The translations under genes and the position numbers were made by a program. The notes below the pieces were generated by a model. The model had not been told where the DNA came from. It did no database searches and saw only the letters and a program-made list of their open reading frames with translations. This document shows, in pieces, positions 1 to 64,000 of a DNA stretch of 64,000 bases. Position 1 is the stretch's first letter, and the number at the start of each line of letters is the position of its first letter. The stretch comes from Paenibacillus sp. JZ16. GTDB taxonomy: Bacteria > Bacillota > Bacilli > Paenibacillales > Paenibacillaceae. The DNA is taken from contig NZ_CP017659.1 of NCBI RefSeq assembly GCF_015326965.1, forward strand, positions 124,001 through 188,000. The letters run 5' to 3'.

Positions 1-2
1 CA

Positions 3-101
3 AAAAAAGATGAGACCTTGTTCTTACGGGACAGGTGGCAAGCAATAGATCGAACAAATGATCGGTTTAAAAGGAACTATGATATATTTGGAAAAATATA
101 A
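3..101 (+). CDS. 3' end of a CDS running off the left edge
   Basis: An open frame enters from the left edge and stops at a TAA at 99-101, giving about 32 C-terminal residues. They are rich in charged residues and end in DIFGKI. I do not recognise the family. Codon choice looks ordinary, but the stretch is too short to prove that it is coding; the sequence left of the window would decide. Confidence 0.35.
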   Translation, partial: KKDETLFLRDRWQAIDRTNDRFKRNYDIFGKI

Positions 102-417
102 CTAAATTATATAAATTATATGAATTTAAACAAGATTAAGGCTAACTACTCAGGAAGAAAGTTGTGTTTTTGGCTTCTATATGGCCTAGTGTCACTGTTT
201 ATAATGAAGAGCATCATTAAATTTATGGGTTATGAAGGAGATTCTAATGCTTTCATCATAGCGGCTAGTAATTTAAGGGAGAGGAGCACCTAGTAGAGGT
301 GGTAAGTAAGATTTTATCATATGGAAATGAATCGTAATGTTGATTTCGAAAAGCATTCCCGTATACCGTTTGGCATTCAAGTCCATCCTAGGACTAAAAA
401 CATAAGGGTGGGCGCAC
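102..417. other. Intergenic region before the YugN-like gene
   Basis: This A+T-rich stretch separates the left-edge fragment from the YugN-like gene. I see no convincing terminator or RNA gene. One 29-residue open frame at 204-293 lacks a ribosome binding site and any recognisable similarity. The YugN promoter probably lies within this stretch, but no hexamer pair stands out. Confidence 0.4.
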
Positions 418-831
418 ATGATTAATTTGGAATCGAGATTGGAGAATATCGAAGACCGTTTTGTGAATATAGACACCTATCTATGTAAACATGAGTTTAC
501 GTTAGCCGGCAATTGGGATTATAAGCATGGTTATCTGGACAGGCGCTTGGATCAGGAGCGGATGGTGTGGCTTCGGATCCCTTTTCTGGTCACCAAAGGC
601 AGCCTGGATGGCGAATGCGGCGGTTGTCATGCTACGATAAAGCTCGGCCGTCCATTCGTATTTAGACATATATACAATACGGGAACCGACAAGCATGCAG
701 CACCTCGTTTATTAGGAGCACTCTTTGATCAATTCCAGGCTCCGATCGACCCTGACGCATCGGTGGACGAGATGTGGATTGAACAAGCACGAAAAGTCTT
801 GGATGAAGTGGAGACAGGGTACTTGCACTGA
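418..831 (+). CDS. YugN-like family protein
   Basis: This small cytoplasmic protein of 137 residues resembles the YugN family of Bacillales, whose function is unknown. The family pattern is visible: an N-terminal helix, a central segment reading AGNWDYKHGYLDRRLD, and a strand-rich part with WLRIPF. The acidic C-terminus is helical. The ATG follows a GGGTGG-type ribosome binding site at normal distance. The gene is alone on its strand and is followed by two terminator hairpins, so it is probably monocistronic. The family assignment is by motif memory; no role should be inferred. Confidence 0.7.
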   Translation: MINLESRLENIEDRFVNIDTYLCKHEFTLAGNWDYKHGYLDRRLDQERMVWLRIPFLVTKGSLDGECGGCHATIKLGRPFVFRHIYNTGTDKHAAPRLLGALFDQFQAPIDPDASVDEMWIEQARKVLDEVETGYLH

Positions 832-847
832 TACTCGGCGCTAACGA

Positions 848-877
848 GGAGATCAAGTTTGCTTGATCTCTTTTTTT
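848..877 (+). terminator. Rho-independent terminator after the YugN-like gene
   Basis: An 8-bp inverted repeat (AGATCAAG / CTTGATCT) is followed by seven T residues, 20 bases after the stop codon. Confidence 0.85.
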
Positions 878-897
878 ATAGTTACATCATAATAAGC

Positions 898-939
898 AAG
901 GAGCTCTGACGTTTGCTGCGGTCAAAGGGCTCCTTTTTT
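898..939 (+). terminator. Second hairpin with T-tract
   Basis: AAGGAGC and GGCTCCTT pair across a longer imperfect stem (CTCTGAC / GTCAAAG) and are followed by six T residues. It lies in tandem with the terminator at 848-877 and before the large glycosidase, so it insulates the two genes. Confidence 0.75.
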
Positions 940-1102
940 GTATGAGTGAACAGAATAGGGGATTAAAGAATATCCTTTGAAAAATTAAGTATTTTCGTAA
1001 AAGCGGGCTCAATGTTAAAACATCCTGATATAGTTGGAGAAACTGGCTTCAATATGTGCCAACTTGGATCAATTAAATAAATGAAGAAGGTGATACCCAC
1101 CC

Positions 1103-4100
1103 ATGAACAAAAAAACATTATTTAATGATGGATGGACATTTGCAAAAAGCAGTCTTGATCATACGGATTCGGCGAATCTGAAATTCCAACCCGTGGATAT
1201 TCCCCATGATTGGCTTATTTATAACACGGAGAATTTATATGAAAACAGCATAGGCTGGTACCGGAAGCAATGGACGTGGAATGGCGATGGAGCTCAGGTT
1301 CTGCTGTGTTTTGACGGGGTGTATATGGATTCTTCCGTCTATGTCAATGGTCATTGCGTGGGTGAATGGAAGTATGGCTATTCCTCCTTCGAACACGAAA
1401 TCACGGATTTCCTGGCAGAAGGGGAGAATGACATCGTTGTGAAGGTTGTGTTTCAAAGTCCGAACAGCCGGTGGTATTCGGGAGCGGGCATCTATCGTAA
1501 TGTGTGGTTAAAGATAAGGGAAGCGAACCATATCGCAACAGACGGCATTTATATATCAACAAAATGTCAGGAAAATGAATGGTTGGTCGAAGTCGACACA
1601 GAAATGAATATCGTAGATGATGTGGTCATCAACCATACGCTCCTGAAGGATGGTCAGAGGATCGCAGAGGTGTCCAATTGCGTCAACGCTAGCAGCACTG
1701 GCAATTTAACGAATACACAAACGATAGCTGTTGAGCGTCCATGGCTCTGGAGCCCTGATGAACCTCATCTGTATCAGTTGGTTACCGAGATGCGGGTGAC
1801 TGGAATGGATCTTCCGACTGACCAGTACGATGAAATGGTAGAATCGGTATCGCACAACGTGGGATTCCGCCATATTCAGCTTGATTCGAATCAGGGGTTC
1901 CTTCTGAACGGCCGCAAACTGAAATTGAACGGCGTATGCGAGCATCATGATCTCGGAGCTCTGGGTGCAGCGTTTAACAAAACGGCCTTAGCCAGAAGGT
2001 TTGCTATTCTGAAAGACATGGGGGTTAATGCGATCCGCACCGCTCACAATATGCCTGCGAAGGAATGGATGGATCTTGCGGATGAAATGGGGCTGCTGAT
2101 CGTATCGGAAGCCTTTGATATGTGGGAAAGACCGAAAACCCCTTATGATTATGCAAGATTTTTCCCGGATTGGGTTCAGCGCGACGTGAAGAGCTGGGTC
2201 AAACGGGATCGGAACCATCCGTCCCTTATCATGTGGAGCATCGGGAATGAAATATATGATACCCATGCGGATGAGAGGGGGCAGGAAATAACAAGAATGC
2301 TGATGGCGGAGGTCCAAAGATACGATCCCAAGCAAAATGCAAGCGTTACCATCGGGTCGAATTATATGCCTTGGGATAACGCTCAGTTATGTGCCGATAT
2401 CGTAAAGGTGGCAGGTTATAACTATGCCGAGAAGTATTACGAGAAGCATCATCAGGCACATCCGGATTGGATCATCTATGGCAGCGAGACCGCATCGGTC
2501 GTACAAAGCCGAGGCATCTATCATTTCCCGTTTGAAAAGTCCATTCTGGCCGATGACGACGAGCAGTGTTCCTCCCTTGGAAACAGCTCGACCAGTTGGG
2601 GGGCGAAATCGGCGGAGGCCTGCATTCTGGCAGAGCGAGATATGCCCTTCTCGCTGGGACAGTTTATATGGACCGGATTCGATTATATTGGAGAACCTAC
2701 GCCGTATCATACCAAAAACTCTTATTTCGGACAGATCGATACGGCAACCTTCAAGAAAGATTCTTATTATATCTATCAAGCAGCCTGGACGGATTACAAA
2801 ACGAAACCCATGGTGCATCTGCTGCCATACTGGGATTTCAACGACGGCCAAATGATCGATGTTCGCATCTGTTCCAATGCGCCAAGCGTCGAGCTGCAGC
2901 TGAATGGGGAAACCATCGGTACGCATGATATTGACCATGCACACGGAAGACAGCTGGTGGGTTGGTGGAAGATTCCTTATGCAAAAGGCGAATTGAAAGC
3001 GATCGCTTATGACGAAGCTGGCCGTATCGTGGCTGAGGATACAAGAACCTCTTTTGGCGATGCCAAGCGTATTGTTTTGTGCCCGGATAAAGAAGAATTA
3101 ACAGCCGATGGAACAGACCTCATCTTCCTGGAAATTGCGATGGAGGATGAGGACGGCCATTCCGTCGAGAACGCGAATAACCGGGTAGAGGTGCATGTGA
3201 CGGGTGCCGGGCGGTTGCTTGGACTCGATAACGGAGACAGCACGGATTACGATCCGTACAAAGGCCGGAGCCGAAGATTGTTCAGCGGCAAGCTGATGGC
3301 AATCATCGGAGCCACATTGGAGCCTGGCCCAATTCGAATCGAAGTGTCTTCCAATGGTTTGGAGAGCCGATGCCTACATCTGACATCCATCCCTGCGCAG
3401 GATGAATTGACAAAGGGCATATCGGCAAGCATGAATAACGAAGAGGGGCCGTGCCTCACGGGGAACATGCTCGAGCTTCCGCTTCGCAAGATTGAACTGA
3501 TCAGCGAAGGAGGTCAATCATTTCATCCGTCCAATCGGGAAATGGTGGTGCGTGCACTGTTACATCCACCGGAGACCTCTTATCAAGAGGTTGAATGGGC
3601 TGTCGTGAATGATGCCGGCATTGAATCCAATATCGCCAGCGTGGAAGCGGATGGCCATGAAGCCATCGTAACTGCTCTTGGCGACGGTGAGTTTCGTTTG
3701 AGATGTACGAGTCGGAACGGGACGGATAAAACCAAGCTCATCTCCCAGCTTGAATTTCAAGTTGACGGTTTGGGTGCGGCCTACAAAGACGCATACTCCT
3801 TCATCTCCGCAGGACTGTATGATTACAGTCAAGGTGATGTGGGAAACGGGAACGAAAGAGGCGTAGCTACGAGCAGAGACGGCGAGACGCAAGTCGGATT
3901 TCGGGACATCGATTTCGGTCCCCATGGCTCCGATACGATCACCATTCCGATATTTGCACTCTCAAGCGAAGCGTACTCGCTGCAAATCTGGGAAGGCATG
4001 CCTGGTGAGGAGGGCAGCTCCTTGCTGGCCGACTGCACTTATCAGAAAGAGTCCAAGTGGAACGTGTATCAGGAAGAAACCTACCGGCTATCCAAGAAGC

Positions 4101-4582
4101 TGCGCGGCATCACGTCAATATGCTTTGTCCTGCGCCAGAAGGTGCACATCAAAGGGTTTTATTTTCAAGCGGGGAATCGGGCCTTCGAGCAGCATTATGC
4201 CGCAGATGGTGATCGAATCTACGGAGATAGCTTTACGATTATGGATGACAAGGCTGTTGAAGGTATAGGAAATAATGTTTCCCTCGAGTTTGACCTAATG
4301 GATTTCTCAGAAGCAGGCACTTCAAAACTGATTGTGTACGGGCGCTCGGCCATAGATAAAAACACGATTCATATCCGGTTTGCCAATTCGGCGGGAGAAA
4401 GCAATCAGCTTGTTGAATTTACGCAAACTGATGGATACGAAGAGCAAGTGTTCGATCTGGAGCATGTGAACGGCAAACAGAAGGTGACGTTCATCTTCCT
4501 GCCGGGAAGCCAGTTTGATTTTGGCTGGTTCCGGTTTGTACGATCCGGTTTCATAATACAAGGGGTGACTCAAGGCTGCTGA
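1103..4582 (+). CDS. Glycoside hydrolase family 2 protein (beta-galactosidase-like)
   Basis: This 1159-residue enzyme belongs to glycoside hydrolase family 2, whose members remove beta-linked galactose, glucuronate or mannose with retention. The N-terminal jelly-roll sugar-binding domain spans about 1-145, followed by an immunoglobulin-like domain and the TIM barrel (about 260-560). The acid/base residue is probably E383 in WSIGNE and the nucleophile E462 in YGSETAS. A DUF4982-type domain starts near 585. The last 350 residues look like Ig-like and carbohydrate-binding modules, making it longer than LacZ. No signal peptide is visible, so it is probably cytoplasmic despite the binding modules. 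The start has a GAAGGTGAT ribosome binding site. Substrate cannot be read from sequence. Confidence 0.88.
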   Translation: MNKKTLFNDGWTFAKSSLDHTDSANLKFQPVDIPHDWLIYNTENLYENSIGWYRKQWTWNGDGAQVLLCFDGVYMDSSVYVNGHCVGEWKYGYSSFEHEITDFLAEGENDIVVKVVFQSPNSRWYSGAGIYRNVWLKIREANHIATDGIYISTKCQENEWLVEVDTEMNIVDDVVINHTLLKDGQRIAEVSNCVNASSTGNLTNTQTIAVERPWLWSPDEPHLYQLVTEMRVTGMDLPTDQYDEMVESVSHNVGFRHIQLDSNQGFLLNGRKLKLNGVCEHHDLGALGAAFNKTALARRFAILKDMGVNAIRTAHNMPAKEWMDLADEMGLLIVSEAFDMWERPKTPYDYARFFPDWVQRDVKSWVKRDRNHPSLIMWSIGNEIYDTHADERGQEITRMLMAEVQRYDPKQNASVTIGSNYMPWDNAQLCADIVKVAGYNYAEKYYEKHHQAHPDWIIYGSETASVVQSRGIYHFPFEKSILADDDEQCSSLGNSSTSWGAKSAEACILAERDMPFSLGQFIWTGFDYIGEPTPYHTKNSYFGQIDTATFKKDSYYIYQAAWTDYKTKPMVHLLPYWDFNDGQMIDVRICSNAPSVELQLNGETIGTHDIDHAHGRQLVGWWKIPYAKGELKAIAYDEAGRIVAEDTRTSFGDAKRIVLCPDKEELTADGTDLIFLEIAMEDEDGHSVENANNRVEVHVTGAGRLLGLDNGDSTDYDPYKGRSRRLFSGKLMAIIGATLEPGPIRIEVSSNGLESRCLHLTSIPAQDELTKGISASMNNEEGPCLTGNMLELPLRKIELISEGGQSFHPSNREMVVRALLHPPETSYQEVEWAVVNDAGIESNIASVEADGHEAIVTALGDGEFRLRCTSRNGTDKTKLISQLEFQVDGLGAAYKDAYSFISAGLYDYSQGDVGNGNERGVATSRDGETQVGFRDIDFGPHGSDTITIPIFALSSEAYSLQIWEGMPGEEGSSLLADCTYQKESKWNVYQEETYRLSKKLRGITSICFVLRQKVHIKGFYFQAGNRAFEQHYAADGDRIYGDSFTIMDDKAVEGIGNNVSLEFDLMDFSEAGTSKLIVYGRSAIDKNTIHIRFANSAGESNQLVEFTQTDGYEEQVFDLEHVNGKQKVTFIFLPGSQFDFGWFRFVRSGFIIQGVTQGC

Positions 4583-4604
4583 TCCAATCGGCAGCCTTCT
4601 TTTG
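4572..4604 (+). terminator. Terminator overlapping the GH2 stop codon
   Basis: AAGGCTGC (4572-4579) pairs with GCAGCCTT (4591-4598), followed by a T-rich run. The left arm lies in the last codons of the glycosidase, so the stop codon sits in the loop. Confidence 0.8.
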
Positions 4605-4704
4605 TTAGGAATTGAGGTAAGGTCCATCTGAACGGATCGATAGGATTTTAATTAACCCTGCGGTATAATTAAATGATCGACATACCTGGATGGAAGGGAC
4701 CGTG

Positions 4705-5490
4705 ATGGAAATGAAGCAAACCAATAACCCGAGGAGTAAAAGAGGGCGCAGGATTGTCATATGGACCCTGTCTATATTAGTCATTATTACCATAGCAGCT
4801 AGTGTTCTACTGGATTCTCTTACTTACAAACCGCTCGATGAAGCGAAAGCGGTGTTTCAAAGTGATACGAAAGTAGTTGTCGAACACCTCAAGGACGGCT
4901 ATCGTTTCGAGCCGGTGGGCGGGGAGATGACCCAGCCTGACATTATTTTTTATCCGGGTGGATTGGTGGAGCCTGAAAGTTATGCGCCTTTTGCCAAGAG
5001 AATGGCGGAGAAGGGGCACCGCGTATATATTGCATCCATGCCTTTGAATCTCGCCTTCTTCGGACAGAATAAAGCGGATTCCTTCATATCGGAGCATCAA
5101 GACAGACGTTATGTCATTGGCGGGCATTCCTTAGGCGGGGTTTTTGCTACGAGATATGCTGCTGAACATGCGGATGTCATTGATGGGGTTTACTTCATGG
5201 CATCCTACGCGGATGATGGAGGCAAGCTAAACGGGTTGAATATGTCCGCGCTTCAAATCACCGGTACGCAGGATGGCGTTCTTGATCGAACCGAGTGGGA
5301 AGCTGCAAGAAAGAACCTGCCGAACGATACGACATACGTGGATATTGCGGGCGGCAATCACGGACAATTCGGTTCTTACGGTTTCCAAAAGGGAGACAAC
5401 GAAGCTTCCTTAACCCCAGCAGAGCAGTTGATCGAAGTGACGGAAGCCATGGACCTCTGGATCCAGGGACTCGATTCGTTTCAACGCTGA
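4705..5490 (+). CDS. Membrane-anchored alpha/beta hydrolase
   Basis: This is a 261-residue alpha/beta-hydrolase-fold protein. A basic N-terminus and one hydrophobic segment (about residues 15-37) suggest a membrane anchor with the catalytic part outside. The nucleophile elbow is GGHSLGG (Ser 142). The likely acid is the Asp in GTQDGVL and the likely base the His in GGNHGQFG. The pattern resembles the Abhydrolase_5 group. The ATG at 4705 is preferred because GGAAGGG lies at proper distance; an ATG 15 bases upstream would place that site inside the gene. Substrate unknown. Confidence 0.8.
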   Translation: MEMKQTNNPRSKRGRRIVIWTLSILVIITIAASVLLDSLTYKPLDEAKAVFQSDTKVVVEHLKDGYRFEPVGGEMTQPDIIFYPGGLVEPESYAPFAKRMAEKGHRVYIASMPLNLAFFGQNKADSFISEHQDRRYVIGGHSLGGVFATRYAAEHADVIDGVYFMASYADDGGKLNGLNMSALQITGTQDGVLDRTEWEAARKNLPNDTTYVDIAGGNHGQFGSYGFQKGDNEASLTPAEQLIEVTEAMDLWIQGLDSFQR

Positions 5491-5508
5491 AACTGAAATG
5501 TAACCCGA

Positions 5509-5537
5509 TTGAAACTTCTACGTATATAGGTTATAAA
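5509..5537 (+). promoter_or_regulatory. Putative sigma-A promoter before the prenyl synthase fusion
   Basis: TTGAAA, a 17-base spacer and TATAAA lie 46 bases before the start codon of the isoprenoid synthase gene. This suggests separate transcription from the upstream hydrolase. Confidence 0.5.
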
Positions 5538-5583
5538 CATGGGTACATGTTAAACACTTAAAGAAGTTGAGGGATTCCATCAT

Positions 5584-7968
5584 ATGAATGTGGCGTATAC
5601 AGACTATGCCGATACGGGATATCGGCGGGCTGAGCAGAAGGCAGCTCAGTATTTTGCATCACTTTATGTACAGGTTAAGGAAAAGAGTTATGTGCCGATC
5701 CTGACAGAGGACATTCTAATATGGAAAAGGAAGCATATTCATCGTCCTTCATGGCTGTCTTTTTTATCGCGCGGAAAGAAGAAACCGGATAGCCGGGATT
5801 ATCATAAATATATCGGCTGGCTTCATTATACAGGTGAATTGGATAATTACTTGGATCGAAGCATTTCCTATATTTATATGAGAGACCTGGGGATGGACCT
5901 GAATTCGCCTGACACGAAGGCCCGAATTCGGCGCGTTGCCCAAGATACCAAGAAACTTCTGCTTCGCTCGAACAATAGGAACGGTGGAGGTACGCCGGAT
6001 TACATGAGTTTGGCCGGGCTGTACCGATGGGCCCAGAAGGAAGGCATCGAGAATGCCGTGATTTGGGTCATTAACAAACTGAAGCTCGTGGCGACCCATA
6101 TCCCGGAGGAGATGGATGCGGACCAAGCTCAACGCAAATTGATTAAAATTATCGTAGGCGTTGTTATGCACGTCATCGAGGATATGAATGTCGAGACATC
6201 GCCTGCGGAGCGCTCAGCCCGCCTTGATGATGCTATCCGGCTGGGATATTCCTATGGGTTGACCTATCCTTTTATAGACGATCTGCTCGATTCAAGGGTA
6301 CTTAACGCTCAAGAGAAGGAACAGTACTCCCAGATGATACGTCAGGCGCTCCTTACTGGAACGGTACCGGAGCTTGGGCAGTGGAGCGGGAAGAACATGG
6401 ATCTCGTTCAATTCGTTCATAAGGAACTTCGGGATGCATTTGAGTATATTCAGGGACACCAACGCCCGGAAACGCAGCATGCTTTTTTCGAGCAGTCTAA
6501 TGTGTTTTTTCATTCCCAGCATATTGACCGCATTAAGGATCTGGGCAATCCCAATTACAGTAACGAGGAATTATATCTGCCAATCATCCTGAAATCATCG
6601 TCCTCCCGCTTGATCGTCCGTTCCGTTATCAGCGCTTCGGCGGATGAAGGCTTTGAGGACCGGACCTTCTTCTACGGTATCTACAACCAGCTGGCCGATG
6701 ATTTTGCCGATATGTTTCAGGATATGGAAGACGGGGCGGTAACCCCGTATACGTACTATTTAAAATATCGCGGTCAGCGTACGGATCTTATCAATCCTTT
6801 TGAAATGTACTGGGCGGTTATTTCCCATCTGATTCATGGGGTGTATCATTCGGACGCCAAGACGCGAGAGGTGATGCTGGACCGGGCCATTAACGGCCTG
6901 AAGCGTTGTAAGGAACGGGTCGGTGCTGAGAAATATAACGAAATCATGGATATTTTTGCATCCGGTAACCCGGAATTCAATCGGCTTGTCCAGCAAATGG
7001 TTCGAACAGCCGATCAGGTGGATTTCTTCGATAAGTTGCTGCGGGACCAGATGGTTACGGTGCTCCGAAACGAGCGGAAGGAAAAGGATTATTTTATCGA
7101 TACCATTAAAACCGTTCGAAATGAGATTAACAACAGCTTGCAAATCGCAAAGCCCCTTGGCATTCCACCCATGAAAGAGTCGCTGATTGACGCCGCCAAT
7201 TATACGCTCGATGGGGACGGCAAACGTCTAAGACCTATCTTGACTTGGGTTATGGCGGTCAACGAATACGGTTTGCAAGCTTCCGCCATCGTGCCGCTGC
7301 TAAGGTCGCTTGAATACATGCACACCGCTTCCTTAATATTCGATGATTTGCCGTCTCAGGATAACGCCTCTACCCGTAGAGGACGACCGACCCTGCATCG
7401 GGTTCATGATAGCGCCACGGCGGAAATCACCGGTTTGTTCCTGATTCAGAAGGCTATCGAAGAACAATCGTCCCTTGATGGGTTTGATCCCCAGACGGTA
7501 TTAAAGCTGATTCAATATTCGTCTCAGCGAGCGGGAGATATGTGTTCGGGCCAGGCGATGGATTTGAATTCAAAAGGGAAGGCATTGTCTTTGGAGGAGC
7601 TGAATACGGTATGTTATTACAAGACGGGCATTGCCTTCGAGGCATCTCTCGTCATGCCTGCCATCCTCGCTCAGGTGAAGGAGACCGAAATTGCGACATT
7701 GAAGAAATTCGCCTACCATGCGGGCATTGCCTTTCAGATTCAGGATGATTTGCTTGATGTGCAGGGCGATATGGAGCAGCTCGGGAAACCCGGAGGACAG
7801 GATGCGGAGAATAATACATCGACCTTTGTGAGCATTTTGGGTCAGGAAGGCGCCAGTCGGGAAATGTGGGAGCATTATTGCCTGGCTATGGAGGCGCTGC
7901 AGGAGATGCCGCGCAATTCGGCGTTTCTCAAGCATTTATTAAATTACATGGTAAATCGAGATCGTTAA
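5584..7968 (+). CDS. Two-domain isoprenoid synthase: N-terminal synthase-like half, C-terminal polyprenyl synthetase
   Basis: This 794-residue protein ends in a recognisable trans-polyprenyl diphosphate synthase (about 505-790). It has GDGKRLRP, the first Asp-rich motif DDLPSQD (587-593) followed by RRGRPTLH, a GQAMDL segment, YYKTG and the second Asp-rich motif QIQDDLLD (718-725). Such enzymes condense isopentenyl diphosphate with allylic diphosphates. The first 490 residues are not found in ordinary synthases, which are about 300 residues. They are helical and carry IDDLLD (231-236) and, 135 residues later, NQLADDFADMFQDMEDG (368-384). These resemble the two metal-binding motifs of class I terpene synthases. 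A bifunctional enzyme that makes and then cyclises a prenyl diphosphate is my inference. It could instead be one active and one regulatory domain. Confidence 0.8.
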   Translation: MNVAYTDYADTGYRRAEQKAAQYFASLYVQVKEKSYVPILTEDILIWKRKHIHRPSWLSFLSRGKKKPDSRDYHKYIGWLHYTGELDNYLDRSISYIYMRDLGMDLNSPDTKARIRRVAQDTKKLLLRSNNRNGGGTPDYMSLAGLYRWAQKEGIENAVIWVINKLKLVATHIPEEMDADQAQRKLIKIIVGVVMHVIEDMNVETSPAERSARLDDAIRLGYSYGLTYPFIDDLLDSRVLNAQEKEQYSQMIRQALLTGTVPELGQWSGKNMDLVQFVHKELRDAFEYIQGHQRPETQHAFFEQSNVFFHSQHIDRIKDLGNPNYSNEELYLPIILKSSSSRLIVRSVISASADEGFEDRTFFYGIYNQLADDFADMFQDMEDGAVTPYTYYLKYRGQRTDLINPFEMYWAVISHLIHGVYHSDAKTREVMLDRAINGLKRCKERVGAEKYNEIMDIFASGNPEFNRLVQQMVRTADQVDFFDKLLRDQMVTVLRNERKEKDYFIDTIKTVRNEINNSLQIAKPLGIPPMKESLIDAANYTLDGDGKRLRPILTWVMAVNEYGLQASAIVPLLRSLEYMHTASLIFDDLPSQDNASTRRGRPTLHRVHDSATAEITGLFLIQKAIEEQSSLDGFDPQTVLKLIQYSSQRAGDMCSGQAMDLNSKGKALSLEELNTVCYYKTGIAFEASLVMPAILAQVKETEIATLKKFAYHAGIAFQIQDDLLDVQGDMEQLGKPGGQDAENNTSTFVSILGQEGASREMWEHYCLAMEALQEMPRNSAFLKHLLNYMVNRDR

Positions 7969-8022
7969 ATTGCTTCTATTAAATTGTTAATGTTCAATCA
8001 TGAGAAAAATATCCCGAGAGGA

Positions 8023-8052
8023 AGTGTTGGCGTGAATGCCAGCACTTTTTTT
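8023..8052 (+). terminator. Terminator after the isoprenoid synthase fusion
   Basis: GTGTTGGC (8024-8031) and GCCAGCAC (8038-8045) form an 8-bp stem with one G-U pair, followed by seven T residues. Confidence 0.85.
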
Positions 8053-8126
8053 GGTTATGGCATTGGTTTAAGCCATGCTTGCTGCATGCGTGTTACAAGG
8101 ATGATATTGTGCAAAAGCAGCAATTC

Positions 8127-8394
8127 AGAAGAAACACAGCGTATTCCCTATAGATACAATAAGCCCTATGATACGCTTTTAGCCAGCGACCTGTCGCCGA
8201 TTGAAAGAACGCCCCGTCTGAGCACGCCGGTTAGTATCGTGGTTGGCGAACAAAGTCCTGAATCCATGCTGGAGGTTGGGAAGCAGCTAAGCCGAGCTAT
8301 TCCAAACGCCAAAAAAACGATTCTAGAGGGCCAAGATCATATGCCGGATCCGGAATGGTTGCTGCCATTACTCTCAAGCTTTCTTTACAAGTAG
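8127..8394 (+). pseudogene. C-terminal remnant of an alpha/beta hydrolase
   Basis: About 88 residues match the end of an alpha/beta hydrolase: a cap-region piece, then STPVSIVVGE, which is the strand before the catalytic acid, and EGQDHM, which carries the catalytic-His-like residue. The nucleophile half of a normal 250-270-residue enzyme is absent. The open frame extends upstream only through the terminator hairpin at 8023-8052, which is not plausible coding sequence. I read this as a decayed gene. A short expressed protein is possible but no ribosome binding site is evident. Confidence 0.65.
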
Positions 8395-8518
8395 TTAAAG
8401 TGGAGAAGAATAAAAGCGAGATTGTTTTTTTGATAAAAAAGTACAGTTCTTGCTGCAAGGAATTTGGTATGATGACCTCATAGCCAATCCAACTTGATAG
8501 GGGGCAACAGGATTTGAA

Positions 8519-9856
8519 ATGCAGAGCGGTGAAATCGTTCAACGCGCCATTGATTATATCGAGGATCATCTGACGGAATCACTGACACTTGAGGGGATTG
8601 CCGACGTGGCGGCCATGTCGCTGCCCAATTTATACCGTTTGTTTCATAGCCTGACGGGACACCCCATTAAAGAATACATACGTAAACGCAGAATCAACGA
8701 AGCCGCCAACTGCTTGCGAAATAGCGACTTGCCGACCATCGATATCGGGTACCGCTGCGGATTTGAGTCGTATCCGACATTCATTAAAACCTTCAAGAGA
8801 CTCACGGGACAGACTCCAGGACAATATCGAAGATCTCAGGTGGTTTACAGCTTCGAACGGATGAATCTGAAAGAGCATGTAAGCTATTTGGAAGAACGGG
8901 CCTTATCAGAACGATTTCCTGAAGTAAGGGTCATCCGTCTGAATCCTCAGCAAGGGATCGGCCATCTCTTCGTTTCCGAGTATGAGGAGGGTATAGAGAC
9001 CGCTGCGATCGATCATTTTCGCGAACGGTTGTCATCACACCGTATCGATCTCAATGGGCTGAGGCTCTTCGGTTGGAACGTGGACATGGAAGGTGAAACC
9101 AAGCCCTTCGGTTATCAACTGCTGGCTGTAGGCACGATGGAGCAAGCCGAGATGATGAAGCATTCGGAACTTTATTCCCTGACGCTTGCGGGTGGATTGT
9201 ATGCAGTGGCCCGAACGCCGTCGGTAGCGGAAGACAGTATTCAAAACACCTGGAACCGTTTGTTCTCCGAGTGGCTGCCCCGCAGTGTGTTTGAGCAAGG
9301 AAAGCATGAGTTCATTGAAGAATATGCGCTGAACCGGGATCAAATTGTTCGGATGAAGCTTTATCTTCCGGTGGAACGAAGCAAGCTGGTGAAACCTATT
9401 GAAATCGTGCAGTTGTCTTCGCTTAAGGTGATGCGCTTTCGAAGGACGGGTATAAATTGCGTCAAACAAGCGGATGAAGCTTCCATTGCCTGGTTATGCC
9501 GTAATGGATTGATGGAAGATTCGCGAATCCGCATATTCATGCACTGTGACGGTGGACTGCTGGATGAAGGCTCTGTTTATGAGGTTTATATAGCTCCTCC
9601 TGAGGATTTTCTTCCTTCCTGTGAAGAAGCAGATCTACAAGTTGAGCTGGAAGGCGGAATGTATGCTTGTCTGGAGTCAGGTGCCGCTGGCACGATGACA
9701 GGTGTACTTGAAAGAGTGGATCGATGGCTCGATATGTCAACCGAGTATAGGCCGGATCCAGGACGCTTTTGGTATGCGAGTTATTTGCCTAAAGAAGAGG
9801 CGGATCTCGGGATGATCAGAGTGAAGTGTTATGTTCCTGTTCAAATCATGTCATGA
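8519..9856 (+). CDS. AraC-family regulator with tandem effector-binding domains
   Basis: This 445-residue transcription factor begins with a double helix-turn-helix AraC domain (about 5-105), including the typical RRINEAA and FESYPTFIKTFKRLTGQTPGQ positions. Two consecutive GyrI/AraC-effector-like domains follow (about 135-290 and 295-440). This is the reverse of classical AraC, where sensing precedes DNA binding, and matches the Rob/SoxS-with-GyrI architecture. Carrying two sensor domains is less common. The VOC protein gene starts within about 20-115 bases downstream, so the two are probably co-transcribed, suggesting response to a small hydrophobic compound or drug. The effector is unknown. 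Confidence 0.85.
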   Translation: MQSGEIVQRAIDYIEDHLTESLTLEGIADVAAMSLPNLYRLFHSLTGHPIKEYIRKRRINEAANCLRNSDLPTIDIGYRCGFESYPTFIKTFKRLTGQTPGQYRRSQVVYSFERMNLKEHVSYLEERALSERFPEVRVIRLNPQQGIGHLFVSEYEEGIETAAIDHFRERLSSHRIDLNGLRLFGWNVDMEGETKPFGYQLLAVGTMEQAEMMKHSELYSLTLAGGLYAVARTPSVAEDSIQNTWNRLFSEWLPRSVFEQGKHEFIEEYALNRDQIVRMKLYLPVERSKLVKPIEIVQLSSLKVMRFRRTGINCVKQADEASIAWLCRNGLMEDSRIRIFMHCDGGLLDEGSVYEVYIAPPEDFLPSCEEADLQVELEGGMYACLESGAAGTMTGVLERVDRWLDMSTEYRPDPGRFWYASYLPKEEADLGMIRVKCYVPVQIMS

Positions 9857-9970
9857 GCATAAGAATGGAGGGAGTTCATGGGCCGATTGCCTATCGAAAG
9901 AGTGCAGCCGGAGGGGTATCGTCCGTTTACGACACCACGCGTGTTAAAAATGATACATGGAGGCAAAAAT

Positions 9971-10378
9971 ATGAGCGAAGTGCGTGATAATCTCAACTAT
10001 GCAGAGGTAAGTCCGATTAAGAACAAAGTGGGCAGCATATTCATCCCGGTTCGGGATATCGAAAGGTCGCGCAGCTGGTACTGCCGTGTACTCGGAATAG
10101 CGGAAGATGATTGCCAGGTGATGAATGGTCATTTATGCCCTTTGCCCATGGAAGGAACGGGCGTGATTCTGGATACCATGCCGAAGTGGGGAGGAGATCA
10201 GCCGGGGGGAGCCCCATCTATCGATACTCCTGCGTTCATGCTGCTGACAGAAGATCTGGAAGGATCGTTAGCTTACATGAAAAAGCTCGGAGTAGAGCTC
10301 GTGACGGAAATTGAACATCATCATTGGTTCGTCATAAAGGATCCCGATGGAAACAAACTTATGATATGTCGTGAATAA
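9971..10378 (+). CDS. VOC family (glyoxalase/bleomycin-resistance-like) protein
   Basis: This is a small metal-binding-fold protein of 135 residues. It shows the VOC beta-alpha-beta-beta-beta pattern: SIFIPVRDIERSRSWYCRVLG at the first module, and FVIKDPDGNKLMICRE, the typical ending with a Glu metal ligand. Two starts are possible. The ATG at 9971 has GGAGG at good distance and fits usual VOC N-termini. The ATG at 9878 also has a GGAGGG site and would add 31 residues of no known kind. It follows the AraC regulator and is probably in its operon, perhaps as a binding or detoxifying partner. Confidence 0.8.
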   Translation: MSEVRDNLNYAEVSPIKNKVGSIFIPVRDIERSRSWYCRVLGIAEDDCQVMNGHLCPLPMEGTGVILDTMPKWGGDQPGGAPSIDTPAFMLLTEDLEGSLAYMKKLGVELVTEIEHHHWFVIKDPDGNKLMICRE

Positions 10379-10506
10379 GTAACCCGATTTTGAAACCATA
10401 GATAAGATTGCGATTTACGTAAAAAGGGTACGTCGAGCTTGGGAATGTTCCATTCACTGAAAAAAACATTGGTGGTAGTAAAAGGTAGATATTGAAGGGA
10501 CTCTAG

Positions 10507-10531
10507 GCCGGGGCTTGCACCGGCTTTTTTG
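10507..10531 (+). terminator. Terminator before the GH16 gene
   Basis: GCCGG (10507-10511) and CCGGC (10520-10524) flank an 8-base loop, followed by six T residues. It lies about 130 bases after the VOC gene. The 130 bases between show no further feature. Confidence 0.7.
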
Positions 10532-10585
10532 ATAGGATAGGAACTATGGAGTACTGATATAAATGTAAAAAAATATAAATTGAGG

Positions 10586-10614
10586 TTGATAGTGGTATAT
10601 AATGAACCTATAAT
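10586..10614 (+). promoter_or_regulatory. Putative sigma-A promoter of the GH16 glucanase
   Basis: TTGATA, a 17-base spacer and a perfect TATAAT lie about 200 bases before the glucanase start. A second TATAAT at 10598-10603 lacks a good -35 element. Confidence 0.65.
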
Positions 10615-10619
10615 GGAAA

Positions 10620-10633
10620 TGTAAGCGCATTAT
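10620..10633 (+). promoter_or_regulatory. Candidate catabolite-responsive element (cre)
   Basis: TGTAAGCGCATTAT resembles the CcpA-binding consensus TGWAARCGYTWNCW, with mismatches in the right half. It begins six bases after the -10 hexamer, over the expected transcription start, where CcpA binding would repress. This fits carbon-catabolite control of a secreted glucanase but is inference from a short motif. Confidence 0.4.
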
Positions 10634-10811
10634 TTTACGTAATGTCCTCGAACAACAAGTGGATTTACCATCATAGATTGGTTGCATGGCAAATCATAGA
10701 GAACGAGAAAGAGAGGTGACACGAAGCTTAGTAGACGGTTCGCTAGAAGAACAGCTATGAGGTGCACAGGTATCCATGAAGCCTTTAATTCGATCATAAT
10801 TAGGAGGGAAC

Positions 10812-12047
10812 ATGATGCTAAGAAAAGGAATAAGTGTCGTTATACTGTTCAGTCTTCTGGTCGTTCTAATGCCTGTCAACAAAGTCAATGCCGCACCGAA
10901 CTGGAATTTGGTATGGAGTGACGAGTTCAATGGGACCTCGCTCAACAGAGCCAATTGGACACCGGAAATCGGTACCGGCAGCGGCGGATGGGGAAACAAT
11001 GAGCTGCAGTATTATACCGACCGGGCACAGAATGTTCAGGTAACTGGCGGTAACCTTGTTATTACAGCGCAGAAGGAATCCTACGGCGGGATGAATTACA
11101 CTTCTGCCCGGATCAAAACCCAGGATTTGAAGAGCTTTACTTACGGGAAAGTAGAGGCGCGGATCAAGCTGCCATCGGGTCAAGGTCTATGGCCGGCGTT
11201 CTGGATGCTGGGAAGCAATATCAGTTCGATCGGCTGGCCGAAAAGCGGAGAAATTGACATTATGGAACGGGTAAACCATAATCCTTACGTGAATGGTACC
11301 GTACACTGGGATGCAGGAGGGCATGCCGAATATGGACGAGTATCCGGCAATTTGGATTTCTCCCAGTTCCATGTCTACAGCATAGAGTGGGATTCCAAAT
11401 ATATTCGTTGGTTTGTAGACGGTCAGCAGTTCAATGAATTCTATATTGAGAATGGAACCGGCAATACCGAGGAATTCCAGCGCCCGTTCTTTCTATTATT
11501 GAATTTGGCAGTCGGCGGAAATTGGCCTGGAAGTCCGAACAATTCCACGCCGTTCCCATCGCAGATGCTGGTGGATTATGTACGCGTGTATCAAGACAGT
11601 GGTGCATCGAACGTGATCAGTGATGGGATTTACACGATCGCTTCCAAGGCGAGCGGCAAAGTGATGGATGTTGTGGATGTCTCCATGGCAAGGGGAGCCA
11701 AGATTCAGCAGTGGACCAACTACGTTGCCAATAATCAAAGATTCAGGGTAGAAAGCACCGGAGACGGGTACTACAAGCTCACAGCCGTGCACAGCGGAAA
11801 GGTTCTTGATGTGCCGAATTCGTCCACAGCCACCGGCGTTCAGCTGCAGCAATGGGACGATAATGGATCGAATGCGCAGCGATGGAGAATCGTTGATGTT
11901 GGCGGAGGCTATTACAAACTTGTGTCCAAAGTAAGCGGACTGGCAGTCGATGTAGCCAGTGCGTCCACAGCAGATGGGGCGGTTGTCCAGCAGTGGACGG
12001 ATAATGGTACGGATGCGCAGAAATGGATGTTCACCAAAATTAACTAA
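10812..12047 (+). CDS. Secreted GH16 endo-beta-1,3(4)-glucanase with ricin-type lectin tail
   Basis: This is a 411-residue exported glycosidase. A signal peptide (residues 1-27, cleavage near VNA-AP) precedes a GH16 catalytic domain (about 30-265). Its signature GEIDIMERVN carries the nucleophile E147, D149 and acid/base E152. Residues 270-411 are three repeats with QQW motifs of a ricin B-type (CBM13) beta-trefoil that binds sugars. Enzymes of this group cut laminarin, lichenan or fungal cell-wall glucan outside the cell. GGAGGGAAC precedes two adjacent ATGs, so the start may be one codon later. It is a single-gene unit with its own promoter and terminator. Confidence 0.92.
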   Translation: MMLRKGISVVILFSLLVVLMPVNKVNAAPNWNLVWSDEFNGTSLNRANWTPEIGTGSGGWGNNELQYYTDRAQNVQVTGGNLVITAQKESYGGMNYTSARIKTQDLKSFTYGKVEARIKLPSGQGLWPAFWMLGSNISSIGWPKSGEIDIMERVNHNPYVNGTVHWDAGGHAEYGRVSGNLDFSQFHVYSIEWDSKYIRWFVDGQQFNEFYIENGTGNTEEFQRPFFLLLNLAVGGNWPGSPNNSTPFPSQMLVDYVRVYQDSGASNVISDGIYTIASKASGKVMDVVDVSMARGAKIQQWTNYVANNQRFRVESTGDGYYKLTAVHSGKVLDVPNSSTATGVQLQQWDDNGSNAQRWRIVDVGGGYYKLVSKVSGLAVDVASASTADGAVVQQWTDNGTDAQKWMFTKIN

Positions 12048-12054
12048 ACTTGGA

Positions 12055-12083
12055 CAAGCAGCTCCGTAAGGGGCTGCTTGTTT
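12055..12083 (+). terminator. Terminator after the GH16 gene
   Basis: CAAGCAGCTCC and GGGGCTGCTTG pair across a four-base loop and are followed by a short T run. Confidence 0.85.
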
Positions 12084-12177
12084 GGTTATGAAGAAGGTTG
12101 GCTTATTCCTGTTCCGGCTGACGAGCTGCATGCCCGTTTGGTATAATGGATGGAAAAATCCGGAGGAATCAGGAAAC

Positions 12178-13776
12178 ATGCAACCAGTTCTTTTTACGAA
12201 CGGAAATCTCTTTTTACCCCATAGCGCTTCAACAGCGGATTCGATATTTGTGGAAGACGGAATCATTCGTGCTATTGGAAGCGCAGCCGACCTGCGACTT
12301 CAGCTGGCGGATCGGAAGTATCGAACGGTGGATTGGGATGGCGCCTTCGTTTTACCTGGCCTGGTCGATGCGCATATGCATCTCGGTATGCATGGACTGA
12401 AGCTTGGCATGCTTGATTTCACTGAGGCGACCTCTAAGGAAGAGATGCTGGCTATGCTTAGGGAAAGGGTCGCGGTTACGCAGCCTGGCGAGTGGATCAT
12501 GGGGTTGAACTGGAATGAACATAACTTTCCAGACCGTCAGATTCCGAGCATGCAGGAACTCGACGACATGACAACGGAACATCCAGTCTATCTAACCAGG
12601 ACCTGCTTCCATGCTTACCTGGGTAATTCGGAAGCCTTCCGAAGAGCGGGTGTTACATCAGACACGCCAGATCCGGAGTCCGGCGCTTTCGGCCGGGATG
12701 CCGATGGCCGGTTAAACGGCCGCATTTACGAGAATGCATCGATACCTTTTGCCATGGTGCAGCCGGAGCCTGATCCCGCCAGCCTGAAATTAGCGATGCT
12801 GGAGGCGTGCCGTGATGCGCTGCGTTTAGGCCTTACGGCAGCTCATACGGAGGATCTCCGCTTGCTTGGAAGTGTGGAAGCAATGCAGCGGATTCATAGA
12901 GAGCTAAGAGAGGAGGGACTGCACTTTCGTACCCATCAGCTGATGTTTCATGGTTATCTTGATGAAATGAAAGAGCTGGGCCTTAAGCCGGGCAGCGGCA
13001 ACGATTGGAACCGTATTGGGGCCGTCAAATTATTCGCGGACGGGGCGGTTGGCGGAAGAACGGCGCTGCTGAAGGATCCCTACCATGATGCGCCTCATAC
13101 TAGGGGGCTGGCTATGCATACTTTAGAGGAGCTAAGGGAAATCGTTGGCAGAGCGCGTCATCTGGGCTTTCCCGTTGCTTTTCATGCGATTGGGGACGGC
13201 GCGGCAGCGTTGATGACGGATGTGCTTGAACTTTATCCATTAAGTCGGGATTCGAAACTTCCGGACCGATTTATCCATGCCCAAATTGTACACCCGGATA
13301 CGGTGAAGCGAATGAGTAAGCTGAATCTGGCCGTTGACCTGCAGCCCCGGTTTGTAGCCAGCGATTTCCCTTGGGTGTTGGAGCGTGTGGGCCCTGATCG
13401 GACAAGCTATTTGTATGCGTGGAAGAAGTGGCTGCGCTCCGGACTGCCTTGTTCCGGAGGAAGCGATGCTCCCATAGAGCCGCTAAGCCCGCTGCTCGGG
13501 ATTCATGCTGCAATGACGAGACGGAAGCCGGATGAGAGACATGATGGATATATGCCGGAGGAAAAGCTGAGCTTAACGGAAGCGATTGAATTGTTTACGA
13601 TCGGTGGTGCCAAGGCGGCCGGAGAATCAGGGCAGCGGGGAACGATAGCAATAGGGAAATATGCTGATTTTACCGTTGTGGATCGTTGCTTGCATGATGC
13701 TATGGATCCGGATGAACTGCTGAAGACGAAGATCAGAATGACGATTGTGAACGGGGAAATCGGTTATACGCAGTAA
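12178..13776 (+). CDS. YtcJ-like amidohydrolase (Amidohydro_3)
   Basis: This 532-residue metal-dependent hydrolase is of the amidohydrolase superfamily. The N-terminal beta-sandwich has the typical VLPGLVDAHMHLG with the HxH metal ligands. The barrel continues with KLFADGAVGG and FHAIGD, and ends with a GSDAPIEP segment carrying the late Asp. Relatives hydrolyse C-N bonds of amides or cyclic compounds; the substrate is not predictable. The open frame extends 32 codons upstream, but it would start inside the preceding terminator. The ATG at 12178 has GGAGGAATCAGGAAAC before it and gives the usual N-terminus, so I use it. Confidence 0.85.
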   Translation: MQPVLFTNGNLFLPHSASTADSIFVEDGIIRAIGSAADLRLQLADRKYRTVDWDGAFVLPGLVDAHMHLGMHGLKLGMLDFTEATSKEEMLAMLRERVAVTQPGEWIMGLNWNEHNFPDRQIPSMQELDDMTTEHPVYLTRTCFHAYLGNSEAFRRAGVTSDTPDPESGAFGRDADGRLNGRIYENASIPFAMVQPEPDPASLKLAMLEACRDALRLGLTAAHTEDLRLLGSVEAMQRIHRELREEGLHFRTHQLMFHGYLDEMKELGLKPGSGNDWNRIGAVKLFADGAVGGRTALLKDPYHDAPHTRGLAMHTLEELREIVGRARHLGFPVAFHAIGDGAAALMTDVLELYPLSRDSKLPDRFIHAQIVHPDTVKRMSKLNLAVDLQPRFVASDFPWVLERVGPDRTSYLYAWKKWLRSGLPCSGGSDAPIEPLSPLLGIHAAMTRRKPDERHDGYMPEEKLSLTEAIELFTIGGAKAAGESGQRGTIAIGKYADFTVVDRCLHDAMDPDELLKTKIRMTIVNGEIGYTQ

Positions 13777-13783
13777 CTTATCC

Positions 13784-13817
13784 AATCGAGCAGTCCAGCA
13801 AAGGACTTGCTCGATTT
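13784..13817 (+). terminator. Terminator after the amidohydrolase
   Basis: AATCGAGCA/TGCTCGATT arms with an inner TCC/GGA pairing form a hairpin followed by a T-rich stretch, seven bases after the stop codon. Confidence 0.75.
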
Positions 13818-13861
13818 GTATTTATGGATGATTTTTAATGACACAGAGATGGGTTATCGAC

Positions 13862-13890
13862 TTGAGCCTTACTTGACGACATGGTATATT
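13862..13890 (+). promoter_or_regulatory. Putative promoter of the PAP2-like gene, with a long leader
   Basis: TTGAGC, a 17-base spacer and TATATT lie about 210 bases before the PAP2 start. The rest of the gap (13891-14101) would be 5' untranslated RNA. It contains an open frame of 41 codons (13881-14006) without a ribosome binding site; I do not call it as a gene. Confidence 0.5.
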
Positions 13891-14101
13891 GTGAAGTTGC
13901 CGGCAAAATCGTCGTACAGCATGAGGGGATGATCTTAAGCAAAACCTTAGTGGAGATTAGAGAACATGTGGGTTATCCGGATAAACATTCAAACCATGGG
14001 ATATAACGGCTACATCGTTGGTTAGTGTGAAAAACAGGCGCAATTGCGTCGTTGTTTCATATATTTAAAGAGACTGAAGAGTCGAAGAAGGGAGGAAGCC
14101 A

Positions 14102-14752
14102 ATGAACTTAAAATGGAAGACATATCTCCCGCTGTTATGGATCCTGGCCATTCCTGTGCTTAACATTTTTTATGGGATATTGAACCATGCACATACGCCG
14201 GTAAAAAGCTTAATGACGGATCTTGACTCTGCAATTCCGTTTGTACCGATATTCATTATACCGTATCTGGTATGGTACCCTTTTATCATTATTATGCTGT
14301 TTCTGTTCTGTTCCAGAGACCGAAATGTATATTATCGAACACTGTTGACCCAGTGTATTGGACTCATCGCGTGTTACATTATCTTTTTCTTGTTCCAGAC
14401 GACGGTAGAGCGGCCGCTGCTTGTAGGCACAGGGGTTCTTGACCGGTTGGTAAATCTGGTGTACAGCACCGACAATCCGTACAACTGTTTCCCAAGCATC
14501 CATGTTCTGACCAGCTACTTGATGATAAAAGGGGCAGCAGCTAGTGCAGGCTTTACGAATAAAGATCGGGTGGCGGTGCATATCTTTGCTTGGTCGATCA
14601 TTGTGTCCACGCTATTCGTGAAACAGCATGTCCTGCTGGACGTGGCGGGTGCCATCGCACTAGTTGAGATTTTGTGGTTTGGGGTAGGGAAATTATCTAT
14701 AGGACACCGTGCTAAAAACCGGGGAGTTATCGTCCACGGGGAGAATATGTAG
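14102..14752 (+). CDS. PAP2-superfamily membrane phosphatase or transferase
   Basis: This is a 216-residue integral membrane protein with about six hydrophobic segments. Near residues 137-140, NCFPSIHV is the second PAP2 phosphatase motif. FVKQHVLLD near 177-186 is the third, with its catalytic His and partner Asp. Members dephosphorylate lipid phosphates such as phosphatidate or undecaprenyl diphosphate, or transfer polar head groups. The pattern with SIHV and KQHVLLD is also seen in inositol-phosphorylceramide-synthase-like proteins, so either role is possible. A ribosome binding site GGGAGGAAGCC precedes the ATG. The small gene downstream may be in the same operon. Confidence 0.8.
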   Translation: MNLKWKTYLPLLWILAIPVLNIFYGILNHAHTPVKSLMTDLDSAIPFVPIFIIPYLVWYPFIIIMLFLFCSRDRNVYYRTLLTQCIGLIACYIIFFLFQTTVERPLLVGTGVLDRLVNLVYSTDNPYNCFPSIHVLTSYLMIKGAAASAGFTNKDRVAVHIFAWSIIVSTLFVKQHVLLDVAGAIALVEILWFGVGKLSIGHRAKNRGVIVHGENM

Positions 14753-14877
14753 GAGCAATGAAAGTCCGGATAGACCGAAAGCCGTTTAACTTGCAAGCAT
14801 TGTGTACGAAATCGAACGATAAAAGCCGCGTTTATAGGAAAAAATGTCATCATCATGTTACAGGAGAAGCCATAAGA

Positions 14878-15381
14878 ATGATTCGGAACACCGAAAAGCT
14901 CATCAGAGATTTCAAGAACAATCCCAGGATGGATGGAACGATTCTGGCATCATACTGCCGGATCACTTCCCTGTATGGTGACCGGAATGACGCAGCCGCC
15001 TTATTCCGACTGTTTGCAGAGGAGCCTTATTTCGATATGAAGGATATCATGCGGCTGGATTTACATAAAGGTGAGACGTTAGAGGTAGAGGCGTTAATTG
15101 TTCACAGCCTGCAGGTGCTGCATGATTTGATGGAAGTGAAGCTGATTGATGATCTTCATCCTCCCCGTTTTGCTGCGACGAATAATGAGCGGTTCTCCGA
15201 TCTCTACGCGCAGTTGTTTCAATGGAGCAACGAGTATGAAGATGATTCCATGATAGGCCGGATCCAACATGTTTTGGGATACGATCACCCGATGGTGAAT
15301 CAATACATAGTATTAAGAACGAGGATGGAAATGGCGATCCGCCGGGAAATGGAACTGGAGGCACTGCGACTTCAGCCATAA
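14878..15381 (+). CDS. Conserved-looking hypothetical protein
   Basis: I do not recognise this 167-residue protein. It is soluble, helical and rich in charged residues, with the segment DDSMIGRIQHVLGYDHPMVNQ in the C-terminal half and a strongly charged helix at the end. The frame is open for 40 codons further upstream, to an ATG at 14758 whose AGGAG is too close. The ATG at 14878 has AGGAG at about 11 bases and gives a compact protein. It lies 125 bases after the PAP2 gene with no terminator between, so co-transcription is likely. Confidence 0.6.
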   Translation: MIRNTEKLIRDFKNNPRMDGTILASYCRITSLYGDRNDAAALFRLFAEEPYFDMKDIMRLDLHKGETLEVEALIVHSLQVLHDLMEVKLIDDLHPPRFAATNNERFSDLYAQLFQWSNEYEDDSMIGRIQHVLGYDHPMVNQYIVLRTRMEMAIRREMELEALRLQP

Positions 15382-15457
15382 AATGGTTCCGACAGGTGTG
15401 CATCGATGGAACAGCTCATGAAATCAGCCGAGTTTTCCGAAAATTTAATAAATAAGG

Positions 15458-15486
15458 TTTACCGCCGAAATGGTTTTATATATAAT
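15458..15486 (+). promoter_or_regulatory. Putative sigma-A promoter of the T-box leader
   Basis: TTTACC, a 17-base spacer and a perfect TATAAT lie immediately before the T-box leader of asd. The start of transcription would be near 15493. Confidence 0.65.
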
Positions 15487-15499
15487 AATCATAACAAAT

Positions 15500-15787
15500 G
15501 CGATGAAGAGACGAGTAAATAAACGAATTCTTGTACAGAGAGCTCCGGCAGCTGAAAAGGGGCAAAGCGTTCTTTATTGAAAAAAGACTCAGAGCAGCAC
15601 ATGGAACCCTCATTGAGAGGCGGATGGTGTGCCAGGAGCTCCTGTTATAGAGCTAGAGTATCTGCATTACCGTGTAATGCCGTACTCGATGAGGCGAATA
15701 TGGTGACATATTGGCAAATTTGGGGTGGTACCGCGAGTATAACAATCTCGTCCCTAAGACTTATGGTCTTGGGGGTGGGATTTTTTT
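15500..15787 (+). ncRNA. T-box riboswitch leader of asd
   Basis: This leader senses uncharged tRNA and controls transcription antitermination. Visible parts are the stem I start with GACGAGTAAAT (AGTA loop E), the AGAGAGCTCCGG stretch at 15537-15548, and the T-box proper GGGGTGGTACCGCGAG (15722-15737). The terminator has CCCTAAGAC (15752-15760) pairing with GTCTTGGGG and a seven-T tract ending at 15787. The specifier loop probably reads around GGAACCCTCA (15603-15612). This puts ACC (Thr), CCC/CCT (Pro) or CTC (Leu) in reach, and an ATG (Met) lies at 15601-15603; I cannot fix the codon by eye. The TGGT in the T-box predicts a tRNA with A at position 73. Confidence 0.92.
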
Positions 15788-15956
15788 GTTATATCAAAAG
15801 AAATATGATGGTTCAAGGTAGGGTACCTACACGAATCACGCCGGATTGAATAGTTATCTAGAAGAAGCTCATTTACTGCATGCTTTTGTCCGTACGGTAG
15901 ATCAAAGTCGATGTATGGGAAACATGACGCCACTATTGAAAGGATATGAGTAACGA

Positions 15957-17042
15957 ATGTCTGAAAAACTTAAAGTCGGTATTGTCGGTGGAACGGGTAT
16001 GGTCGGTCAACGTTTTATGCAACTGCTGGATGGGCATCCATGGTTCGAAGTCACTTCCATTTCTGCCAGCAAAAACTCAGCCGGCAAAACGTATGAAGAG
16101 TCGGTTCAGGGCCGCTGGAAGCTTGCCACGCCAATTCCCGAGCAGGTGAAAGGCATCTTTGTGCAGGATGCTTCACAAGTGGAACAGGTAGCGGAAGAGG
16201 TTGATTTTGTACTTTGCGCGGTTGATATGAAGAAGAATGAGATACAGGCATTGGAAGAAGCTTATGCCAAAACGGGGACGCCCGTCATTTCCAACAATTC
16301 CGCCCATCGCTGGACGCCTGACGTTCCAATGGTCATTCCGGAAATTAATCCGGGTCATATTGACGTGATTGCCGCGCAGCGCAAACGTCTGGGAACGACA
16401 ACCGGTTTCATTGCCGTGAAGCCGAATTGCTCCATTCAGAGTTATGTACCGGCGCTTCACGCTTTGCTTGATTACAAACCCACCCAGGTTGTTGCCTCCA
16501 CCTATCAGGCGATTTCCGGTGCCGGTAAGAACTTCACCGATTGGCCGGATATGCTGGACAATGTGATACCGTATATCGGCGGGGAGGAAGAGAAGAGCGA
16601 GCAGGAGCCGCTGCGCATATGGGGCAGCGTCGTGAACGGTGAGATCGTGAAAGCCCAATCGCCATTGATTACGACGCAATGCATTCGCGTACCCGTAACC
16701 GATGGTCACTTAGCTACCGTATTTGCATCGTTCGAGAACAAGCCTTCGAAGGATGAAATTCTGGACCGCTGGCAGCAGTTTAAGGGAAGACCGCAAGAGC
16801 TGAATCTTCCAAGTGCGCCGAAGCAGTTCATTACGTATTTCGAGGAAGAGAATCGCCCGCAGACGAAACTGGACCGTGACATCGAGCGCGGCATGGGCGT
16901 ATCGGTGGGCAGATTGCGTGAGGATTCCCTCTACGATTACAAATTCGTAGGACTCTCGCATAATACGCTGCGCGGCGCGGCTGGCGGAGCTGTTCTGATC
17001 GCTGAACTGCTGAAAGCCGAAGGTTACATTCAAGCGAAATAA
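15957..17042 (+). CDS. asd: Aspartate-semialdehyde dehydrogenase, archaeal/fungal type
   Basis: This 361-residue enzyme reduces aspartyl phosphate to aspartate semialdehyde with NADPH, the branch-point step to lysine/diaminopimelate, threonine, methionine and isoleucine. The nucleotide loop is GGTGMVGQRF (11-20), the catalytic Cys is C158 in KPNCSIQ, and the catalytic His is probably H251 in VTDGHLA. Length and motifs match the branch found in archaea and fungi rather than the usual bacterial Asd. It lies 170 bases after a T-box terminator and is not near other lysine or threonine genes. The ATG is preceded by AAAGGATATGAG, a moderate ribosome binding site. Confidence 0.92.
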   Translation: MSEKLKVGIVGGTGMVGQRFMQLLDGHPWFEVTSISASKNSAGKTYEESVQGRWKLATPIPEQVKGIFVQDASQVEQVAEEVDFVLCAVDMKKNEIQALEEAYAKTGTPVISNNSAHRWTPDVPMVIPEINPGHIDVIAAQRKRLGTTTGFIAVKPNCSIQSYVPALHALLDYKPTQVVASTYQAISGAGKNFTDWPDMLDNVIPYIGGEEEKSEQEPLRIWGSVVNGEIVKAQSPLITTQCIRVPVTDGHLATVFASFENKPSKDEILDRWQQFKGRPQELNLPSAPKQFITYFEEENRPQTKLDRDIERGMGVSVGRLREDSLYDYKFVGLSHNTLRGAAGGAVLIAELLKAEGYIQAK

Positions 17043-17060
17043 TAACTATACTCATTAAGA

Positions 17061-17093
17061 AAAAGGCGACTGCTTGATGCAGTCGCCTTTTTG
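17061..17093 (+). terminator. Terminator after asd
   Basis: AAAGGCGACTGC and GCAGTCGCCTTT form a perfect 12-bp stem around a short loop, followed by a T run. Confidence 0.92.
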
Positions 17094-17117
17094 TGGTCAT
17101 TGTTCATGGTTCGTACA

Positions 17118-17147
17118 TTGACGAAGTTCGTGTTTATCGTATATAGT
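17118..17147 (+). promoter_or_regulatory. Putative promoter of the NhaC-type antiporter gene
   Basis: TTGACG is followed at 18 bases by TATAGT, or at 16 bases by TATATA. The leader is about 120 bases and contains a Lys-rich 31-codon frame (17163-17258) without a ribosome binding site. Confidence 0.5.
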
Positions 17148-17272
17148 GTAATTCGCGCTTCAATGCAAAAAAGCAAAGAAGCCGAAAAGCATAAAAGCAA
17201 AAAAGTTCATCTAGATAGTCAAGTGGACGGGAAGAAGCCCTGTCATGACCAAGTTTAAGGAGTCTTAGCACC

Positions 17273-18649
17273 ATGGAACGACATCTCAGTTTCTCAAAAA
17301 GCATCATTCTTATTGTGTTTATACTGGCAGTACTGTTTGTCTCTATCTTTCTTCTTAAGGCAGAGCCGCATATACCGCTTCTGGCAACAACCGTGGGTAT
17401 CGCCTCCTTGCTGCGGTTGTTCGGGTTTTCCTGGAAGCATCTGGAATCCGCAATCATTCAAGGCATTCAAACGGCGATTATGCCGATTCTCATCCTTTCG
17501 CTCATCGGCATTCTGATTGCGGTATGGATGATGAGCGGCACCGTCCCGACCATTTTATACTATGGAATGGATTATATTGAACCGCATTATTTTGCCGTGA
17601 GTGCGTTATACGTGACCATCGTGGTGTCGATGTTTACCGGGAGCTCTTTCACGACGGTCAGTACGGTTGGCGTTGCCTTCATGGGGATTGCTGTAACGAC
17701 CGGGATTTCTCCGGCACTGGCAGCAGGAGCGGTGATCTGCGGAGCTTGCTTTGGGGATAAAATGTCGCCGCTGTCCGACACAACGAACTTTGCTCCGGCG
17801 GTCGCCGGCATATCCTTGTTCACCCACATTGGCAACATGATGTACACTACGGTGCCGGCCCTGATCGTGACAACGATCTTTTTCCTGCTGGCACCAACGG
17901 CGAATAGCCTGGATTTAACATCGATAATTCAAATCAAGGCTGCGCTGAATGACGGATTCCATATTCATTGGCTAACGTTGCTATCGCCGATTGCGGTCAT
18001 TGCCTGTTCCGTCAAGCGGATTCCGATCCTCCCTACGATCATTGTCGGCATTGTTACCGGACTCATCGTAACGGCCTTCGTTCAACAGCAGACGGCAGTC
18101 GATGTCTGGTTCAGCGTCATGCAGAGCGGTTACAAGAGCACGATCGCCAACGAGACCGTTGCTTCCATTGTCAACCGCGGCGGATTGCAATCGATGATGG
18201 GGTCCGTATCGCTGATATTGATTGCGTTATCCTTGGGAGGGCTGCTTCAGCATTGCGGCGTCATTGAAGCCTTCTTCCGCAAAGTCATGCAGCCGCTGAA
18301 GCGGAAGAGCAGTATCGTTCTGATGACCGGGGCGTCTGCGATTGCGGTCAATGGCATGACAGGTGAGCAGTATTTATCGATCCTTTTGCCTGGTCAAATG
18401 TTCAAGGAGGAATATGTCCGCCGAGATCTTCCGGCGAAGACGTTGTCCCGTACATTGGAGGATTGCGGTACGCTTGTTAACCCGCTGATTCCATGGGGGG
18501 TAAGCGGTGCCTTCTTCGCTGCTACGCTTGGAATTCCGGTCATTGAATATGCGCCGTATGCAACTTTCTTGTGGTTAAGCCCGCTCTTTACATTTGCCTA
18601 TGCCTTGATACCGCGATTACAGCGGAACTCGCTGGGCAGGAAGATCTAA
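17273..18649 (+). CDS. nhaC: NhaC-family Na+/H+ antiporter
   Basis: This is a 458-residue polytopic membrane protein with about eleven hydrophobic segments. It carries the family hallmarks TGSSFTTVSTVGVAF and CGACFGDKMSPLSDTTNFAPA, around the presumed ion-binding helices. NhaC proteins exchange cytoplasmic sodium for protons; some relatives instead exchange malate/lactate (MleN), tyrosine or other substrates, so the substrate is less certain than the family. It is a single-gene unit with its own promoter and terminator. The TAAGGAG site precedes the ATG by eleven bases. Confidence 0.87.
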   Translation: MERHLSFSKSIILIVFILAVLFVSIFLLKAEPHIPLLATTVGIASLLRLFGFSWKHLESAIIQGIQTAIMPILILSLIGILIAVWMMSGTVPTILYYGMDYIEPHYFAVSALYVTIVVSMFTGSSFTTVSTVGVAFMGIAVTTGISPALAAGAVICGACFGDKMSPLSDTTNFAPAVAGISLFTHIGNMMYTTVPALIVTTIFFLLAPTANSLDLTSIIQIKAALNDGFHIHWLTLLSPIAVIACSVKRIPILPTIIVGIVTGLIVTAFVQQQTAVDVWFSVMQSGYKSTIANETVASIVNRGGLQSMMGSVSLILIALSLGGLLQHCGVIEAFFRKVMQPLKRKSSIVLMTGASAIAVNGMTGEQYLSILLPGQMFKEEYVRRDLPAKTLSRTLEDCGTLVNPLIPWGVSGAFFAATLGIPVIEYAPYATFLWLSPLFTFAYALIPRLQRNSLGRKI

Positions 18650-18680
18650 GGATAACCGAATAAACATGGATCCTCTGTTT

Positions 18681-18717
18681 GACCTTGCCTCCCGGATAGG
18701 GGAGACAGGGTCTTTTT
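18681..18717 (+). terminator. Terminator after nhaC
   Basis: GACCTTGCCTCCC and GGGGAGACAGGGTC pair imperfectly across a five-base loop and are followed by five T residues. Confidence 0.85.
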
Positions 18718-18823
18718 GATTAAAGCGATTTAGACCCAGCCTGTTCTTCGATACAACTGATATGATGGAAAGTGATGTGCAGCCAACTTCGCGCATTCAT
18801 TCTTACCGGGAGGGGATATTAGC

Positions 18824-19546
18824 ATGAACCATAGGAAAGATAACGAGCTAACCGCTGCGGCGCTGATGGAATTGCATGTTCAGGCGATGTTTACGCATGA
18901 CGGGGATATGCTAATTCGCACCATCAACGAGCCTTGGCCGGGAGAGGAGCTTGCCCCGAGATTTTTCATGGGTCGAACGATAGACGGCTCTTCGATCTGC
19001 AGGTTTCGTCATGATGTTCCCGCAGGAATTGCCGGGCAATTGAGGGCTTTGGTTGAAGATGAGCCGATCGTAACTGAAGAGGTTCAGACGAGGCCTAAAC
19101 ATTTTGCAGCTTATATGAACCTCCTTCGCACTGAGCACTATTCGAGCGGACCTTGTTATTGGATACCTGATCAAACAACGCAGGTCAATCAGACGGTAAG
19201 GATCACCCCGGGAAATATTCGCGAATATTCGCTCGCCGGTTTTGAATGGCTGACCACGGAAATCGATTATGACCAGCCTTGTGTTGCGCTCATTCATGAG
19301 AATAGGGTGGTATCGGTTTGCCGCAGCGTTCGGATTACAGAACGAGCTCACGAAGCTGGGCTTGAAACGTTAGAGGAATGTCGTGGAAGAGGTTATGCGG
19401 CTGCTGTTGTTGCCGGATGGGCCATAGAGGTGCAAAAGATGGGCGCGCTGGCGTTGTACAGTACTTTATGGGAAAATAGCTCTTCCCGGAGAGTGGCAAA
19501 TAAATTAGGGTTGTCCTATTACGGGGTTAACTTCACGATCAGATGA
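18824..19546 (+). CDS. GNAT family N-acetyltransferase
   Basis: This is a 240-residue protein with an acetyl-CoA-binding GNAT domain in its C-terminal half. ECRGRGYAAAVVAGWA is motif A with the R/QxxGxG/A signature, and LYSTLWENSSSRRVANKLGL is the usual motif B region. The N-terminal half resembles the GNAT_acetyltran (PF12746) group of Firmicutes. The acceptor is unknown. GGGAGGGG precedes the ATG at normal distance. It converges with the minus-strand kinase cluster. Confidence 0.8.
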   Translation: MNHRKDNELTAAALMELHVQAMFTHDGDMLIRTINEPWPGEELAPRFFMGRTIDGSSICRFRHDVPAGIAGQLRALVEDEPIVTEEVQTRPKHFAAYMNLLRTEHYSSGPCYWIPDQTTQVNQTVRITPGNIREYSLAGFEWLTTEIDYDQPCVALIHENRVVSVCRSVRITERAHEAGLETLEECRGRGYAAAVVAGWAIEVQKMGALALYSTLWENSSSRRVANKLGLSYYGVNFTIR

Positions 19547-19584
19547 CATGCTGGGCAGCGTAGACTCCTTACTGTATGAAGCCA

Positions 19585-19614
19585 TAAAGAAATCCCTCAA
19601 TAAAGTTGAGGGAT
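19585..19614 (-). terminator. Terminator of the minus-strand kinase cluster
   Basis: Read on the minus strand, CCCTCAACTTTATTGAGGG forms a hairpin that continues into a T-rich run. It ends the transcript of the small basic protein. Confidence 0.7.
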
Positions 19615-19646
19615 GAAGTGAAGTACTCCATGATGATGTGAAATGA

Positions 19647-19856
19647 TTAGCTCGAGCTGCCTCTTCTGTTCTTATAATAGCCATGACCTTGGTTGCCATG
19701 CCTGTGTTTGTAATCGGATGAGGAACCTTTACGACGCGAATAGCCATGACTGCTGCTGTATTTTCTTCCATAATTCTTCGCGGAACTGCTGTAACGCTTA
19801 CGGCCATGACTATGGGATGTAGAGTGGAGAAGCTTATTCATGATCTTTCTTAACAT
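19647..19856 (-). CDS. Small Ser/His/Gly/Tyr-rich basic protein
   Basis: This 69-residue protein is strongly basic and of low complexity. After a short amphipathic start (MLRKIMNKLLHS) it is built of clusters such as RRKGSSSDYKHRHGNQGH, with four SSS triplets and many Arg, Lys and His. I know no family for it. The open frame extends further upstream, but AAAGGAGG lies ten bases before the ATG at 19856, which sets the start. It follows the Ser/Thr kinase gene by 82 bases on the same strand with no terminator between. A kinase substrate or a coat-like, nucleic-acid-binding protein are possibilities; both are inference. Confidence 0.65.
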   Translation of the reverse strand: MLRKIMNKLLHSTSHSHGRKRYSSSAKNYGRKYSSSHGYSRRKGSSSDYKHRHGNQGHGYYKNRRGSSS

Positions 19857-19938
19857 GCGAAAACATCCTCCTTTCTTGTTCGTCATCATTCCATATAATT
19901 TAATCGGATCGTAACATAAATGAAACCCCATAATCAAA

Positions 19939-20811
19939 TTAAAGGCTGCCCTTCTTATCAGAGGGGTAGTCTCTTGCATTAGCGAGCGACTGCAGCTCGT
20001 GCATGAACTGCAAAGAACTTGAGTAAGGTTCACTCAATTGCATCAAGCGTCTAATCATGTTCTGCAGTTCAATCGAGAGATGAAGTTCTTCCTGCCAGCT
20101 TCGCTCCACGGTTGCACCCCGGTTGTTGTGATCCGGTTCGTAGGTGGAATAGAGCATGAACAGCATAAAGTGACCGATGTCCCGGAGATCCTCGCTTTCC
20201 TTCGAGTCCTTATATTGAACAGAGGACGCCGAGCTGTCTGCCTTGAACTTTTTCCGTACTGGTACTTGGAGCGGAGGGGGCTCACCAATCCTTCTCGCGA
20301 GTCCGAAATCAATAAGTTGGATCCTGCCATCCTTAAACAGTACGTTCGGAATCCGCAGATCAAGATGAACATAGCCTTGGTCGTGTATGTATCGGACCAG
20401 CTTCAGAAGCTGCAGCGTGATCTCGATGCATTCGACTTCTCCGTATTTCATGTCTTGTTCGAATATTAAATCTTCAAGTGTATCACCGTTCATATAAGAC
20501 ATGACCAGATAAGTATGGCGGTTGTCTGTGAAAAAATCCCGGTATGCCGGAATTTGCGGATGTTGGAGAGAACGTAATATCGCTGCCTCACGGTTCAGCA
20601 ATTCTTTGGCGTAATCGCCTTTGCTGGGTCTCGACTGTTTAACAGCCACCACGTTTCCGCTCTGTTGATCCCTGCATTTATAGATGATGCCGTAACTTCC
20701 TTCCCCAATCCTCTGTTGAACAGTGTAACGATTCCCCAGTACCGTATTTTGTTCAGCCGGGTAATCCCGCCAAGCGTTTATAAAGGAGCTTAAGTATGAG
20801 AATAAGCGCAT
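19939..20811 (-). CDS. Serine/threonine protein kinase (Hanks type)
   Basis: This is a 290-residue protein kinase with a single catalytic domain. The glycine-rich loop is IGEGSYGIIYK (35-45), the ATP-binding lysine is K58 in VAVK, the catalytic loop is HLDLRIPN (149-156) and the metal motif is DFG (168-170). The loop differs from the canonical HRDxKxxN by Leu and Arg substitutions but keeps the catalytic Asp and Asn. No transmembrane or PASTA sensor follows, unlike PrkC, so it is a cytoplasmic kinase. The N-terminal 25 residues are hydrophobic-aromatic and could touch the membrane. A GGGAGAG site precedes the ATG. It heads a two-gene unit with the small basic protein. Confidence 0.88.
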   Translation of the reverse strand: MRLFSYLSSFINAWRDYPAEQNTVLGNRYTVQQRIGEGSYGIIYKCRDQQSGNVVAVKQSRPSKGDYAKELLNREAAILRSLQHPQIPAYRDFFTDNRHTYLVMSYMNGDTLEDLIFEQDMKYGEVECIEITLQLLKLVRYIHDQGYVHLDLRIPNVLFKDGRIQLIDFGLARRIGEPPPLQVPVRKKFKADSSASSVQYKDSKESEDLRDIGHFMLFMLYSTYEPDHNNRGATVERSWQEELHLSIELQNMIRRLMQLSEPYSSSLQFMHELQSLANARDYPSDKKGSL

Positions 20812-21103
20812 ATCGATTCCAATCTCTCCCTTGGGTCCGTTTGATCTTCCGGAGCAAGTGCTATTCCTATTTATCGTACATGATAAGTTTAACTAAAGAT
20901 AGTTCAGCTAACTGCCGGGGCTCAGTCGAGATTCATTCGATTGGAGGTTTTTTGTATGTCTGGTCTCCAATCTGATTTATGATCAGGTGTCCTTATTTTG
21001 CAAAAGCATGACCCTTTCATGCAAAGACTTGTTCGTTGCACTCTTGTAAAATTGGGCTCAAAGTTCGTGGTTAGCCATTTATGGTGGAAAGGGGCAGTGA
21101 AGC

Positions 21104-23188
21104 ATGACAGCATCAATCAAAAGAGTTCATGTCGTATTTAAGACCCATCTGGACATCGGGTTTACCGATTTGGGAAAGAACGTAATCGAGCGGTATATGG
21201 AGCATTTCATCCCCCAGGCCTTGGAGCTGTCCGAACAGTTGGCTAACGAAGAGGGGAACGCAAAATTCATATGGACGACCGGCTCGTGGTTAATCCATGA
21301 ATATCTGCAAACGTCTTCTCCTGAGATGCGGGCGCGCATGGAAAAAGCCATTGAGGAGGGGCGCATTGCTTGGCACGGGCTGCCGTTTACAACACATACG
21401 GAAATCATGGATGCCCGGTTATTCGAATTCGGAATGTCCATTTCGGACGACTTGGATCGAAAGTACGGAAAGTCCACGATCGCCGCTAAAATGACGGATG
21501 TTCCGGGCCATACGCTTGCCATGGTCCCACTGCTGGCAGAACACGGCATACAATATTTGCATTTGGGCGTTAATATGGTATCCAAGAATCCCAAGGTGCC
21601 GGAAGTATTTGTATGGCGCGCTTCCGATGGCTCGGAGATCATCGTCCATTATGCGGATAGTTACGGTAAACCGTTTCACATGGAAGGGCTGGAAGATGCC
21701 TTGTATTTTGCCCATACCCATGATAACCATGGTCCATCCACGCTAGAGGAGATCCGTGCATTGTTTGAACAGTTGGAGCAGGATTATCCAGGGGCGGAAA
21801 TCATGGCCTCGACACTTGATGCATTTGCCCAGCGACTGCGTACCGTCAAAGATCGATTGCCTGTCGTGAGTGAAGAAATTGGGGATTCGTGGATACACGG
21901 GATTGCCTCGGATCCTTGGAAAATCGCTCGCTACCGTGAATTGCTAAGGCTTCGGGATCGCTGGATCGAATCCGGTCAATTGGATAAGGACAGCGAGGCG
22001 TACGCTCGATTCTGCAACCGTCTGATGTTGATCCCCGAGCATACCTGGGGGTTGAACAATTCGGTCTATCTCGTCGATTATGTTAATTATTCCTCCTCGG
22101 ATTTAGCCGCTGCAAGAGCACGGGATATCGTAGAAGACAATAAACGGAGAAAATACGATTACCTGTGCCAGCAGGCGAATGATATCAGGTCATACAGCCA
22201 TTACGAGAGCTCTTGGCAGGAGCAGCGGGATTATCTTGAAGAGGCCGTTCAGTCGCTGCCGAAAGCGCTGGCAGCTGAAGCGAGAATGGAGCTGGATCGG
22301 ATGAGTCAGCATGATACCGTCCAAGACTCGGAGCCGCTGCAGTATAAGCAGACGATTGAAACGAACGAGCATTACGAATTAGGGCAGTTTCAGGTAAGCT
22401 TTGCTGCCGACGGATCGATCAACCGATTGATGGATCGATCCGGGAAGGAATGGGCGAACGAGCATCAGAGACTTGGCACTTATAGGTATGAAACCTTCAG
22501 CAAAGAAAACTACGACCGTTTCTTCAAGGAATACATGACCAATCTGGATATTCATCATGGCTGGGCGGACAACGATTTCGGCAAGCCGGGCATTGAATAT
22601 GTCAAACCGCGGCCGGAGCATCGGCAGTATACGGCATCCTTGCGGACCCTGCATCTGGAGAGGTACGCCGATTATGATCTCGTAACTGCCGAACTGAAGC
22701 TGCCTGAGAATCTCGGCAAACAGTATGGAGCTCCACGCATACTGAACGCGATCTATATGTTCCATGCGAATGAGCCCGTCATTGAGGTAAGTCTAAGCTG
22801 GAGGGGCAAACCAGCATGCCGTCTTCCGGAAGCAAGCTGGTTTTCGTTTGCGCCTCTTGTGGATAATCCTAACGCCTGGAAGATGGATAAGCTCGGTCAA
22901 CGCATATCTCCGTTATTCGTCGTAAAGGACGGCAACCGGAACATGCATGGAATCAACACGGGCCTATATTATGAGGGGGCGGACGGAACGGCGGCTATTG
23001 AAACCTTGGACGCGCCGCTTGTTTGTCCGGGAGAACCGCGGCTGCTGCAATTTGACAATACGTATGCTTCATTGACCGGAGGATTTCATTTCAATCTGCA
23101 TAACAACGTATGGGGTACGAATTTCATGATGTGGTTCGAGGATGATATGAACTATCGGTTCAGATTGAGCCTGCACTCTCATTCGTGA
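21104..23188 (+). CDS. DUF5054 / GH38-like alpha-mannosidase-type protein
   Basis: This is a 694-residue protein with an N-terminal domain like the catalytic domain of family 38 glycosidases. KTHLDIGFTD (H15, D17) resembles the HxDxGW metal ligands, and TDVPGHT (D132) sits where the GH38 nucleophile Asp lies. A late His in IPEHTWGLN is another likely metal ligand. The group is known as DUF5054 and its substrate is not established. The C-terminal half is beta-rich, as in GH38. No signal peptide is present, so it is cytoplasmic. The AAGGGG site precedes the ATG. Apart from the glycosidases elsewhere in the window, it has no functional neighbours. Confidence 0.78.
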   Translation: MTASIKRVHVVFKTHLDIGFTDLGKNVIERYMEHFIPQALELSEQLANEEGNAKFIWTTGSWLIHEYLQTSSPEMRARMEKAIEEGRIAWHGLPFTTHTEIMDARLFEFGMSISDDLDRKYGKSTIAAKMTDVPGHTLAMVPLLAEHGIQYLHLGVNMVSKNPKVPEVFVWRASDGSEIIVHYADSYGKPFHMEGLEDALYFAHTHDNHGPSTLEEIRALFEQLEQDYPGAEIMASTLDAFAQRLRTVKDRLPVVSEEIGDSWIHGIASDPWKIARYRELLRLRDRWIESGQLDKDSEAYARFCNRLMLIPEHTWGLNNSVYLVDYVNYSSSDLAAARARDIVEDNKRRKYDYLCQQANDIRSYSHYESSWQEQRDYLEEAVQSLPKALAAEARMELDRMSQHDTVQDSEPLQYKQTIETNEHYELGQFQVSFAADGSINRLMDRSGKEWANEHQRLGTYRYETFSKENYDRFFKEYMTNLDIHHGWADNDFGKPGIEYVKPRPEHRQYTASLRTLHLERYADYDLVTAELKLPENLGKQYGAPRILNAIYMFHANEPVIEVSLSWRGKPACRLPEASWFSFAPLVDNPNAWKMDKLGQRISPLFVVKDGNRNMHGINTGLYYEGADGTAAIETLDAPLVCPGEPRLLQFDNTYASLTGGFHFNLHNNVWGTNFMMWFEDDMNYRFRLSLHSHS

Positions 23189-23213
23189 GTCATCTGATCA
23201 TGAAACAAACCGA

Positions 23214-23245
23214 AAGATGTGAGTTTATAACTCGCATCTTTTTTA
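23214..23245 (+). terminator. Terminator after the DUF5054 gene
   Basis: AAGATGTGAGTT and AACTCGCATCTT form a 12-bp stem with one mismatch around a tight loop, followed by five T residues. Confidence 0.9.
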
Positions 23246-23269
23246 TTGTTGGATCATCCCCCGGTCAAG

Positions 23270-24733
23270 CTATGAAGAAGGTTTCTCTTGGGAAAGAAAA
23301 TCGCTGATCCTGTTCCGAAGCTGCTCATGCTGTTCAAAATGGTTATACATCCGATAGGCAGCCGTCTGCGCATTTCCGAAGAAGAATCGTTCAAACTGGG
23401 TTTGGCGACCACCGAACGAGCTTGCACCAAGCTCCCATGCAAGCCTGAACAATGCGATGCGATCCCGAGCATCCGTCGTTGCCCCTTTTAAATATTGATT
23501 AAGGTAGGGGCCTGACTCCGATCGAAAATCCAATTCGGAAGGGATCATAATCAGGCCGCTGGAGCCTAGCAGTTGAATCATCTCTACCATCTCGGGATAG
23601 AATTTGGGGAAGAGGATGCTGGATGCGATAAGAGGACTGGCAGCTGGTACGAGATATCCGAATTTATCATGGCTGGCGCCCTGTTCGGAGGCCAGTCTTA
23701 ATGCCTTGAAGGTTTCCAAAAATGTAATCACTTTCGAAACATTCGAGACCATATGGGGCTCGAGTCCAATGTTCTGTTCATCTGCCAAGGATTCCAGCAA
23801 GCCGAGCATGAATTCGGTTTTTACGATAAAACGGACGGCCATTTGATGGGCGATATGCGTATGAAAGTGACTTTCGCCGAATAAACGTCCGGCGTAAGTC
23901 TCGTCCCCATAGTAAAATATTCGATCATGAGGGACCAGCACGCGGTCGAAGATGACGAGTGTATCCATCTCTTCGTATCTGGCGCTCAGGGGATAATCAT
24001 AGGAAGAAGTGGCACCGTAGCTTTCACGGCATATAAAAGTCATTCCCGGTAAATCGTTGGGAACCGCAAATGCAAACGCAGAAGGATTTACATCCTGGGA
24101 CATCGTTGGCGAAGGGGTCGGGAATACCAGCATTTCTTCGCAAGTAGCCCCTTGTGTTGCCATCAAGAAGGCCCCGCTTATAATCATTCCTTCATGATTC
24201 ATCTCTTCAACTTTAGCCGCGATAGCGTCTTCAGCAGCATCCTGCTGACCGGACATTTTACATGCATAGGGCTGGATGAAGGCGTGAGATAATGTAATAT
24301 CGTGATCACGACAGTACTTATAATAGTTCCTGAGATTCTCCGCGTATTTCGGATGATGTTCCTCCAGAATATCGGCAGCGGTATATAAGGACATGATCGC
24401 GGTGTTCATATAGTCGGGAGCGCGCCCTAAAAAGCCGTGATGCCGCCTCGCCCATAACTCCATCATGATTCGGCGTTTCTGCAAATCCTCAGCATTCTTT
24501 GGCGGGAGAAAAGACAAGCCTACCCGTTCTCCCGTATCGGGTGAGGGGTAAGTCAATTGTTCCATATATCTTGCGTCACATTGCATATCGTATAGATCGG
24601 CCTGGGTTTGAATAAGACCTTGAAATGCAGAATGCTCGGATAAAGGTCCCTTGATAGGCTCACCTTTATACCAAATGTTGATATTCTGCCGGTCAATCCG
24701 TTCGATATACTGCTTTCCCGATTTAATAGGCAC
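23270..24733 (-). CDS. HpaB-family flavin-dependent monooxygenase, oxygenase component
   Basis: This 487-residue protein belongs to the 4-hydroxyphenylacetate 3-monooxygenase (HpaB) family of acyl-CoA-dehydrogenase fold. These enzymes use FADH2 supplied by a separate reductase to hydroxylate phenolic rings. Family features are SGKQYIERIDRQ at the N-terminus, the RRHHGFLGRAPDYMNT segment, and FDRVLVPHDRIFYYGD in the middle. A GTG start at 24733 is chosen because GGGGTGAAC lies just before it and because relatives start MP-x-SGxxYIERL; an ATG 27 bases upstream lacks a site. No HpaC reductase is in the window. The substrate may be any phenol. Confidence 0.88.
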   Translation of the reverse strand: MPIKSGKQYIERIDRQNINIWYKGEPIKGPLSEHSAFQGLIQTQADLYDMQCDARYMEQLTYPSPDTGERVGLSFLPPKNAEDLQKRRIMMELWARRHHGFLGRAPDYMNTAIMSLYTAADILEEHHPKYAENLRNYYKYCRDHDITLSHAFIQPYACKMSGQQDAAEDAIAAKVEEMNHEGMIISGAFLMATQGATCEEMLVFPTPSPTMSQDVNPSAFAFAVPNDLPGMTFICRESYGATSSYDYPLSARYEEMDTLVIFDRVLVPHDRIFYYGDETYAGRLFGESHFHTHIAHQMAVRFIVKTEFMLGLLESLADEQNIGLEPHMVSNVSKVITFLETFKALRLASEQGASHDKFGYLVPAASPLIASSILFPKFYPEMVEMIQLLGSSGLIMIPSELDFRSESGPYLNQYLKGATTDARDRIALFRLAWELGASSFGGRQTQFERFFFGNAQTAAYRMYNHFEQHEQLRNRISDFLSQEKPSS

Positions 24734-24885
24734 GTTGTTCACCCCATTTGTAAAAATCATAAGCTAACGAACCTGTCTACTGCTGATAATGTACGTGCTT
24801 CGTCCACGCGGAGTACATTGTCCGTCGGAACCGACGAAAAATATGCGGATGTACCTCAAGAGTTGAAATCGGGAAGTGACAAAGG

Positions 24886-24913
24886 CAAAAAAAACGGACC
24901 CGCTATGGTCCAT
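24886..24913 (-). terminator. Terminator after the VanY-like gene
   Basis: On the minus strand GGACC, a six-base loop and GGTCC are followed by a G and eight T residues. Confidence 0.85.
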
Positions 24914-24928
24914 TTCTTGATTTTTCGA

Positions 24929-25714
24929 TTAATGGGATTGACCCAGATACTGCTCAAGCGTCAGGTTTTGCCTCGTGATTTCTCCTGCAATATAGACGCC
25001 CACGTAACGGACATGCCAGGGCTCATAAGAATAGCCGGTTAATTTCTCCTTGCCTTTTCCGTAACGAATGATAAATCCGTACTTCGGTGCATTGGCTTTC
25101 AGCCATTTGCCTTCTTTGGTATTTCCGAAGCTTTGCTCCAATGCATATCCTACGGAAGCGCTGGATATATCCATGCTCAGCCCGGTCTGATGCTCGCTTT
25201 GTCCAGGACGAGCGCTTGTTTTATTAGCGACGGCTTCGCCCTTATTACGGGCGTTGCGTTCGAATATGGCCTTCTGTGTGGCATAGGATCGGAAGCCTGA
25301 CACGGCTTTGAGATCGATCCCGTCTTTCTTGGCAGCCGCAAACAATTTTTCGAGCGCAGTTGCCGCTACTCGTTTCATCTGTTTCTTAGGACTGGGTCCT
25401 GAGAAGCTGAACGGAATACGGGGTATGACCAAATCTTGAGGCACATAACTCGATGGTAGATTTCTTTGCTTGTTGACGAGTACAACGGTACTTGATAGAT
25501 TGGTGACCGTATTTAAACCACGAACCGTTTTTATAGTCCGGTTAGGAGCGTTGTTTTCCAAAAACGCAGTAAATGATAAGCTGGAAGAAGCTGCAGCGGC
25601 AGCTTCCGCCTTGCCAATGCCGGTGCTGCTTAGAAAACTGGATAAGGCCAGGCTTGTGACAACGGAACCGATGATGACTGTGGGTATGATGGATTTTACT
25701 ATTTTTTTGTGCAT
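24929..25714 (-). CDS. M15 family D-alanyl-D-alanine carboxypeptidase (VanY-like)
   Basis: This 261-residue exported peptidase trims D-Ala from peptidoglycan stems. The signal peptide or anchor (about 1-38) ends near KAEAAAA. The zinc-site motifs are SEHQTGLSMDIS (His and Asp ligands) and EPWHVRYV (catalytic Glu and third ligand His), as in VanY/VanX. The frame is open upstream, but the ATG at 25714 has GAGGAGGG before it and directly starts the signal peptide. The gene is divergent from the SUKH gene and ends in a strong terminator. A role in cell-wall remodelling is likely; there are no van resistance genes nearby. Confidence 0.88.
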   Translation of the reverse strand: MHKKIVKSIIPTVIIGSVVTSLALSSFLSSTGIGKAEAAAAASSSLSFTAFLENNAPNRTIKTVRGLNTVTNLSSTVVLVNKQRNLPSSYVPQDLVIPRIPFSFSGPSPKKQMKRVAATALEKLFAAAKKDGIDLKAVSGFRSYATQKAIFERNARNKGEAVANKTSARPGQSEHQTGLSMDISSASVGYALEQSFGNTKEGKWLKANAPKYGFIIRYGKGKEKLTGYSYEPWHVRYVGVYIAGEITRQNLTLEQYLGQSH

Positions 25715-25889
25715 ATGATGTCCCTCCTCGTTAGCTGTCTCTGAGTATATAAGAGAGTTATATCGGTAGAATCTCTGACTTGTTTCTGAATTGTAAACAA
25801 AATAGAATAGATCGAATCTAATAATAACCCAAAAATAGATTATAGTGATATGAAATCGTAACAAATTTCTACATAAGGAGACGTTTTAG

Positions 25890-26453
25890 ATGGAAATACG
25901 CGATTATATTAAACAAGGGTTTGAGACCTATTACGCTAAATATAGTCAAGTGACGGAGGAGGGATTCTGCAGGTGGATGCGTCCCGACGTTCCTGCAGAG
26001 ATGAAAGTCGTCGATAACGATGAGGAGTGGTCCATATGGAAATTGGTTCCTTCCGTTGTGAGTGAGGATCATCTTGGGGCGATGGAAGAAGAATATGGAT
26101 TGACATTTCCGGAGTGGTATAAAGCATTCATCTCCACGTATCATCATTACTTTGACGTCATACCTGAACAAGCAGTTGACGAGCCGCTGGATAATGTCAG
26201 GCACATGTACAATCCCTTGTTGTGCCGGCTGGGATACCTTCCTTTTACATGGGACGAAGAGTACGGAAAGATATGGTGTATCGATCTAAGAGAGGACGCA
26301 GGCGAGGGTTACGGAGCGATCTATGAGATCGAACATGAAATCTTGTTTGATCTGGATGAGGAACGAACGGATCATGCCAAGCTTAAAGAGTCGCTGATAT
26401 TTTTATATCCGGATTTCAAGGCGTATTTCGACCATACGTTCCTGGAAGGTTGA
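25890..26453 (+). CDS. SMI1/KNR4 (SUKH) family protein
   Basis: This acidic 187-residue protein has the SUKH core: a helix followed by EEEYGLTFPEWYKAFISTYH near residues 70-90 and a later GYLPFTWDEEYG turn. SUKH proteins often act as immunity proteins to polymorphic toxins, and some are plain housekeeping interactors. No toxin gene is adjacent, so immunity is not supported here. AAGGAGACG precedes the ATG. The APH-like gene follows after 34 bases, so the two are probably co-transcribed. Confidence 0.75.
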   Translation: MEIRDYIKQGFETYYAKYSQVTEEGFCRWMRPDVPAEMKVVDNDEEWSIWKLVPSVVSEDHLGAMEEEYGLTFPEWYKAFISTYHHYFDVIPEQAVDEPLDNVRHMYNPLLCRLGYLPFTWDEEYGKIWCIDLREDAGEGYGAIYEIEHEILFDLDEERTDHAKLKESLIFLYPDFKAYFDHTFLEG

Positions 26454-26487
26454 AACGTTTATCTTTGTCTATAAGGAGAATCGTCAC

Positions 26488-27462
26488 ATGCGAAATGAAC
26501 AGCTGCAGGAAATTTTGAATGAATACGATATCCGTGAAGCGGAGATTGCGTTTATTCGGCATAATGAAAATCGAACCTACAAGGTAAAAGGCCATGACGG
26601 AAGTACATATCTGCTGCGCATTCATCAACCGTTCAAAGACGGCATGGCAGGTCAGCAGCATACTTACGAAGGTCTAATGGGTGAGCTGCAAATGCTGGAG
26701 CACTTGTCAGACCGAAATCATCTGCTTGTCCAAAGGCCTGTGCGTAATCGGGAAGGTGAGCTGATCACGGTCATCGAACACGAGGGGAAGCGTTGGAACA
26801 GCTCCGTGCTTACCTGGCTGGAAGGAAGAGACTTGCATAAGGATGACGTAAGCGACCCGGTATTGGTCGAGAAGCTGGGGGCTCGCATTGCAGAGCTGCA
26901 CAAATTCTATAGCCAATACGAGCCGGAGGGCCTGGACAAGCGTCCGAGTCAGGGGATTGCCTACAATCAATATATGATCGAGGTTATACAGCAAGGATTA
27001 GCGAAAGATTTGTTTACTTCCACCGATGTTTCCATTATTGAAGAAACCATATCGTTGATTAACGCGCGCCTTGAGGACAATAGGAACGTTGAGGCTTGGG
27101 GGCTTATCCACGGTGATTTAAGCTTGGGGAATATCATCATGACCTCGGATGGAGAACTGTGTTTTATCGATTTTGGTTTTTTCGGACCAGGATATGATTA
27201 CACGGATGTTGCAATGGGTGCCATGATGGTTCCTTCAGAGCTTCGGGATATATTCCTGAAAGGGTATTATGGCCATGATCACACGGGAGAAGATAAGCTT
27301 GTTCTGTTAGAAGGTTTCATGCTGCTGGCCATTATCGGATACTATGTCTTTCAGATGGAGAATGAATCGGTGCATGCATGGATGCGTGAACGAATGCCGA
27401 AGCTGTGCGCCGATTACTGTACGCCTTATTTAGCGGGTGAACGCATATTTTATTCCGTATAA
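26488..27462 (+). CDS. Aminoglycoside-phosphotransferase-fold kinase (RdoA/HSK2-like)
   Basis: This 324-residue protein of the APH/choline kinase fold transfers phosphate from ATP to a small molecule or protein. The catalytic loop is LIHGDLSLGNII and the metal motif is FIDFGFFG, near residues 208-232. The N-terminal lobe has FIRHNENRTYKV, where the nucleotide loop lies. Substrate may be homoserine, an aminoglycoside, or a Ser/Thr protein side chain as in RdoA; the sequence does not decide. The start has TAAGGAG at good distance. It follows the SUKH gene closely. Confidence 0.82.
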   Translation: MRNEQLQEILNEYDIREAEIAFIRHNENRTYKVKGHDGSTYLLRIHQPFKDGMAGQQHTYEGLMGELQMLEHLSDRNHLLVQRPVRNREGELITVIEHEGKRWNSSVLTWLEGRDLHKDDVSDPVLVEKLGARIAELHKFYSQYEPEGLDKRPSQGIAYNQYMIEVIQQGLAKDLFTSTDVSIIEETISLINARLEDNRNVEAWGLIHGDLSLGNIIMTSDGELCFIDFGFFGPGYDYTDVAMGAMMVPSELRDIFLKGYYGHDHTGEDKLVLLEGFMLLAIIGYYVFQMENESVHAWMRERMPKLCADYCTPYLAGERIFYSV

Positions 27463-27584
27463 ATCGATGTCGGCTCGGACGATATCCGTGAAAGATCATT
27501 ATAAGCATTCGATCCCTTGGTCAGCACGCTAATCGGGTGATACGATATGAGATATACAACTTAAGGATTAGAGGTGAACAGCGT

Positions 27585-28181
27585 ATGGCAGAAAGCAAAC
27601 TTCTGCTGCAACAAAAAGCTCTCCAGGATGAGGCTTCTGAGGTAGCAGATGAACTTCGACTTCATGAGTTATTAAGTCAAGCAGGCGAACCGGTGCGTGT
27701 CGGCAGCTCAGCCCTCGGGTTGATGGTATGGAGAGACCTGGACATGACGGTAAAATGTTCTCGGCTGAATCAACAATTAATAGCACAAATCGCATCGGAA
27801 CTCATGCTACGTGCTGGTGTGCGGGAACTGAAGTTCATCAATGATACCGGAGTTTACAATACGGATCCCGCTTATCCCGATGGATTGTACATTGGCCTAA
27901 AGTATAAGTCTCAGCAAGGGAAGGAGTGGAAGATGGACATATGGTTCGTGGATGAACCGGAGAGACAACCCGACTTGAAACATATCATAACGATGCCTGA
28001 TCTGCTGACTCGGGAACGCCAGGAAGCTATTTTGAGAATCAAAAATAACTGGGCAAGCCGTGCTGAATATGGCAAAACCGTGCGAAGCTTTGATATTTAT
28101 ACAGCGGTCCTGGAAGAAAACGTAAGCACGCCGGAGCAGTTTCAGGCCTGGCTGAACCAAAGGTCCATGAATATAGAATAG
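27585..28181 (+). CDS. Nucleotidyltransferase-fold protein
   Basis: This 198-residue protein has a GSSALGLMVWRDLDM motif (residues 40-54), like the GS-(x)n-DxD signature of minimal nucleotidyltransferases. G40-S41 and D51/D53 are in the metal-binding positions. The rest is mixed alpha/beta without a recognised second domain. AGAGGTGAACAGC precedes the ATG at 27585; an upstream start 48 bases earlier lacks such a site. Its role is unknown. A kanamycin-nucleotidyltransferase-like activity is possible but not shown. Confidence 0.6.
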   Translation: MAESKLLLQQKALQDEASEVADELRLHELLSQAGEPVRVGSSALGLMVWRDLDMTVKCSRLNQQLIAQIASELMLRAGVRELKFINDTGVYNTDPAYPDGLYIGLKYKSQQGKEWKMDIWFVDEPERQPDLKHIITMPDLLTRERQEAILRIKNNWASRAEYGKTVRSFDIYTAVLEENVSTPEQFQAWLNQRSMNIE

Positions 28182-28196
28182 AGCCTATGATTCTAA

Positions 28197-28325
28197 CAGC
28201 AAATTGGAGGTCAGATCCAATCCGGATTTATGATTGCCGGGTTATACGAGGATTCCTTCGGAGGCGAGAAATTGTTGGACCGTTATGCGAACAGTTTTAT
28301 TGCGACAAGAGCCATAAAGGCTTAA
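28197..28325 (+). pseudogene. C-terminal remnant of a SAM-dependent methyltransferase
   Basis: An open stretch encodes about 42 residues reading SGFMIAGLYEDSFGGEKLL and ending FIATRAIKA before a stop. This matches the C-termini of class I methyltransferases of the Methyltransf_11 kind, in which a GGxIxxGFxIxxLYED motif leads to a final FIAT-A-K ending. A stop codon at 28194 and the preceding gene leave no room for the rest of the enzyme, so the N-terminal 200 residues are gone. Confidence 0.65.
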
Positions 28326-28496
28326 CAGCATAGCCATTTCCAAGGCTTCATCAGAAGAGTCATCCAAGCGGGTGGCTTTTCTTTTTATGTATATGTAAAA
28401 CTTAAGTAAATCCTATTTTTTAAATATTATCCATATCATTTTTCCTGTGATAGCATGATCGTATATCTGGTAAGTGGAGAGAGGAATGATAGATAT

Positions 28497-29717
28497 ATGA
28501 GTACAGCATTTTGGCTAACCAATGCCCGGTTAGAAAGCGGTTATGAAGTTCAAGATGGCGTTATTACGGGAACAAAGACGGAGATTCGCCATATATTCAT
28601 AGAAGATGGGAAAATCGCGAAAATTGTAGCTTCGGACACAACGATAACAGACGAGTGGCCGCAGCACGATGTGAAGGGTTTATTGCTTCTGCCATCCTTT
28701 ATCGAAAAGCACTGCCATTTGGATAAAACGCTGCTTGGTGACCGATGGCGTTCCGTTACGCCGGTTTCCAGTATTTTCGAACGTTTGGCAATCGAGAAAG
28801 CGACGCTTCCTTCGCTGGATACCTTAACGCAGGAACGTGCGGAACGGCTGCTTGAAATGTACCTGGAGTCCGGGGTGACACATGTCCGAACGCATGTCGA
28901 TATTTATCCGGAAGCCGGATTAGACAATTTAGAAGCGGTACAACAGGCACTACGCTCGTTTGAAGGAAAGTTATCTTATGAGATCGTAGCTTTTCCGCAG
29001 CATGGTTTGCTGCGCTCGAAATCAACGGAGTTAGTAAGACAAGCACTTCGCAGAGGAGCAAGCCTGGTCGGCGGAGTTGATCCGGCGACGGTGGATGGCG
29101 ATATCGAAGCTTCCTTGCAGGAAATGGTGGAGCTCGCCGTGGAAGCCAATGCAGGCATTGATCTGCATCTGCATGATGCCCATCATCTGGGAACCTTCAC
29201 CATGAAGCGGTTAGCACAGCTGACCATCGAGGCGGGTCTGCAGGGCAAGGTGGCGATCAGCCATGCCTTCGGACTGGGCGATATTCCATCATCCCAAGCA
29301 CAGGAAATGGGGGACTTGCTCGCTGATGCGGGGGTCGCCGTTATTACGAGTGTGCCCATTGGCCGGAACTTTCCGCCGGTTGGTTTGCTGCACGAGCGAG
29401 GTGTAGAAGTGGCCGTCGGATGCGACAACATTTTTGATGTGTGGTCTCCCTTCGGAAATGGGGATGTGCTGGAGCGCGCCGGCCGACTGGCCGAAATATC
29501 CAGATGGGTGGATGAACGCGCTCTAGCGCAAACGCTTCAATATATTACCGGTGGCATTACACCGCTGAATCATGATGGGGAGCAGGTGTGGCCGCAGGTC
29601 GGAGACGTCGCCAGCATCGTAGTGGTCGAAGCTTCTTGTTCTGCTGAAGCCGTTGCGAGAAGATCCAAACGCGTGGCGACGATGTTTCAGGGACACATCG
29701 TTTCCGGTTCGCTTTAG
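28497..29717 (+). CDS. Cytosine-deaminase-like amidohydrolase
   Basis: This 406-residue amidohydrolase of the CodA/N-isopropylammelide type has the metal ligands in FIEKHCHLDK (HxH), VDIYPEAG, LHLHDAHH, AISHAF and the late GCDNIFD Asp. Relatives deaminate cytosine, creatinine or triazines; FIEKHCHLDKTLLG is typical of the CodA-like group. The ATG at 28497 is chosen because relatives begin with FWLTNARLE. The possible upstream start at 28455 has no ribosome binding site. The histidine kinase gene starts nine bases after its stop, so the genes may share a transcript, although a functional link is not evident. Confidence 0.82.
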   Translation: MSTAFWLTNARLESGYEVQDGVITGTKTEIRHIFIEDGKIAKIVASDTTITDEWPQHDVKGLLLLPSFIEKHCHLDKTLLGDRWRSVTPVSSIFERLAIEKATLPSLDTLTQERAERLLEMYLESGVTHVRTHVDIYPEAGLDNLEAVQQALRSFEGKLSYEIVAFPQHGLLRSKSTELVRQALRRGASLVGGVDPATVDGDIEASLQEMVELAVEANAGIDLHLHDAHHLGTFTMKRLAQLTIEAGLQGKVAISHAFGLGDIPSSQAQEMGDLLADAGVAVITSVPIGRNFPPVGLLHERGVEVAVGCDNIFDVWSPFGNGDVLERAGRLAEISRWVDERALAQTLQYITGGITPLNHDGEQVWPQVGDVASIVVVEASCSAEAVARRSKRVATMFQGHIVSGSL

Positions 29718-29726
29718 GCGAATTTT

Positions 29727-31199
29727 ATGTCCATTCGGATTAAGTTGCTGCTGTCCTATACCGGGATGCTGGTCATTAGCCTGCTGGTCTTTGTCTTGAC
29801 TGCCAGTTTGTTTACCATTGCGGCTACCGGCGATGTTCACGGTGTTCGGGATTTTTATAAAGTGCACTACCAGATTAACCCGCTCACGGAACAAGAGGAG
29901 TCTATTTTCCTCGAATTAAAATATCTTTCCAAGAACGAGCCGGATGAGCTGCAGAACAAAGAGCTTCTGACGGAATACGATTTTAAGCTGAGAACCGTAC
30001 GAGCAGGACTGTACGTCCGCAGAGAAAACGACCAGGTCTTTGTGTCCAACACGATGAACCAGCCTGAACTGGAAGCGAATCTGCCTCCATATGACCTGAA
30101 CAACAATCAGATCCGCAATACCCTTAACATCGGTGAACGGTTCTATGCATATGCCAAATATGATTTCCGGTATTCGGACGGGGCCAAAGGGAGCGTGTAC
30201 GTGATTCGCGAGCGAAGTCCATTCGGCGAAGTCACTCGCAAGCTGCTGCCCATACTTGTCTTGAGTCTCGTAGGCATCGTTGTTGTTGCGAACGTATTGT
30301 TATATCGTTGGATCACTCGCAGCGTGGTCAAACCGCTTGATTTGCTCCGACATTCGGCGGAACACATTAGGGAGGGAAATCTCCAGTTTTCTCTGGATTT
30401 GCATTCCAAGGACGAAATCGGTCAGTTAAATGAGACGTTTGAGAATATGCGGAAGCGTCTGCATGAATCGATTCAACTGCGGCTTCAGGATGAAGAGAAT
30501 CGGAAAGAACTGATCTCCAATATCTCTCATGACTTGCGCACTCCCATAACGAATATTAAAGGGTATATCGAGGGCATACGCGACGGTGTTGCGGATACGC
30601 CGGAGAAAATGGATAAATACGTGAACATCATTTACACGAAAACCATTGATCTGGATAGGCTTGTGGATGAGTTGTTCCTCTATTCCAAGCTAGATTTAAA
30701 GCAGGTTCCGTTCATGTATGAGCATGTCGATATCATCGGTTTTATAGACGATTGCATCGATGAGCAGCGCTACGTGTTGGAGGAGAAGGACATTTTGCTG
30801 GAGTGGAAGGAACGCCCCGGTGATCCTGTCGAGGTCATTGCCGACCTGGAAAAATTAAAGCGAACCGTGCTCAACATCATTGGAAATGCCCAGAACTTCA
30901 TGGACAAGAAGCAAAAAAACATAGGTGTCTCGATCCGGCTGTCTCCGGAATGGGTAACGGTAGAAATACGGGATAATGGCATGGGTATCGATCCGGAAGC
31001 GATTCCTCATATATTCGAAAGATTTTATCGTGCGGAGCCATCCCGCAATTCTGCAACAGGCGGCAGCGGCCTGGGGCTTGCCATTGCCAGCCAGATCATC
31101 GAGGGACACGGGGGTACCATCTGGGCGGAGAGCGAACTGGGCGTCGGCACCAGCCTGAACTTTACCCTCAAACGAGCGAATATGAAGGAGGCACTTTAA
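29727..31199 (+). CDS. HAMP-domain sensor histidine kinase
   Basis: This 490-residue membrane sensor kinase has a first transmembrane segment at about 8-33, an extracellular domain of about 140 residues and a second transmembrane segment at about 172-195. A HAMP linker (about 195-248) follows. The HisKA box is ISNISHDLRTPITN with phosphorylated H268, and the ATP domain has N, DNGMGI and GGSGLGLAI motifs. It would phosphorylate the adjacent response regulator. The signal sensed by the extracellular part is unknown. Its start has only a weak AGGCG site nine bases after the amidohydrolase, so translation may be coupled. Confidence 0.92.
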   Translation: MSIRIKLLLSYTGMLVISLLVFVLTASLFTIAATGDVHGVRDFYKVHYQINPLTEQEESIFLELKYLSKNEPDELQNKELLTEYDFKLRTVRAGLYVRRENDQVFVSNTMNQPELEANLPPYDLNNNQIRNTLNIGERFYAYAKYDFRYSDGAKGSVYVIRERSPFGEVTRKLLPILVLSLVGIVVVANVLLYRWITRSVVKPLDLLRHSAEHIREGNLQFSLDLHSKDEIGQLNETFENMRKRLHESIQLRLQDEENRKELISNISHDLRTPITNIKGYIEGIRDGVADTPEKMDKYVNIIYTKTIDLDRLVDELFLYSKLDLKQVPFMYEHVDIIGFIDDCIDEQRYVLEEKDILLEWKERPGDPVEVIADLEKLKRTVLNIIGNAQNFMDKKQKNIGVSIRLSPEWVTVEIRDNGMGIDPEAIPHIFERFYRAEPSRNSATGGSGLGLAIASQIIEGHGGTIWAESELGVGTSLNFTLKRANMKEAL

Positions 31200-31202
31200 T
31201 CC

Positions 31203-31898
31203 ATGACGGCACGTATTCTCATCATTGAAGACGAGACAACCATCGCTCAGTTGGAGCGGGATTATTTCGAGTTGAACGGATTTATGGTTGATCTATGCCA
31301 TACAGGCAATGAGGGTATGAAGCTTGCCCTTCATGAGGACTACAGCCTTATCATTGTGGACCTTCAGCTGCCCGGTATGAACGGCTTTGAATTATGCAGC
31401 CGCATCAGGAAGAACAAGGAGGTACCGATTCTGATCGTATCCGCCAAGAATGAAGAGATCGATAAAATCCGTGCCTTCAATCTCGGTGCCGACGATTACA
31501 TTACCAAGCCGTTCAGCCCGAGCGAATTAGTCGCAAGAGCCAAAGCCCATTTGATGAGATATGTGAGGCTTATGGGCAAGCAAAGCCCAAATCCAAGCTC
31601 AGAAATTCATATTCGCGGTTTGGTTATCGATAAATCGGCGCGAAGAGTGTTCGTACGCAATCAGGAGGTCGCGTTCACAACCAGGGAGTTTAACTTGCTG
31701 GAATTTCTGGCTAGTCATCCGAACCGGGTGTTTAACAAAACGGAACTGTTTGAACGGATATGGGGCATGGATTCCAGCGGGGATATTGCAACCGTAACCG
31801 TCCATGTCCGTAAGCTGCGCGAAAAGATGGAGCTGGATCCATCCAATCCGCAGTACATTGAAACGGTCTGGGGGGCTGGCTACCGCTTTTCGGTTTAA
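31203..31898 (+). CDS. OmpR/PhoB-family response regulator
   Basis: This 231-residue partner of the kinase has a receiver domain (1-120) with phospho-acceptor D53 in VDLQLPGMNG, the acidic pair E9-D10 and K102-type lysine in DDYITKPFSP. A winged-helix DNA-binding domain follows (about 132-230), with TVTVHVRKLREKM as recognition region. It starts three bases after the kinase stop, with GGAGG inside the kinase's last codons. The SLH gene 132 bases downstream is a candidate target, by proximity only. Confidence 0.93.
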   Translation: MTARILIIEDETTIAQLERDYFELNGFMVDLCHTGNEGMKLALHEDYSLIIVDLQLPGMNGFELCSRIRKNKEVPILIVSAKNEEIDKIRAFNLGADDYITKPFSPSELVARAKAHLMRYVRLMGKQSPNPSSEIHIRGLVIDKSARRVFVRNQEVAFTTREFNLLEFLASHPNRVFNKTELFERIWGMDSSGDIATVTVHVRKLREKMELDPSNPQYIETVWGAGYRFSV

Positions 31899-32030
31899 AT
31901 AATTTAGAAATTGTTAATAAAAGTTTTCGAAACGCTTAATCCCGGCTTTCTTGGGAGTTTAGGACTCTCCTCTATCATGGAGATATGACAATCAAGGCTC
32001 ATATTTCAACGATTCAGGGAGGGTTTACCA

Positions 32031-33512
32031 ATGAAAACATATTCTAATAAACTGGCGGCCATGATAGTGGCAGCTGCTCTGGGAACGGCTTCGCTGCCGT
32101 TGCATGTTCTGCAAGTCGAGGCTGCGGGAGCTCCGCTGGCTGTCCAAGATATAGAGCAAGCCACTCAAGTATTGTCCCAGCTTCGCGTGATGCAGGGTTA
32201 CCAGGATGGCTCGATGGGGATAACCAGTCCGATCACGCGGGCAGAGCTGGCGAAAATGCTTGTACTTGCGTTTGGTCTTGAAGGCAGAGGGGAGACAGAG
32301 CCAAGCTTCACGGATGTGAATCCAAACGCGTGGTATGAGCGGTACGCATCCGAGCTGGTGGCGCAAGATATTATGCAGGCACCTGACGGCCGTTTTGACC
32401 CGCGAGGAACCGTTGCCCACGCCGAGCTGGTACAAATGGTGTCTAAGGCTTTGAAACGCGATGCCAAGTCCGTGGATTACTGGGCAAAGCGTTTTTATTC
32501 CGAGGAAGGCCAAACCACTCGTGGTCAAGCTGCCTACTTGATCAGCAATGCCCATGAGGCGATTCCGTCAGAAAAAGCCAAAATCACCAGTGTCCGCGCA
32601 CTGAATGCGATAACCCTGATCGTCACTTTTGATGCTCCATTGACCACAGACAATGAGGCGTTTGCCAAAGCCAAAGAAGATTTTAAATTTGACAATGGAC
32701 TAGAACTCACCAACATGCCGCGTTTAAAGACGGGCTCCATATCCACTTACATCGTCCCAACCTCCGTTCAAAAACCGGGTACATCGTATACGTTTACCTA
32801 TAAAGGGAAAACAGCAGGTGCATTTACAGGTAATAGCACGAAGTTGGACATGACAGAGGTTAGACAAGTGGCTCAGGATACGTTTGAGTTGGAGGCACTC
32901 AAAGCGAACGGCGTCGTTGACTACGGTTATGTTATTTCCGCTTATAGCGGGGGCCGCGGAACCAATGCATTCGTGTTGGATGAGAACAACAGCGCGGATG
33001 GAAAAGTCTATCAGATCATCTCGTCTGGGCAGGGCAGAGAAGTCATGATTACGCCTGCAGGCGGACAACCTATCGTGGCCAAATACGTACCCTTCACCCA
33101 GTCCACGGATGGCAAACAAGAACCGAAATTCCGTTTGCCTGAAGGCCAGACGCTGACGCCGGGTGTTACCTATACCGTTACCTCGGATTGGGCACAGATT
33201 GCGAACCCGACTTTCGTTGCGGAGAGTTTCGAACCGCTGGATATCATCGGAGCCGAGGCGATCGGTGACAGCTCCGTTTCCATTACATTATCCGAGGACC
33301 CTGAAGATGAGCTGTTCTCCGGTCGGAGCATCGAATTGATTGACACAGAGGGCGGCAAGCTTATGGCAACCTATAAATATTCAAGCCGCAAAGGTGCAGT
33401 AGGCGTGTTCGATCTTAATCAGGAGGGCAAACTGAAGCCAGGAACGACCTATACGATTAAACCGGTCGGCAAATGGGCAGGCGAAACAACGGCGGTTCTG
33501 ACCGTGAATTAA
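32031..33512 (+). CDS. Exported SLH-domain surface protein
   Basis: This is a 493-residue exported protein. A signal peptide (about 1-31, ending VEAAG) is followed by one to two S-layer homology repeats (about 40-165), seen in ITRAELAKMLVLAFGL and PSFTDVNPNAWYERYASELVAQDIM. SLH domains bind pyruvylated secondary cell-wall polymer. The remaining 320 residues are Ig-like, with repeated PGTSYTFTYKG and PGVTYTVTSDW strands, and have no catalytic motif. It may be a structural surface protein or adhesin. GGGAGGG precedes the ATG. It lies downstream of a two-component system on the same strand. Confidence 0.87.
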   Translation: MKTYSNKLAAMIVAAALGTASLPLHVLQVEAAGAPLAVQDIEQATQVLSQLRVMQGYQDGSMGITSPITRAELAKMLVLAFGLEGRGETEPSFTDVNPNAWYERYASELVAQDIMQAPDGRFDPRGTVAHAELVQMVSKALKRDAKSVDYWAKRFYSEEGQTTRGQAAYLISNAHEAIPSEKAKITSVRALNAITLIVTFDAPLTTDNEAFAKAKEDFKFDNGLELTNMPRLKTGSISTYIVPTSVQKPGTSYTFTYKGKTAGAFTGNSTKLDMTEVRQVAQDTFELEALKANGVVDYGYVISAYSGGRGTNAFVLDENNSADGKVYQIISSGQGREVMITPAGGQPIVAKYVPFTQSTDGKQEPKFRLPEGQTLTPGVTYTVTSDWAQIANPTFVAESFEPLDIIGAEAIGDSSVSITLSEDPEDELFSGRSIELIDTEGGKLMATYKYSSRKGAVGVFDLNQEGKLKPGTTYTIKPVGKWAGETTAVLTVN

Positions 33513-33530
33513 TAAACTGTGGGAACATGA

Positions 33531-33588
33531 ATACCCCATATGATAAGGATGAGCTCAAGAGCTCGTTCTTTTCATATGGGGTTTATTA
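33531..33588 (+). terminator. Large inverted repeat, probable terminator of the SLH gene
   Basis: ATACCCCATATGA pairs with TCATATGGGGT, with an inner GAGCT/AGCTC stem between. A TTTATTA run follows. Its unusual length and AT-rich ends may also serve the opposite strand. Confidence 0.7.
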
Positions 33589-33725
33589 CATTTGTATAGA
33601 AACCATTTTATCATTTGGGACATTCGGGGTTAGCAATTCATTCCACAAAATCAGAAAAAAATTCCAATTAAATTGTTAGTTCTGTAGTCGAAACGTCCGG
33701 GAAGTGGGTATTAAATGTTAAACGG

Positions 33726-33754
33726 TTGACAACCTGTATATACATGTATATGAT
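33726..33754 (+). promoter_or_regulatory. Promoter of the trehalose operon
   Basis: A perfect TTGACA, a 17-base spacer and TATGAT lie before treC. The first operator palindrome fills the spacer. Confidence 0.8.
33733..33746 (+). promoter_or_regulatory. TreR-like operator 1
   Basis: The palindrome TGTATATACA (33735-33744) matches the tre operator pattern of Bacillus (TTGTATATACAA). It sits between -35 and -10, so a bound repressor would block RNA polymerase. Confidence 0.75.
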
Positions 33755-33768
33755 TTCCCTATATGCAA

Positions 33769-33782
33769 CCTGTATATACAAG
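33769..33782 (+). promoter_or_regulatory. TreR-like operator 2
   Basis: A second TGTATATACA (33771-33780) lies 36 bases from the first, centre to centre, and just downstream of the start site. A paired arrangement would permit cooperative repression. Confidence 0.75.
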
Positions 33783-33804
33783 ATGACGAGGAGGACGAAG
33801 TTTC

Positions 33805-35520
33805 ATGTTGAACCCAGAAACCCAGTCTCAAGACTGGTGGAGAACTTCGACGGTTTATCAAGTATATCCGAAGAGCTTCAACGATACGACCGGCCTAGGT
33901 ACCGGCGATATACGCGGGCTCATGGAGAAGCTGGATTATATAAAAGGACTTGGCATCGACATTGTGTGGCTCCAGCCGGTGTATGTTTCTCCGCAAAATG
34001 ATAACGGTTACGACGTAGCGGATTATTGCAGCATAGATCCTGCATACGGGATGATGGACGATTTCGATAAGCTTGTGGCCGAATTAAAAAAGCGAGACAT
34101 GCATCTGATGATCGACATCGTCGTGAATCATTCATCGACCGAGCATCGATGGTTTAAAGAAGCGGTTTCCTCACGCGATAACCCGTATCGCGACTATTAC
34201 ATCTGGCGGGATCCGGCAGAAGACGGCGGCCCGCCGAATAACTGGCAATCCAAGTTCGGAGGGCCAGCTTGGCAGTATGACGAGGGATCAGGGCAATATT
34301 ACTTGACATTGTTTGACAAAACGCAGGCAGACTTGAACTGGGAGAACGAGAAGGTCCGTGCGGAGGTTGTGGATATCCTCACCTATTGGGCGGAAAAGGG
34401 AGTCAGCGGATTCCGGATGGATGTCATCAATCTCATATCGAAGGATCCCAGTTTTCCCGATGACGACGGATCCGTGGCGCCGGGCGACGGACGCAGGTTT
34501 TATACGGACGGCCCCCGAGTGCACGAATACATTAAGGAATTGAACGAAAAAGTGTTCAAGCCTTACAATCTCGTCACGGTGGGAGAGATGTCCTCCACAA
34601 TCTTGGAGCATTGCATTCGATACTCGAACCCGGAGGAGAATGAATTCTCCATGACGTTCAACTTCCACCACTTGAAGGTAGACTATCCCAACGGGCAAAA
34701 ATGGGAGCTCAAGCCTTATGATTTTGAGGAGCTGAAAAGAGTGCTCTCCGATTGGCAAATCGGCATGCAGAAGGGCGGTGGCTGGAATGCCCTCTTCTGG
34801 AACAACCATGATCAGCCGCGAGCGCTGACCCGGTTCACCAATGATGGCAAATACCGCACGGAAAGTGCAAAGATGCTGGCCACAACGCTTCACGGGTTAC
34901 AAGGCACCCCATATGTGTATCAAGGCGAAGAAATCGGCATGCCCGATCCGAAATGGAATGATATCTCCGAGTTTCGGGATATTGAATCATTAAACATGTA
35001 CACCATTCTCCAGGAGCAGGGTAAAACGCCGGAGGAGGCTGCCCACATCGTCAAAGTGCGCTCGCGCGACAACTCCAGATTGCCTATGCTCTGGAATGAC
35101 GGTGACCAAGCCGGATTTACGACGGGGACGCCTTGGATCAAGATCGATGAGCGGTATCCGCTGATCAATGCGCAATCCGAAGTGGAGAATCCGCAATCGA
35201 TCTATCATCATTACCGGAAGCTGATTCAATTGCGAAAGAACCTTCCGGTTATTACGGACGGTGAATATGTTCGTCTGGATGAAGGTCATCCCGAAATTTA
35301 TGCGTATGCCAGAACGAACGAGGAACAGACGCTTGTTGTCATTTCCAATTTCAGCGACCACGACGTTTCGTTCGAGCTTCCGAAGACGATGATAGACAAG
35401 CTGAACGAAAGTCGATCGGTTCAACTGTTAATCGGCAACACAATGGAAGAACAAGTCCTTACTCCAACCATTGCACTTCGACCGTATGCATCCTATATGT
35501 GGCTTATTCATAACAACTAA
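33805..35520 (+). CDS. treC: Alpha,alpha-phosphotrehalase (GH13)
   Basis: This 571-residue cytoplasmic GH13 enzyme hydrolyses trehalose 6-phosphate to glucose and glucose 6-phosphate. The nucleophile is D206 in GFRMDVINL, the acid/base is E261 in TVGEMSS, and the transition-state Asp is D336 in NNHDQPR. DWWRTSTVYQVYPKSF is the usual N-terminus of this subfamily. Oligo-1,6-glucosidase is the closest alternative, but linkage to treP and treR settles the function. AGGAGG precedes the ATG. It is the first gene of the operon controlled by the TreR-like operators. Confidence 0.95.
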   Translation: MLNPETQSQDWWRTSTVYQVYPKSFNDTTGLGTGDIRGLMEKLDYIKGLGIDIVWLQPVYVSPQNDNGYDVADYCSIDPAYGMMDDFDKLVAELKKRDMHLMIDIVVNHSSTEHRWFKEAVSSRDNPYRDYYIWRDPAEDGGPPNNWQSKFGGPAWQYDEGSGQYYLTLFDKTQADLNWENEKVRAEVVDILTYWAEKGVSGFRMDVINLISKDPSFPDDDGSVAPGDGRRFYTDGPRVHEYIKELNEKVFKPYNLVTVGEMSSTILEHCIRYSNPEENEFSMTFNFHHLKVDYPNGQKWELKPYDFEELKRVLSDWQIGMQKGGGWNALFWNNHDQPRALTRFTNDGKYRTESAKMLATTLHGLQGTPYVYQGEEIGMPDPKWNDISEFRDIESLNMYTILQEQGKTPEEAAHIVKVRSRDNSRLPMLWNDGDQAGFTTGTPWIKIDERYPLINAQSEVENPQSIYHHYRKLIQLRKNLPVITDGEYVRLDEGHPEIYAYARTNEEQTLVVISNFSDHDVSFELPKTMIDKLNESRSVQLLIGNTMEEQVLTPTIALRPYASYMWLIHNN

Positions 35521-35545
35521 TTCATAATGTCAGGAGCGTAGAGCT

Positions 35546-37576
35546 ATGGCCATTGATCGCAAAAACGTGGAGCGCATTGTCGAGGCAGTCGGCGGAAAAG
35601 ACAATATCGAAGCCGCTACGCATTGCGTAACCCGATTAAGATTTGCCCTTGTGGACGACAGCAAGGTGGACTCCCAAGCCCTTGAAGCGAACGATCTGGT
35701 GAAAGGGCAGTTCTCGTCCCAGGGACAGTTTCAGGTCGTGATCGGACCGGGTCTTGTCGACCAGGTTTACAATGAAATGATGGATATCACCGGCGGAGCG
35801 AGAGTTTCGAAGGATGAAGTGAAGAACATTGCGAGCAAGAAGCAAAATCCGCTGCAGCGGGCGATCAAGACGCTTGCGGATATATTCATTCCGATTCTGC
35901 CGGCCATCGTCATGGCAGGTTTGCTGCTTGGTATCAACAATCTGCTTACGGGACCGGGTATCTTCTATGAAGGACAATCGTTGATTCAGGTCCATCCCGA
36001 GTGGGCGGACGTAGCCTCGATTATTAATCTGATTGCAAGCACTGCCTTTACTTTCCTTCCCGTTCTGATCGGATGGTCGGCGGTAAGACAGTTCGGAGGC
36101 AACCCGCTGCTCGGGATTGTACTGGGTCTGATCTTGGTAAATCCGGATCTGCTCAGCGCTTACCAGTATGCCGATGCCAAGCTGGAGGGTACGGTTCCCG
36201 TCTGGAACCTGTTCGGCTTTGAAGTGGAGAAGATCGGTTATCAAGGCCAAGTGCTGCCGGTTCTAGTCTCAGCTTATATTTTGGCCAAAATCGAGAAGTT
36301 CCTGAACAAACGCGTCCATGACTCCATTAAGCTGCTTGTTGTGGCCCCCGTGGCCCTGTTGGTGACCGGTTTCCTCGCGTTTGTTCTGGTGGGACCGATC
36401 ACGTTTGCCATCGGCAACGTCCTCACTTCAGGTCTTGTCAGCATTTTTGATTCCTTTGCCGCTCTCGGCGGCCTGATCTACGGCGGACTGTACGCGCTCC
36501 TTGTCATCACGGGGATGCATCATACCTTCCTTGCAGTGGACATTCAGCTCATCGGCAGTGAAGGCGGAACGTTCTTGTGGCCGATGCTGGCATTGTCTAA
36601 TATTGCGCAAGGTGCCGCAGCGCTGGCCATGATGTTTATCATGAAGGAACAGAAGGCGAAAGGACTTGCCGTTACCTCTTCCATCTCCGCTTTCTTGGGG
36701 GTCACAGAGCCGGCCATCTTCGGGGTCAACGTTCGTCATAAATATCCGTTTATTTTCGGCATGATCGGATCCGGAATAGCCGGTGTGCTGCTGGCTGTGA
36801 ACAACGTTCTGGCTTCATCGATCGGCGTGGGCGGGATTCCGGGATTCCTATCGATATTCCCTAACCAGTGGGGCGTCTTCTTCCTCGGCATGGCGATTGT
36901 ATTGGTCATTCCGTTCACAGGGACATTGCTGTTCGGGCGTTACCAGTTGTCCAAGCAGTCTCGACGTACAACGGAAGGGAATCCTGCTGGCTCGGATGCA
37001 ACAGAACAAGCTGTTCCAGCAGCATTGAACGGCAGTTTTCAGTCCGAGTCGTTCGACTCGTATGAATCGGCGAATAGTCCAACTATGGAAGCGGCTCAAG
37101 AAGCCGTGGTCGATATCATGGCACCGATCAAAGGGAAAGTGGTTCCCCTGTCTGAGGTGCCGGATCTTGCCTTCGCGGATAAACAGATGGGACAGGGCAT
37201 TGCCATCCTCCCGTCCGAAGGAAAAGTGTATGCTCCATTTGACGGACAAGTCGCGCATCTGATTAAGAAGAGCAAACATGCCATTATTTTGACGGATACG
37301 AACGGAGTTCAGATCCTGATTCACGTCGGTATCAACACGGTCTCCTTGAAGGGAGAGGGATTCACGGCTCACGTGGAAACAGGTGCGGAGATAAGCAAAG
37401 GGCAGCTGCTGCTTGAATTCGATATGGATCGGATTCAGAAAGCCGGTTTACCCGTCATTACGCCGGTCATTATTCCAGATGGGCAGGAACATATTCAGAA
37501 GGTTACGGAGTTTGAAAGCGAAGCGTTTCCAGGCGATACGCGAGTGCTTCAGGTGACTCTCGGTAATGGAAGCTGA
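35546..37576 (+). CDS. treP: Trehalose PTS transporter EIIBCA
   Basis: This 676-residue PTS transporter imports and phosphorylates trehalose. Domains are EIIB (1-80, phosphocysteine C27 in AATHCVTRLRF), EIIC (about 105-475, ten hydrophobic segments, with GITEP-like VTEPAIFGVN) and a fused glucose-type EIIA (about 525-665). The EIIA phospho-histidine is probably H593 in ILIHVGINTV. The TreP of B. subtilis lacks its own EIIA, so this protein is self-contained in phosphotransfer from HPr. A linker rich in Ser, Ala and Gln separates C and A. The gene follows treC by 25 bases. Confidence 0.93.
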   Translation: MAIDRKNVERIVEAVGGKDNIEAATHCVTRLRFALVDDSKVDSQALEANDLVKGQFSSQGQFQVVIGPGLVDQVYNEMMDITGGARVSKDEVKNIASKKQNPLQRAIKTLADIFIPILPAIVMAGLLLGINNLLTGPGIFYEGQSLIQVHPEWADVASIINLIASTAFTFLPVLIGWSAVRQFGGNPLLGIVLGLILVNPDLLSAYQYADAKLEGTVPVWNLFGFEVEKIGYQGQVLPVLVSAYILAKIEKFLNKRVHDSIKLLVVAPVALLVTGFLAFVLVGPITFAIGNVLTSGLVSIFDSFAALGGLIYGGLYALLVITGMHHTFLAVDIQLIGSEGGTFLWPMLALSNIAQGAAALAMMFIMKEQKAKGLAVTSSISAFLGVTEPAIFGVNVRHKYPFIFGMIGSGIAGVLLAVNNVLASSIGVGGIPGFLSIFPNQWGVFFLGMAIVLVIPFTGTLLFGRYQLSKQSRRTTEGNPAGSDATEQAVPAALNGSFQSESFDSYESANSPTMEAAQEAVVDIMAPIKGKVVPLSEVPDLAFADKQMGQGIAILPSEGKVYAPFDGQVAHLIKKSKHAIILTDTNGVQILIHVGINTVSLKGEGFTAHVETGAEISKGQLLLEFDMDRIQKAGLPVITPVIIPDGQEHIQKVTEFESEAFPGDTRVLQVTLGNGS

Positions 37577-37638
37577 CAGTTCCGATGCAGCATGTAATAG
37601 CCGCTGGAAAATGGTACAATAACTGATGGTGATAAAGG

Positions 37639-38376
37639 ATGACGAACAACATTTATTGGACGCTATACAAAGATTATGCCGACAAAATCGAAACCGGCAC
37701 TCTGCAGCCCGGCAGCAAGCTGCCCTCGGAAAACGAGCTTGCGGCAACCTATCAAATCACTAGGGAAACGGTACGCAAGGGACTCAATTTGCTGGCTCAA
37801 AACGGTTATATTCACAAGGTAAAAGGCAAAGGTTCTTTTGTGCTGGATACAGGCAGAATGAACTTCCCGGTAACGGGGCTCGTCAGTTATAAAGAGCTAG
37901 CGGAACGGCTAGGCCGAAAGAGCCGAACGATTGTATATGAGACGGATTGTGTTCCGGCCGGAGACGGAATTGCAAGGGAGCTTCAAATTCGTCCGGATCG
38001 GCTTGTATGGAGGGTCATCCGTGCCAGGGAAATCGAAGGTGAGCGCATCATTCTTGATATCGATTATTTGCTTGCCGACATCGTAACGGGTCTAACGAGA
38101 GATATTACCGGCGATTCTATCTATCAATACCTGGAGCAGGAGCTCCATTTGAAAATCAGCTACTCGAAAAAAATGATCTCCGTTGAACGAGTTACTACGA
38201 TGGACCAGTCCTATATGGATCTTGGAAACGATACTCATGTCGTCGTAGTCCGGGGCTACGTTCATCTGGAAGATACCACGCTCTTCCAGTATACGGAATC
38301 GAGGCATCGATTGGATAAATTTCAGTTCGTTGATTTTGCAAGAAGAGAAACCAATCATGATTTTGGAGAGCAATAG
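37639..38376 (+). CDS. treR: Trehalose operon repressor, GntR family
   Basis: This 245-residue GntR/HutC-family repressor has an N-terminal winged helix (about 5-72, SKLPSENELAATYQITRETVRKGL) and a C-terminal UTRA ligand-binding domain (about 90-240). TreR releases DNA on binding trehalose 6-phosphate. It is the last gene of the trehalose operon and would bind the two palindromes before treC, giving autoregulation. The start is close behind GGTGAT. The downstream terminator ends the operon. Confidence 0.93.
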   Translation: MTNNIYWTLYKDYADKIETGTLQPGSKLPSENELAATYQITRETVRKGLNLLAQNGYIHKVKGKGSFVLDTGRMNFPVTGLVSYKELAERLGRKSRTIVYETDCVPAGDGIARELQIRPDRLVWRVIRAREIEGERIILDIDYLLADIVTGLTRDITGDSIYQYLEQELHLKISYSKKMISVERVTTMDQSYMDLGNDTHVVVVRGYVHLEDTTLFQYTESRHRLDKFQFVDFARRETNHDFGEQ

Positions 38377-38387
38377 AAGTGATTATG

Positions 38388-38416
38388 CAGCCGCGAATTT
38401 CATCGCGGCTTTTTTA
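38388..38416 (+). terminator. Terminator of the trehalose operon
   Basis: GCCGCGA (38390-38396) and TCGCGGC (38403-38409) flank a six-base loop and are followed by seven T residues. Confidence 0.92.
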
Positions 38417-38563
38417 TGTTGTCTTGACACAGGCTTACCGGGGATTTGGTTAACGGGGCGATGTGCCGGAGAATAGATGGAGTGAAAGAGGGAATTTCCT
38501 TCTTGATGTTGAAGCTATCTAGTAGGGATTGTCCGATAATCAAGGTAAAGGAGCCGATAGAAC

Positions 38564-39346
38564 ATGGACTTGGGACTGACAGGAAAAGTCGTGTTAATCA
38601 CCGGAGGAAGCAGAGGGATAGGCCTTGAAACCGCGGTTACTTTTGCGTTGGAAGGGGCCAAGGTTGCGATTTGTGCACGGGATGAGGCGCAGTTAAAAGC
38701 TGCGGCAGACCATATCCGACAAGCAGCGGATATCGAAACGCTAACCATCGCAGCGGATGTTACGAAACCTGAGGATTGCATACGAGCGGTGAACGATACC
38801 GTGCAGCATTATGGACAGCTTGATATTCTGGTGAACAACGCCGGAACCGCCGCTGCCAGGCCATTTGAGCTGATCGACGACGAACAATGGGCATCGGATC
38901 TGGATCTCAAGCTGTTTGGCGCGATTCGATTTGCCCGTGCAGCTGTCCCTCATATGAGAGAGTCCGGCGGGGGTGCGATTATTAATGTCACGACATCCTG
39001 GGCCAAAACGCCGCCGGCCTCATCCATGCCAAGCAGCGTCAGCCGCGCTGCAGGGCAAGCCATGACCAAGGCCATGAGTCACGATTTGGCGAAAGACCAG
39101 ATCCGGGTAAACACCGTATGCATCGGAACGATACGCAGTGCACAGCTTGAAGCGCGTTGGAAACGTGAATCACCGGAACTCGCTTGGGAACAGTATGCCC
39201 GGGACCCGCGCCATAACATTCCGCTCGGACGTATTGGAAACACGGAAGAAGCGGCAAAGGTTATCGTATTTATGGCATCCGATGCTGCTTCCTATGTTAC
39301 AGGCACTTCCATCAATATTGACGGGGGTTCAGCTCCGTCTTTGTAA
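38564..39346 (+). CDS. SDR family NAD(P)-dependent oxidoreductase
   Basis: This is a 260-residue classical short-chain dehydrogenase. The Rossmann motif TGGSRGIG lies near residues 13-20, NNAG near 90-93, and the ending is the usual SYVTGTSINIDGG. At the catalytic positions the sequence reads TTSWAKTPPASSMPSSVSRAA. The canonical YxxxK is not present there: Ser stands where Tyr is expected and no Lys follows four residues on. The protein may therefore be catalytically impaired or use another residue. The next gene, a sugar-kinase-like protein, starts 35 bases on. AAAGGAG precedes the ATG. Confidence 0.78.
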   Translation: MDLGLTGKVVLITGGSRGIGLETAVTFALEGAKVAICARDEAQLKAAADHIRQAADIETLTIAADVTKPEDCIRAVNDTVQHYGQLDILVNNAGTAAARPFELIDDEQWASDLDLKLFGAIRFARAAVPHMRESGGGAIINVTTSWAKTPPASSMPSSVSRAAGQAMTKAMSHDLAKDQIRVNTVCIGTIRSAQLEARWKRESPELAWEQYARDPRHNIPLGRIGNTEEAAKVIVFMASDAASYVTGTSINIDGGSAPSL

Positions 39347-39381
39347 GCCGTTAGCAATTAAGAACGCGGGAGGTCTTGGAT

Positions 39382-40359
39382 GTGAAGCATGAGGTCGTGA
39401 TCGGAATCGATGGAGGTGGATCGCAAACACGCGTCATGGTCAGCGATTTGTATGGAAATATTCTCTCCTATGCCGTTGGTGGAGCCTCCTCGATACATAA
39501 AGACAGGAATGCACATAAGAATGTTCAGCAAACCATACGCATGGCACTTACCATGGCAGGCTGCAGATTGGATCAAGTCAAGGGTCTGTATGCGGGAATA
39601 GCGGGTTACGAGTCGGATCAAGACATGGAGTGGGTAACTCGTTTAACCGCGATCGAAGGACTCGGTTGCCCGAAATGGTACGTGAACGATTCTGTTGTCG
39701 CGCACACAGGTGCATTCATGGGGAATCCAGGAATCGTTGTTGTGTCGGGGACGGGATCCATGATTCTGGGAATAACCGAGCGAGAGATTCCTATCAAAAA
39801 TGTGGATTTTCACCATTACGCCGCCAGCGCAGCGAGATTTCTATCTTATGATGCTGTGTATCAGATGTTGGCCGGGAATATTCATCCATCCGATGAATCG
39901 TTGGTCCGTCAAATCCAAACCTATTGGGGAGTCGAAAATAGGGACCAGCTTCGAATGTTGGCGTTATCGGGCTTTATAGAAGATCCACAAGAGCGGGACA
40001 AGAAGTTCGGGGAGATGGCTCCACTTATCACGACAGCAGCTGAAGCTGGAAGCCCATTAGCTCGGAGCGTATGCGATGAAGGCATGAAACAAATCATGGT
40101 AGGTGTTGAGATTATAGGTTCATTTTTTAAGTCGGATCATGTATCGGTAACCGGCATCGGGAGTGTCGTAAACTGCGCTTATATGAAATCTAAGCTGATA
40201 AACAGCTTGCAATCTGGCATCAACAAGCAATATGAATTTCAGAACCCTCAATTATCGGCGGCTGCCGGCGCCGTGCTTATGGCATTTCGCAGTTTGGGTC
40301 TGCAGGTGGATTCCCAAAGGGTTGAATCCATGCGCAGGCACCCTCATGCTACATGGTAG
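39382..40359 (+). CDS. BadF/BadG-type ATPase or N-acetylglucosamine kinase-like protein
   Basis: This 325-residue protein belongs to the ASKHA family. The phosphate-1 loop is IGIDGGGSQTRV, the second phosphate loop is VSGTGSMI near 116-123, and the adenosine segment is VTGIGSVVN. Such proteins phosphorylate amino sugars such as N-acetylglucosamine, or activate radical enzymes. A GTG start at 39382 has GGGAGG eight bases before it; a TTG two codons upstream would be too close to that site. Placed after the SDR and before an MocA-type oxidoreductase, it may act in amino-sugar use. Confidence 0.8.
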   Translation: MKHEVVIGIDGGGSQTRVMVSDLYGNILSYAVGGASSIHKDRNAHKNVQQTIRMALTMAGCRLDQVKGLYAGIAGYESDQDMEWVTRLTAIEGLGCPKWYVNDSVVAHTGAFMGNPGIVVVSGTGSMILGITEREIPIKNVDFHHYAASAARFLSYDAVYQMLAGNIHPSDESLVRQIQTYWGVENRDQLRMLALSGFIEDPQERDKKFGEMAPLITTAAEAGSPLARSVCDEGMKQIMVGVEIIGSFFKSDHVSVTGIGSVVNCAYMKSKLINSLQSGINKQYEFQNPQLSAAAGAVLMAFRSLGLQVDSQRVESMRRHPHATW

Positions 40360-40676
40360 AATTCATTTTTTCATAATTTATATTATGTAAACTGAGGATC
40401 ATATGTAGTAAGAGCCCCATTTGCCTAATGATGTTCTTCTCATAAGGATGTCGTAATTTTATATATGATTTGTCGCATAGTTGGACTAAAAAAACGAGTG
40501 AGATGTGATACCTTATATGTGGATGTCATGGCAGCTAAGTTCATATCCGGAGACCGAAGAGATGTTGTGGCAGAATTACATACATAAAAGCCCGCCTGCT
40601 CTTTAAGGCGTTATGGATAGGCAGGACTTTATATTTGAAGTGATTAAAAATTAATGAAAAGTGATGGTGATGATTC
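40360..40676. other. Intergenic region with a weak hairpin
   Basis: The stretch is A+T-rich and holds a poor inverted repeat (CCTGC at 40596-40600 / GCAGG) before TTTATATT, perhaps a terminator of the upstream kinase. I see no RNA gene and no convincing promoter. Confidence 0.4.
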
Positions 40677-41759
40677 ATGTCTAAGGTGTATCGAATTGGA
40701 ATTATCGGCTGTGGCGGTATCGCAAACGGGAAGCATCTGCCGAGTTTAAGCAGATTGAACAACGTGGAGCTTGTGGCATTCTGTGATATCGTCCTTGATC
40801 GGGCAGAAGCTGCTGCTAGCAAGTACGGGATTGAGGAAGCTAAAGTGTATAGCGACTATAAAGAGCTGCTGCAGGATCAAAGCATCGATATCATTCATGT
40901 TCTGACGCCTAATGACTCGCATGCTGAAATTTCCATTGCGTCCCTTGAAGCAGGTAAGCATGTAATGTGCGAGAAACCGATGGCAAAAACCGCTGCGGAT
41001 GCCAAGCGGATGATGGAAACCGCAGAGCGCACAGGCAAGAAATTGACGATCGGATACAATAACCGATTCCGTGAAGACAGTCTTTACCTGAAACAAGTAT
41101 GCGAAGCCGGTGAGCTCGGAAATATTTATTTTGCCAAGGCTCATGCCGTACGGAGAAGAGCGGTTCCAACTTGGGGCGTGTTTTTGGATGAGGAAAAACA
41201 AGGCGGCGGGCCGCTTATCGATATCGGTACGCATGCTCTCGATTTGACCCTCTGGATGATGGATAATTACAAACCGAAGATCGTCCTCGGTACCACTTAC
41301 CATGAATTGTCTAGCAAGGAGAACGCGGCAAATGCTTGGGGGCCATGGGATCCGGAAAAATTCACCGTTGAGGATTCCGCATTCGGTATGATTGTAATGG
41401 AGAATGGCGCGACCATCATGCTGGAATCCAGCTGGGCGCTCAATACGCTGGATATCGATGAAGCTAAATGTACGCTGAGCGGTTCGGAAGGCGGAGCCGA
41501 CATGAAGAACGGTCTTCGCATCAACGGCGAGAAATTCAGTCGTCTGTACACCAACGAGATCGAATTGAATTCCGGCGGAGTGGCGTTCTATGACGGGAAG
41601 AAGGAGCAGGCTCCGGATGTTGAGATGAGAAGATGGATCGAGGCGATCGATCAGGATAAGGATCCTGTCGTAACCCCGGAACAAGCTTATGTCGTATCTC
41701 GAATTTTGGAAGCTCTCTACGAATCCGCAAAACTCGGCAAAGCCGTTTACCTGGACTAA
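40677..41759 (+). CDS. Gfo/Idh/MocA family oxidoreductase
   Basis: This 360-residue protein has an N-terminal NAD(P) Rossmann domain, with GIIGCGGIANGKHLPSL near residues 8-24 and CEKPMAK near 97-103 containing the conserved EKP lysine. A C-terminal alpha/beta domain follows, with GGGPLIDIGTHALDL and its catalytic His. Family members oxidise or reduce sugars, inositols or sugar derivatives. The substrate is not predictable. The start is ATG without a strong site (AAAAGTGATGGTG). A terminator follows closely. Confidence 0.9.
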   Translation: MSKVYRIGIIGCGGIANGKHLPSLSRLNNVELVAFCDIVLDRAEAAASKYGIEEAKVYSDYKELLQDQSIDIIHVLTPNDSHAEISIASLEAGKHVMCEKPMAKTAADAKRMMETAERTGKKLTIGYNNRFREDSLYLKQVCEAGELGNIYFAKAHAVRRRAVPTWGVFLDEEKQGGGPLIDIGTHALDLTLWMMDNYKPKIVLGTTYHELSSKENAANAWGPWDPEKFTVEDSAFGMIVMENGATIMLESSWALNTLDIDEAKCTLSGSEGGADMKNGLRINGEKFSRLYTNEIELNSGGVAFYDGKKEQAPDVEMRRWIEAIDQDKDPVVTPEQAYVVSRILEALYESAKLGKAVYLD

Positions 41760-41789
41760 GTTTAGATTTATATGATGATTTAATCATGC

Positions 41790-41817
41790 AAAAGCCCTGA
41801 TGTTCAGGGCTTTTTTT
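41790..41817 (+). terminator. Terminator after the Gfo/Idh/MocA gene
   Basis: AAAGCCCTGA and TCAGGGCTTT form a near-perfect hairpin with a tiny loop, followed by a T tract. Confidence 0.92.
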
Positions 41818-41934
41818 ATGTCGATCATATTGAATCTAGCAAAACTGTGGATAGGTGATGGGGAGGAATGGGATATAGTATAGATTAATGGGGCATAATA
41901 AGCTCATTACATCATGAAGGCAGGGTTATATGAA

Positions 41935-42450
41935 ATGATATTTATTTATAATGATTACGGTGGAACCCATACAACCTCGTTGGCAGCCGCGTATCATCTA
42001 AATAAATTACCCACGCATCGGCAGCTTACTACAGACGAGATTCTGGCGGTTGACTATTTCAATAAACTCAATACTTCCGACATGGGCAAACTCGTTTTCC
42101 ACGGGCTGGATGAGAACGGGAATCCGGTATACACACTTGGAAGGGGCTCATCCAAAGTTGTCATTCCAGCTCTAAAAAATTTGAGCCTTATCCTTCAAGA
42201 CAAATATCAGAACTCAGAGCCGATTGTATATTCCAATACTTCGCCTACCGTTCCATTGGTCATGACAATTGGGGGATTTTTAACTAAAAGATTAAAATTG
42301 AGTTTTATAGGCGATCCATTATTAATCGCAGGGGCGAAGCGGTGCTGCAGCAACATCCGTGAACTGGTTCTACATACCAAACAAACCGCAGCCTCGAGGT
42401 CTGGAACAGAGTCTGTAATCGTTATGGAGAACAAAAATTTCTCCGCATAG
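41935..42450 (+). CDS. DUF3189 family protein
   Basis: This 171-residue protein resembles the DUF3189 family of endospore formers. It begins MIFIYNDYGGTHTTSLAAAYHL and includes FHGLDENGNPVYTLGRGSS. The family has no known function and is mostly found in sporulating Firmicutes, which fits the germination operon just downstream. Two starts are possible; the ATG at 41935 matches the family N-terminus and has AGGG at a suitable distance. A terminator hairpin follows. Confidence 0.75.
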   Translation: MIFIYNDYGGTHTTSLAAAYHLNKLPTHRQLTTDEILAVDYFNKLNTSDMGKLVFHGLDENGNPVYTLGRGSSKVVIPALKNLSLILQDKYQNSEPIVYSNTSPTVPLVMTIGGFLTKRLKLSFIGDPLLIAGAKRCCSNIRELVLHTKQTAASRSGTESVIVMENKNFSA

Positions 42451-42469
42451 CTATTTGATATCCGCACTG

Positions 42470-42510
42470 AGAAGATAATCCGGGATTCCACAGGTGTATC
42501 TTCTTTTTTA
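42470..42510 (+). terminator. Terminator after the DUF3189 gene
   Basis: AGAAGATA (42470-42477) pairs with TATCTTCT (42497-42504) and is followed by T residues. The loop is long, about 19 bases. Confidence 0.65.
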
Positions 42511-42725
42511 TTAGCCCAAATATGCCTCAGCGTTTCTGTTATAGAGCTGAATCGTATGATACAAAATCACTCAATTTTCGTTCAGCCGCGTCATCCTGTG
42601 AGAGTGGATGTTATCGAAAATTCCCTTGGCCTGCTTGGTACACAGCAATGTGCATCAGACAGTTTACAGCTGGTTTTCTTCGGTAATAATGGGGGAATAG
42701 CATCTGAGAGAGGGAGGATGTTCCC

Positions 42726-44321
42726 ATGCGGTATCGAAGAAGAACCGGCCATCCCATCAATAACCGCATCAAAGATACCCTACCGGCTAACACATCGATT
42801 ACAGATCCCGATGCCTTAAGCCCGGATATACAAAGCAATCTAAACCATATCAGAGCAGCCCTTGGCAACAGCACCGATATCGTGATCAGGGAAATTCCGC
42901 TGGATGAAGAGGAGATACACTATATCGCTATCGTTTATACGGACGGTTTGGCGGATCAAAAGATCATCTCGGAATCCATCATGATGGTTGTAGCAGATAT
43001 TGCGAAATCCCGGGTCAGGGAAGATTCGGAACATTCGAAACCATTCGACGGGCAAAAGATATTAGAACAAATTTCCCTCGTCAATAATGAGATTCAGTCT
43101 ATTACCGATTATAAAAAGTTGTTCCATTCCTTATTGTCGGGAGACACCATTTTTCTGGTAGATGGATTGAATCGAGGCATCGCGGCAGGTACACGCGGTT
43201 GGAAGGACCGCGGGGTCATGGAAACATCGGCGGAGAATGTCGTCCGCGGCCCGCGCGAGTCCTTTTCGGAGTCGCTGCGTACGAATACAGCCTTGATTCG
43301 CCGGAAAATCAAGGATCCTCAACTGTGGATGGAAACGCAACAGATCGGTCGAGTGACGCAGACGGATGTCGCCATGATGTACATTAATGGCATTGCAAAC
43401 GAAAAAATTGTCGGGGAAGTCCGGACCCGGCTTGGACGAATCGATGTGGACAGCATCTTGGAGAGCGGCTATATCGAGGAGTTGATCCAGGATAAGACGT
43501 TAACTCCTTTTCCTACCGTTTATAATACCGAACGTCCGGATGTGGTTGCGTCCGAGCTGCTGGAAGGAAAAATTGCGATTATCGTGGACGGGACTCCGTT
43601 TGTTCTGATTGTTCCGGCTCTCTTTGTCTCTTTCTTGCATGCTGCGGAGGATTACTATCAGCGCGCGGATATCAGCTCTTTCCTGCGCTTGCTGCGCTAC
43701 CTGAGCATATTTATTTCTTTGCTTGGACCTTCCCTCTATGTTGCCATAACCACCTTTCATCACGAAATGCTGCCGACAAGGCTCCTGTTCGGACTGGCTG
43801 GGCAGCGTGAGCAGATCCCGTTTCCTGCCTTTGTCGAGGCGGTCCTTATGGAGGTTACCTTCGAGATCCTTCGGGAGGCAGGCGTGCGGCTGCCCAAAAA
43901 TATCGGATCGGCGATTTCCATCGTAGGCACATTGGTGATTGGGCAAGCCGCTGTTGAAGCGGGGATCATTTCGCCCGCCATGGTCATCGTGGTTGCGATC
44001 ACGGCAATTTCAAGCTTCGTCGTTCCATCCTTTAATATGTCCATTGCTTTTCGGATGCTCCGGTTTCCGTTAATGGCTCTTGCCGGATCCTTTGGCCTGT
44101 TCGGCATCTTAGTGGGGATCATCGCCCTAATTCTCCATTTGTGCAGCCTACGCTCGTTCGGCGTTCCGTACATGTCACCTTTCGCGCCGTTAATTCCGGA
44201 GGGGCAAAAAGATACGATATTGCGGCTCCCGCATTGGATGCTGCTGAGTCGCCCCCGACTGATGAATCAGAACAACCAAAAGCGCAGAAAAAGCACACCA
44301 CCCCAAAAATCGCGGGAATAG
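42726..44321 (+). CDS. Spore germination receptor A subunit (GerA family)
   Basis: This 531-residue protein belongs to the GerA/GerAA family, the A subunit of germinant receptors in the inner spore membrane. The N-terminal soluble part (about 1-285) includes SLLSGDTIFLVDG and RGPRESFSESLRTN. The second half has about five membrane segments with PFPAFVEAVLMEVTFEILREAG, a family signature. The C-terminal tail is basic. It is the first gene of a four-gene operon and has GGGAGGATG before its start. The germinant cannot be inferred. Confidence 0.93.
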   Translation: MRYRRRTGHPINNRIKDTLPANTSITDPDALSPDIQSNLNHIRAALGNSTDIVIREIPLDEEEIHYIAIVYTDGLADQKIISESIMMVVADIAKSRVREDSEHSKPFDGQKILEQISLVNNEIQSITDYKKLFHSLLSGDTIFLVDGLNRGIAAGTRGWKDRGVMETSAENVVRGPRESFSESLRTNTALIRRKIKDPQLWMETQQIGRVTQTDVAMMYINGIANEKIVGEVRTRLGRIDVDSILESGYIEELIQDKTLTPFPTVYNTERPDVVASELLEGKIAIIVDGTPFVLIVPALFVSFLHAAEDYYQRADISSFLRLLRYLSIFISLLGPSLYVAITTFHHEMLPTRLLFGLAGQREQIPFPAFVEAVLMEVTFEILREAGVRLPKNIGSAISIVGTLVIGQAAVEAGIISPAMVIVVAITAISSFVVPSFNMSIAFRMLRFPLMALAGSFGLFGILVGIIALILHLCSLRSFGVPYMSPFAPLIPEGQKDTILRLPHWMLLSRPRLMNQNNQKRRKSTPPQKSRE

Positions 44322-44347
44322 ATTATTGCAGACCAGCGGGAAAGTGA

Positions 44348-45565
44348 GTGAAATGGATGAAACGGATCACGGTGTTGATTCTCCTGCATATTGTCATCAT
44401 GCTTCTTCTAAGCGGTTGCTGGAATCGCAGGGAATTGAACGATCTGGCCATAGCGGTAGCCGCTGGGGTGGACTGGGAGGAAGGCCGCTATCGTTTAACT
44501 GTCCAGGTTGCCAATCCCGGGCAGCTCACCGCCAAAAGAAGTGGAGGTCCCCAAGCGCCTGCTACATTGTATACGGCAGAAGGGGACACTATTTTTGAAG
44601 CCTCGCGGAGGATGACACAGATCAGTCCGCGGAAAATTTATTTTTCCCATTTACGGATGTTTCTTATGGATGAGGCAATGGCAAAGGAAGGGATTGCCAA
44701 AGTTCTGGACTTGCTATCCAGGGATCATGAATTTAGACCCGATTTCTACTTGGTTGTGACCAAAGGAGCAACGGCGGAGGAAACGTTGAAAATCATGACG
44801 TCCCTGGAAACCATCCCTGCAAATAAACTTTACGAATCGCTGCAAATCTCCGAGAAGGTATGGTCACCCAGCATGGCTGTAACACTGGATGAATTGATAA
44901 GCGATATGACCAGCAGCGGCAAACACCCCGTGCTTACAGGATTGATCATAACTGGGAATCGGGACATCGGAAAAACGAAGAAGAATGTAGAAAATATTAA
45001 TACGCCAAGCCAATTGAAATATTCGGGGCTTGCCGTTTTCAAAAGGGACAAGCAGATTGGGTGGTTAAACGAGAAGGATAGCAGAGGGTATCGACTTATT
45101 ACGGGGCACGTGAAAAGCTCTGTAGATTTCATACCTTGCCGGCGGAACGATGGCAAGGTTATTGTGGAGACGCTTAGGTCCGAAACGAAGCTGAAGGGAA
45201 GAATGGTCCAATCCCGTCCTCAAATGGATATCCGTATTAATATGGAGGGAAATATCGGCTCTGTAGAGTGCGGCGGCTTGGATCTGTCTCACCCTGATAC
45301 CTTAAGAGACCTCGAAGTCCAAATGGAAGAAAGACTTACCCAAAGCTTAGAGGCGGTTATCGCTAAAGTACAAACGGAGCATAAAGTGGACATCTTCGGC
45401 TTCGGGGAAGCTTTTCGCCGTGCGCACCCGAAGGCGTGGAAAGGGATGAAGGACGAGTGGGAAGACCGATATTTTCCGAATCTCGAGACCCATATCCAGG
45501 TGGATTATAAAATCCGGCGTACAGGAACTACCAACGATTCATTTCTAAATGATATCAAGGAATGA
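44348..45565 (+). CDS. Spore germination receptor C subunit, lipoprotein (Ger(x)C family)
   Basis: This 405-residue lipoprotein of the Ger(x)C family has a signal peptide with lipobox LLSGCWNRRELNDL, in which the Cys would be lipidated. GCWNRRELNDLAI is typical of GerAC/GerBC/GerKC. The mature part has the three-domain C-subunit pattern with IYFSHLRMFLMDE in the first half. The start is GTG at 44348, with weak AAAGTGAG before it; an ATG at 44357 is an alternative. It follows the A subunit by 26 bases. Confidence 0.92.
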   Translation: MKWMKRITVLILLHIVIMLLLSGCWNRRELNDLAIAVAAGVDWEEGRYRLTVQVANPGQLTAKRSGGPQAPATLYTAEGDTIFEASRRMTQISPRKIYFSHLRMFLMDEAMAKEGIAKVLDLLSRDHEFRPDFYLVVTKGATAEETLKIMTSLETIPANKLYESLQISEKVWSPSMAVTLDELISDMTSSGKHPVLTGLIITGNRDIGKTKKNVENINTPSQLKYSGLAVFKRDKQIGWLNEKDSRGYRLITGHVKSSVDFIPCRRNDGKVIVETLRSETKLKGRMVQSRPQMDIRINMEGNIGSVECGGLDLSHPDTLRDLEVQMEERLTQSLEAVIAKVQTEHKVDIFGFGEAFRRAHPKAWKGMKDEWEDRYFPNLETHIQVDYKIRRTGTTNDSFLNDIKE

Positions 45566-45574
45566 GGCGATTTC

Positions 45575-45814
45575 ATGCTCAACTTCGCGATTATAGCGGC
45601 TTCAGCCGGGATCTTAACCTGGCTGGAGCTGCCGAGGATGCTCCGGGAAAAAGAATACAGGGAAATCTGGGGGTTCGCGGTATTCATGCTCATTGGCATG
45701 GGAATCAGCGTGGCTCAAACGGTCATGAAAGATATCCCAACTCCCTTGGCTATGATCACGGTCGTATTCAAGCCGCTCAGTGATTGGCTTACTGCCATCG
45801 GTTTGATCCAATAA
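45575..45814 (+). CDS. Small two-helix membrane protein, GerXD-like D subunit
   Basis: This 79-residue protein has two hydrophobic segments (about 2-17 and 29-48) separated by a charged LPRMLREKEYREIW loop, with a shorter one at the end. Short two-helix D-subunit genes are known beside some GerA-type operons, such as gerKD. Placement between C and B subunits suggests that role. The start has GAGGCG nearby. The evidence is position and topology, not sequence identity. Confidence 0.72.
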   Translation: MLNFAIIAASAGILTWLELPRMLREKEYREIWGFAVFMLIGMGISVAQTVMKDIPTPLAMITVVFKPLSDWLTAIGLIQ

Positions 45815-45831
45815 GAAAAGGAGCGGGAAAG

Positions 45832-46956
45832 ATGCCCGTAGTCAAAATTTCACTGCGTCAGGTCAGCATATTAACTGCCTTGTATACGATCGGAAGCGCT
45901 ATTCTTATCGTTCCTTCGAGTATGGCTTCCATTGCTAAGCAAGATGCATGGATTGCCTGCTTGGTCGGTACCGGCCTCGGATTCATCATTCTGGCGCTGC
46001 AGCTGCAATTGTTCAAAAAATATCCGGAAACGAATTTAATGCAGTTGTCCGAGAAGCTTTTTGGAAAATGGATCGGCAAAACGATAAACCTTCTCTTCCT
46101 GCTTACGTTGTTCCTAGGCGGTCCCGCTACGGTGTTACATGAGATCGGTATTTTCATGACGATCCAGATGCTGCCGGAAACTCCGATTCAGGCGATCATC
46201 TTCCTATTTGGGGCCCTGGTTGTGCTTGGGGTGCGTTTAGGCCTTGAGGTGCTGGCTCGTTCAGCGGAAATGCTCTTTCCATGGTTTCTTCTTCTGTTTC
46301 TATCCATGAGTTTATTATTATTGTCAGAGATTAAATGGGAGAATGCTATGCCGATTTTGGAATCGGGGATTAACCCCTTCTTTCCAGCCGCCGTCTCTTT
46401 CGTTAGCATTACTTTTCTGCCGAATGTCGTGTTGATGATCATCTACCCGGGGGCCGTCAACCGACCGTCAGAAACATACAAAGCCGTTTATATCGGCAGT
46501 TTATTCGGAGCGATGGTGTTGTTTACGATTATTGCCTTAACGATCTTGGTACTGGGTCCAGACATAACAGCAAGAAACCTGTATCCAAGTTATATGCTGG
46601 CAAAAAAAATCAATATCGGCAATTTTCTTCAGCGGATTGAGGCGGTCATGGCCGTGATGTGGTTTATCACTTTATTTTATCGAATTTCCTTGTTTTTCTA
46701 TGCCATAGCGATTGGGGTAAGCCAAATATTTAATATTAAAAACTATCAGCCTCTGGTCGTTCCGCTCGGTTGGATTCTGGCCGCGGTTTCCGTCTTCATC
46801 TATCCCAATGTTCCATTCAAGTTGGTATGGGATACTAAGACCTGGATTCCGTATACGATTACCATCGGATTTATACTCCCGCTTTTGTTGTTCGGCATGC
46901 ACGGATTGCGTAAAATTGGTTCCAAAAAAAACAAAAAGTCCTCGAAATCCGCCTAA
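45832..46956 (+). CDS. Spore germination receptor B subunit (GerAB-type permease)
   Basis: This 374-residue, about ten-helix permease of the GerAB/YndE family, related to amino-acid transporters, is probably where the germinant binds. Typical features are RQVSILTALYTIGSAILIVPS at the start and a Lys-rich tail. The ATG at 45832 has AAAGGAGCGGG before it; a longer upstream frame overlaps the D subunit and lacks a site. With the A, C and D subunits it should form a receptor complex in the spore inner membrane. Confidence 0.93.
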   Translation: MPVVKISLRQVSILTALYTIGSAILIVPSSMASIAKQDAWIACLVGTGLGFIILALQLQLFKKYPETNLMQLSEKLFGKWIGKTINLLFLLTLFLGGPATVLHEIGIFMTIQMLPETPIQAIIFLFGALVVLGVRLGLEVLARSAEMLFPWFLLLFLSMSLLLLSEIKWENAMPILESGINPFFPAAVSFVSITFLPNVVLMIIYPGAVNRPSETYKAVYIGSLFGAMVLFTIIALTILVLGPDITARNLYPSYMLAKKINIGNFLQRIEAVMAVMWFITLFYRISLFFYAIAIGVSQIFNIKNYQPLVVPLGWILAAVSVFIYPNVPFKLVWDTKTWIPYTITIGFILPLLLFGMHGLRKIGSKKNKKSSKSA

Positions 46957-47034
46957 ACGGTTGGAGGACAAAGTGGGTTAATTGATAATCCACAGAAATC
47001 GCTATTGAAATGGAAATAGCTTAGCTTGTGCGAT

Positions 47035-47059
47035 CCGTCTACTTGTAGACGGTTTTTTT
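47035..47059 (+). terminator. Terminator of the germination operon
   Basis: CCGTCTA and TAGACGG form a seven-bp stem with a four-base loop, followed by seven T residues. Confidence 0.9.
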
Positions 47060-47150
47060 ATGTTGAGCCGGCAGGAAAGGGAAGTTTATCTATTGCGCAC
47101 TAATAGATGAAGTCACTCTGACATTATTAAGGAATAACGGCGATTGTGAT

Positions 47151-47498
47151 TTATGTCAAATTCTTAGGTTTATCACCGATCAAGCCCAACAAAAACATTT
47201 GAGAATAAGCGTAGCCTCTATAAGTCTTGGATAAACACGAAGGAATCGTAAGGTCGAGATCCATATAGGTCGTCAAGATCAACTGCGTAAACTCCTTCTG
47301 GTTCGTCAAGGAATGCTCTTGCAATTGTTTAGCGAATTCCTTGTTGACATGTTCCCTTCCTCCCAATGCTTGCTGCAATTGGTATCCTGCCAAATATAGC
47401 TCGGCAGCAGAATCTTCATCCGTTCTTCGATGCTCCGCTACATAGTTGCCAATCCAGTCGCGAACAAGAGTAGAAGGGTCCGTATTGATCCTATCCAT
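47151..47498 (-). CDS. Hypothetical protein
   Basis: I do not recognise this 115-residue soluble helical protein, which is acidic in its first half (YVAEHRRTDEDSAAEL) and ends FLLGLIGDKPKNLT. It has no signal peptide or membrane segment. The ribosome binding site is weak. It is divergent from the gene at 47591, with less than 100 bases between the starts. Confidence 0.5.
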   Translation of the reverse strand: MDRINTDPSTLVRDWIGNYVAEHRRTDEDSAAELYLAGYQLQQALGGREHVNKEFAKQLQEHSLTNQKEFTQLILTTYMDLDLTIPSCLSKTYRGYAYSQMFLLGLIGDKPKNLT

Positions 47499-47590
47499 TG
47501 TCTGAAACCGACTGAAACCCTGCGTACCTGGCAGTCGTATATGATAATTGTCATCTCTGACATCGTTAACGGGAGGAGGAGATAAAACCC

Positions 47591-48433
47591 GTGGTCAAGC
47601 AACGCAAAAATAAACCCAGTCGTACAGGTATCCATACATATAAGCAGAAAGCGAGAAAACAACGTAAACGATCCGAAGACACCCGCTTCGATCGGTTCTG
47701 GTTTCGGATTATGGAAGCGATCGGATGGATTATCCTGCTTGGATCGCTTCTAATGTATTGGAATTCCGCCCGGCTCACGACCATTATAAACAAAGCTCAG
47801 CCGGTCCATCATTTGACATCCGAAATGACTGGCTATGTACGTCTCGAAGGTCAGGCTGGGGGAGAAGCGGCATATACGGATGAAGGCAAGCTCCAGGATC
47901 TTTATGCTCTGCTCCAGAAAGAGCCGTTCCGCTGGGAATGCGGCAAGGGTGGTTGCGATTACAAGCTGGATGATAACGGAAGCCACCAATCATGGGGAAG
48001 TTCAGAGCTTAACGGAGTAACGGTTCAGGCGGAACGGTTCAGGTTTTACACGGACTGGCTTCCGCTGAATTTTGCGACGGTTGACCCGAAACATGTCTCC
48101 CTGATTTACCAAGGAAATTCATCCCGACCGCTGCTGATGGAAAGTCCCAAGGGTACGGCTTACGGTTATTATGCCGTCTCCCCCGGGGATTGGGTGACGG
48201 TAATTGGCCGGGCTAACAAAGGCCAGTTGGAAGCCTTTCCCTTACCGGGGGACGATACGAAACATCCTGTTCTGCTGATCGGTACGAGTGTGGAACAGAT
48301 GGTGTCGGAAGAGAAAGGAGTCCAGTCCGTGTATTTAATCATTTCTTGTATCGTCGCATTGATGCTGCTCCCTAAAATGATCGGAAGAACCAGGCGAATC
48401 ACTCCATGGTTAAAGACTAGAAGAGCGAGATAG
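47591..48433 (+). CDS. Two-transmembrane protein of unknown function, GIDE-like layout
   Basis: This 280-residue protein starts with a very basic cytoplasmic tail (KQKARKQRKRSED). One membrane helix (about 38-60), a soluble domain of about 190 residues and a second helix (about 245-262) follow. The region reading GDWVTVIGRANKGQLEAFP then LLIGTSVEQMVSEEK recalls the GIDE/BAM-type beside-a-membrane domain, but the match is loose. CGKGGC (136-141) contains a close Cys pair. GTG is the start, with GGGAGGAGGAG before it. Its function is unknown. Confidence 0.6.
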   Translation: MVKQRKNKPSRTGIHTYKQKARKQRKRSEDTRFDRFWFRIMEAIGWIILLGSLLMYWNSARLTTIINKAQPVHHLTSEMTGYVRLEGQAGGEAAYTDEGKLQDLYALLQKEPFRWECGKGGCDYKLDDNGSHQSWGSSELNGVTVQAERFRFYTDWLPLNFATVDPKHVSLIYQGNSSRPLLMESPKGTAYGYYAVSPGDWVTVIGRANKGQLEAFPLPGDDTKHPVLLIGTSVEQMVSEEKGVQSVYLIISCIVALMLLPKMIGRTRRITPWLKTRRAR

Positions 48434-48535
48434 TATGAACTGCATACGGAGGCGAGGATCATGGCTGCGGGGAAGACCGCGGCTCTTGATCCAAGGGTGC
48501 AGACACATTTGACATGAATAAAAACGAGGAGTAAA

Positions 48536-48598
48536 ATGAATTCGCAGCTGCTTGAACAATTGTTCAAAACGAACGTTCAAATCAAAGAATCAACTTAA
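48536..48598 (+). CDS. Possible 20-residue small ORF before the TetR gene
   Basis: A 20-codon frame with a good GAGGAG site seven bases before its ATG encodes MNSQLLEQLFKTNVQ plus five more residues. It contains the palindromes described below. Another 18-codon frame with GGAGG lies at 48461-48517. They may be peptides, decayed gene starts, or chance. Confidence 0.25.
   Translation: MNSQLLEQLFKTNVQIKEST
48552..48578 (+). promoter_or_regulatory. Perfect palindromes upstream of the TetR gene, probable operator
   Basis: A perfect 16-bp palindrome TTGAACAATTGTTCAA (48552-48567) is followed by GAACGTTC (48571-48578). The GTTCAA half-site occurs twice. The sites lie 68 bases before the TetR start and fit TetR autoregulation, though the first also lies within a small coding frame. 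Confidence 0.55.
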
Positions 48599-48645
48599 CG
48601 AATAATTGGAATAGCAAATACATGTAGACAGGTAATGGATATCGA

Positions 48646-49254
48646 ATGGTAAACGAAGAACAGGTACAAAATCAGGAAAAGGACGTAAAGCAGAAGATTT
48701 TAGAGGCAGCGAAGAAGCTGTTTGCCGGAAAAGGTTTTGAAGGCACCAGCGTCAGGGAAATTTGCGACGAAGCAGGCGTTGCATTAGCGCTGGTATCCTA
48801 CCATTTCGGAGGAAAGGACAAGCTGCTCTATGCTTTGTTCGAACCGCTTAATGAACATTTTGCGAAGCTGTCCTTCAACTTGGCGGAGCCAATCAACGCG
48901 CTTGAAGCGTTTATCCGTGGTTTTGTTGCATACCGTTACGATAACGAAGAGTTGATTCATATCCTGCAGCAGGAAATGATGATGCAAAGTCCCCGGCTCA
49001 AGATGCTTTCGAATGCCTATTATCCTTCTTGGGTACATCTAAGAGCCATACTGGAAGCAGGGAAGAGCCAAGGCGTGTTTCAGTTCGAATCGATTGTGTA
49101 CGCCGTCCATTTTGTGATGGGGGTCGTTATCTTTTCCAGACAGAACCCGTTCCTCGAGCCAGTGTTCGGCGATTTGCCCCCTGCGGAGGACAACGCCGCG
49201 CAGGCAGCTGAGCATATTATTCGTCTTGTCTTGAACGGTTTGCATTCATCGTGA
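48646..49254 (+). CDS. TetR/AcrR family transcriptional regulator
   Basis: This 202-residue one-component repressor has an N-terminal helix-turn-helix (about 10-60): KILEAAKKLFAGKGFEGTSVREICDEAGVALALVSYHFGGK. The C-terminal ligand domain is helical. The DNA-binding ISDEAGVSLAxVxYHF pattern is typical of the YfiR/CecR group. It lies 20 bases before the broken alcohol dehydrogenase gene and probably controlled it. The start has a weak AGGTAATGG site. Confidence 0.9.
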   Translation: MVNEEQVQNQEKDVKQKILEAAKKLFAGKGFEGTSVREICDEAGVALALVSYHFGGKDKLLYALFEPLNEHFAKLSFNLAEPINALEAFIRGFVAYRYDNEELIHILQQEMMMQSPRLKMLSNAYYPSWVHLRAILEAGKSQGVFQFESIVYAVHFVMGVVIFSRQNPFLEPVFGDLPPAEDNAAQAAEHIIRLVLNGLHSS

Positions 49255-49274
49255 ACAGCAAAGGGGATAACATC

Positions 49275-50070
49275 ATGAGAGCAGCGAAAATATACGGAAC
49301 TAAAGACATCAGGGTTGAAGAAACGGCCATTCCTCCTCTTGAAGCGGGAAAGATACTCCTCAAAGTGGATTATGCAGGCATATGCGGAAGCGACATGCAT
49401 GAATATGTAGCGGGTACATTTCCAATCCGCACGCAGCCGGTTCTCGGACATGAATTCTCCGGTACGGTCGTTGAAGTAGGAGAAGGCGTAACCACTGTGG
49501 AGCCCGGTGATCAGGTGGCCGTTGAACCACTCATCGCTTGCGGCCATTGCTCCAATTGCCGAAGAGGAATGGTGAATCTGTGCTCGAACAGCGGCGGGAG
49601 CAAGCGAAATCATCGTCGTGGAAGTATCCGATGACCGCCGGGAGAAGGCGCTGGAGCTAGGTGCAACCCACGTACTTAACCCGGTTGAAGTCGATGCAGT
49701 TGCACGAATCAAGGAGCTGACGGACGGAGGAGTGGACGTAGCCTTTGATGCGGCGGGTGTGCAGGCTACATTCTTGAGCGGCGTAAGTGCGGTGAGAAAA
49801 GGCGGGGAATTCAAGGTTGTGAGTTTGTGGGAACAGCCGGTCACCTTTAGCCCGAACAGCTTTGTAAAGACCGAAGCCAAAATTACCGGTTCTTACGCTT
49901 ACGCAAACCTGTTCCCCGAGGTGATTCGATTGCTCGCCGGAGGTATCATTGATGGGAACAAGGTCATCACAAGCCTCATACCGCTCGGCGATATTGTCGA
50001 GAAAGGCTTTGAAACATTGGCCAATGATCGAAAACAATGCAAAATTTTAGTTGATATGCACTTGTCCTAA
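49275..50070 (+). pseudogene. Zinc alcohol dehydrogenase (threonine/butanediol dehydrogenase type), internally deleted
   Basis: The first part encodes the GroES-like domain with the catalytic zinc ligands (CGSDMHE; GHE at 58-60) and the structural-zinc cysteines CGHCSNCRRGMVNLC. It breaks near 49588. A second frame then resumes with AGASEIIVVEVSDDRREKALELGAT and runs to the C-terminus. The Rossmann GxGxxG segment and about 80 codons between are missing, and the reading frame changes. A normal enzyme has about 350 residues. This is therefore an inactivated gene, created by a deletion of about 240 bases that was not a multiple of three. Confidence 0.88.
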
Positions 50071-50076
50071 TGAATC

Positions 50077-50109
50077 AGCCCTACCAAGATCTCTATGGTA
50101 GGGCTTTTC
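50077..50109 (+). terminator. Terminator after the broken dehydrogenase
   Basis: AGCCCTACCA and TGGTAGGGCT form a perfect ten-bp stem with an eight-base loop, followed by TTTTCTAT. Confidence 0.9.
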
Positions 50110-50255
50110 TATACTGTACCTTACGCCGAATTTAATGGGAGGTGGAATTATTATCCACTCAGTCTTCATCAAAGGCATTTTTTTATATATAATTAATTCT
50201 TACATAATTTCATAAACCACTCTTAGGTTAATAAAAGCAAAGCGAGGTGAGCGTG

Positions 50256-50795
50256 ATGGAGGATACCATCACCATTGTAGAATATGACCAGAGCTGGGCG
50301 GAAGCTTTTGAATCCGAAAAAGAAGCGCTTCTTTCGGGACTTGGTGCCGAAGCGGCAGCCATCGAGCATGTGGGGAGTACCGCGATTCCCGGGCAGGCAT
50401 CCAAGCCGGTGATCGACATCTTTGTCGGTTTGACGCCGCTCCGGCCGGTCGCCTATTATGAATCAAGGTTTGATCCGGCTAGCTATACGCATATTCCAAC
50501 CGGAATGCAGGGGAGATATTTATTTGCCAAGCGTACGGAAGGAAAGTGGACTCATAATGTTCACCTTATGATGTATGATGCGTTGTTCCATACGAGAAAT
50601 GAAATTTTGCTGCGAGATTATTTGCGTATTCATCCGGAGCTTGTCACGCAGTACGGCGCAGTAAAAAGGGCGGCTGCCCTAAACGCAAGTTCCATGGAAG
50701 CCTATACGAAGGAGAAAACCGCTTTTATTCAGATGGTTGTGGATGCGGCCCGAAGCGAGCTGGGCCTTCCGCTGCAGAATGTGTGGGAAGATTAA
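50256..50795 (+). CDS. GrpB family protein
   Basis: This 179-residue protein belongs to the GrpB/DUF-UPF0157 family, a nucleotidyltransferase-like fold. The signature is EHVGSTAIPGQASKPVIDIFVG near residues 34-55, and the family tail GPVKRxAA-like AVKRAAALN follows. Function is not established; some relatives are fused to dephospho-CoA kinase. The ATG at 50256 has GAGGTG six bases upstream; the GTG nine bases earlier lies in that site. A minus-strand terminator separates it from the next gene. Confidence 0.88.
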   Translation: MEDTITIVEYDQSWAEAFESEKEALLSGLGAEAAAIEHVGSTAIPGQASKPVIDIFVGLTPLRPVAYYESRFDPASYTHIPTGMQGRYLFAKRTEGKWTHNVHLMMYDALFHTRNEILLRDYLRIHPELVTQYGAVKRAAALNASSMEAYTKEKTAFIQMVVDAARSELGLPLQNVWED

Positions 50796-50799
50796 GATT

Positions 50800-50840
50800 A
50801 AAAACAGCACGACCAGCGCTATCAAGGTATACGCTGGTCG
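50800..50840 (-). terminator. Terminator of the phytanoyl-CoA dioxygenase-like gene
   Basis: On the minus strand CGACCAGCG and CGCTGGTCG pair around a 13-base loop, followed by TGCTGTTTTTAA. On the plus strand no T tract follows. Confidence 0.75.
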
Positions 50841-50848
50841 CATGAAAT

Positions 50849-51655
50849 TTAATGGGGATATGCCGTATCAAATTCGACGCCGCACGGACCGCCATTCGGA
50901 TTGATGTCGAGATTGACTTCCGTCCCGTCCTCCCGGAATAATGGCCGATAGAAAGCACCGATCTTGGCAGCCGAGGCGTTGGCGTAGTGGCAGATGAAGG
51001 CTCGGCGAAAACGGTTGGATTTGTTACGGTAGGAGCCGTGGATCAGGTTGCCGTTAAAGAACAGCACATCGCCTTTGTCCATGATCGCCGGGAGGGCCTT
51101 GCTATCCTTGGGCGGCTTTACGAAATGGGTGGTGAACGACTCGTTCGAGTCGGCTTCCTCCGGGCACACCAGAGCATAATCACTTGTTTTCGGAACGACG
51201 AGCAACCCGCCGTTCTCTTCATTAGACGCATCGATTGCGGTCCACGCCGCGATACAGTTACCCGGCTCGACCTGCAGGTAAAAGTTGTCCTGGTGCAGCG
51301 CTTGTCCGCGGGAACCCGGGGGTTTGTAATAGAACATGCTTTGAGCCGCGAGTGCCGGCTCGCCATACAAATCGGCCAGTACATCCATAACAGGCTTGTG
51401 CAGCATATATTTCATCGCGGTCGGATTAAAGCGGTGCGGATGCATCACACGGGGATAACGCTTCAGCGGTTCGACAACTTCCTCATCCAACACCGGCTCA
51501 AAGTGGCCAGGAACGGTAGTATGGCTGATCTCCTCAAACGTTGCTTCGATTTCCGACACCTCCTCCTGGCGGAAGAGCCCTTTTACGATTAAATAACCTT
51601 CCGTTTCGAACAATTGCAACTGTTCTTGAGTCAATACTCTTGGCTGCTTTTGCAT
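50849..51655 (-). CDS. Phytanoyl-CoA dioxygenase family protein (PhyH-like)
   Basis: This 268-residue Fe(II)/2-oxoglutarate-dependent oxygenase has the iron ligands H121 and D123 in ALHQDNFYLQ and H206 in NLIHGSYRNKS, with an Arg after it to bind 2-oxoglutarate. These enzymes hydroxylate small molecules; in Firmicutes most have unknown substrates. The start has AGGAGG seven bases before. It is divergent from an AraC regulator that probably controls it, sharing a 142-base promoter region. Confidence 0.9.
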   Translation of the reverse strand: MQKQPRVLTQEQLQLFETEGYLIVKGLFRQEEVSEIEATFEEISHTTVPGHFEPVLDEEVVEPLKRYPRVMHPHRFNPTAMKYMLHKPVMDVLADLYGEPALAAQSMFYYKPPGSRGQALHQDNFYLQVEPGNCIAAWTAIDASNEENGGLLVVPKTSDYALVCPEEADSNESFTTHFVKPPKDSKALPAIMDKGDVLFFNGNLIHGSYRNKSNRFRRAFICHYANASAAKIGAFYRPLFREDGTEVNLDINPNGGPCGVEFDTAYPH

Positions 51656-51686
51656 GGGAATGCCTCCTGTACGTTTATTGTTTTTC

Positions 51687-51699
51687 CTATTGACAATAG
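51687..51699. promoter_or_regulatory. Palindrome in the divergent promoter region
   Basis: CTATTGACAATAG is a perfect odd palindrome between the oxygenase and AraC genes. It could be an operator, although AraC-type proteins usually bind direct repeats. Confidence 0.25.
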
Positions 51700-51797
51700 A
51701 ATATCGCCTGCTTAACTTGAGAGGAAGTCAGTTTTCTGCTTATTAATACCGGGATTCTGCTATTCTGTTATTACAGGTACAAAAGGAGGAGAGGTTC

Positions 51798-52604
51798 ATG
51801 CGAACGCCGGCGGGCAGGCAGGTGAAACCCTTAGAAAGTACCGGCACCATATTCGGCGACCATTTCGATCAAGACGATGCTTATCGCTTACGTCGCCCTC
51901 ATGGCATGAAGGACTGGCTGCTTGTATATACGCTGCATGGAGAGGGCTATGTCCGTACGCCTGCCGGAGAGAAGCGCTGCGGACCCGGGCAGCTTGGCCT
52001 ACTGCGCGCCAATATCGCGCATGAATACGGAACTGTGAAGGGGAAACGCTGGAACTTCCTATGGATCCATTATCCCGGACTTCCAGAAAACAGGATGCTG
52101 CGTTATGAGGAGTTTCTAGTCGAAACGCTGCCCGATGAACGTGTCCGAGGGCGAGTCGAGCAAGCATTTCGGAATGTACTTCAAGATTCACTGGATCGTT
52201 TGGACCTATGGGAGGCGCTGTGTGAGAATTCGTTGCGTGAAATTTTGCTCCTGCTTGCGCAGCGGATAAGCAAAAGACTCGATCCCAGAGTCGAGCAGAC
52301 CCTTGGTTTGCTGTCCCGATCGTTAAAAGAAGATATTCGAATTGACGCGATATCGCGAGAGATCGGAATATCGGGGTCAAGGCTGGCCCACTTGTTCAAG
52401 CAAGAAACGGGGTACACCATCGTAGAGCATCTGAATCAGATGAGGGTTCGCCATGCCGCCTTATTGATGACCCATTCCGGCCGTACGGCGAACGAAGCCG
52501 CGCAGGATGTCGGGTTTAACAGTTACAATCATTTTGCCGATCAGTTTCGCAAACAGTACGGGGTTTCACCGAGGCAGTACCGCCAGGCGTGCAAGCCTAC
52601 ATGA
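51798..52604 (+). CDS. AraC-family regulator with N-terminal cupin
   Basis: This 268-residue regulator has an N-terminal cupin-like sensing half (about 10-130, with LLVYTLHGEGYVRTPAGEKRCGPGQLGLLRANIAHEY) and a C-terminal AraC DNA-binding domain (about 165-265, ISREIGISGSRLAHLFKQETG and DVGFNSYNHFADQFRKQYGVSPRQYRQ). AAAAGGAGGAG precedes the ATG. It is divergent from the PhyH-like gene and is probably its activator. The transporter remnant follows on the same strand. Confidence 0.92.
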   Translation: MRTPAGRQVKPLESTGTIFGDHFDQDDAYRLRRPHGMKDWLLVYTLHGEGYVRTPAGEKRCGPGQLGLLRANIAHEYGTVKGKRWNFLWIHYPGLPENRMLRYEEFLVETLPDERVRGRVEQAFRNVLQDSLDRLDLWEALCENSLREILLLLAQRISKRLDPRVEQTLGLLSRSLKEDIRIDAISREIGISGSRLAHLFKQETGYTIVEHLNQMRVRHAALLMTHSGRTANEAAQDVGFNSYNHFADQFRKQYGVSPRQYRQACKPT

Positions 52605-52670
52605 AGGCTGCCAGGCTTACGTTATTCATGAATCATACCAATGGAAGCTGCCTGCAAGAGCGCTGTATAG

Positions 52671-53330
52671 AATCACGCTGTACAACCTCCACTGGCCAGC
52701 AGCATGGCTTCGGTATTGAATGCAACGACGCCGATCTGGACCATGATCGTTGGGTTGCTGTTCTTCGGCTCCGTGTTTAGGCGGATTCAATGGATGGGCA
52801 TGGGCGTCGCGCTTGTCGGACTGATTATTCTGCTCGGTATTCGACCTGGATCATTTATTACCGTCGATTTCATTGGGTTTGCGACAATGATTGGTGCTAC
52901 TTTGTGTTATGCCGTTGGTTCGCAGTTATCCAAACGTTTATTGGGCGGACTGAGTTTGTATCAGTTAACGTTCGCGACATTGCTTGGGGCAATGGCAGGG
53001 AGTGGATTAATCGCTCTTACAACGGAAAAGGTTGAGCTTGCCAGAATCGCGGAGCCTTCCAATATAGGTTCTCTTGTTGGCCTCGGCATCTTCGGCTCTG
53101 GCGTGGCCTATATTCTGTTCAATTATATGGTCTTGAAAGGGAGCCCCGAGTTCGCGACATCCGTCACTTATCTCGTGCCTGCAACGGCGATGATCTGGGG
53201 ATATACACTGCTGGATGAACCGATTGGATGGAGCCTGATCCTCGGCCTAATTCTCATTTTAACCGGGGTGTTTATCACCAATCATGGCGGACGAACACAA
53301 CAAGAAAGAGTTGCTGCTGTACCTAAGTAA
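52671..53330 (+). pseudogene. EamA family transporter missing its N-terminus
   Basis: The frame encodes about 220 residues of a DMT-superfamily permease: the end of the first EamA repeat (MASVLNATTPIWTMIVGLL) and all of the second (to VFITNHGG). Complete members have about 300 residues and ten helices; the first two to three helices are absent. A stop at 52668 blocks the frame upstream, although an in-frame ATG at 52704 could start a short product. There is no ribosome binding site before it. A decayed gene is the simplest reading. Confidence 0.72.
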
Positions 53331-53349
53331 CATTCAATAGCACCAAGAA

Positions 53350-53380
53350 GGACTGCTAAAGAGGCAGTCTTTTGTTTTTT
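53350..53380 (+). terminator. Terminator after the transporter remnant
   Basis: GACTGC and GCAGTC pair across a seven-base loop, followed by a T-rich run with TTTTGTTTTTTT. Confidence 0.8.
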
Positions 53381-53515
53381 TATCCCCCCGTTGTAACTTA
53401 GCTGAAGCATTCATGTAATTAAGGGATTTCGATATAAACGAAAATGAAGAATTTCCTAAAGAGCTTCCTAAAAAGGAAGGATGCCGCGTGTGATACGAAT
53501 TTATATTTTGCTCCA

Positions 53516-53539
53516 GGCCGCTTAAATTGCGGCTTTTTT
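53516..53539 (+). terminator. Orphan hairpin with T tract
   Basis: GCCGC and GCGGC flank a seven-base loop and are followed by six T residues. No gene precedes it directly; a 14-codon frame (53481-53525) with AAGGAAGG right before ends in the stem. The region 53331-53884 holds no further gene I can support. Confidence 0.6.
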
Positions 53540-53684
53540 CTTGATAACCGTCGGGTTTAGTTGTTTTTCTGTTGGGTTCTAAGCTTTAAATTTTCGATGA
53601 AGATTTTGCGATTATTCTACCACCTTTGCAAAATCCACTTTGACCCATAACGAGATAAATGTAATAAAGCAAAATAAATATCGA

Positions 53685-53713
53685 TTGACACCATCTTGCT
53701 ATTTGCCTAATAT
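53685..53713 (+). promoter_or_regulatory. Promoter of the propeller/FIMAH protein gene
   Basis: A perfect TTGACA, a 17-base spacer and TAATAT lie about 170 bases before the gene. Confidence 0.7.
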
Positions 53714-53884
53714 ACGGGCCAGACGACCCGGGTCCAAGTTCTGGATTCTACTTAACAAGGGCTTGTCAATGCATCGAAAAAGGAGGGTCCGTATACAAAA
53801 ACCGAGACTAACGCCCGTTCGATACCCGCATGCATGCGCAGTGGTCTTTCGGGAAGACAACGATTGATTCTAAGGAGGTTATTT

Positions 53885-56800
53885 ATGAGATTTAGAAAGG
53901 GTGGCAAGTACCAGGTCTTGATGCTTGCAATTTGTTTTATATTGGCATGCTCGGGAGGCAGCGGTGTCGCAGCTGCTTCCGGGGAGAGCAGGCTGGCCCA
54001 AAAAACATATGGAACACCGGAAGAAATTCTGGTCCCTAACAACTATACGGTGGCTGTGTTCAACGGTACAACTGGTAAGGAAGAGGGCCGCAACGTGCTT
54101 TACGCGACCAGTAAAGGAAAGCCGGGGCATCTTAATGTCATTGATCTGGAGGATTATAAACTGCTGCGGAGCATTCCAATCGGACCCTCCGAAAGCTCAT
54201 GGGCACATACAACGGCACCGGACGGAACATTGTTCCTTGCGGCTGACGGTGGCGGAGCAAAGCTGTGGAGTTACTCGCCGGTTACTCATGTCCCTGTGCA
54301 AGTTGCACAGTTCGACGGCCAGTCGGTTCCGAACAGCATCACCACGGATGAACAGGGCCGCGTATATGTCGGAACCTATCCCGGCGGCAAAGTGTATCAG
54401 TATGACCCGGCTACAAAGCAAACCAAAGATTATGGCCGCGTCATCGGGTCGCTTGACCAGGAATATGTACGCTCCATAGCTTACCAGGGCGGCAATATAT
54501 ATGCAGGTACCGCGCATAAGCAGATCGTACGCGTGAATCTAACGACAGGTGAGAAAACGAATATCGCAGCTTCCCTGCCGGTTAAAGAAGACACCGTGTA
54601 TGACCTGAGCACGATTGATAACCGTTATTTGTTTGCCAGATATACGGACGGAAGCGGCATTCCTGGAGAGGCGTATATCTACGATACGCAGACGGAAAGC
54701 TGGCTGGATGTTGTACTGGAGAACGTAACGGGGCTGCACGCAACGGACTCGCATGACGGAAAACTGTATTATATGTCCGACAAGAAGCTGAAAACGTTTA
54801 ATCTTGCCACGCATGAGGTCGAGTTAACCGGAATGGAGTACAACAGCGGATTTCGGGGAGTAGATTGGGTTGAATTTCCCCATAATCCGGAATATCCGGG
54901 CAAAAATCTGGTAACCGTCCGTTATGACGGCGGCGTTACGATCATGAATATTGAAACGAAGCAAGTGCACCTGTTGCCGCCTGTTATTCCGGGTCTCCCC
55001 GGGGTTGTCAACCGGTTGAAAAGCGTATCCGATACGGAGCTGATTACCACCGGCTCGCAGGCGCGATCCTCGCTCGTCGATCTGACGGATAACACCGCAA
55101 CGCCGTTCAGCATCGGCCAAGCCGATAGCGTCCATGCCGTGGGCAATAAAGTCTATATGGGCGTGTACCCGGAGGGCGGACTGTATGAGTTCGATTTATC
55201 AACGGAGCCTGGAATGAACAATCCGAAGAGACTGGCCGTTCTGGGCAACGATCAGGAGAGGCTGGTGGATATCTCCAGTTCCAAAGGCAAGCTGTACATT
55301 TCGACGATATCCGGCTACGGCACGCTGGGCGGCTCATTGACCGTTTATGATACCGTCACCGGAGAAATCAACGTTCATCGCAACGTCGTCCAGAATCAGA
55401 GCGTGCTCAGCACGACGGTACATGACGGCAAGGTGTTCGGTTCCACCACGATTCGAGGCGGACTGGGCTCTGAGCCGACGGAAGCGGAAGCGAAGATTTT
55501 TGTCTGGGATGAGGAGACGCAGCAAAAAATCGCCGAGTTTCCCCTTCGGGTTCCCGGACTGGACAAACCGATATTCATCGGAGATCTTTCGGCCGGTCCG
55601 GACGGATTGATCTGGGGGGCATCCTATGAGTATATTTTTGCGATCGATCCCGATACGTATCAAGTCGTGAAGAGTAAAAAAGTGTATCCAAGCTTGAATT
55701 TCAGCCAATGGGCGCATCACCCGCTCCGCTGGTCGGAGGATGGACTGCTCTATGTGCTGTTTAACAACAAACTGACGGTCATTGACCCTGAAACGCTGGA
55801 ACATCGGACATTGGCCGACACCTCCCGATTCGATCTACATGCGGACGGGAATCTGTATTTCACGGACATGCAAACCAATACGATCCTGTATCGGATGGAA
55901 GTTGACGGTGAGGTCGTGGAGGAACCGCCGCATACGGCTGTTCCCGTCACCAATCCCGGCTTCGAAGAGGAGTTGAAGGGTTGGGGCCCGTTATTCGCTC
56001 CAGGCAACGGTTACCGCTATGATCGCAGCACAGAACGCAGTTTCACGGGAACGCACAGCCTGAAGATTACGGACACGCTGAGAACGGCATCTGTTGCCGT
56101 TCAGAGTGATCCGATTCCCGTCATTCCGGGAGAGGAATATACGGCGGGCATGAATCTCTATATTGAATCCGGTCAGCCTGGCTTTATGTTCCGATTCTTT
56201 GATAGCAATAACGCGACCATCTCCACCTTGGAAACCCATTTGGATGAATCGCGATTGGCCCAATGGCAGAAAGTGACGCTAAGAGGGAAGGCTCCAGCTA
56301 ATGCGGCTTATGCAAAACTGATAGCGGTAACTTCCAGATACAATGTGGCAACAGCCTATTATGACGATTTCTTTGTAACGGTAAAAGACAGTGTGCCGCC
56401 CGTCTCCACGGTTAGTCTATCGCCTTCTCCCAACGAGAACGGCTGGGTGAATTCCGATGTGTCCTTGTCCATCTCTGCCGACCGCGCGTACTCCATTGCA
56501 TACGCTGCGGAAGGGGCACAGCCAATAGAGAAGACTACAATAAAAGGGAATACGGCCCAGCTTGAAATCACGAAGGAAGGCGTCACGACGGTCACCTATT
56601 CCGCCACTAACTTCTCAGGCGTGCCTGAGGTTCCGGGGACGCTGAAGGTGCAGATCGACAAGACGGCACCTGTCGTTGAATTCACCGGTGAGCGTACGTA
56701 CACCGTAACCGATTCTGTATACGTTTCGTGCAGCGCCGTCGACAGTCTGTCTGGGTTAGCTGACAATCCTTGTTCTCATTCACTTATTGAACGTCCTGCC

Positions 56801-57127
56801 TATTTCTTCGAGCCTGGATCCCACGATATCTCCGTCAAGGCAATCGATCTGGCGGGAAATAAAACGGAAGCGGTCTTTCGTTTCGAGGTGATTGTAACGT
56901 ATGACAGCTTGTCCGCGCTTGCAGCGCATTTCGCCGCGAGCGATCCAGGACTCGCACAATCGCTGTCAAGTAAACTCCTCCATGCCAAAGAGGCCGAGAA
57001 TAGAGGTAACACCTCTGCCAAGGAAGGCATGCTGAACGCCTTTTCCAATCAAGTTAGTGCACAATCCGGCAAAATATTGACGGGCGAACAAGCAGAAATA
57101 CTTGCCAAACTGGCAGGTTACCTGTAA
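53885..57127 (+). CDS. Exported beta-propeller protein with CBM-like and FIMAH domains
   Basis: This is a 1080-residue surface protein. The signal sequence (about 1-31) may be a lipoprotein type, because a Cys follows FILA. About residues 45-690 are repeated blades resembling PQQ/WD-like propellers (for example GRVYVGTYPGGKVYQYDPATK). Next comes a CBM-like jelly roll (about 700-845, starting PVTNPGFEEELKGWG), an Ig-like OmpL47-type domain (about 850-1000), and a C-terminal FIMAH domain (about 1006-1080). FIMAH domains are common in Paenibacillus exo-proteins. No catalytic residues are evident; polysaccharide lyases with propellers are one alternative. AAGGAGG precedes the ATG at 53885. The ABC transporter follows. 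Confidence 0.82.
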   Translation: MRFRKGGKYQVLMLAICFILACSGGSGVAAASGESRLAQKTYGTPEEILVPNNYTVAVFNGTTGKEEGRNVLYATSKGKPGHLNVIDLEDYKLLRSIPIGPSESSWAHTTAPDGTLFLAADGGGAKLWSYSPVTHVPVQVAQFDGQSVPNSITTDEQGRVYVGTYPGGKVYQYDPATKQTKDYGRVIGSLDQEYVRSIAYQGGNIYAGTAHKQIVRVNLTTGEKTNIAASLPVKEDTVYDLSTIDNRYLFARYTDGSGIPGEAYIYDTQTESWLDVVLENVTGLHATDSHDGKLYYMSDKKLKTFNLATHEVELTGMEYNSGFRGVDWVEFPHNPEYPGKNLVTVRYDGGVTIMNIETKQVHLLPPVIPGLPGVVNRLKSVSDTELITTGSQARSSLVDLTDNTATPFSIGQADSVHAVGNKVYMGVYPEGGLYEFDLSTEPGMNNPKRLAVLGNDQERLVDISSSKGKLYISTISGYGTLGGSLTVYDTVTGEINVHRNVVQNQSVLSTTVHDGKVFGSTTIRGGLGSEPTEAEAKIFVWDEETQQKIAEFPLRVPGLDKPIFIGDLSAGPDGLIWGASYEYIFAIDPDTYQVVKSKKVYPSLNFSQWAHHPLRWSEDGLLYVLFNNKLTVIDPETLEHRTLADTSRFDLHADGNLYFTDMQTNTILYRMEVDGEVVEEPPHTAVPVTNPGFEEELKGWGPLFAPGNGYRYDRSTERSFTGTHSLKITDTLRTASVAVQSDPIPVIPGEEYTAGMNLYIESGQPGFMFRFFDSNNATISTLETHLDESRLAQWQKVTLRGKAPANAAYAKLIAVTSRYNVATAYYDDFFVTVKDSVPPVSTVSLSPSPNENGWVNSDVSLSISADRAYSIAYAAEGAQPIEKTTIKGNTAQLEITKEGVTTVTYSATNFSGVPEVPGTLKVQIDKTAPVVEFTGERTYTVTDSVYVSCSAVDSLSGLADNPCSHSLIERPAYFFEPGSHDISVKAIDLAGNKTEAVFRFEVIVTYDSLSALAAHFAASDPGLAQSLSSKLLHAKEAENRGNTSAKEGMLNAFSNQVSAQSGKILTGEQAEILAKLAGYL

Positions 57128-57206
57128 GCAGACGAAAGCTTCAGCCATTTTAAAAACACGACACTTTTTTTCCATATCGTCGTATCGTCGTCCATATAGT
57201 AGGAAC

Positions 57207-57233
57207 AGCCGCGTGAATTACGCGGCTTTTTTT
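57207..57233 (+). terminator. Terminator after the propeller/FIMAH gene
   Basis: AGCCGCGT (57207-57214) and ACGCGGCT (57220-57227) with a five-base loop and a seven-T tract. Confidence 0.92.
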
Positions 57234-57353
57234 GTTGTCAACCAAACGCATGGAATGGATTGTTTCTCATCATTAACAATGGCTGTACCGTCGAAATTTG
57301 TCATAACAAAAGTGCAATTTATACTTCTAAAGTAGCAATTTTTCGATGTCATA

Positions 57354-57382
57354 TTGACTGGAAATTGAATGCTAACTAGAAT
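57354..57382 (+). promoter_or_regulatory. Promoter of the sugar ABC transporter operon
   Basis: TTGACT, a 17-base spacer and TAGAAT lie about 155 bases before the first permease. The leader contains the small frame at 57452-57553. Confidence 0.6.
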
Positions 57383-57451
57383 GTGTTATAACAAATAATC
57401 AATACATTCAAAATTGTTAGTACAAGTAAGTTACGAAAAGGAGGTGATGCA

Positions 57452-57553
57452 TTGCCAACGGAAGCCGATATTAGTCGACCACCGTGGCTAATATTTACTT
57501 ACTATTTTGATCGAGAAAAAGGAGGTCATGACAAAGCATGGACGCCCGATTAA
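57452..57553 (+). CDS. Possible leader peptide overlapping the first permease
   Basis: A 33-codon frame starts with TTG seven bases after a perfect AAAGGAGG. It encodes a peptide with PPWLIFTYYFDREKGG near its middle. It ends at 57553, overlapping the start of the permease at 57538 in another frame. The arrangement suggests translational coupling. A 14-codon frame starting from ATG at 57446 is an alternative. Confidence 0.4.
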   Translation: MPTEADISRPPWLIFTYYFDREKGGHDKAWTPD

Positions 57554-58497
57554 ACTCGGCATCCCCACAGCCCGCTCCAAAGTCCAACAAATGGACGCAT
57601 GTTAAAAGGCAGCTCAAGCGAAATATCGGGTTGTATATCATTATCTCGCCGGCGGTGCTTTATTTTTTGATCTGGCATTATTGGCCGATGTACGGCGTTC
57701 AGATCGCCTTCAAGGATTTTATGCCTGGCCTTGGCATTTGGAACAGTCCATGGGTCGGGTTCGAGCACTTCGAGCGGTTATTTGACGCTTATTATTTTTG
57801 GACGATTCTGAAGAATACCATCGGGATCAGTTTATACGGTCTGTTGGTTGGCATTCCCGCTCCGATCTTGCTTGCGCTTTTGTTCAACGAGATTCGAAAT
57901 CGTAAATTCCGCTCATTCGCCCAAAGCATCTCCTACGCACCGCACTTCATTTCGGTTGTGGTCGCGGTCGGTATTCTGTTCTTCTTTATCTCGCCGACGA
58001 ATGGCGTCTTCAACTCCATCCTTGTTTCCTTGGGGAGGGAACCGGTCGATTATCTGGCAGAGCCATCGAAATTCTGGCATCTATACGTCTGGTCGGGCGT
58101 ATGGCAAGGAGTTGGCTGGTCTTCGCTCATCTACAGCGCTGCCATCTCGGGCATCTCGCCTGACCTGTATGAGGCGGCTTATATGGACGGGGCCAGCAAA
58201 TTTCGGCGAATTTGGCATATCACGATTCCCGGCATCGTTCCGACCATCGTGATCCTGTCCATCTTGAGCGCCGGCGGCATCATGAGTGTCGGCTTCGAGA
58301 AAATTCTGTTGATGCAAAACGCGATGAACCTGGAAACCTCCGAGGTGATCTCCACTTACATGTACAAGAGCGGACTGCTTAACACCCAATACAGTTTTTC
58401 GGCGGCAGTCGGCCTGTTCAACAATGTGATCAATTTTATCATCCTGATTATCGTTAATGCGGTTGCACGCAAAGCGGGGGAGACCAGCTTATGGTAG
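57538..58497 (+). CDS. Sugar ABC transporter permease (LplB-like)
   Basis: This 319-residue inner-membrane permease of the LplB/MalF type has about six helices. The EAA loop that contacts the ATPase is EAAYMDGASKFRRIWHITIPGI. Like other Lpl-type systems in Paenibacillus, no ATPase gene is in the operon, so a shared MsmX-type ATPase elsewhere is likely. The start lies 12 bases from GGAGG, longer than usual. Upstream small frames overlap it. The binding lipoprotein and second permease follow. Confidence 0.9.
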   Translation: MDARLNSASPQPAPKSNKWTHVKRQLKRNIGLYIIISPAVLYFLIWHYWPMYGVQIAFKDFMPGLGIWNSPWVGFEHFERLFDAYYFWTILKNTIGISLYGLLVGIPAPILLALLFNEIRNRKFRSFAQSISYAPHFISVVVAVGILFFFISPTNGVFNSILVSLGREPVDYLAEPSKFWHLYVWSGVWQGVGWSSLIYSAAISGISPDLYEAAYMDGASKFRRIWHITIPGIVPTIVILSILSAGGIMSVGFEKILLMQNAMNLETSEVISTYMYKSGLLNTQYSFSAAVGLFNNVINFIILIIVNAVARKAGETSLW

Positions 58498-58534
58498 AGG
58501 TCGTCGATGCAGGATTAAGGAGGGAATGTAAGAA

Positions 58535-59431
58535 GTGCTGCTGAACATCAAACGAACGCCTGGAGAAAAGCTGGCCGATATCATCATTCTAGTGCTGTCC
58601 ATTCTGGTAATCATCGTCATTTTGTACCCGCTTCTCTTTGTCTTGTTTGCTTCATTTTCCGATCCGCGCCAAATTTGGGACAAGCCGCTGCTGCTGTTCC
58701 CGGCAGGCTTCAATCTTGACAGTTATGCCAAAGTGTTCGAGAACAGCGAGATCTGGAGAGGGTATGCCAATACGCTTCTGTATACATTCATAGGGACGGC
58801 GATCAATATTATGATGACGGTATTTGGCGCTTATCCGCTCTCCAGAAAGCGTTTTTACGGCAAGGGACTGTTTACGCTGCTGTTTGCTTTCACCATGTTT
58901 TTCGGCGGCGGGCTGATCCCTCTTTATTTGGTAAACAAGGAGCTCGGACTTCTGAACACGATGTGGGCCTTGGTACTGCCTGGTGCGATCAGCGCCTACA
59001 ACATGATTATTATGCGAACCTACTTCCAGACCCGGATTCCGGTGGAGCTCGAAGAGAGCGCCTACGTCGACGGCTGCAATGATTTTCATATGCTGTATCG
59101 AATTGTGCTGCCTTTGTCGATGCCGATCATTGCCGTAATGATCCTGTTCTACGGGGTCGGCCATTGGAACTCATATTTTGACGCTATGATTTATTTGACG
59201 GATCGTAGTAAATTCCCGCTGCAGCTGATTTTAAGAGAAATACTGGTTCAGAACGACTTCAAGGAAATGGCCGGAATATCGGTCGGTGCCGAATATGCGG
59301 ATCAGATGATGGTCAAGGAAGGCTTGAAATATGCGATCGTTGTATTATCCGCGCTGCCGCTGCTCCTGTTGTATCCGCTGCTGTCGCGTTTCTTTGAGAA
59401 AGGCATCATGGTGGGAGCTATCAAAGGGTAA
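58535..59431 (+). CDS. Sugar ABC transporter permease (LplC/YtcP-like)
   Basis: This 298-residue partner permease of the MalG/LplC type has an N-terminal helix (about 13-34) and five more helices. Its EAA loop is EESAYVDGCNDFHMLYRIVLPLS. The start is GTG at 58535, with AAGGAGGG ten bases before. It lies 37 bases after the first permease and forms the heterodimeric channel with it. The ending AIKG is typical. Confidence 0.92.
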   Translation: MLLNIKRTPGEKLADIIILVLSILVIIVILYPLLFVLFASFSDPRQIWDKPLLLFPAGFNLDSYAKVFENSEIWRGYANTLLYTFIGTAINIMMTVFGAYPLSRKRFYGKGLFTLLFAFTMFFGGGLIPLYLVNKELGLLNTMWALVLPGAISAYNMIIMRTYFQTRIPVELEESAYVDGCNDFHMLYRIVLPLSMPIIAVMILFYGVGHWNSYFDAMIYLTDRSKFPLQLILREILVQNDFKEMAGISVGAEYADQMMVKEGLKYAIVVLSALPLLLLYPLLSRFFEKGIMVGAIKG

Positions 59432-59494
59432 GCCGATGCTGAGAGTGGTTATTACCGCTTGGAACTCATAATCATGAAAAGAGGGGATATGGAT

Positions 59495-61087
59495 ATGAGA
59501 AAAGGAATGAAACTTCTGCTTGCCATAACGATGTCATTTTCGTTGACGATTTCCGCCTGCGGCGGTTCAGGGGGGAAGGCGGAGCCGGAACCGGCCGGAA
59601 CGGACGGAGATCCCGGGAACATCAAGCTAAGGATTGTTAAGCGCGGGTATACCGATGTGCATCCTCCGGCCGATCAATTATGGATGTGGCAAAAATACGA
59701 AGAAATGTCCGGCATTCAAGTCGAATTTGAGGAGCTGGCGGGTTCCGCCGTCAACGAACGAAAAAATGTCATGCTTGGCTCCAACGACCTGCCGGATGCA
59801 TTCTATCGCATTGCTTTCGGTACCGACGAGCTGATGAAATACGGCAAACAGGGCTTATTTGTTCCGCTCGAGGACCTGATTGAGCAGCATGCTCCGAATT
59901 TGAACAAACTCCTGAAGGATAATCCGGACATTAAGGGAGCCATCACGATGTCGGACGGGCATATTTATGCCCTGCCTTACGTCGATTTCTCTAAAGCGTT
60001 CAATTCCGTTCGCCTGTATATCAATAAGGATTGGCTGGATGAAGCAGGGCTTGAAGTGCCCAAGACGACCGAGGAGTTCCGACAAGCGCTCATGAAGGTT
60101 CGGGAGAAGGACAGCTCCCGTCTCGGGTGGGTGCTTGAATCGCAGTACTGGACTTTCCTGGAGAGCTTTCTGGCCGGCAGCTTCGGCATGGGGGAAGGCG
60201 GTGCCAAGGCATTCGGTCAATATCTATATAAGGACGCGGACGGACAGGTTAAGACAACGTTTAATGATCCGAAGTACAGAGAGCTGCTCCGTTACATGAG
60301 CGATTTGTACAAGGACGGGTCACTGGCCCAGCAAAATTTTACGACAGGCTATGATTATGCGAAGTGGTCTACGGACGGCTCCAACAATCTGATCGGTTCG
60401 TTTGTATGGGAAGGACCGGGATATATAGGTAAGGATGCAGCCGAGAACTATGTAGGCATTCATGCCCTCGAGGGGCCGAACGGGGATAAAGTCGCCGGGG
60501 TGCTGGGGCCGCCTGCCAAAGGGATCTTCGGCTTTGTCATCACCAACAAAAACAAATATCCGGTTGAAACCATCAAGTGGATCGATTATTTCTATGGGGA
60601 GGAAGGGATTAACTTTGCCACCTTTGGACTTGAGGGCGAAACCTATGATATGGTTGACGGCAAACCGAAATACAAGGACGAGATTCTAAATTACAAGGGC
60701 GGCGTGCAGCTGGGCGCTTTCCAATATGTTGATAATGTGTATGGTGCTTATTATCCATATGTTGAGCCAGACGACGATTTGCGGATGGCGGCACGTGGGA
60801 CGACGGTAGCCGACGAGATTAAGGCGGATCCGGCTGAGCTGAATCAGTTGGCGCCTAAAGAGCTTTGGCCAGATTTTGTTCCTACGGATGAGGAAGCCAA
60901 TCAAACGAGCGCGATCCTGACCGATATTAATAAATACATTGAGGAGATGCGGGTGAAGTTTGTGACGGGGAAAGCCAGCCTGGACACGGACTGGGATAAC
61001 TACGTAAAGACTCTGGACAAAATGGGAGCCCAGAGCTACTTGGATATCAAACGAGCGCAGTATGAACGTTATACAAATGTAAAGTAA
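59495..61087 (+). CDS. Extracellular solute-binding lipoprotein (LplA-like)
   Basis: This 530-residue substrate-binding protein has a lipobox, SFSLTISACGGSGG, that would be cleaved before Cys. Two lobes of the periplasmic-binding fold follow, with ITNKNKYPVETIKWIDYFYGEEG typical of LplA-type proteins. Substrate is probably an oligosaccharide or sugar conjugate, not definable from the sequence. The frame is open further upstream, but the ATG at 59495 has GAGGGG eight bases before. It supplies substrate to the two preceding permeases. Confidence 0.9.
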   Translation: MRKGMKLLLAITMSFSLTISACGGSGGKAEPEPAGTDGDPGNIKLRIVKRGYTDVHPPADQLWMWQKYEEMSGIQVEFEELAGSAVNERKNVMLGSNDLPDAFYRIAFGTDELMKYGKQGLFVPLEDLIEQHAPNLNKLLKDNPDIKGAITMSDGHIYALPYVDFSKAFNSVRLYINKDWLDEAGLEVPKTTEEFRQALMKVREKDSSRLGWVLESQYWTFLESFLAGSFGMGEGGAKAFGQYLYKDADGQVKTTFNDPKYRELLRYMSDLYKDGSLAQQNFTTGYDYAKWSTDGSNNLIGSFVWEGPGYIGKDAAENYVGIHALEGPNGDKVAGVLGPPAKGIFGFVITNKNKYPVETIKWIDYFYGEEGINFATFGLEGETYDMVDGKPKYKDEILNYKGGVQLGAFQYVDNVYGAYYPYVEPDDDLRMAARGTTVADEIKADPAELNQLAPKELWPDFVPTDEEANQTSAILTDINKYIEEMRVKFVTGKASLDTDWDNYVKTLDKMGAQSYLDIKRAQYERYTNVK

Positions 61088-61193
61088 TCGAAATGACTCG
61101 AAGTAGGAAGATAGGAGCGGTTTACATGCCAATGATGCAAACGCTATAATTTTAGTACGACAAGATTTACACTGGAAAATAGATATAGATGGG

Positions 61194-62336
61194 ATGAGAA
61201 CCAAGTTGACCAAAGACAATAAACCACCGCTGTATCGCGTGATGATGGATGAGCTGAAATCACAAATTTCTTCAGGCCACTATGCTCCTGAAGCCCAGCT
61301 TCCTACGGAGTCCGAGCTAAGCTCCACCTTCGGCGTGAGCCGTATTACAACAAGAAGAGCGCTTGAGGAGCTGGAGCGGGACGGGTTTATCTACCGTGTC
61401 AAAGGAAGCGGCAGCTTTGTTAAACCCCGGCAACGTGGGCAAGAGCAGCGGTCGGTTGGAATGGATAAAATGATATCGCTGATCCTGCCTTCCGAAGACG
61501 ATCGCGGCACGATGGGATATATTCGCGGAGCTTCGGACTGGCTCAACGCGAACGGTTACTATTTGAGTATTCACCAAAGCGACTACGACTCCCAGAAAGA
61601 ACGCGATCTGCTGGAAATGCTGACCCGAAAGGGCATTGCGGCCATTATATTGTATCCGCGGAACGATCAGACGAATTACGACATTCTGCATCGACTTTGC
61701 CTTGAGGATTATCCGATCGTGACGATCGATAAATATTTTGACAGTCTGCCGCTTGGGGCGGTGGTTTCTGACAATTTCAGTGGATCCTATCAAGCCGTAT
61801 CCAGGCTGATTGAGCTCGGTCATCGAAAGATCGCGTTTCTTACAGCAGTCAGCATTGAATCAACCTCTTCGGTGCGCAACCGGTATTTCGGATACTGCCA
61901 AGCGCTGAAGGACCATGGACTTCCTGTGGATAGCCGTTATATCAGGCTGAATATGAAGGATTATCGAGAGAAGGTTGGCTTTGAACGATTTTATAATGAG
62001 CTGCTGGACTCTTACCGGACGGAAGGGGTAACGGCTGTTCAGACGGAGAATGATCTGATCGCCGCCAACCTGCTGAACCGCTGTTTGGAACGAGGGATCC
62101 GTATTCCGGAGGATATTTCGATCATAGGCTTTGATAATAATCCTGTCACAGAGCATGTCATGATTCCGCTGACCACCGTTGAGCAGAATTTTTACGAGAT
62201 TGGACGCCAAGCTGCCGAACATGTTGTAAACTGGCTCGAGAGAGGGAAACAGACACCGGACCGGACACTGATCCCCGTCAAGCTGGTGGAGCGTGATACA
62301 ACCGCAGCAGCTCCGAGAGGGAAAGTCACGAAGTAG
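61194..62336 (+). CDS. GntR-family regulator with LacI-type ligand domain
   Basis: This 380-residue regulator combines a GntR winged helix (about 5-75, AQLPTESELSSTFGVSRITTRRALEEL) with a LacI/PBP-like effector domain (about 85-375, containing SIIGFDNNPV). This AraR-like architecture is common for sugar operons of Firmicutes. Placed right after the ABC transporter, it probably controls it in response to the imported sugar. The ATG at 61194 has only a weak site; a TTG 12 bases later is possible. A strong terminator follows. Confidence 0.9.
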   Translation: MRTKLTKDNKPPLYRVMMDELKSQISSGHYAPEAQLPTESELSSTFGVSRITTRRALEELERDGFIYRVKGSGSFVKPRQRGQEQRSVGMDKMISLILPSEDDRGTMGYIRGASDWLNANGYYLSIHQSDYDSQKERDLLEMLTRKGIAAIILYPRNDQTNYDILHRLCLEDYPIVTIDKYFDSLPLGAVVSDNFSGSYQAVSRLIELGHRKIAFLTAVSIESTSSVRNRYFGYCQALKDHGLPVDSRYIRLNMKDYREKVGFERFYNELLDSYRTEGVTAVQTENDLIAANLLNRCLERGIRIPEDISIIGFDNNPVTEHVMIPLTTVEQNFYEIGRQAAEHVVNWLERGKQTPDRTLIPVKLVERDTTAAAPRGKVTK

Positions 62337-62357
62337 ATAGGATAGAAAGGATGATAT

Positions 62358-62407
62358 GAAGGCTGATTGCCGGGCAGGGCTTCTTCCTGTTGCAATCAGC
62401 CTTTTTA
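62358..62407 (+). terminator. Terminator after the GntR-LacI regulator
   Basis: AAGGCTGATTGC (62359-62370) and GCAATCAGCCTT (62392-62403) form a perfect 12-bp stem with a long loop, followed by a short T tract. Confidence 0.88.
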
Positions 62408-62501
62408 TAGGTATGTAAAAGTTGAGTATAAAAATTCTCTACTTACTCAATCACTCCGCAAGGATGGTACATTATTTAGAGGCATGGAGGAGGTGAACAA
62501 C

Positions 62502-63461
62502 ATGTGTACCATTCATATGCTGGTGGGGATACCCGGCAGCGGAAAAAGCTATTATGCCAAACAATTATGCAAAAGCGAGCGGGCCGTCATCGTTGCGACG
62601 GACTCGATCCGTGAAAGATTGTTCGGCAGCGAATCCAAACAGAAAAATACGTATCTGGTATTTGATGCAGCTTTCGCCGAGATCGAACAGGCGCTTGCGT
62701 CCGGACGAAATGTCGTTTTTGATGCCACCAATGTCAGCCGGGAGCGGAGACAGAAGTTCCTGAAGCGATTTGGCGAACGATCGGTGGAATGCCATATCTG
62801 CACAACCCCTTATGAAGTGGCTTTGGAAAGAGTCAAGGGACGAAAACGCCGGCTCGACGAGAAGATCATGACGAAATATGCCAAGAACCTTGAATTTCCT
62901 GTCATGAGAGAAGGATTCAGTGATCTGCATCTCGTTCATGAGCACGGCGAAACGCAGCTTACAAGAGAAGAACTGGAAGTGCTGTTAACACGCAGAGCGG
63001 GTCATGATGAGTTATTTCTCTACTTGTCCCAATCTCCCTATTTCAATGTGATGCTGGGATATGATCAGGAGAATCCGCATCATTCCAAAACGTTGTCGGA
63101 GCATACGTATGCCGTGCTGGAATATATCAATGCTTTCTATGAAGGCGAGCATCTGCTGGCTATGCAATTAGCAGCGCTGTTCCATGACGCGGGCAAGCCG
63201 TTCTGCAAAGTATGGAAGCAAGCAAGAGGGTACTATTCCTATTATGGGCACGAGCACGTATCGGCAAGCATTGCCTGCCATACATTGAAGGACCTTGGGT
63301 ATGATGATGCATTCATTCAGCACGTCGTTCAACTTGTGAGCTTTCATATGGAAATTTTGCATGGAGGGGATGCAGGGGCATCCAAAATCTATCATTTGTT
63401 AGGCGAAGATAGGCTGGCTGAGCTGTATTTCTTTGCAGAAGCCGATACCTTCGGCAAATAA
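62502..63461 (+). CDS. Polynucleotide 5'-kinase fused to an HD phosphohydrolase domain
   Basis: This 319-residue bifunctional protein has an N-terminal P-loop kinase (about 3-160) with GIPGSGKS (9-16). TDSIRERLFG (D34, R38) resembles the substrate-binding D-x-x-R of phage T4 Pnk, and FDATN is at 73-77. The C-terminal half (about 170-310) is an HD domain: H201, LFHDAGK with H228-D229, and a later GHEH (249-252). Such a protein would phosphorylate 5'-OH ends and probably remove terminal phosphates, as the HD-Pnk enzymes of Runella do, though there the order is HD first. The ATG at 62502 has GGAGGAGGTG before it; longer upstream frames cross the preceding terminator. The RNA ligase follows after 14 bases. 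Confidence 0.85.
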   Translation: MCTIHMLVGIPGSGKSYYAKQLCKSERAVIVATDSIRERLFGSESKQKNTYLVFDAAFAEIEQALASGRNVVFDATNVSRERRQKFLKRFGERSVECHICTTPYEVALERVKGRKRRLDEKIMTKYAKNLEFPVMREGFSDLHLVHEHGETQLTREELEVLLTRRAGHDELFLYLSQSPYFNVMLGYDQENPHHSKTLSEHTYAVLEYINAFYEGEHLLAMQLAALFHDAGKPFCKVWKQARGYYSYYGHEHVSASIACHTLKDLGYDDAFIQHVVQLVSFHMEILHGGDAGASKIYHLLGEDRLAELYFFAEADTFGK

Positions 63462-63475
63462 GGAGGTGAACAACG

Positions 63476-64000
63476 ATGAAAATAAAGTATCCCAAAACGA
63501 TGCATTTGCCTTGGTCCAGAGGGTATACGGATGACGATAAGATTTTACGAAACACGGACCATTTTACGGGACAGGAGGTCGTCATTACCGAGAAAATGGA
63601 CGGGGAGAACACCACGATGTACCCCGGTTTCATTCATGCGAGATCGCTGGACAGCAAGGATCATCCTTCCCGTCATTATGTGAAGACGCTGCATGGGGGC
63701 ATCAAGTATATGATTCCGGAGGGTTATCGTCTCTGCGGGGAAAACGTATATGCCAAGCATTCGCTTTTGTATTCGGCGCTGCCGTCCTACTTCATGCTGT
63801 TCTCCGTATGGAATGAGTTGAATGTGTGCCTGTCATGGGATGAGACGGAGGAATGGGCGGAACGTCTGGGGCTGGTCACGGTTCCTGTCTTGTACCGGGG
63901 AATCTGGGACGAGGATGCTGCCAAGGCTTGTTATACGAAGCAGTCAGACTGCGGCGGGGAGCAGGAAGGTTATGTGGTTCGGCTGGCTTCCGCATTTGCA
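63476..64000 (+). CDS. RNA ligase, N-terminal part (runs off the right edge)
   Basis: The frame is open from an ATG at 63476 to the window end, 175 codons. It encodes the nucleotidyltransferase domain of an RNA ligase (PF09414 type). Motif I is ITEKMDGENT with adenylated Lys 40, then HARSLDS (motif Ia), LCGENVYAKHSLLY (motif III), LFSVWN (IIIa) and EQEGYVVR (motif IV). Motif V and the C-terminus lie outside the window. AAGGAGGTG precedes the ATG, inside the 14-base gap behind the kinase-HD gene, indicating co-transcription. The protein should seal RNA or DNA-RNA ends with a 5'-phosphate and 3'-OH. Confidence 0.87.
   Translation, partial: MKIKYPKTMHLPWSRGYTDDDKILRNTDHFTGQEVVITEKMDGENTTMYPGFIHARSLDSKDHPSRHYVKTLHGGIKYMIPEGYRLCGENVYAKHSLLYSALPSYFMLFSVWNELNVCLSWDETEEWAERLGLVTVPVLYRGIWDEDAAKACYTKQSDCGGEQEGYVVRLASAFA

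Follow-up and report, generated by a model that had tools for sequence, protein, structure and literature searches.

Introduction

In the fungal chimeric terpene synthases (PTTS), among them the fusicoccadiene synthase PaFS, a C-terminal prenyltransferase makes the substrate of an N-terminal class I domain (PMC8307374, PMC8190136). Such chimeric prenyltransferase-cyclases have been described in one account as occurring in fungi only (PMC8307374), and a flexible linker of ~70 residues is described for PaFS (PMC8190136). The second motif of plant, fungal, and bacterial terpene synthases is, according to a further source, generally of the NSE type (PMC7484799). Among literature titles and abstracts, where subscription journals are thinly covered, we found no report of a bacterial fusion between a prenyltransferase and a class I domain.

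Here we analyze a gene within a 64,000-nucleotide stretch (the window) of the Paenibacillus sp. JZ16 genome, which consists of a single 7.42-Mb contig. As an earlier note on this DNA had suggested, the encoded protein resembles the fungal chimeric synthases in layout, with a predicted N-terminal class I domain and a C-terminal prenyltransferase in one chain. The likeness concerns layout and probably logic as well. The N-terminal half (N-half) belongs to a sequence family other than that of the fungal enzymes, its second motif is DDxxDxxxD rather than NSE-type, and a continuous predicted helix takes the place of the flexible PaFS linker. Because it lacks the NSE motif, we keep the fused protein out of the PTTS.

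A two-domain protein with two invariant motif sets

The fused gene (5584..7968, + strand) is an ATG-initiated, uninterrupted open reading frame of 794 aa, and our re-reading of the sequence matched exactly the coordinates and length given for it before. A full-length model (pLDDT 87.8, pTM 0.85) depicts a two-domain protein. Its nearest database entries are 94%–99% identical over their full length, and the named ones are "polyprenyl synthetase family protein" from Paenibacillus lautus, an annotation that named relatives carry in this or similar form. For conservation analysis we aligned the window protein with 95 non-redundant full-length homologs that are 53%–86% identical to it; counts from this 96-sequence set are inflated by common ancestry, a concern that identities as low as 53% reduce but do not remove. 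The motifs listed in the earlier note all lie where it placed them: IDDLLD at 231–236, DDFADMFQDMEDG at 372–384, DDLPSQD at 587–593, SGQAMDL at 655–661, and DDLLD at 721–725. Both motif sets are invariant within the two-domain architecture.

The C-half is a prenyl diphosphate synthase

The C-half (residues 499–794; 7078..7965, + strand) is assigned as a trans-prenyl diphosphate synthase by profile, motifs, and predicted fold. The PF00348 profile matches residues 533–760 with 178.3 bits against a cut-off of 27, and the canonical catalytic residues are kept, in agreement with the previous proposal that this part of the chain holds a complete prenyl synthase. Both Asp-rich motifs and the residues for isopentenyl and allylic diphosphates are identical in 96/96 sequences. 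These comprise the isopentenyl-diphosphate site GKRLRP at 546–551 (7219..7236), with K547, R548, R550, and P551 invariant; the first Asp motif DDLPSQD (7342..7362), in which D587, D588, and D593 are 96/96; GQAMD at 656–660 (7549..7563), with G656, Q657, and D660 likewise 96/96; and the second Asp motif DDLLD (7744..7758; D721, D722, and D725, each 96/96).

A rule for Type-II geranylgeranyl diphosphate (GGPP) synthases combines a two-residue insertion in the first motif with non-aromatic residues four and five positions upstream of it (PMC7261888). The C-half follows this rule: DDLPSQD contains the insertion, and A582 and S583 (7327..7332), the fifth and fourth residues ahead of the motif, are each conserved in 96/96. 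It shares its fold, both Asp motifs, and its isopentenyl- and allylic-diphosphate residues with the Type-II geranylgeranyl and farnesyl diphosphate synthases CrtE and IspA but differs from them in being fused to the N-half and in lacking the KxTY lysine.

Two departures from canon had been pointed out in this half. The first, SGQAMDL in place of GGQxxDL, is present but trivial, as residue 655 is variable (Met in 57/96) and G656, Q657, and D660 are fixed. The second was a missing Lys after the second Asp motif. The later Lys, that of KxTY, is indeed lost, although the LGK lysine K735, 14 residues after D721, is kept in 96/96; the Asn said to replace the lost residue is Thr745 in the window protein, with Asn in 52/96 and Thr in 24/96 across the set. 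The genome contains C-half matches at three further places.

The N-half is predicted to adopt a class I isoprenoid-synthase fold

Searches of the N-half (residues 1–490; 5584..7053, + strand) against Pfam and NCBIfam returned no family above cut-off, as would be expected if an ordinary prenyl synthase had merely acquired an unrelated N-terminal extension. That explanation is the least probable of those we weighed, being contradicted, at the level of prediction, by the modeled fold and by the profile comparison described below. Modeled by itself, the N-half is all-alpha with a predicted class I alpha fold, and the structures listed as matching it all belong to class I isoprenoid synthases, as the earlier note had anticipated. 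In the model, the two Asp motifs lie close to the ends of two distinct helices and follow the order seen in prenyl synthases. The best 30 rows of a Foldseek search against the PDB are prenyl synthases throughout, whereas the 50 chains listed from a VIA fold comparison of 998 are all terpene synthases, with no prenyl synthase among those 50.

The N-half motifs are as strictly conserved as those of the C-half. The first Asp motif, D232-D-L-L-D236 (6277..6291), is of the DDxxD/E type found in class I terpene synthases, and the second metal motif, Q369-x-x-D372-D373-x-x-D376-x-x-x-D380 (6688..6723), is retained in 96/96. D232, D233, D236, D372, D373, D376, and D380 are identical in 96/96 aligned sequences, and the Asp motifs are therefore no chance occurrence. 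Ahead of the first motif stands a basic cluster, R184-K185-x-x-K188 (6133..6147), which is invariant and located near the start of a predicted helix (179–200) preceding the Asp-motif helix, roughly where prenyl synthases bind isopentenyl diphosphate. Between the Asp motifs, Q312-x-x-D315-R316 (6517..6531; invariant in 96/96) occupies the position of the prenyl-synthase GQxxD, and K337-S-S-S-S-R342 (6592..6609), on the helix preceding the second Asp motif, that of KTG; K337 and R342 are kept in 96/96 and S341 in 95/96.

With canonical class I terpene synthases, such as 5-epi-aristolochene synthase and BjKS, the N-half shares its predicted fold and first Asp-rich motif. Its second motif, as in the C-half, could supply a metal-ligand triad at i, i+4, and i+8 as in those enzymes. 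It differs from them in having no NSE/DTE motif, since the sequence reads DDFADMFQD with Asp at the Ser/Thr position of the triad in 96/96, and in its want of a Pfam or NCBIfam assignment.

We also considered YtpB, the tetraprenyl-beta-curcumene synthase (DUF2600), which is a known large-terpene synthase of Bacillales and likewise a terpenoid enzyme of class I. A YtpB-like identity for the N-half was rejected: hhalign gave a probability of 0.6% over 15 columns, and no DUF2600 Pfam match appeared at E values up to 10. The YtpB gene is found in 40/40 related genomes searched, including this one, where it occupies a separate locus. A PF19086 search of this genome for canonical terpene synthases gave no match but carries no weight, as control genomes gave none either. 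One squalene/phytoene-synthase-like gene lies elsewhere in the genome.

A stand-alone clostridial family shares the N-half landmarks

A phylum-wide search of 398 genomes returned ten matches, of which eight are fused proteins; the remaining two, both from one genus, are frames of 399 and 425 aa. A protein search from one of these stand-alone frames found 1,703 proteins at E ≤ 0.001 among 7,995 candidates. Those of the 120 listed that have a name are called "class 1 isoprenoid biosynthesis enzyme," "hypothetical protein," or "uncharacterized protein" and come from Clostridium, Alkaliphilus, Proteiniborus, Tissierella, Gottschalkia, and other genera. None of the 120 (P0122–P0241) contains a Pfam domain, and hence none is fused to a prenyl synthase.

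From the 120, we picked 81 low-redundancy sequences for alignment. The resulting profile matched the N-half with an hhalign probability of 93% (E 3e-7, 181 columns, N-half residues 177–391) and a larger N-half alignment with a probability of 92%; conversely, the stand-alone protein P0122 used as a query matched three fused proteins (E 8e-5 to 3e-4). When 15 N-halves are aligned together with 21 stand-alone proteins, the motif residues pair up, and R184 of the N-half pairs with R133 of the stand-alone family in hhalign. Ten stand-alone residues are invariant in 81/81: D166, D170, Q235, K259, S263, Q291, D294, D295, D298, and D302. They include both Asp of the first motif, here D-N-x-x-D, the K and S aligned to K337 and S341, and the equivalents of the second metal motif. 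The N-half is thus linked to this family by sequence-profile homology as well as by shared motif residues.

The family (~420 aa) has the DxxxD, K, and QxxDDxxDxxxD landmarks in common with the N-half and differs from the fused protein in its first 200 residues, in its DNxxD first motif, and in lacking a prenyl-synthase fusion. It is large and uncharacterized (loci include L125, L126, L139, and L140). By eye, no isoprenoid genes lie beside the stand-alone homologs in two loci.

These counts bear on whether the N-half could be a non-catalytic helper that sets the chain length or oligomerization of the C-half, like the small subunits of heteromeric prenyl synthases. The C-half is, on its own, equipped with the canonical catalytic residues, as such a role would have it, but a dead domain does not need motif residues that are fixed in 96/96 fused proteins and whose stand-alone counterparts are fixed in 81/81; we regard a helper function as improbable.

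The two halves compared

Landmarks follow the same order in both halves: R184/K185/K188, D232–D236, Q312xxD315, K337, and Q369xxDDxxDxxxD380 in the N-half and K547/R548/R550, D587–D593, Q657xxD660, K680, and Q718xxDDxxD in the C-half. Spacings in the N- and C-half, respectively, are 44–48 and 37–40 from the basic cluster to the first motif, 80 and 70 from there to Q, 25 and 23 from Q to K, and 35 and 41 from K to the second motif. An internal duplication was rejected, as the N-half and C-half profiles showed no significant alignment (probability 0.6%, E 0.09), and for this reason the halves look like relatives at the level of fold only.

The N-half has no sequence counterparts of H580 and R598/R599 of the C-half, residues that in prenyl synthases bind isopentenyl or allylic diphosphate. 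With the landmarks kept and these residues missing, it looks, as judged from sequence, as though the N-half has preserved the ionization chemistry and only part of the acceptor site. This combination favors a cyclase or lyase while leaving room for a second coupling enzyme, which would condense the diphosphate made by the C-half further, with an isopentenyl unit, by head-to-head joining, or with another acceptor. We rate such coupling as unlikely, if less so than the helper role above. The order and spacing of DDxxD, QxxD, K, and QxxDDxxD are like those of prenyl synthases, the second metal motif carries Asp in place of the terpene-synthase Ser/Thr, the basic cluster is invariant, and the leading Foldseek matches are prenyl synthases; against this, the N-half has nothing to match the RRG that follows the first Asp motif of the C-half or the His that precedes it by seven residues, and the VIA matches listed are terpene synthases.

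A single continuous helix is predicted across the joint in the full-length model (residues 482–516; 7027..7131, + strand), and F481, D483, K484, L485, R487, and D488 in this region are invariant. Purifying selection acts on both halves: four comparisons with relatives gave dN/dS of 0.09–0.11 for the N-half and 0.06–0.07 for the C-half. In two of the four, dS exceeded 1.4, and one further comparison was saturated. Pairwise distances of the two halves correlate at 0.86 across the 96 sequences, as for a unit inherited together.

Distribution and genomic context

We detected the N-half of the fused gene in 89/198 Paenibacillales genomes and in 43/398 across the class, and the fused gene in 8/398 across the phylum, in samples that overlap. 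The class count is 43 rather than 44 because one weak match (G424, E 7.7e-4) was removed as false; its best frame, of 351 aa, is transcriptional-regulator-like by eye. Of the order-wide matches, 88/91 fall within open frames of 758–871 aa, and the other three are a 659-aa frame (L010) and two short fragments, one beside a start-less frame (G097). The 71 named loci belong mainly to Paenibacillus and also to Neobacillus, Bacillus, Cytobacillus, Gracilibacillus, Sporosarcina, Lysinibacillus, and an uncultured Bacillaceae. Among the matches listed for a divergent member, with an N-half 43% identical, are Clostridium cylindrosporum and C. polyendosporum. The fused gene is split into two or three frames in L058 (Paenibacillus rigui) and L118 (Sporosarcina thermotolerans), through either sequencing error or decay; L010 and L058 have the same break points.

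No conserved partner gene emerged from the 71 loci among frames of at least 90 aa, where, once the fused gene and its antisense frames are set aside, no family occurs in more than 19/71. The commonest group, at 19/71, is ABC-transporter-like by eye and scattered over both sides and strands. This context bears on prenylation of a peptide or protein, the role that ComQ plays in the ComX quorum system. ComQ belongs to the polyprenyl-synthetase family and occurs in Bacillales, and to that extent the comparison is apt, but it has a single domain, and no comP- or comA-like neighbor recurs in the 71 loci, although comX-sized genes would escape frames of this length. We consider a ComQ-like function very improbable.

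An alpha/beta hydrolase gene immediately upstream (4690–5490) is found in only 2/71 related loci (L053 and L054), with no match in L052, and does not count as a conserved partner. Downstream, two parts of a 136-aa frame (7984–8394) match pieces ~600 bases apart in L052 and L053, and the frame looks like a deletion remnant; its second part resembles, by eye, the end of an alpha/beta hydrolase and has no Pfam match. Also nearby, without a link to the fused gene, are a large protein of glycoside hydrolase family 2 that CBM6 matches weakly (1103–4582) and a glycoside hydrolase of family 16 that carries ricin-type lectin repeats (10812–12047).

A conserved promoter-like element precedes the gene in many Paenibacillus loci

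A promoter-like element of the ECF-sigma type, GTAACC-N15-CGTAT (5500..5525, + strand), starts 84 bases ahead of the ATG. We found it in 39/70 loci (the window and 69 named relatives whose frames are intact), beginning 66–207 bases upstream of the gene. Shuffling the upstream set 30 times by dinucleotides never produced it, a comparison that is not blind, as the element was picked after inspecting these sequences. Spacers of N14 and N16 give 0/70 and 2/70 loci, respectively. In 40 loci with distinct spacers, the G and T preceding AACC, which were not selected for, occur in 38/40 and 34/40, the A and T following CGT, likewise unselected, in 40/40 and 38/40, and most of the spacer varies; this variability, and that of the element's position, limits but does not remove the concern of shared ancestry. 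All 39 element-bearing loci are Paenibacillus, and the 31 without it comprise 10 from Paenibacillus and all 21 of other genera. In L052, a close relative, the promoter stretch is identical while the upstream hydrolase is unmatched.

The exact element matches the window genome five times, a number equal to that of a reversed control. The four other matches sit inside open frames, only the upstream one lying outside any frame, and the exact element therefore seems private to the fused gene within this genome. No enrichment of the sporulation patterns sigE, sigF, sigG, and sigK or of sigA, sigB, or sigH patterns was seen upstream of fused genes, and a sigma-70 scan of 5400–8600 gave 4 matches against 4.8 expected by chance. 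The −10 element of SigW is CGTA. The first half-site, GTAACC, is similar to the −35 consensus reported for this ECF factor, GAAACCT (PMC6713349). These features suggest ECF sigma control of the fused gene.

Discussion

The reading we favor, and hold to be moderately probable, is a self-contained two-step terpenoid enzyme in which the C-half makes GGPP and the N-half converts it to a terpene. The C-half would combine dimethylallyl and isopentenyl diphosphates into a C20 (geranylgeranyl) diphosphate, as its Type-II signature suggests. In the N-half, from an uncharacterized class I family, D232/D236 and D372/D376/D380 would hold the Mg2+ through which the diphosphate released by the C-half is bound, with help from K337 and basic residues close by. 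Removal of the diphosphate would leave a carbocation that cyclizes or eliminates, rather than couples, to give a terpene hydrocarbon or alcohol. By tying the two sites together, the continuous helix may favor transfer of the intermediate between them, such that it need not mix with the quinone or cell-wall-lipid pool. Transcription would probably depend on an ECF sigma factor, that is, occur on envelope stress.

Whether the interpretation extends to the family as a whole we judge to be about evenly balanced. It would make these proteins bifunctional prenyltransferase-terpene synthases of a bacterial family that is independent of the fungal enzymes, with the N-half founding a class I terpene synthase family that has a prenyl-synthase-style second metal motif. 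A one-gene diterpene pathway, ECF-controlled in Paenibacillus, would then be present in nearly half of Paenibacillales species, in many Bacillaceae, and in some Clostridium, annotated only as "polyprenyl synthetase" or by another prenyl synthase name.

A label such as "polyprenyl synthetase family protein" can conceal a second enzyme domain, and the stand-alone clostridial relatives offer a family for parallel tests of the chemistry. If our interpretation is correct, a widespread bacterial counterpart would represent a second origin of the fungal assembly-line layout. It would also hint at an untapped family of terpenes in common soil and spore-forming bacteria and offer a small model of how an intermediate passes from one active site to the other.
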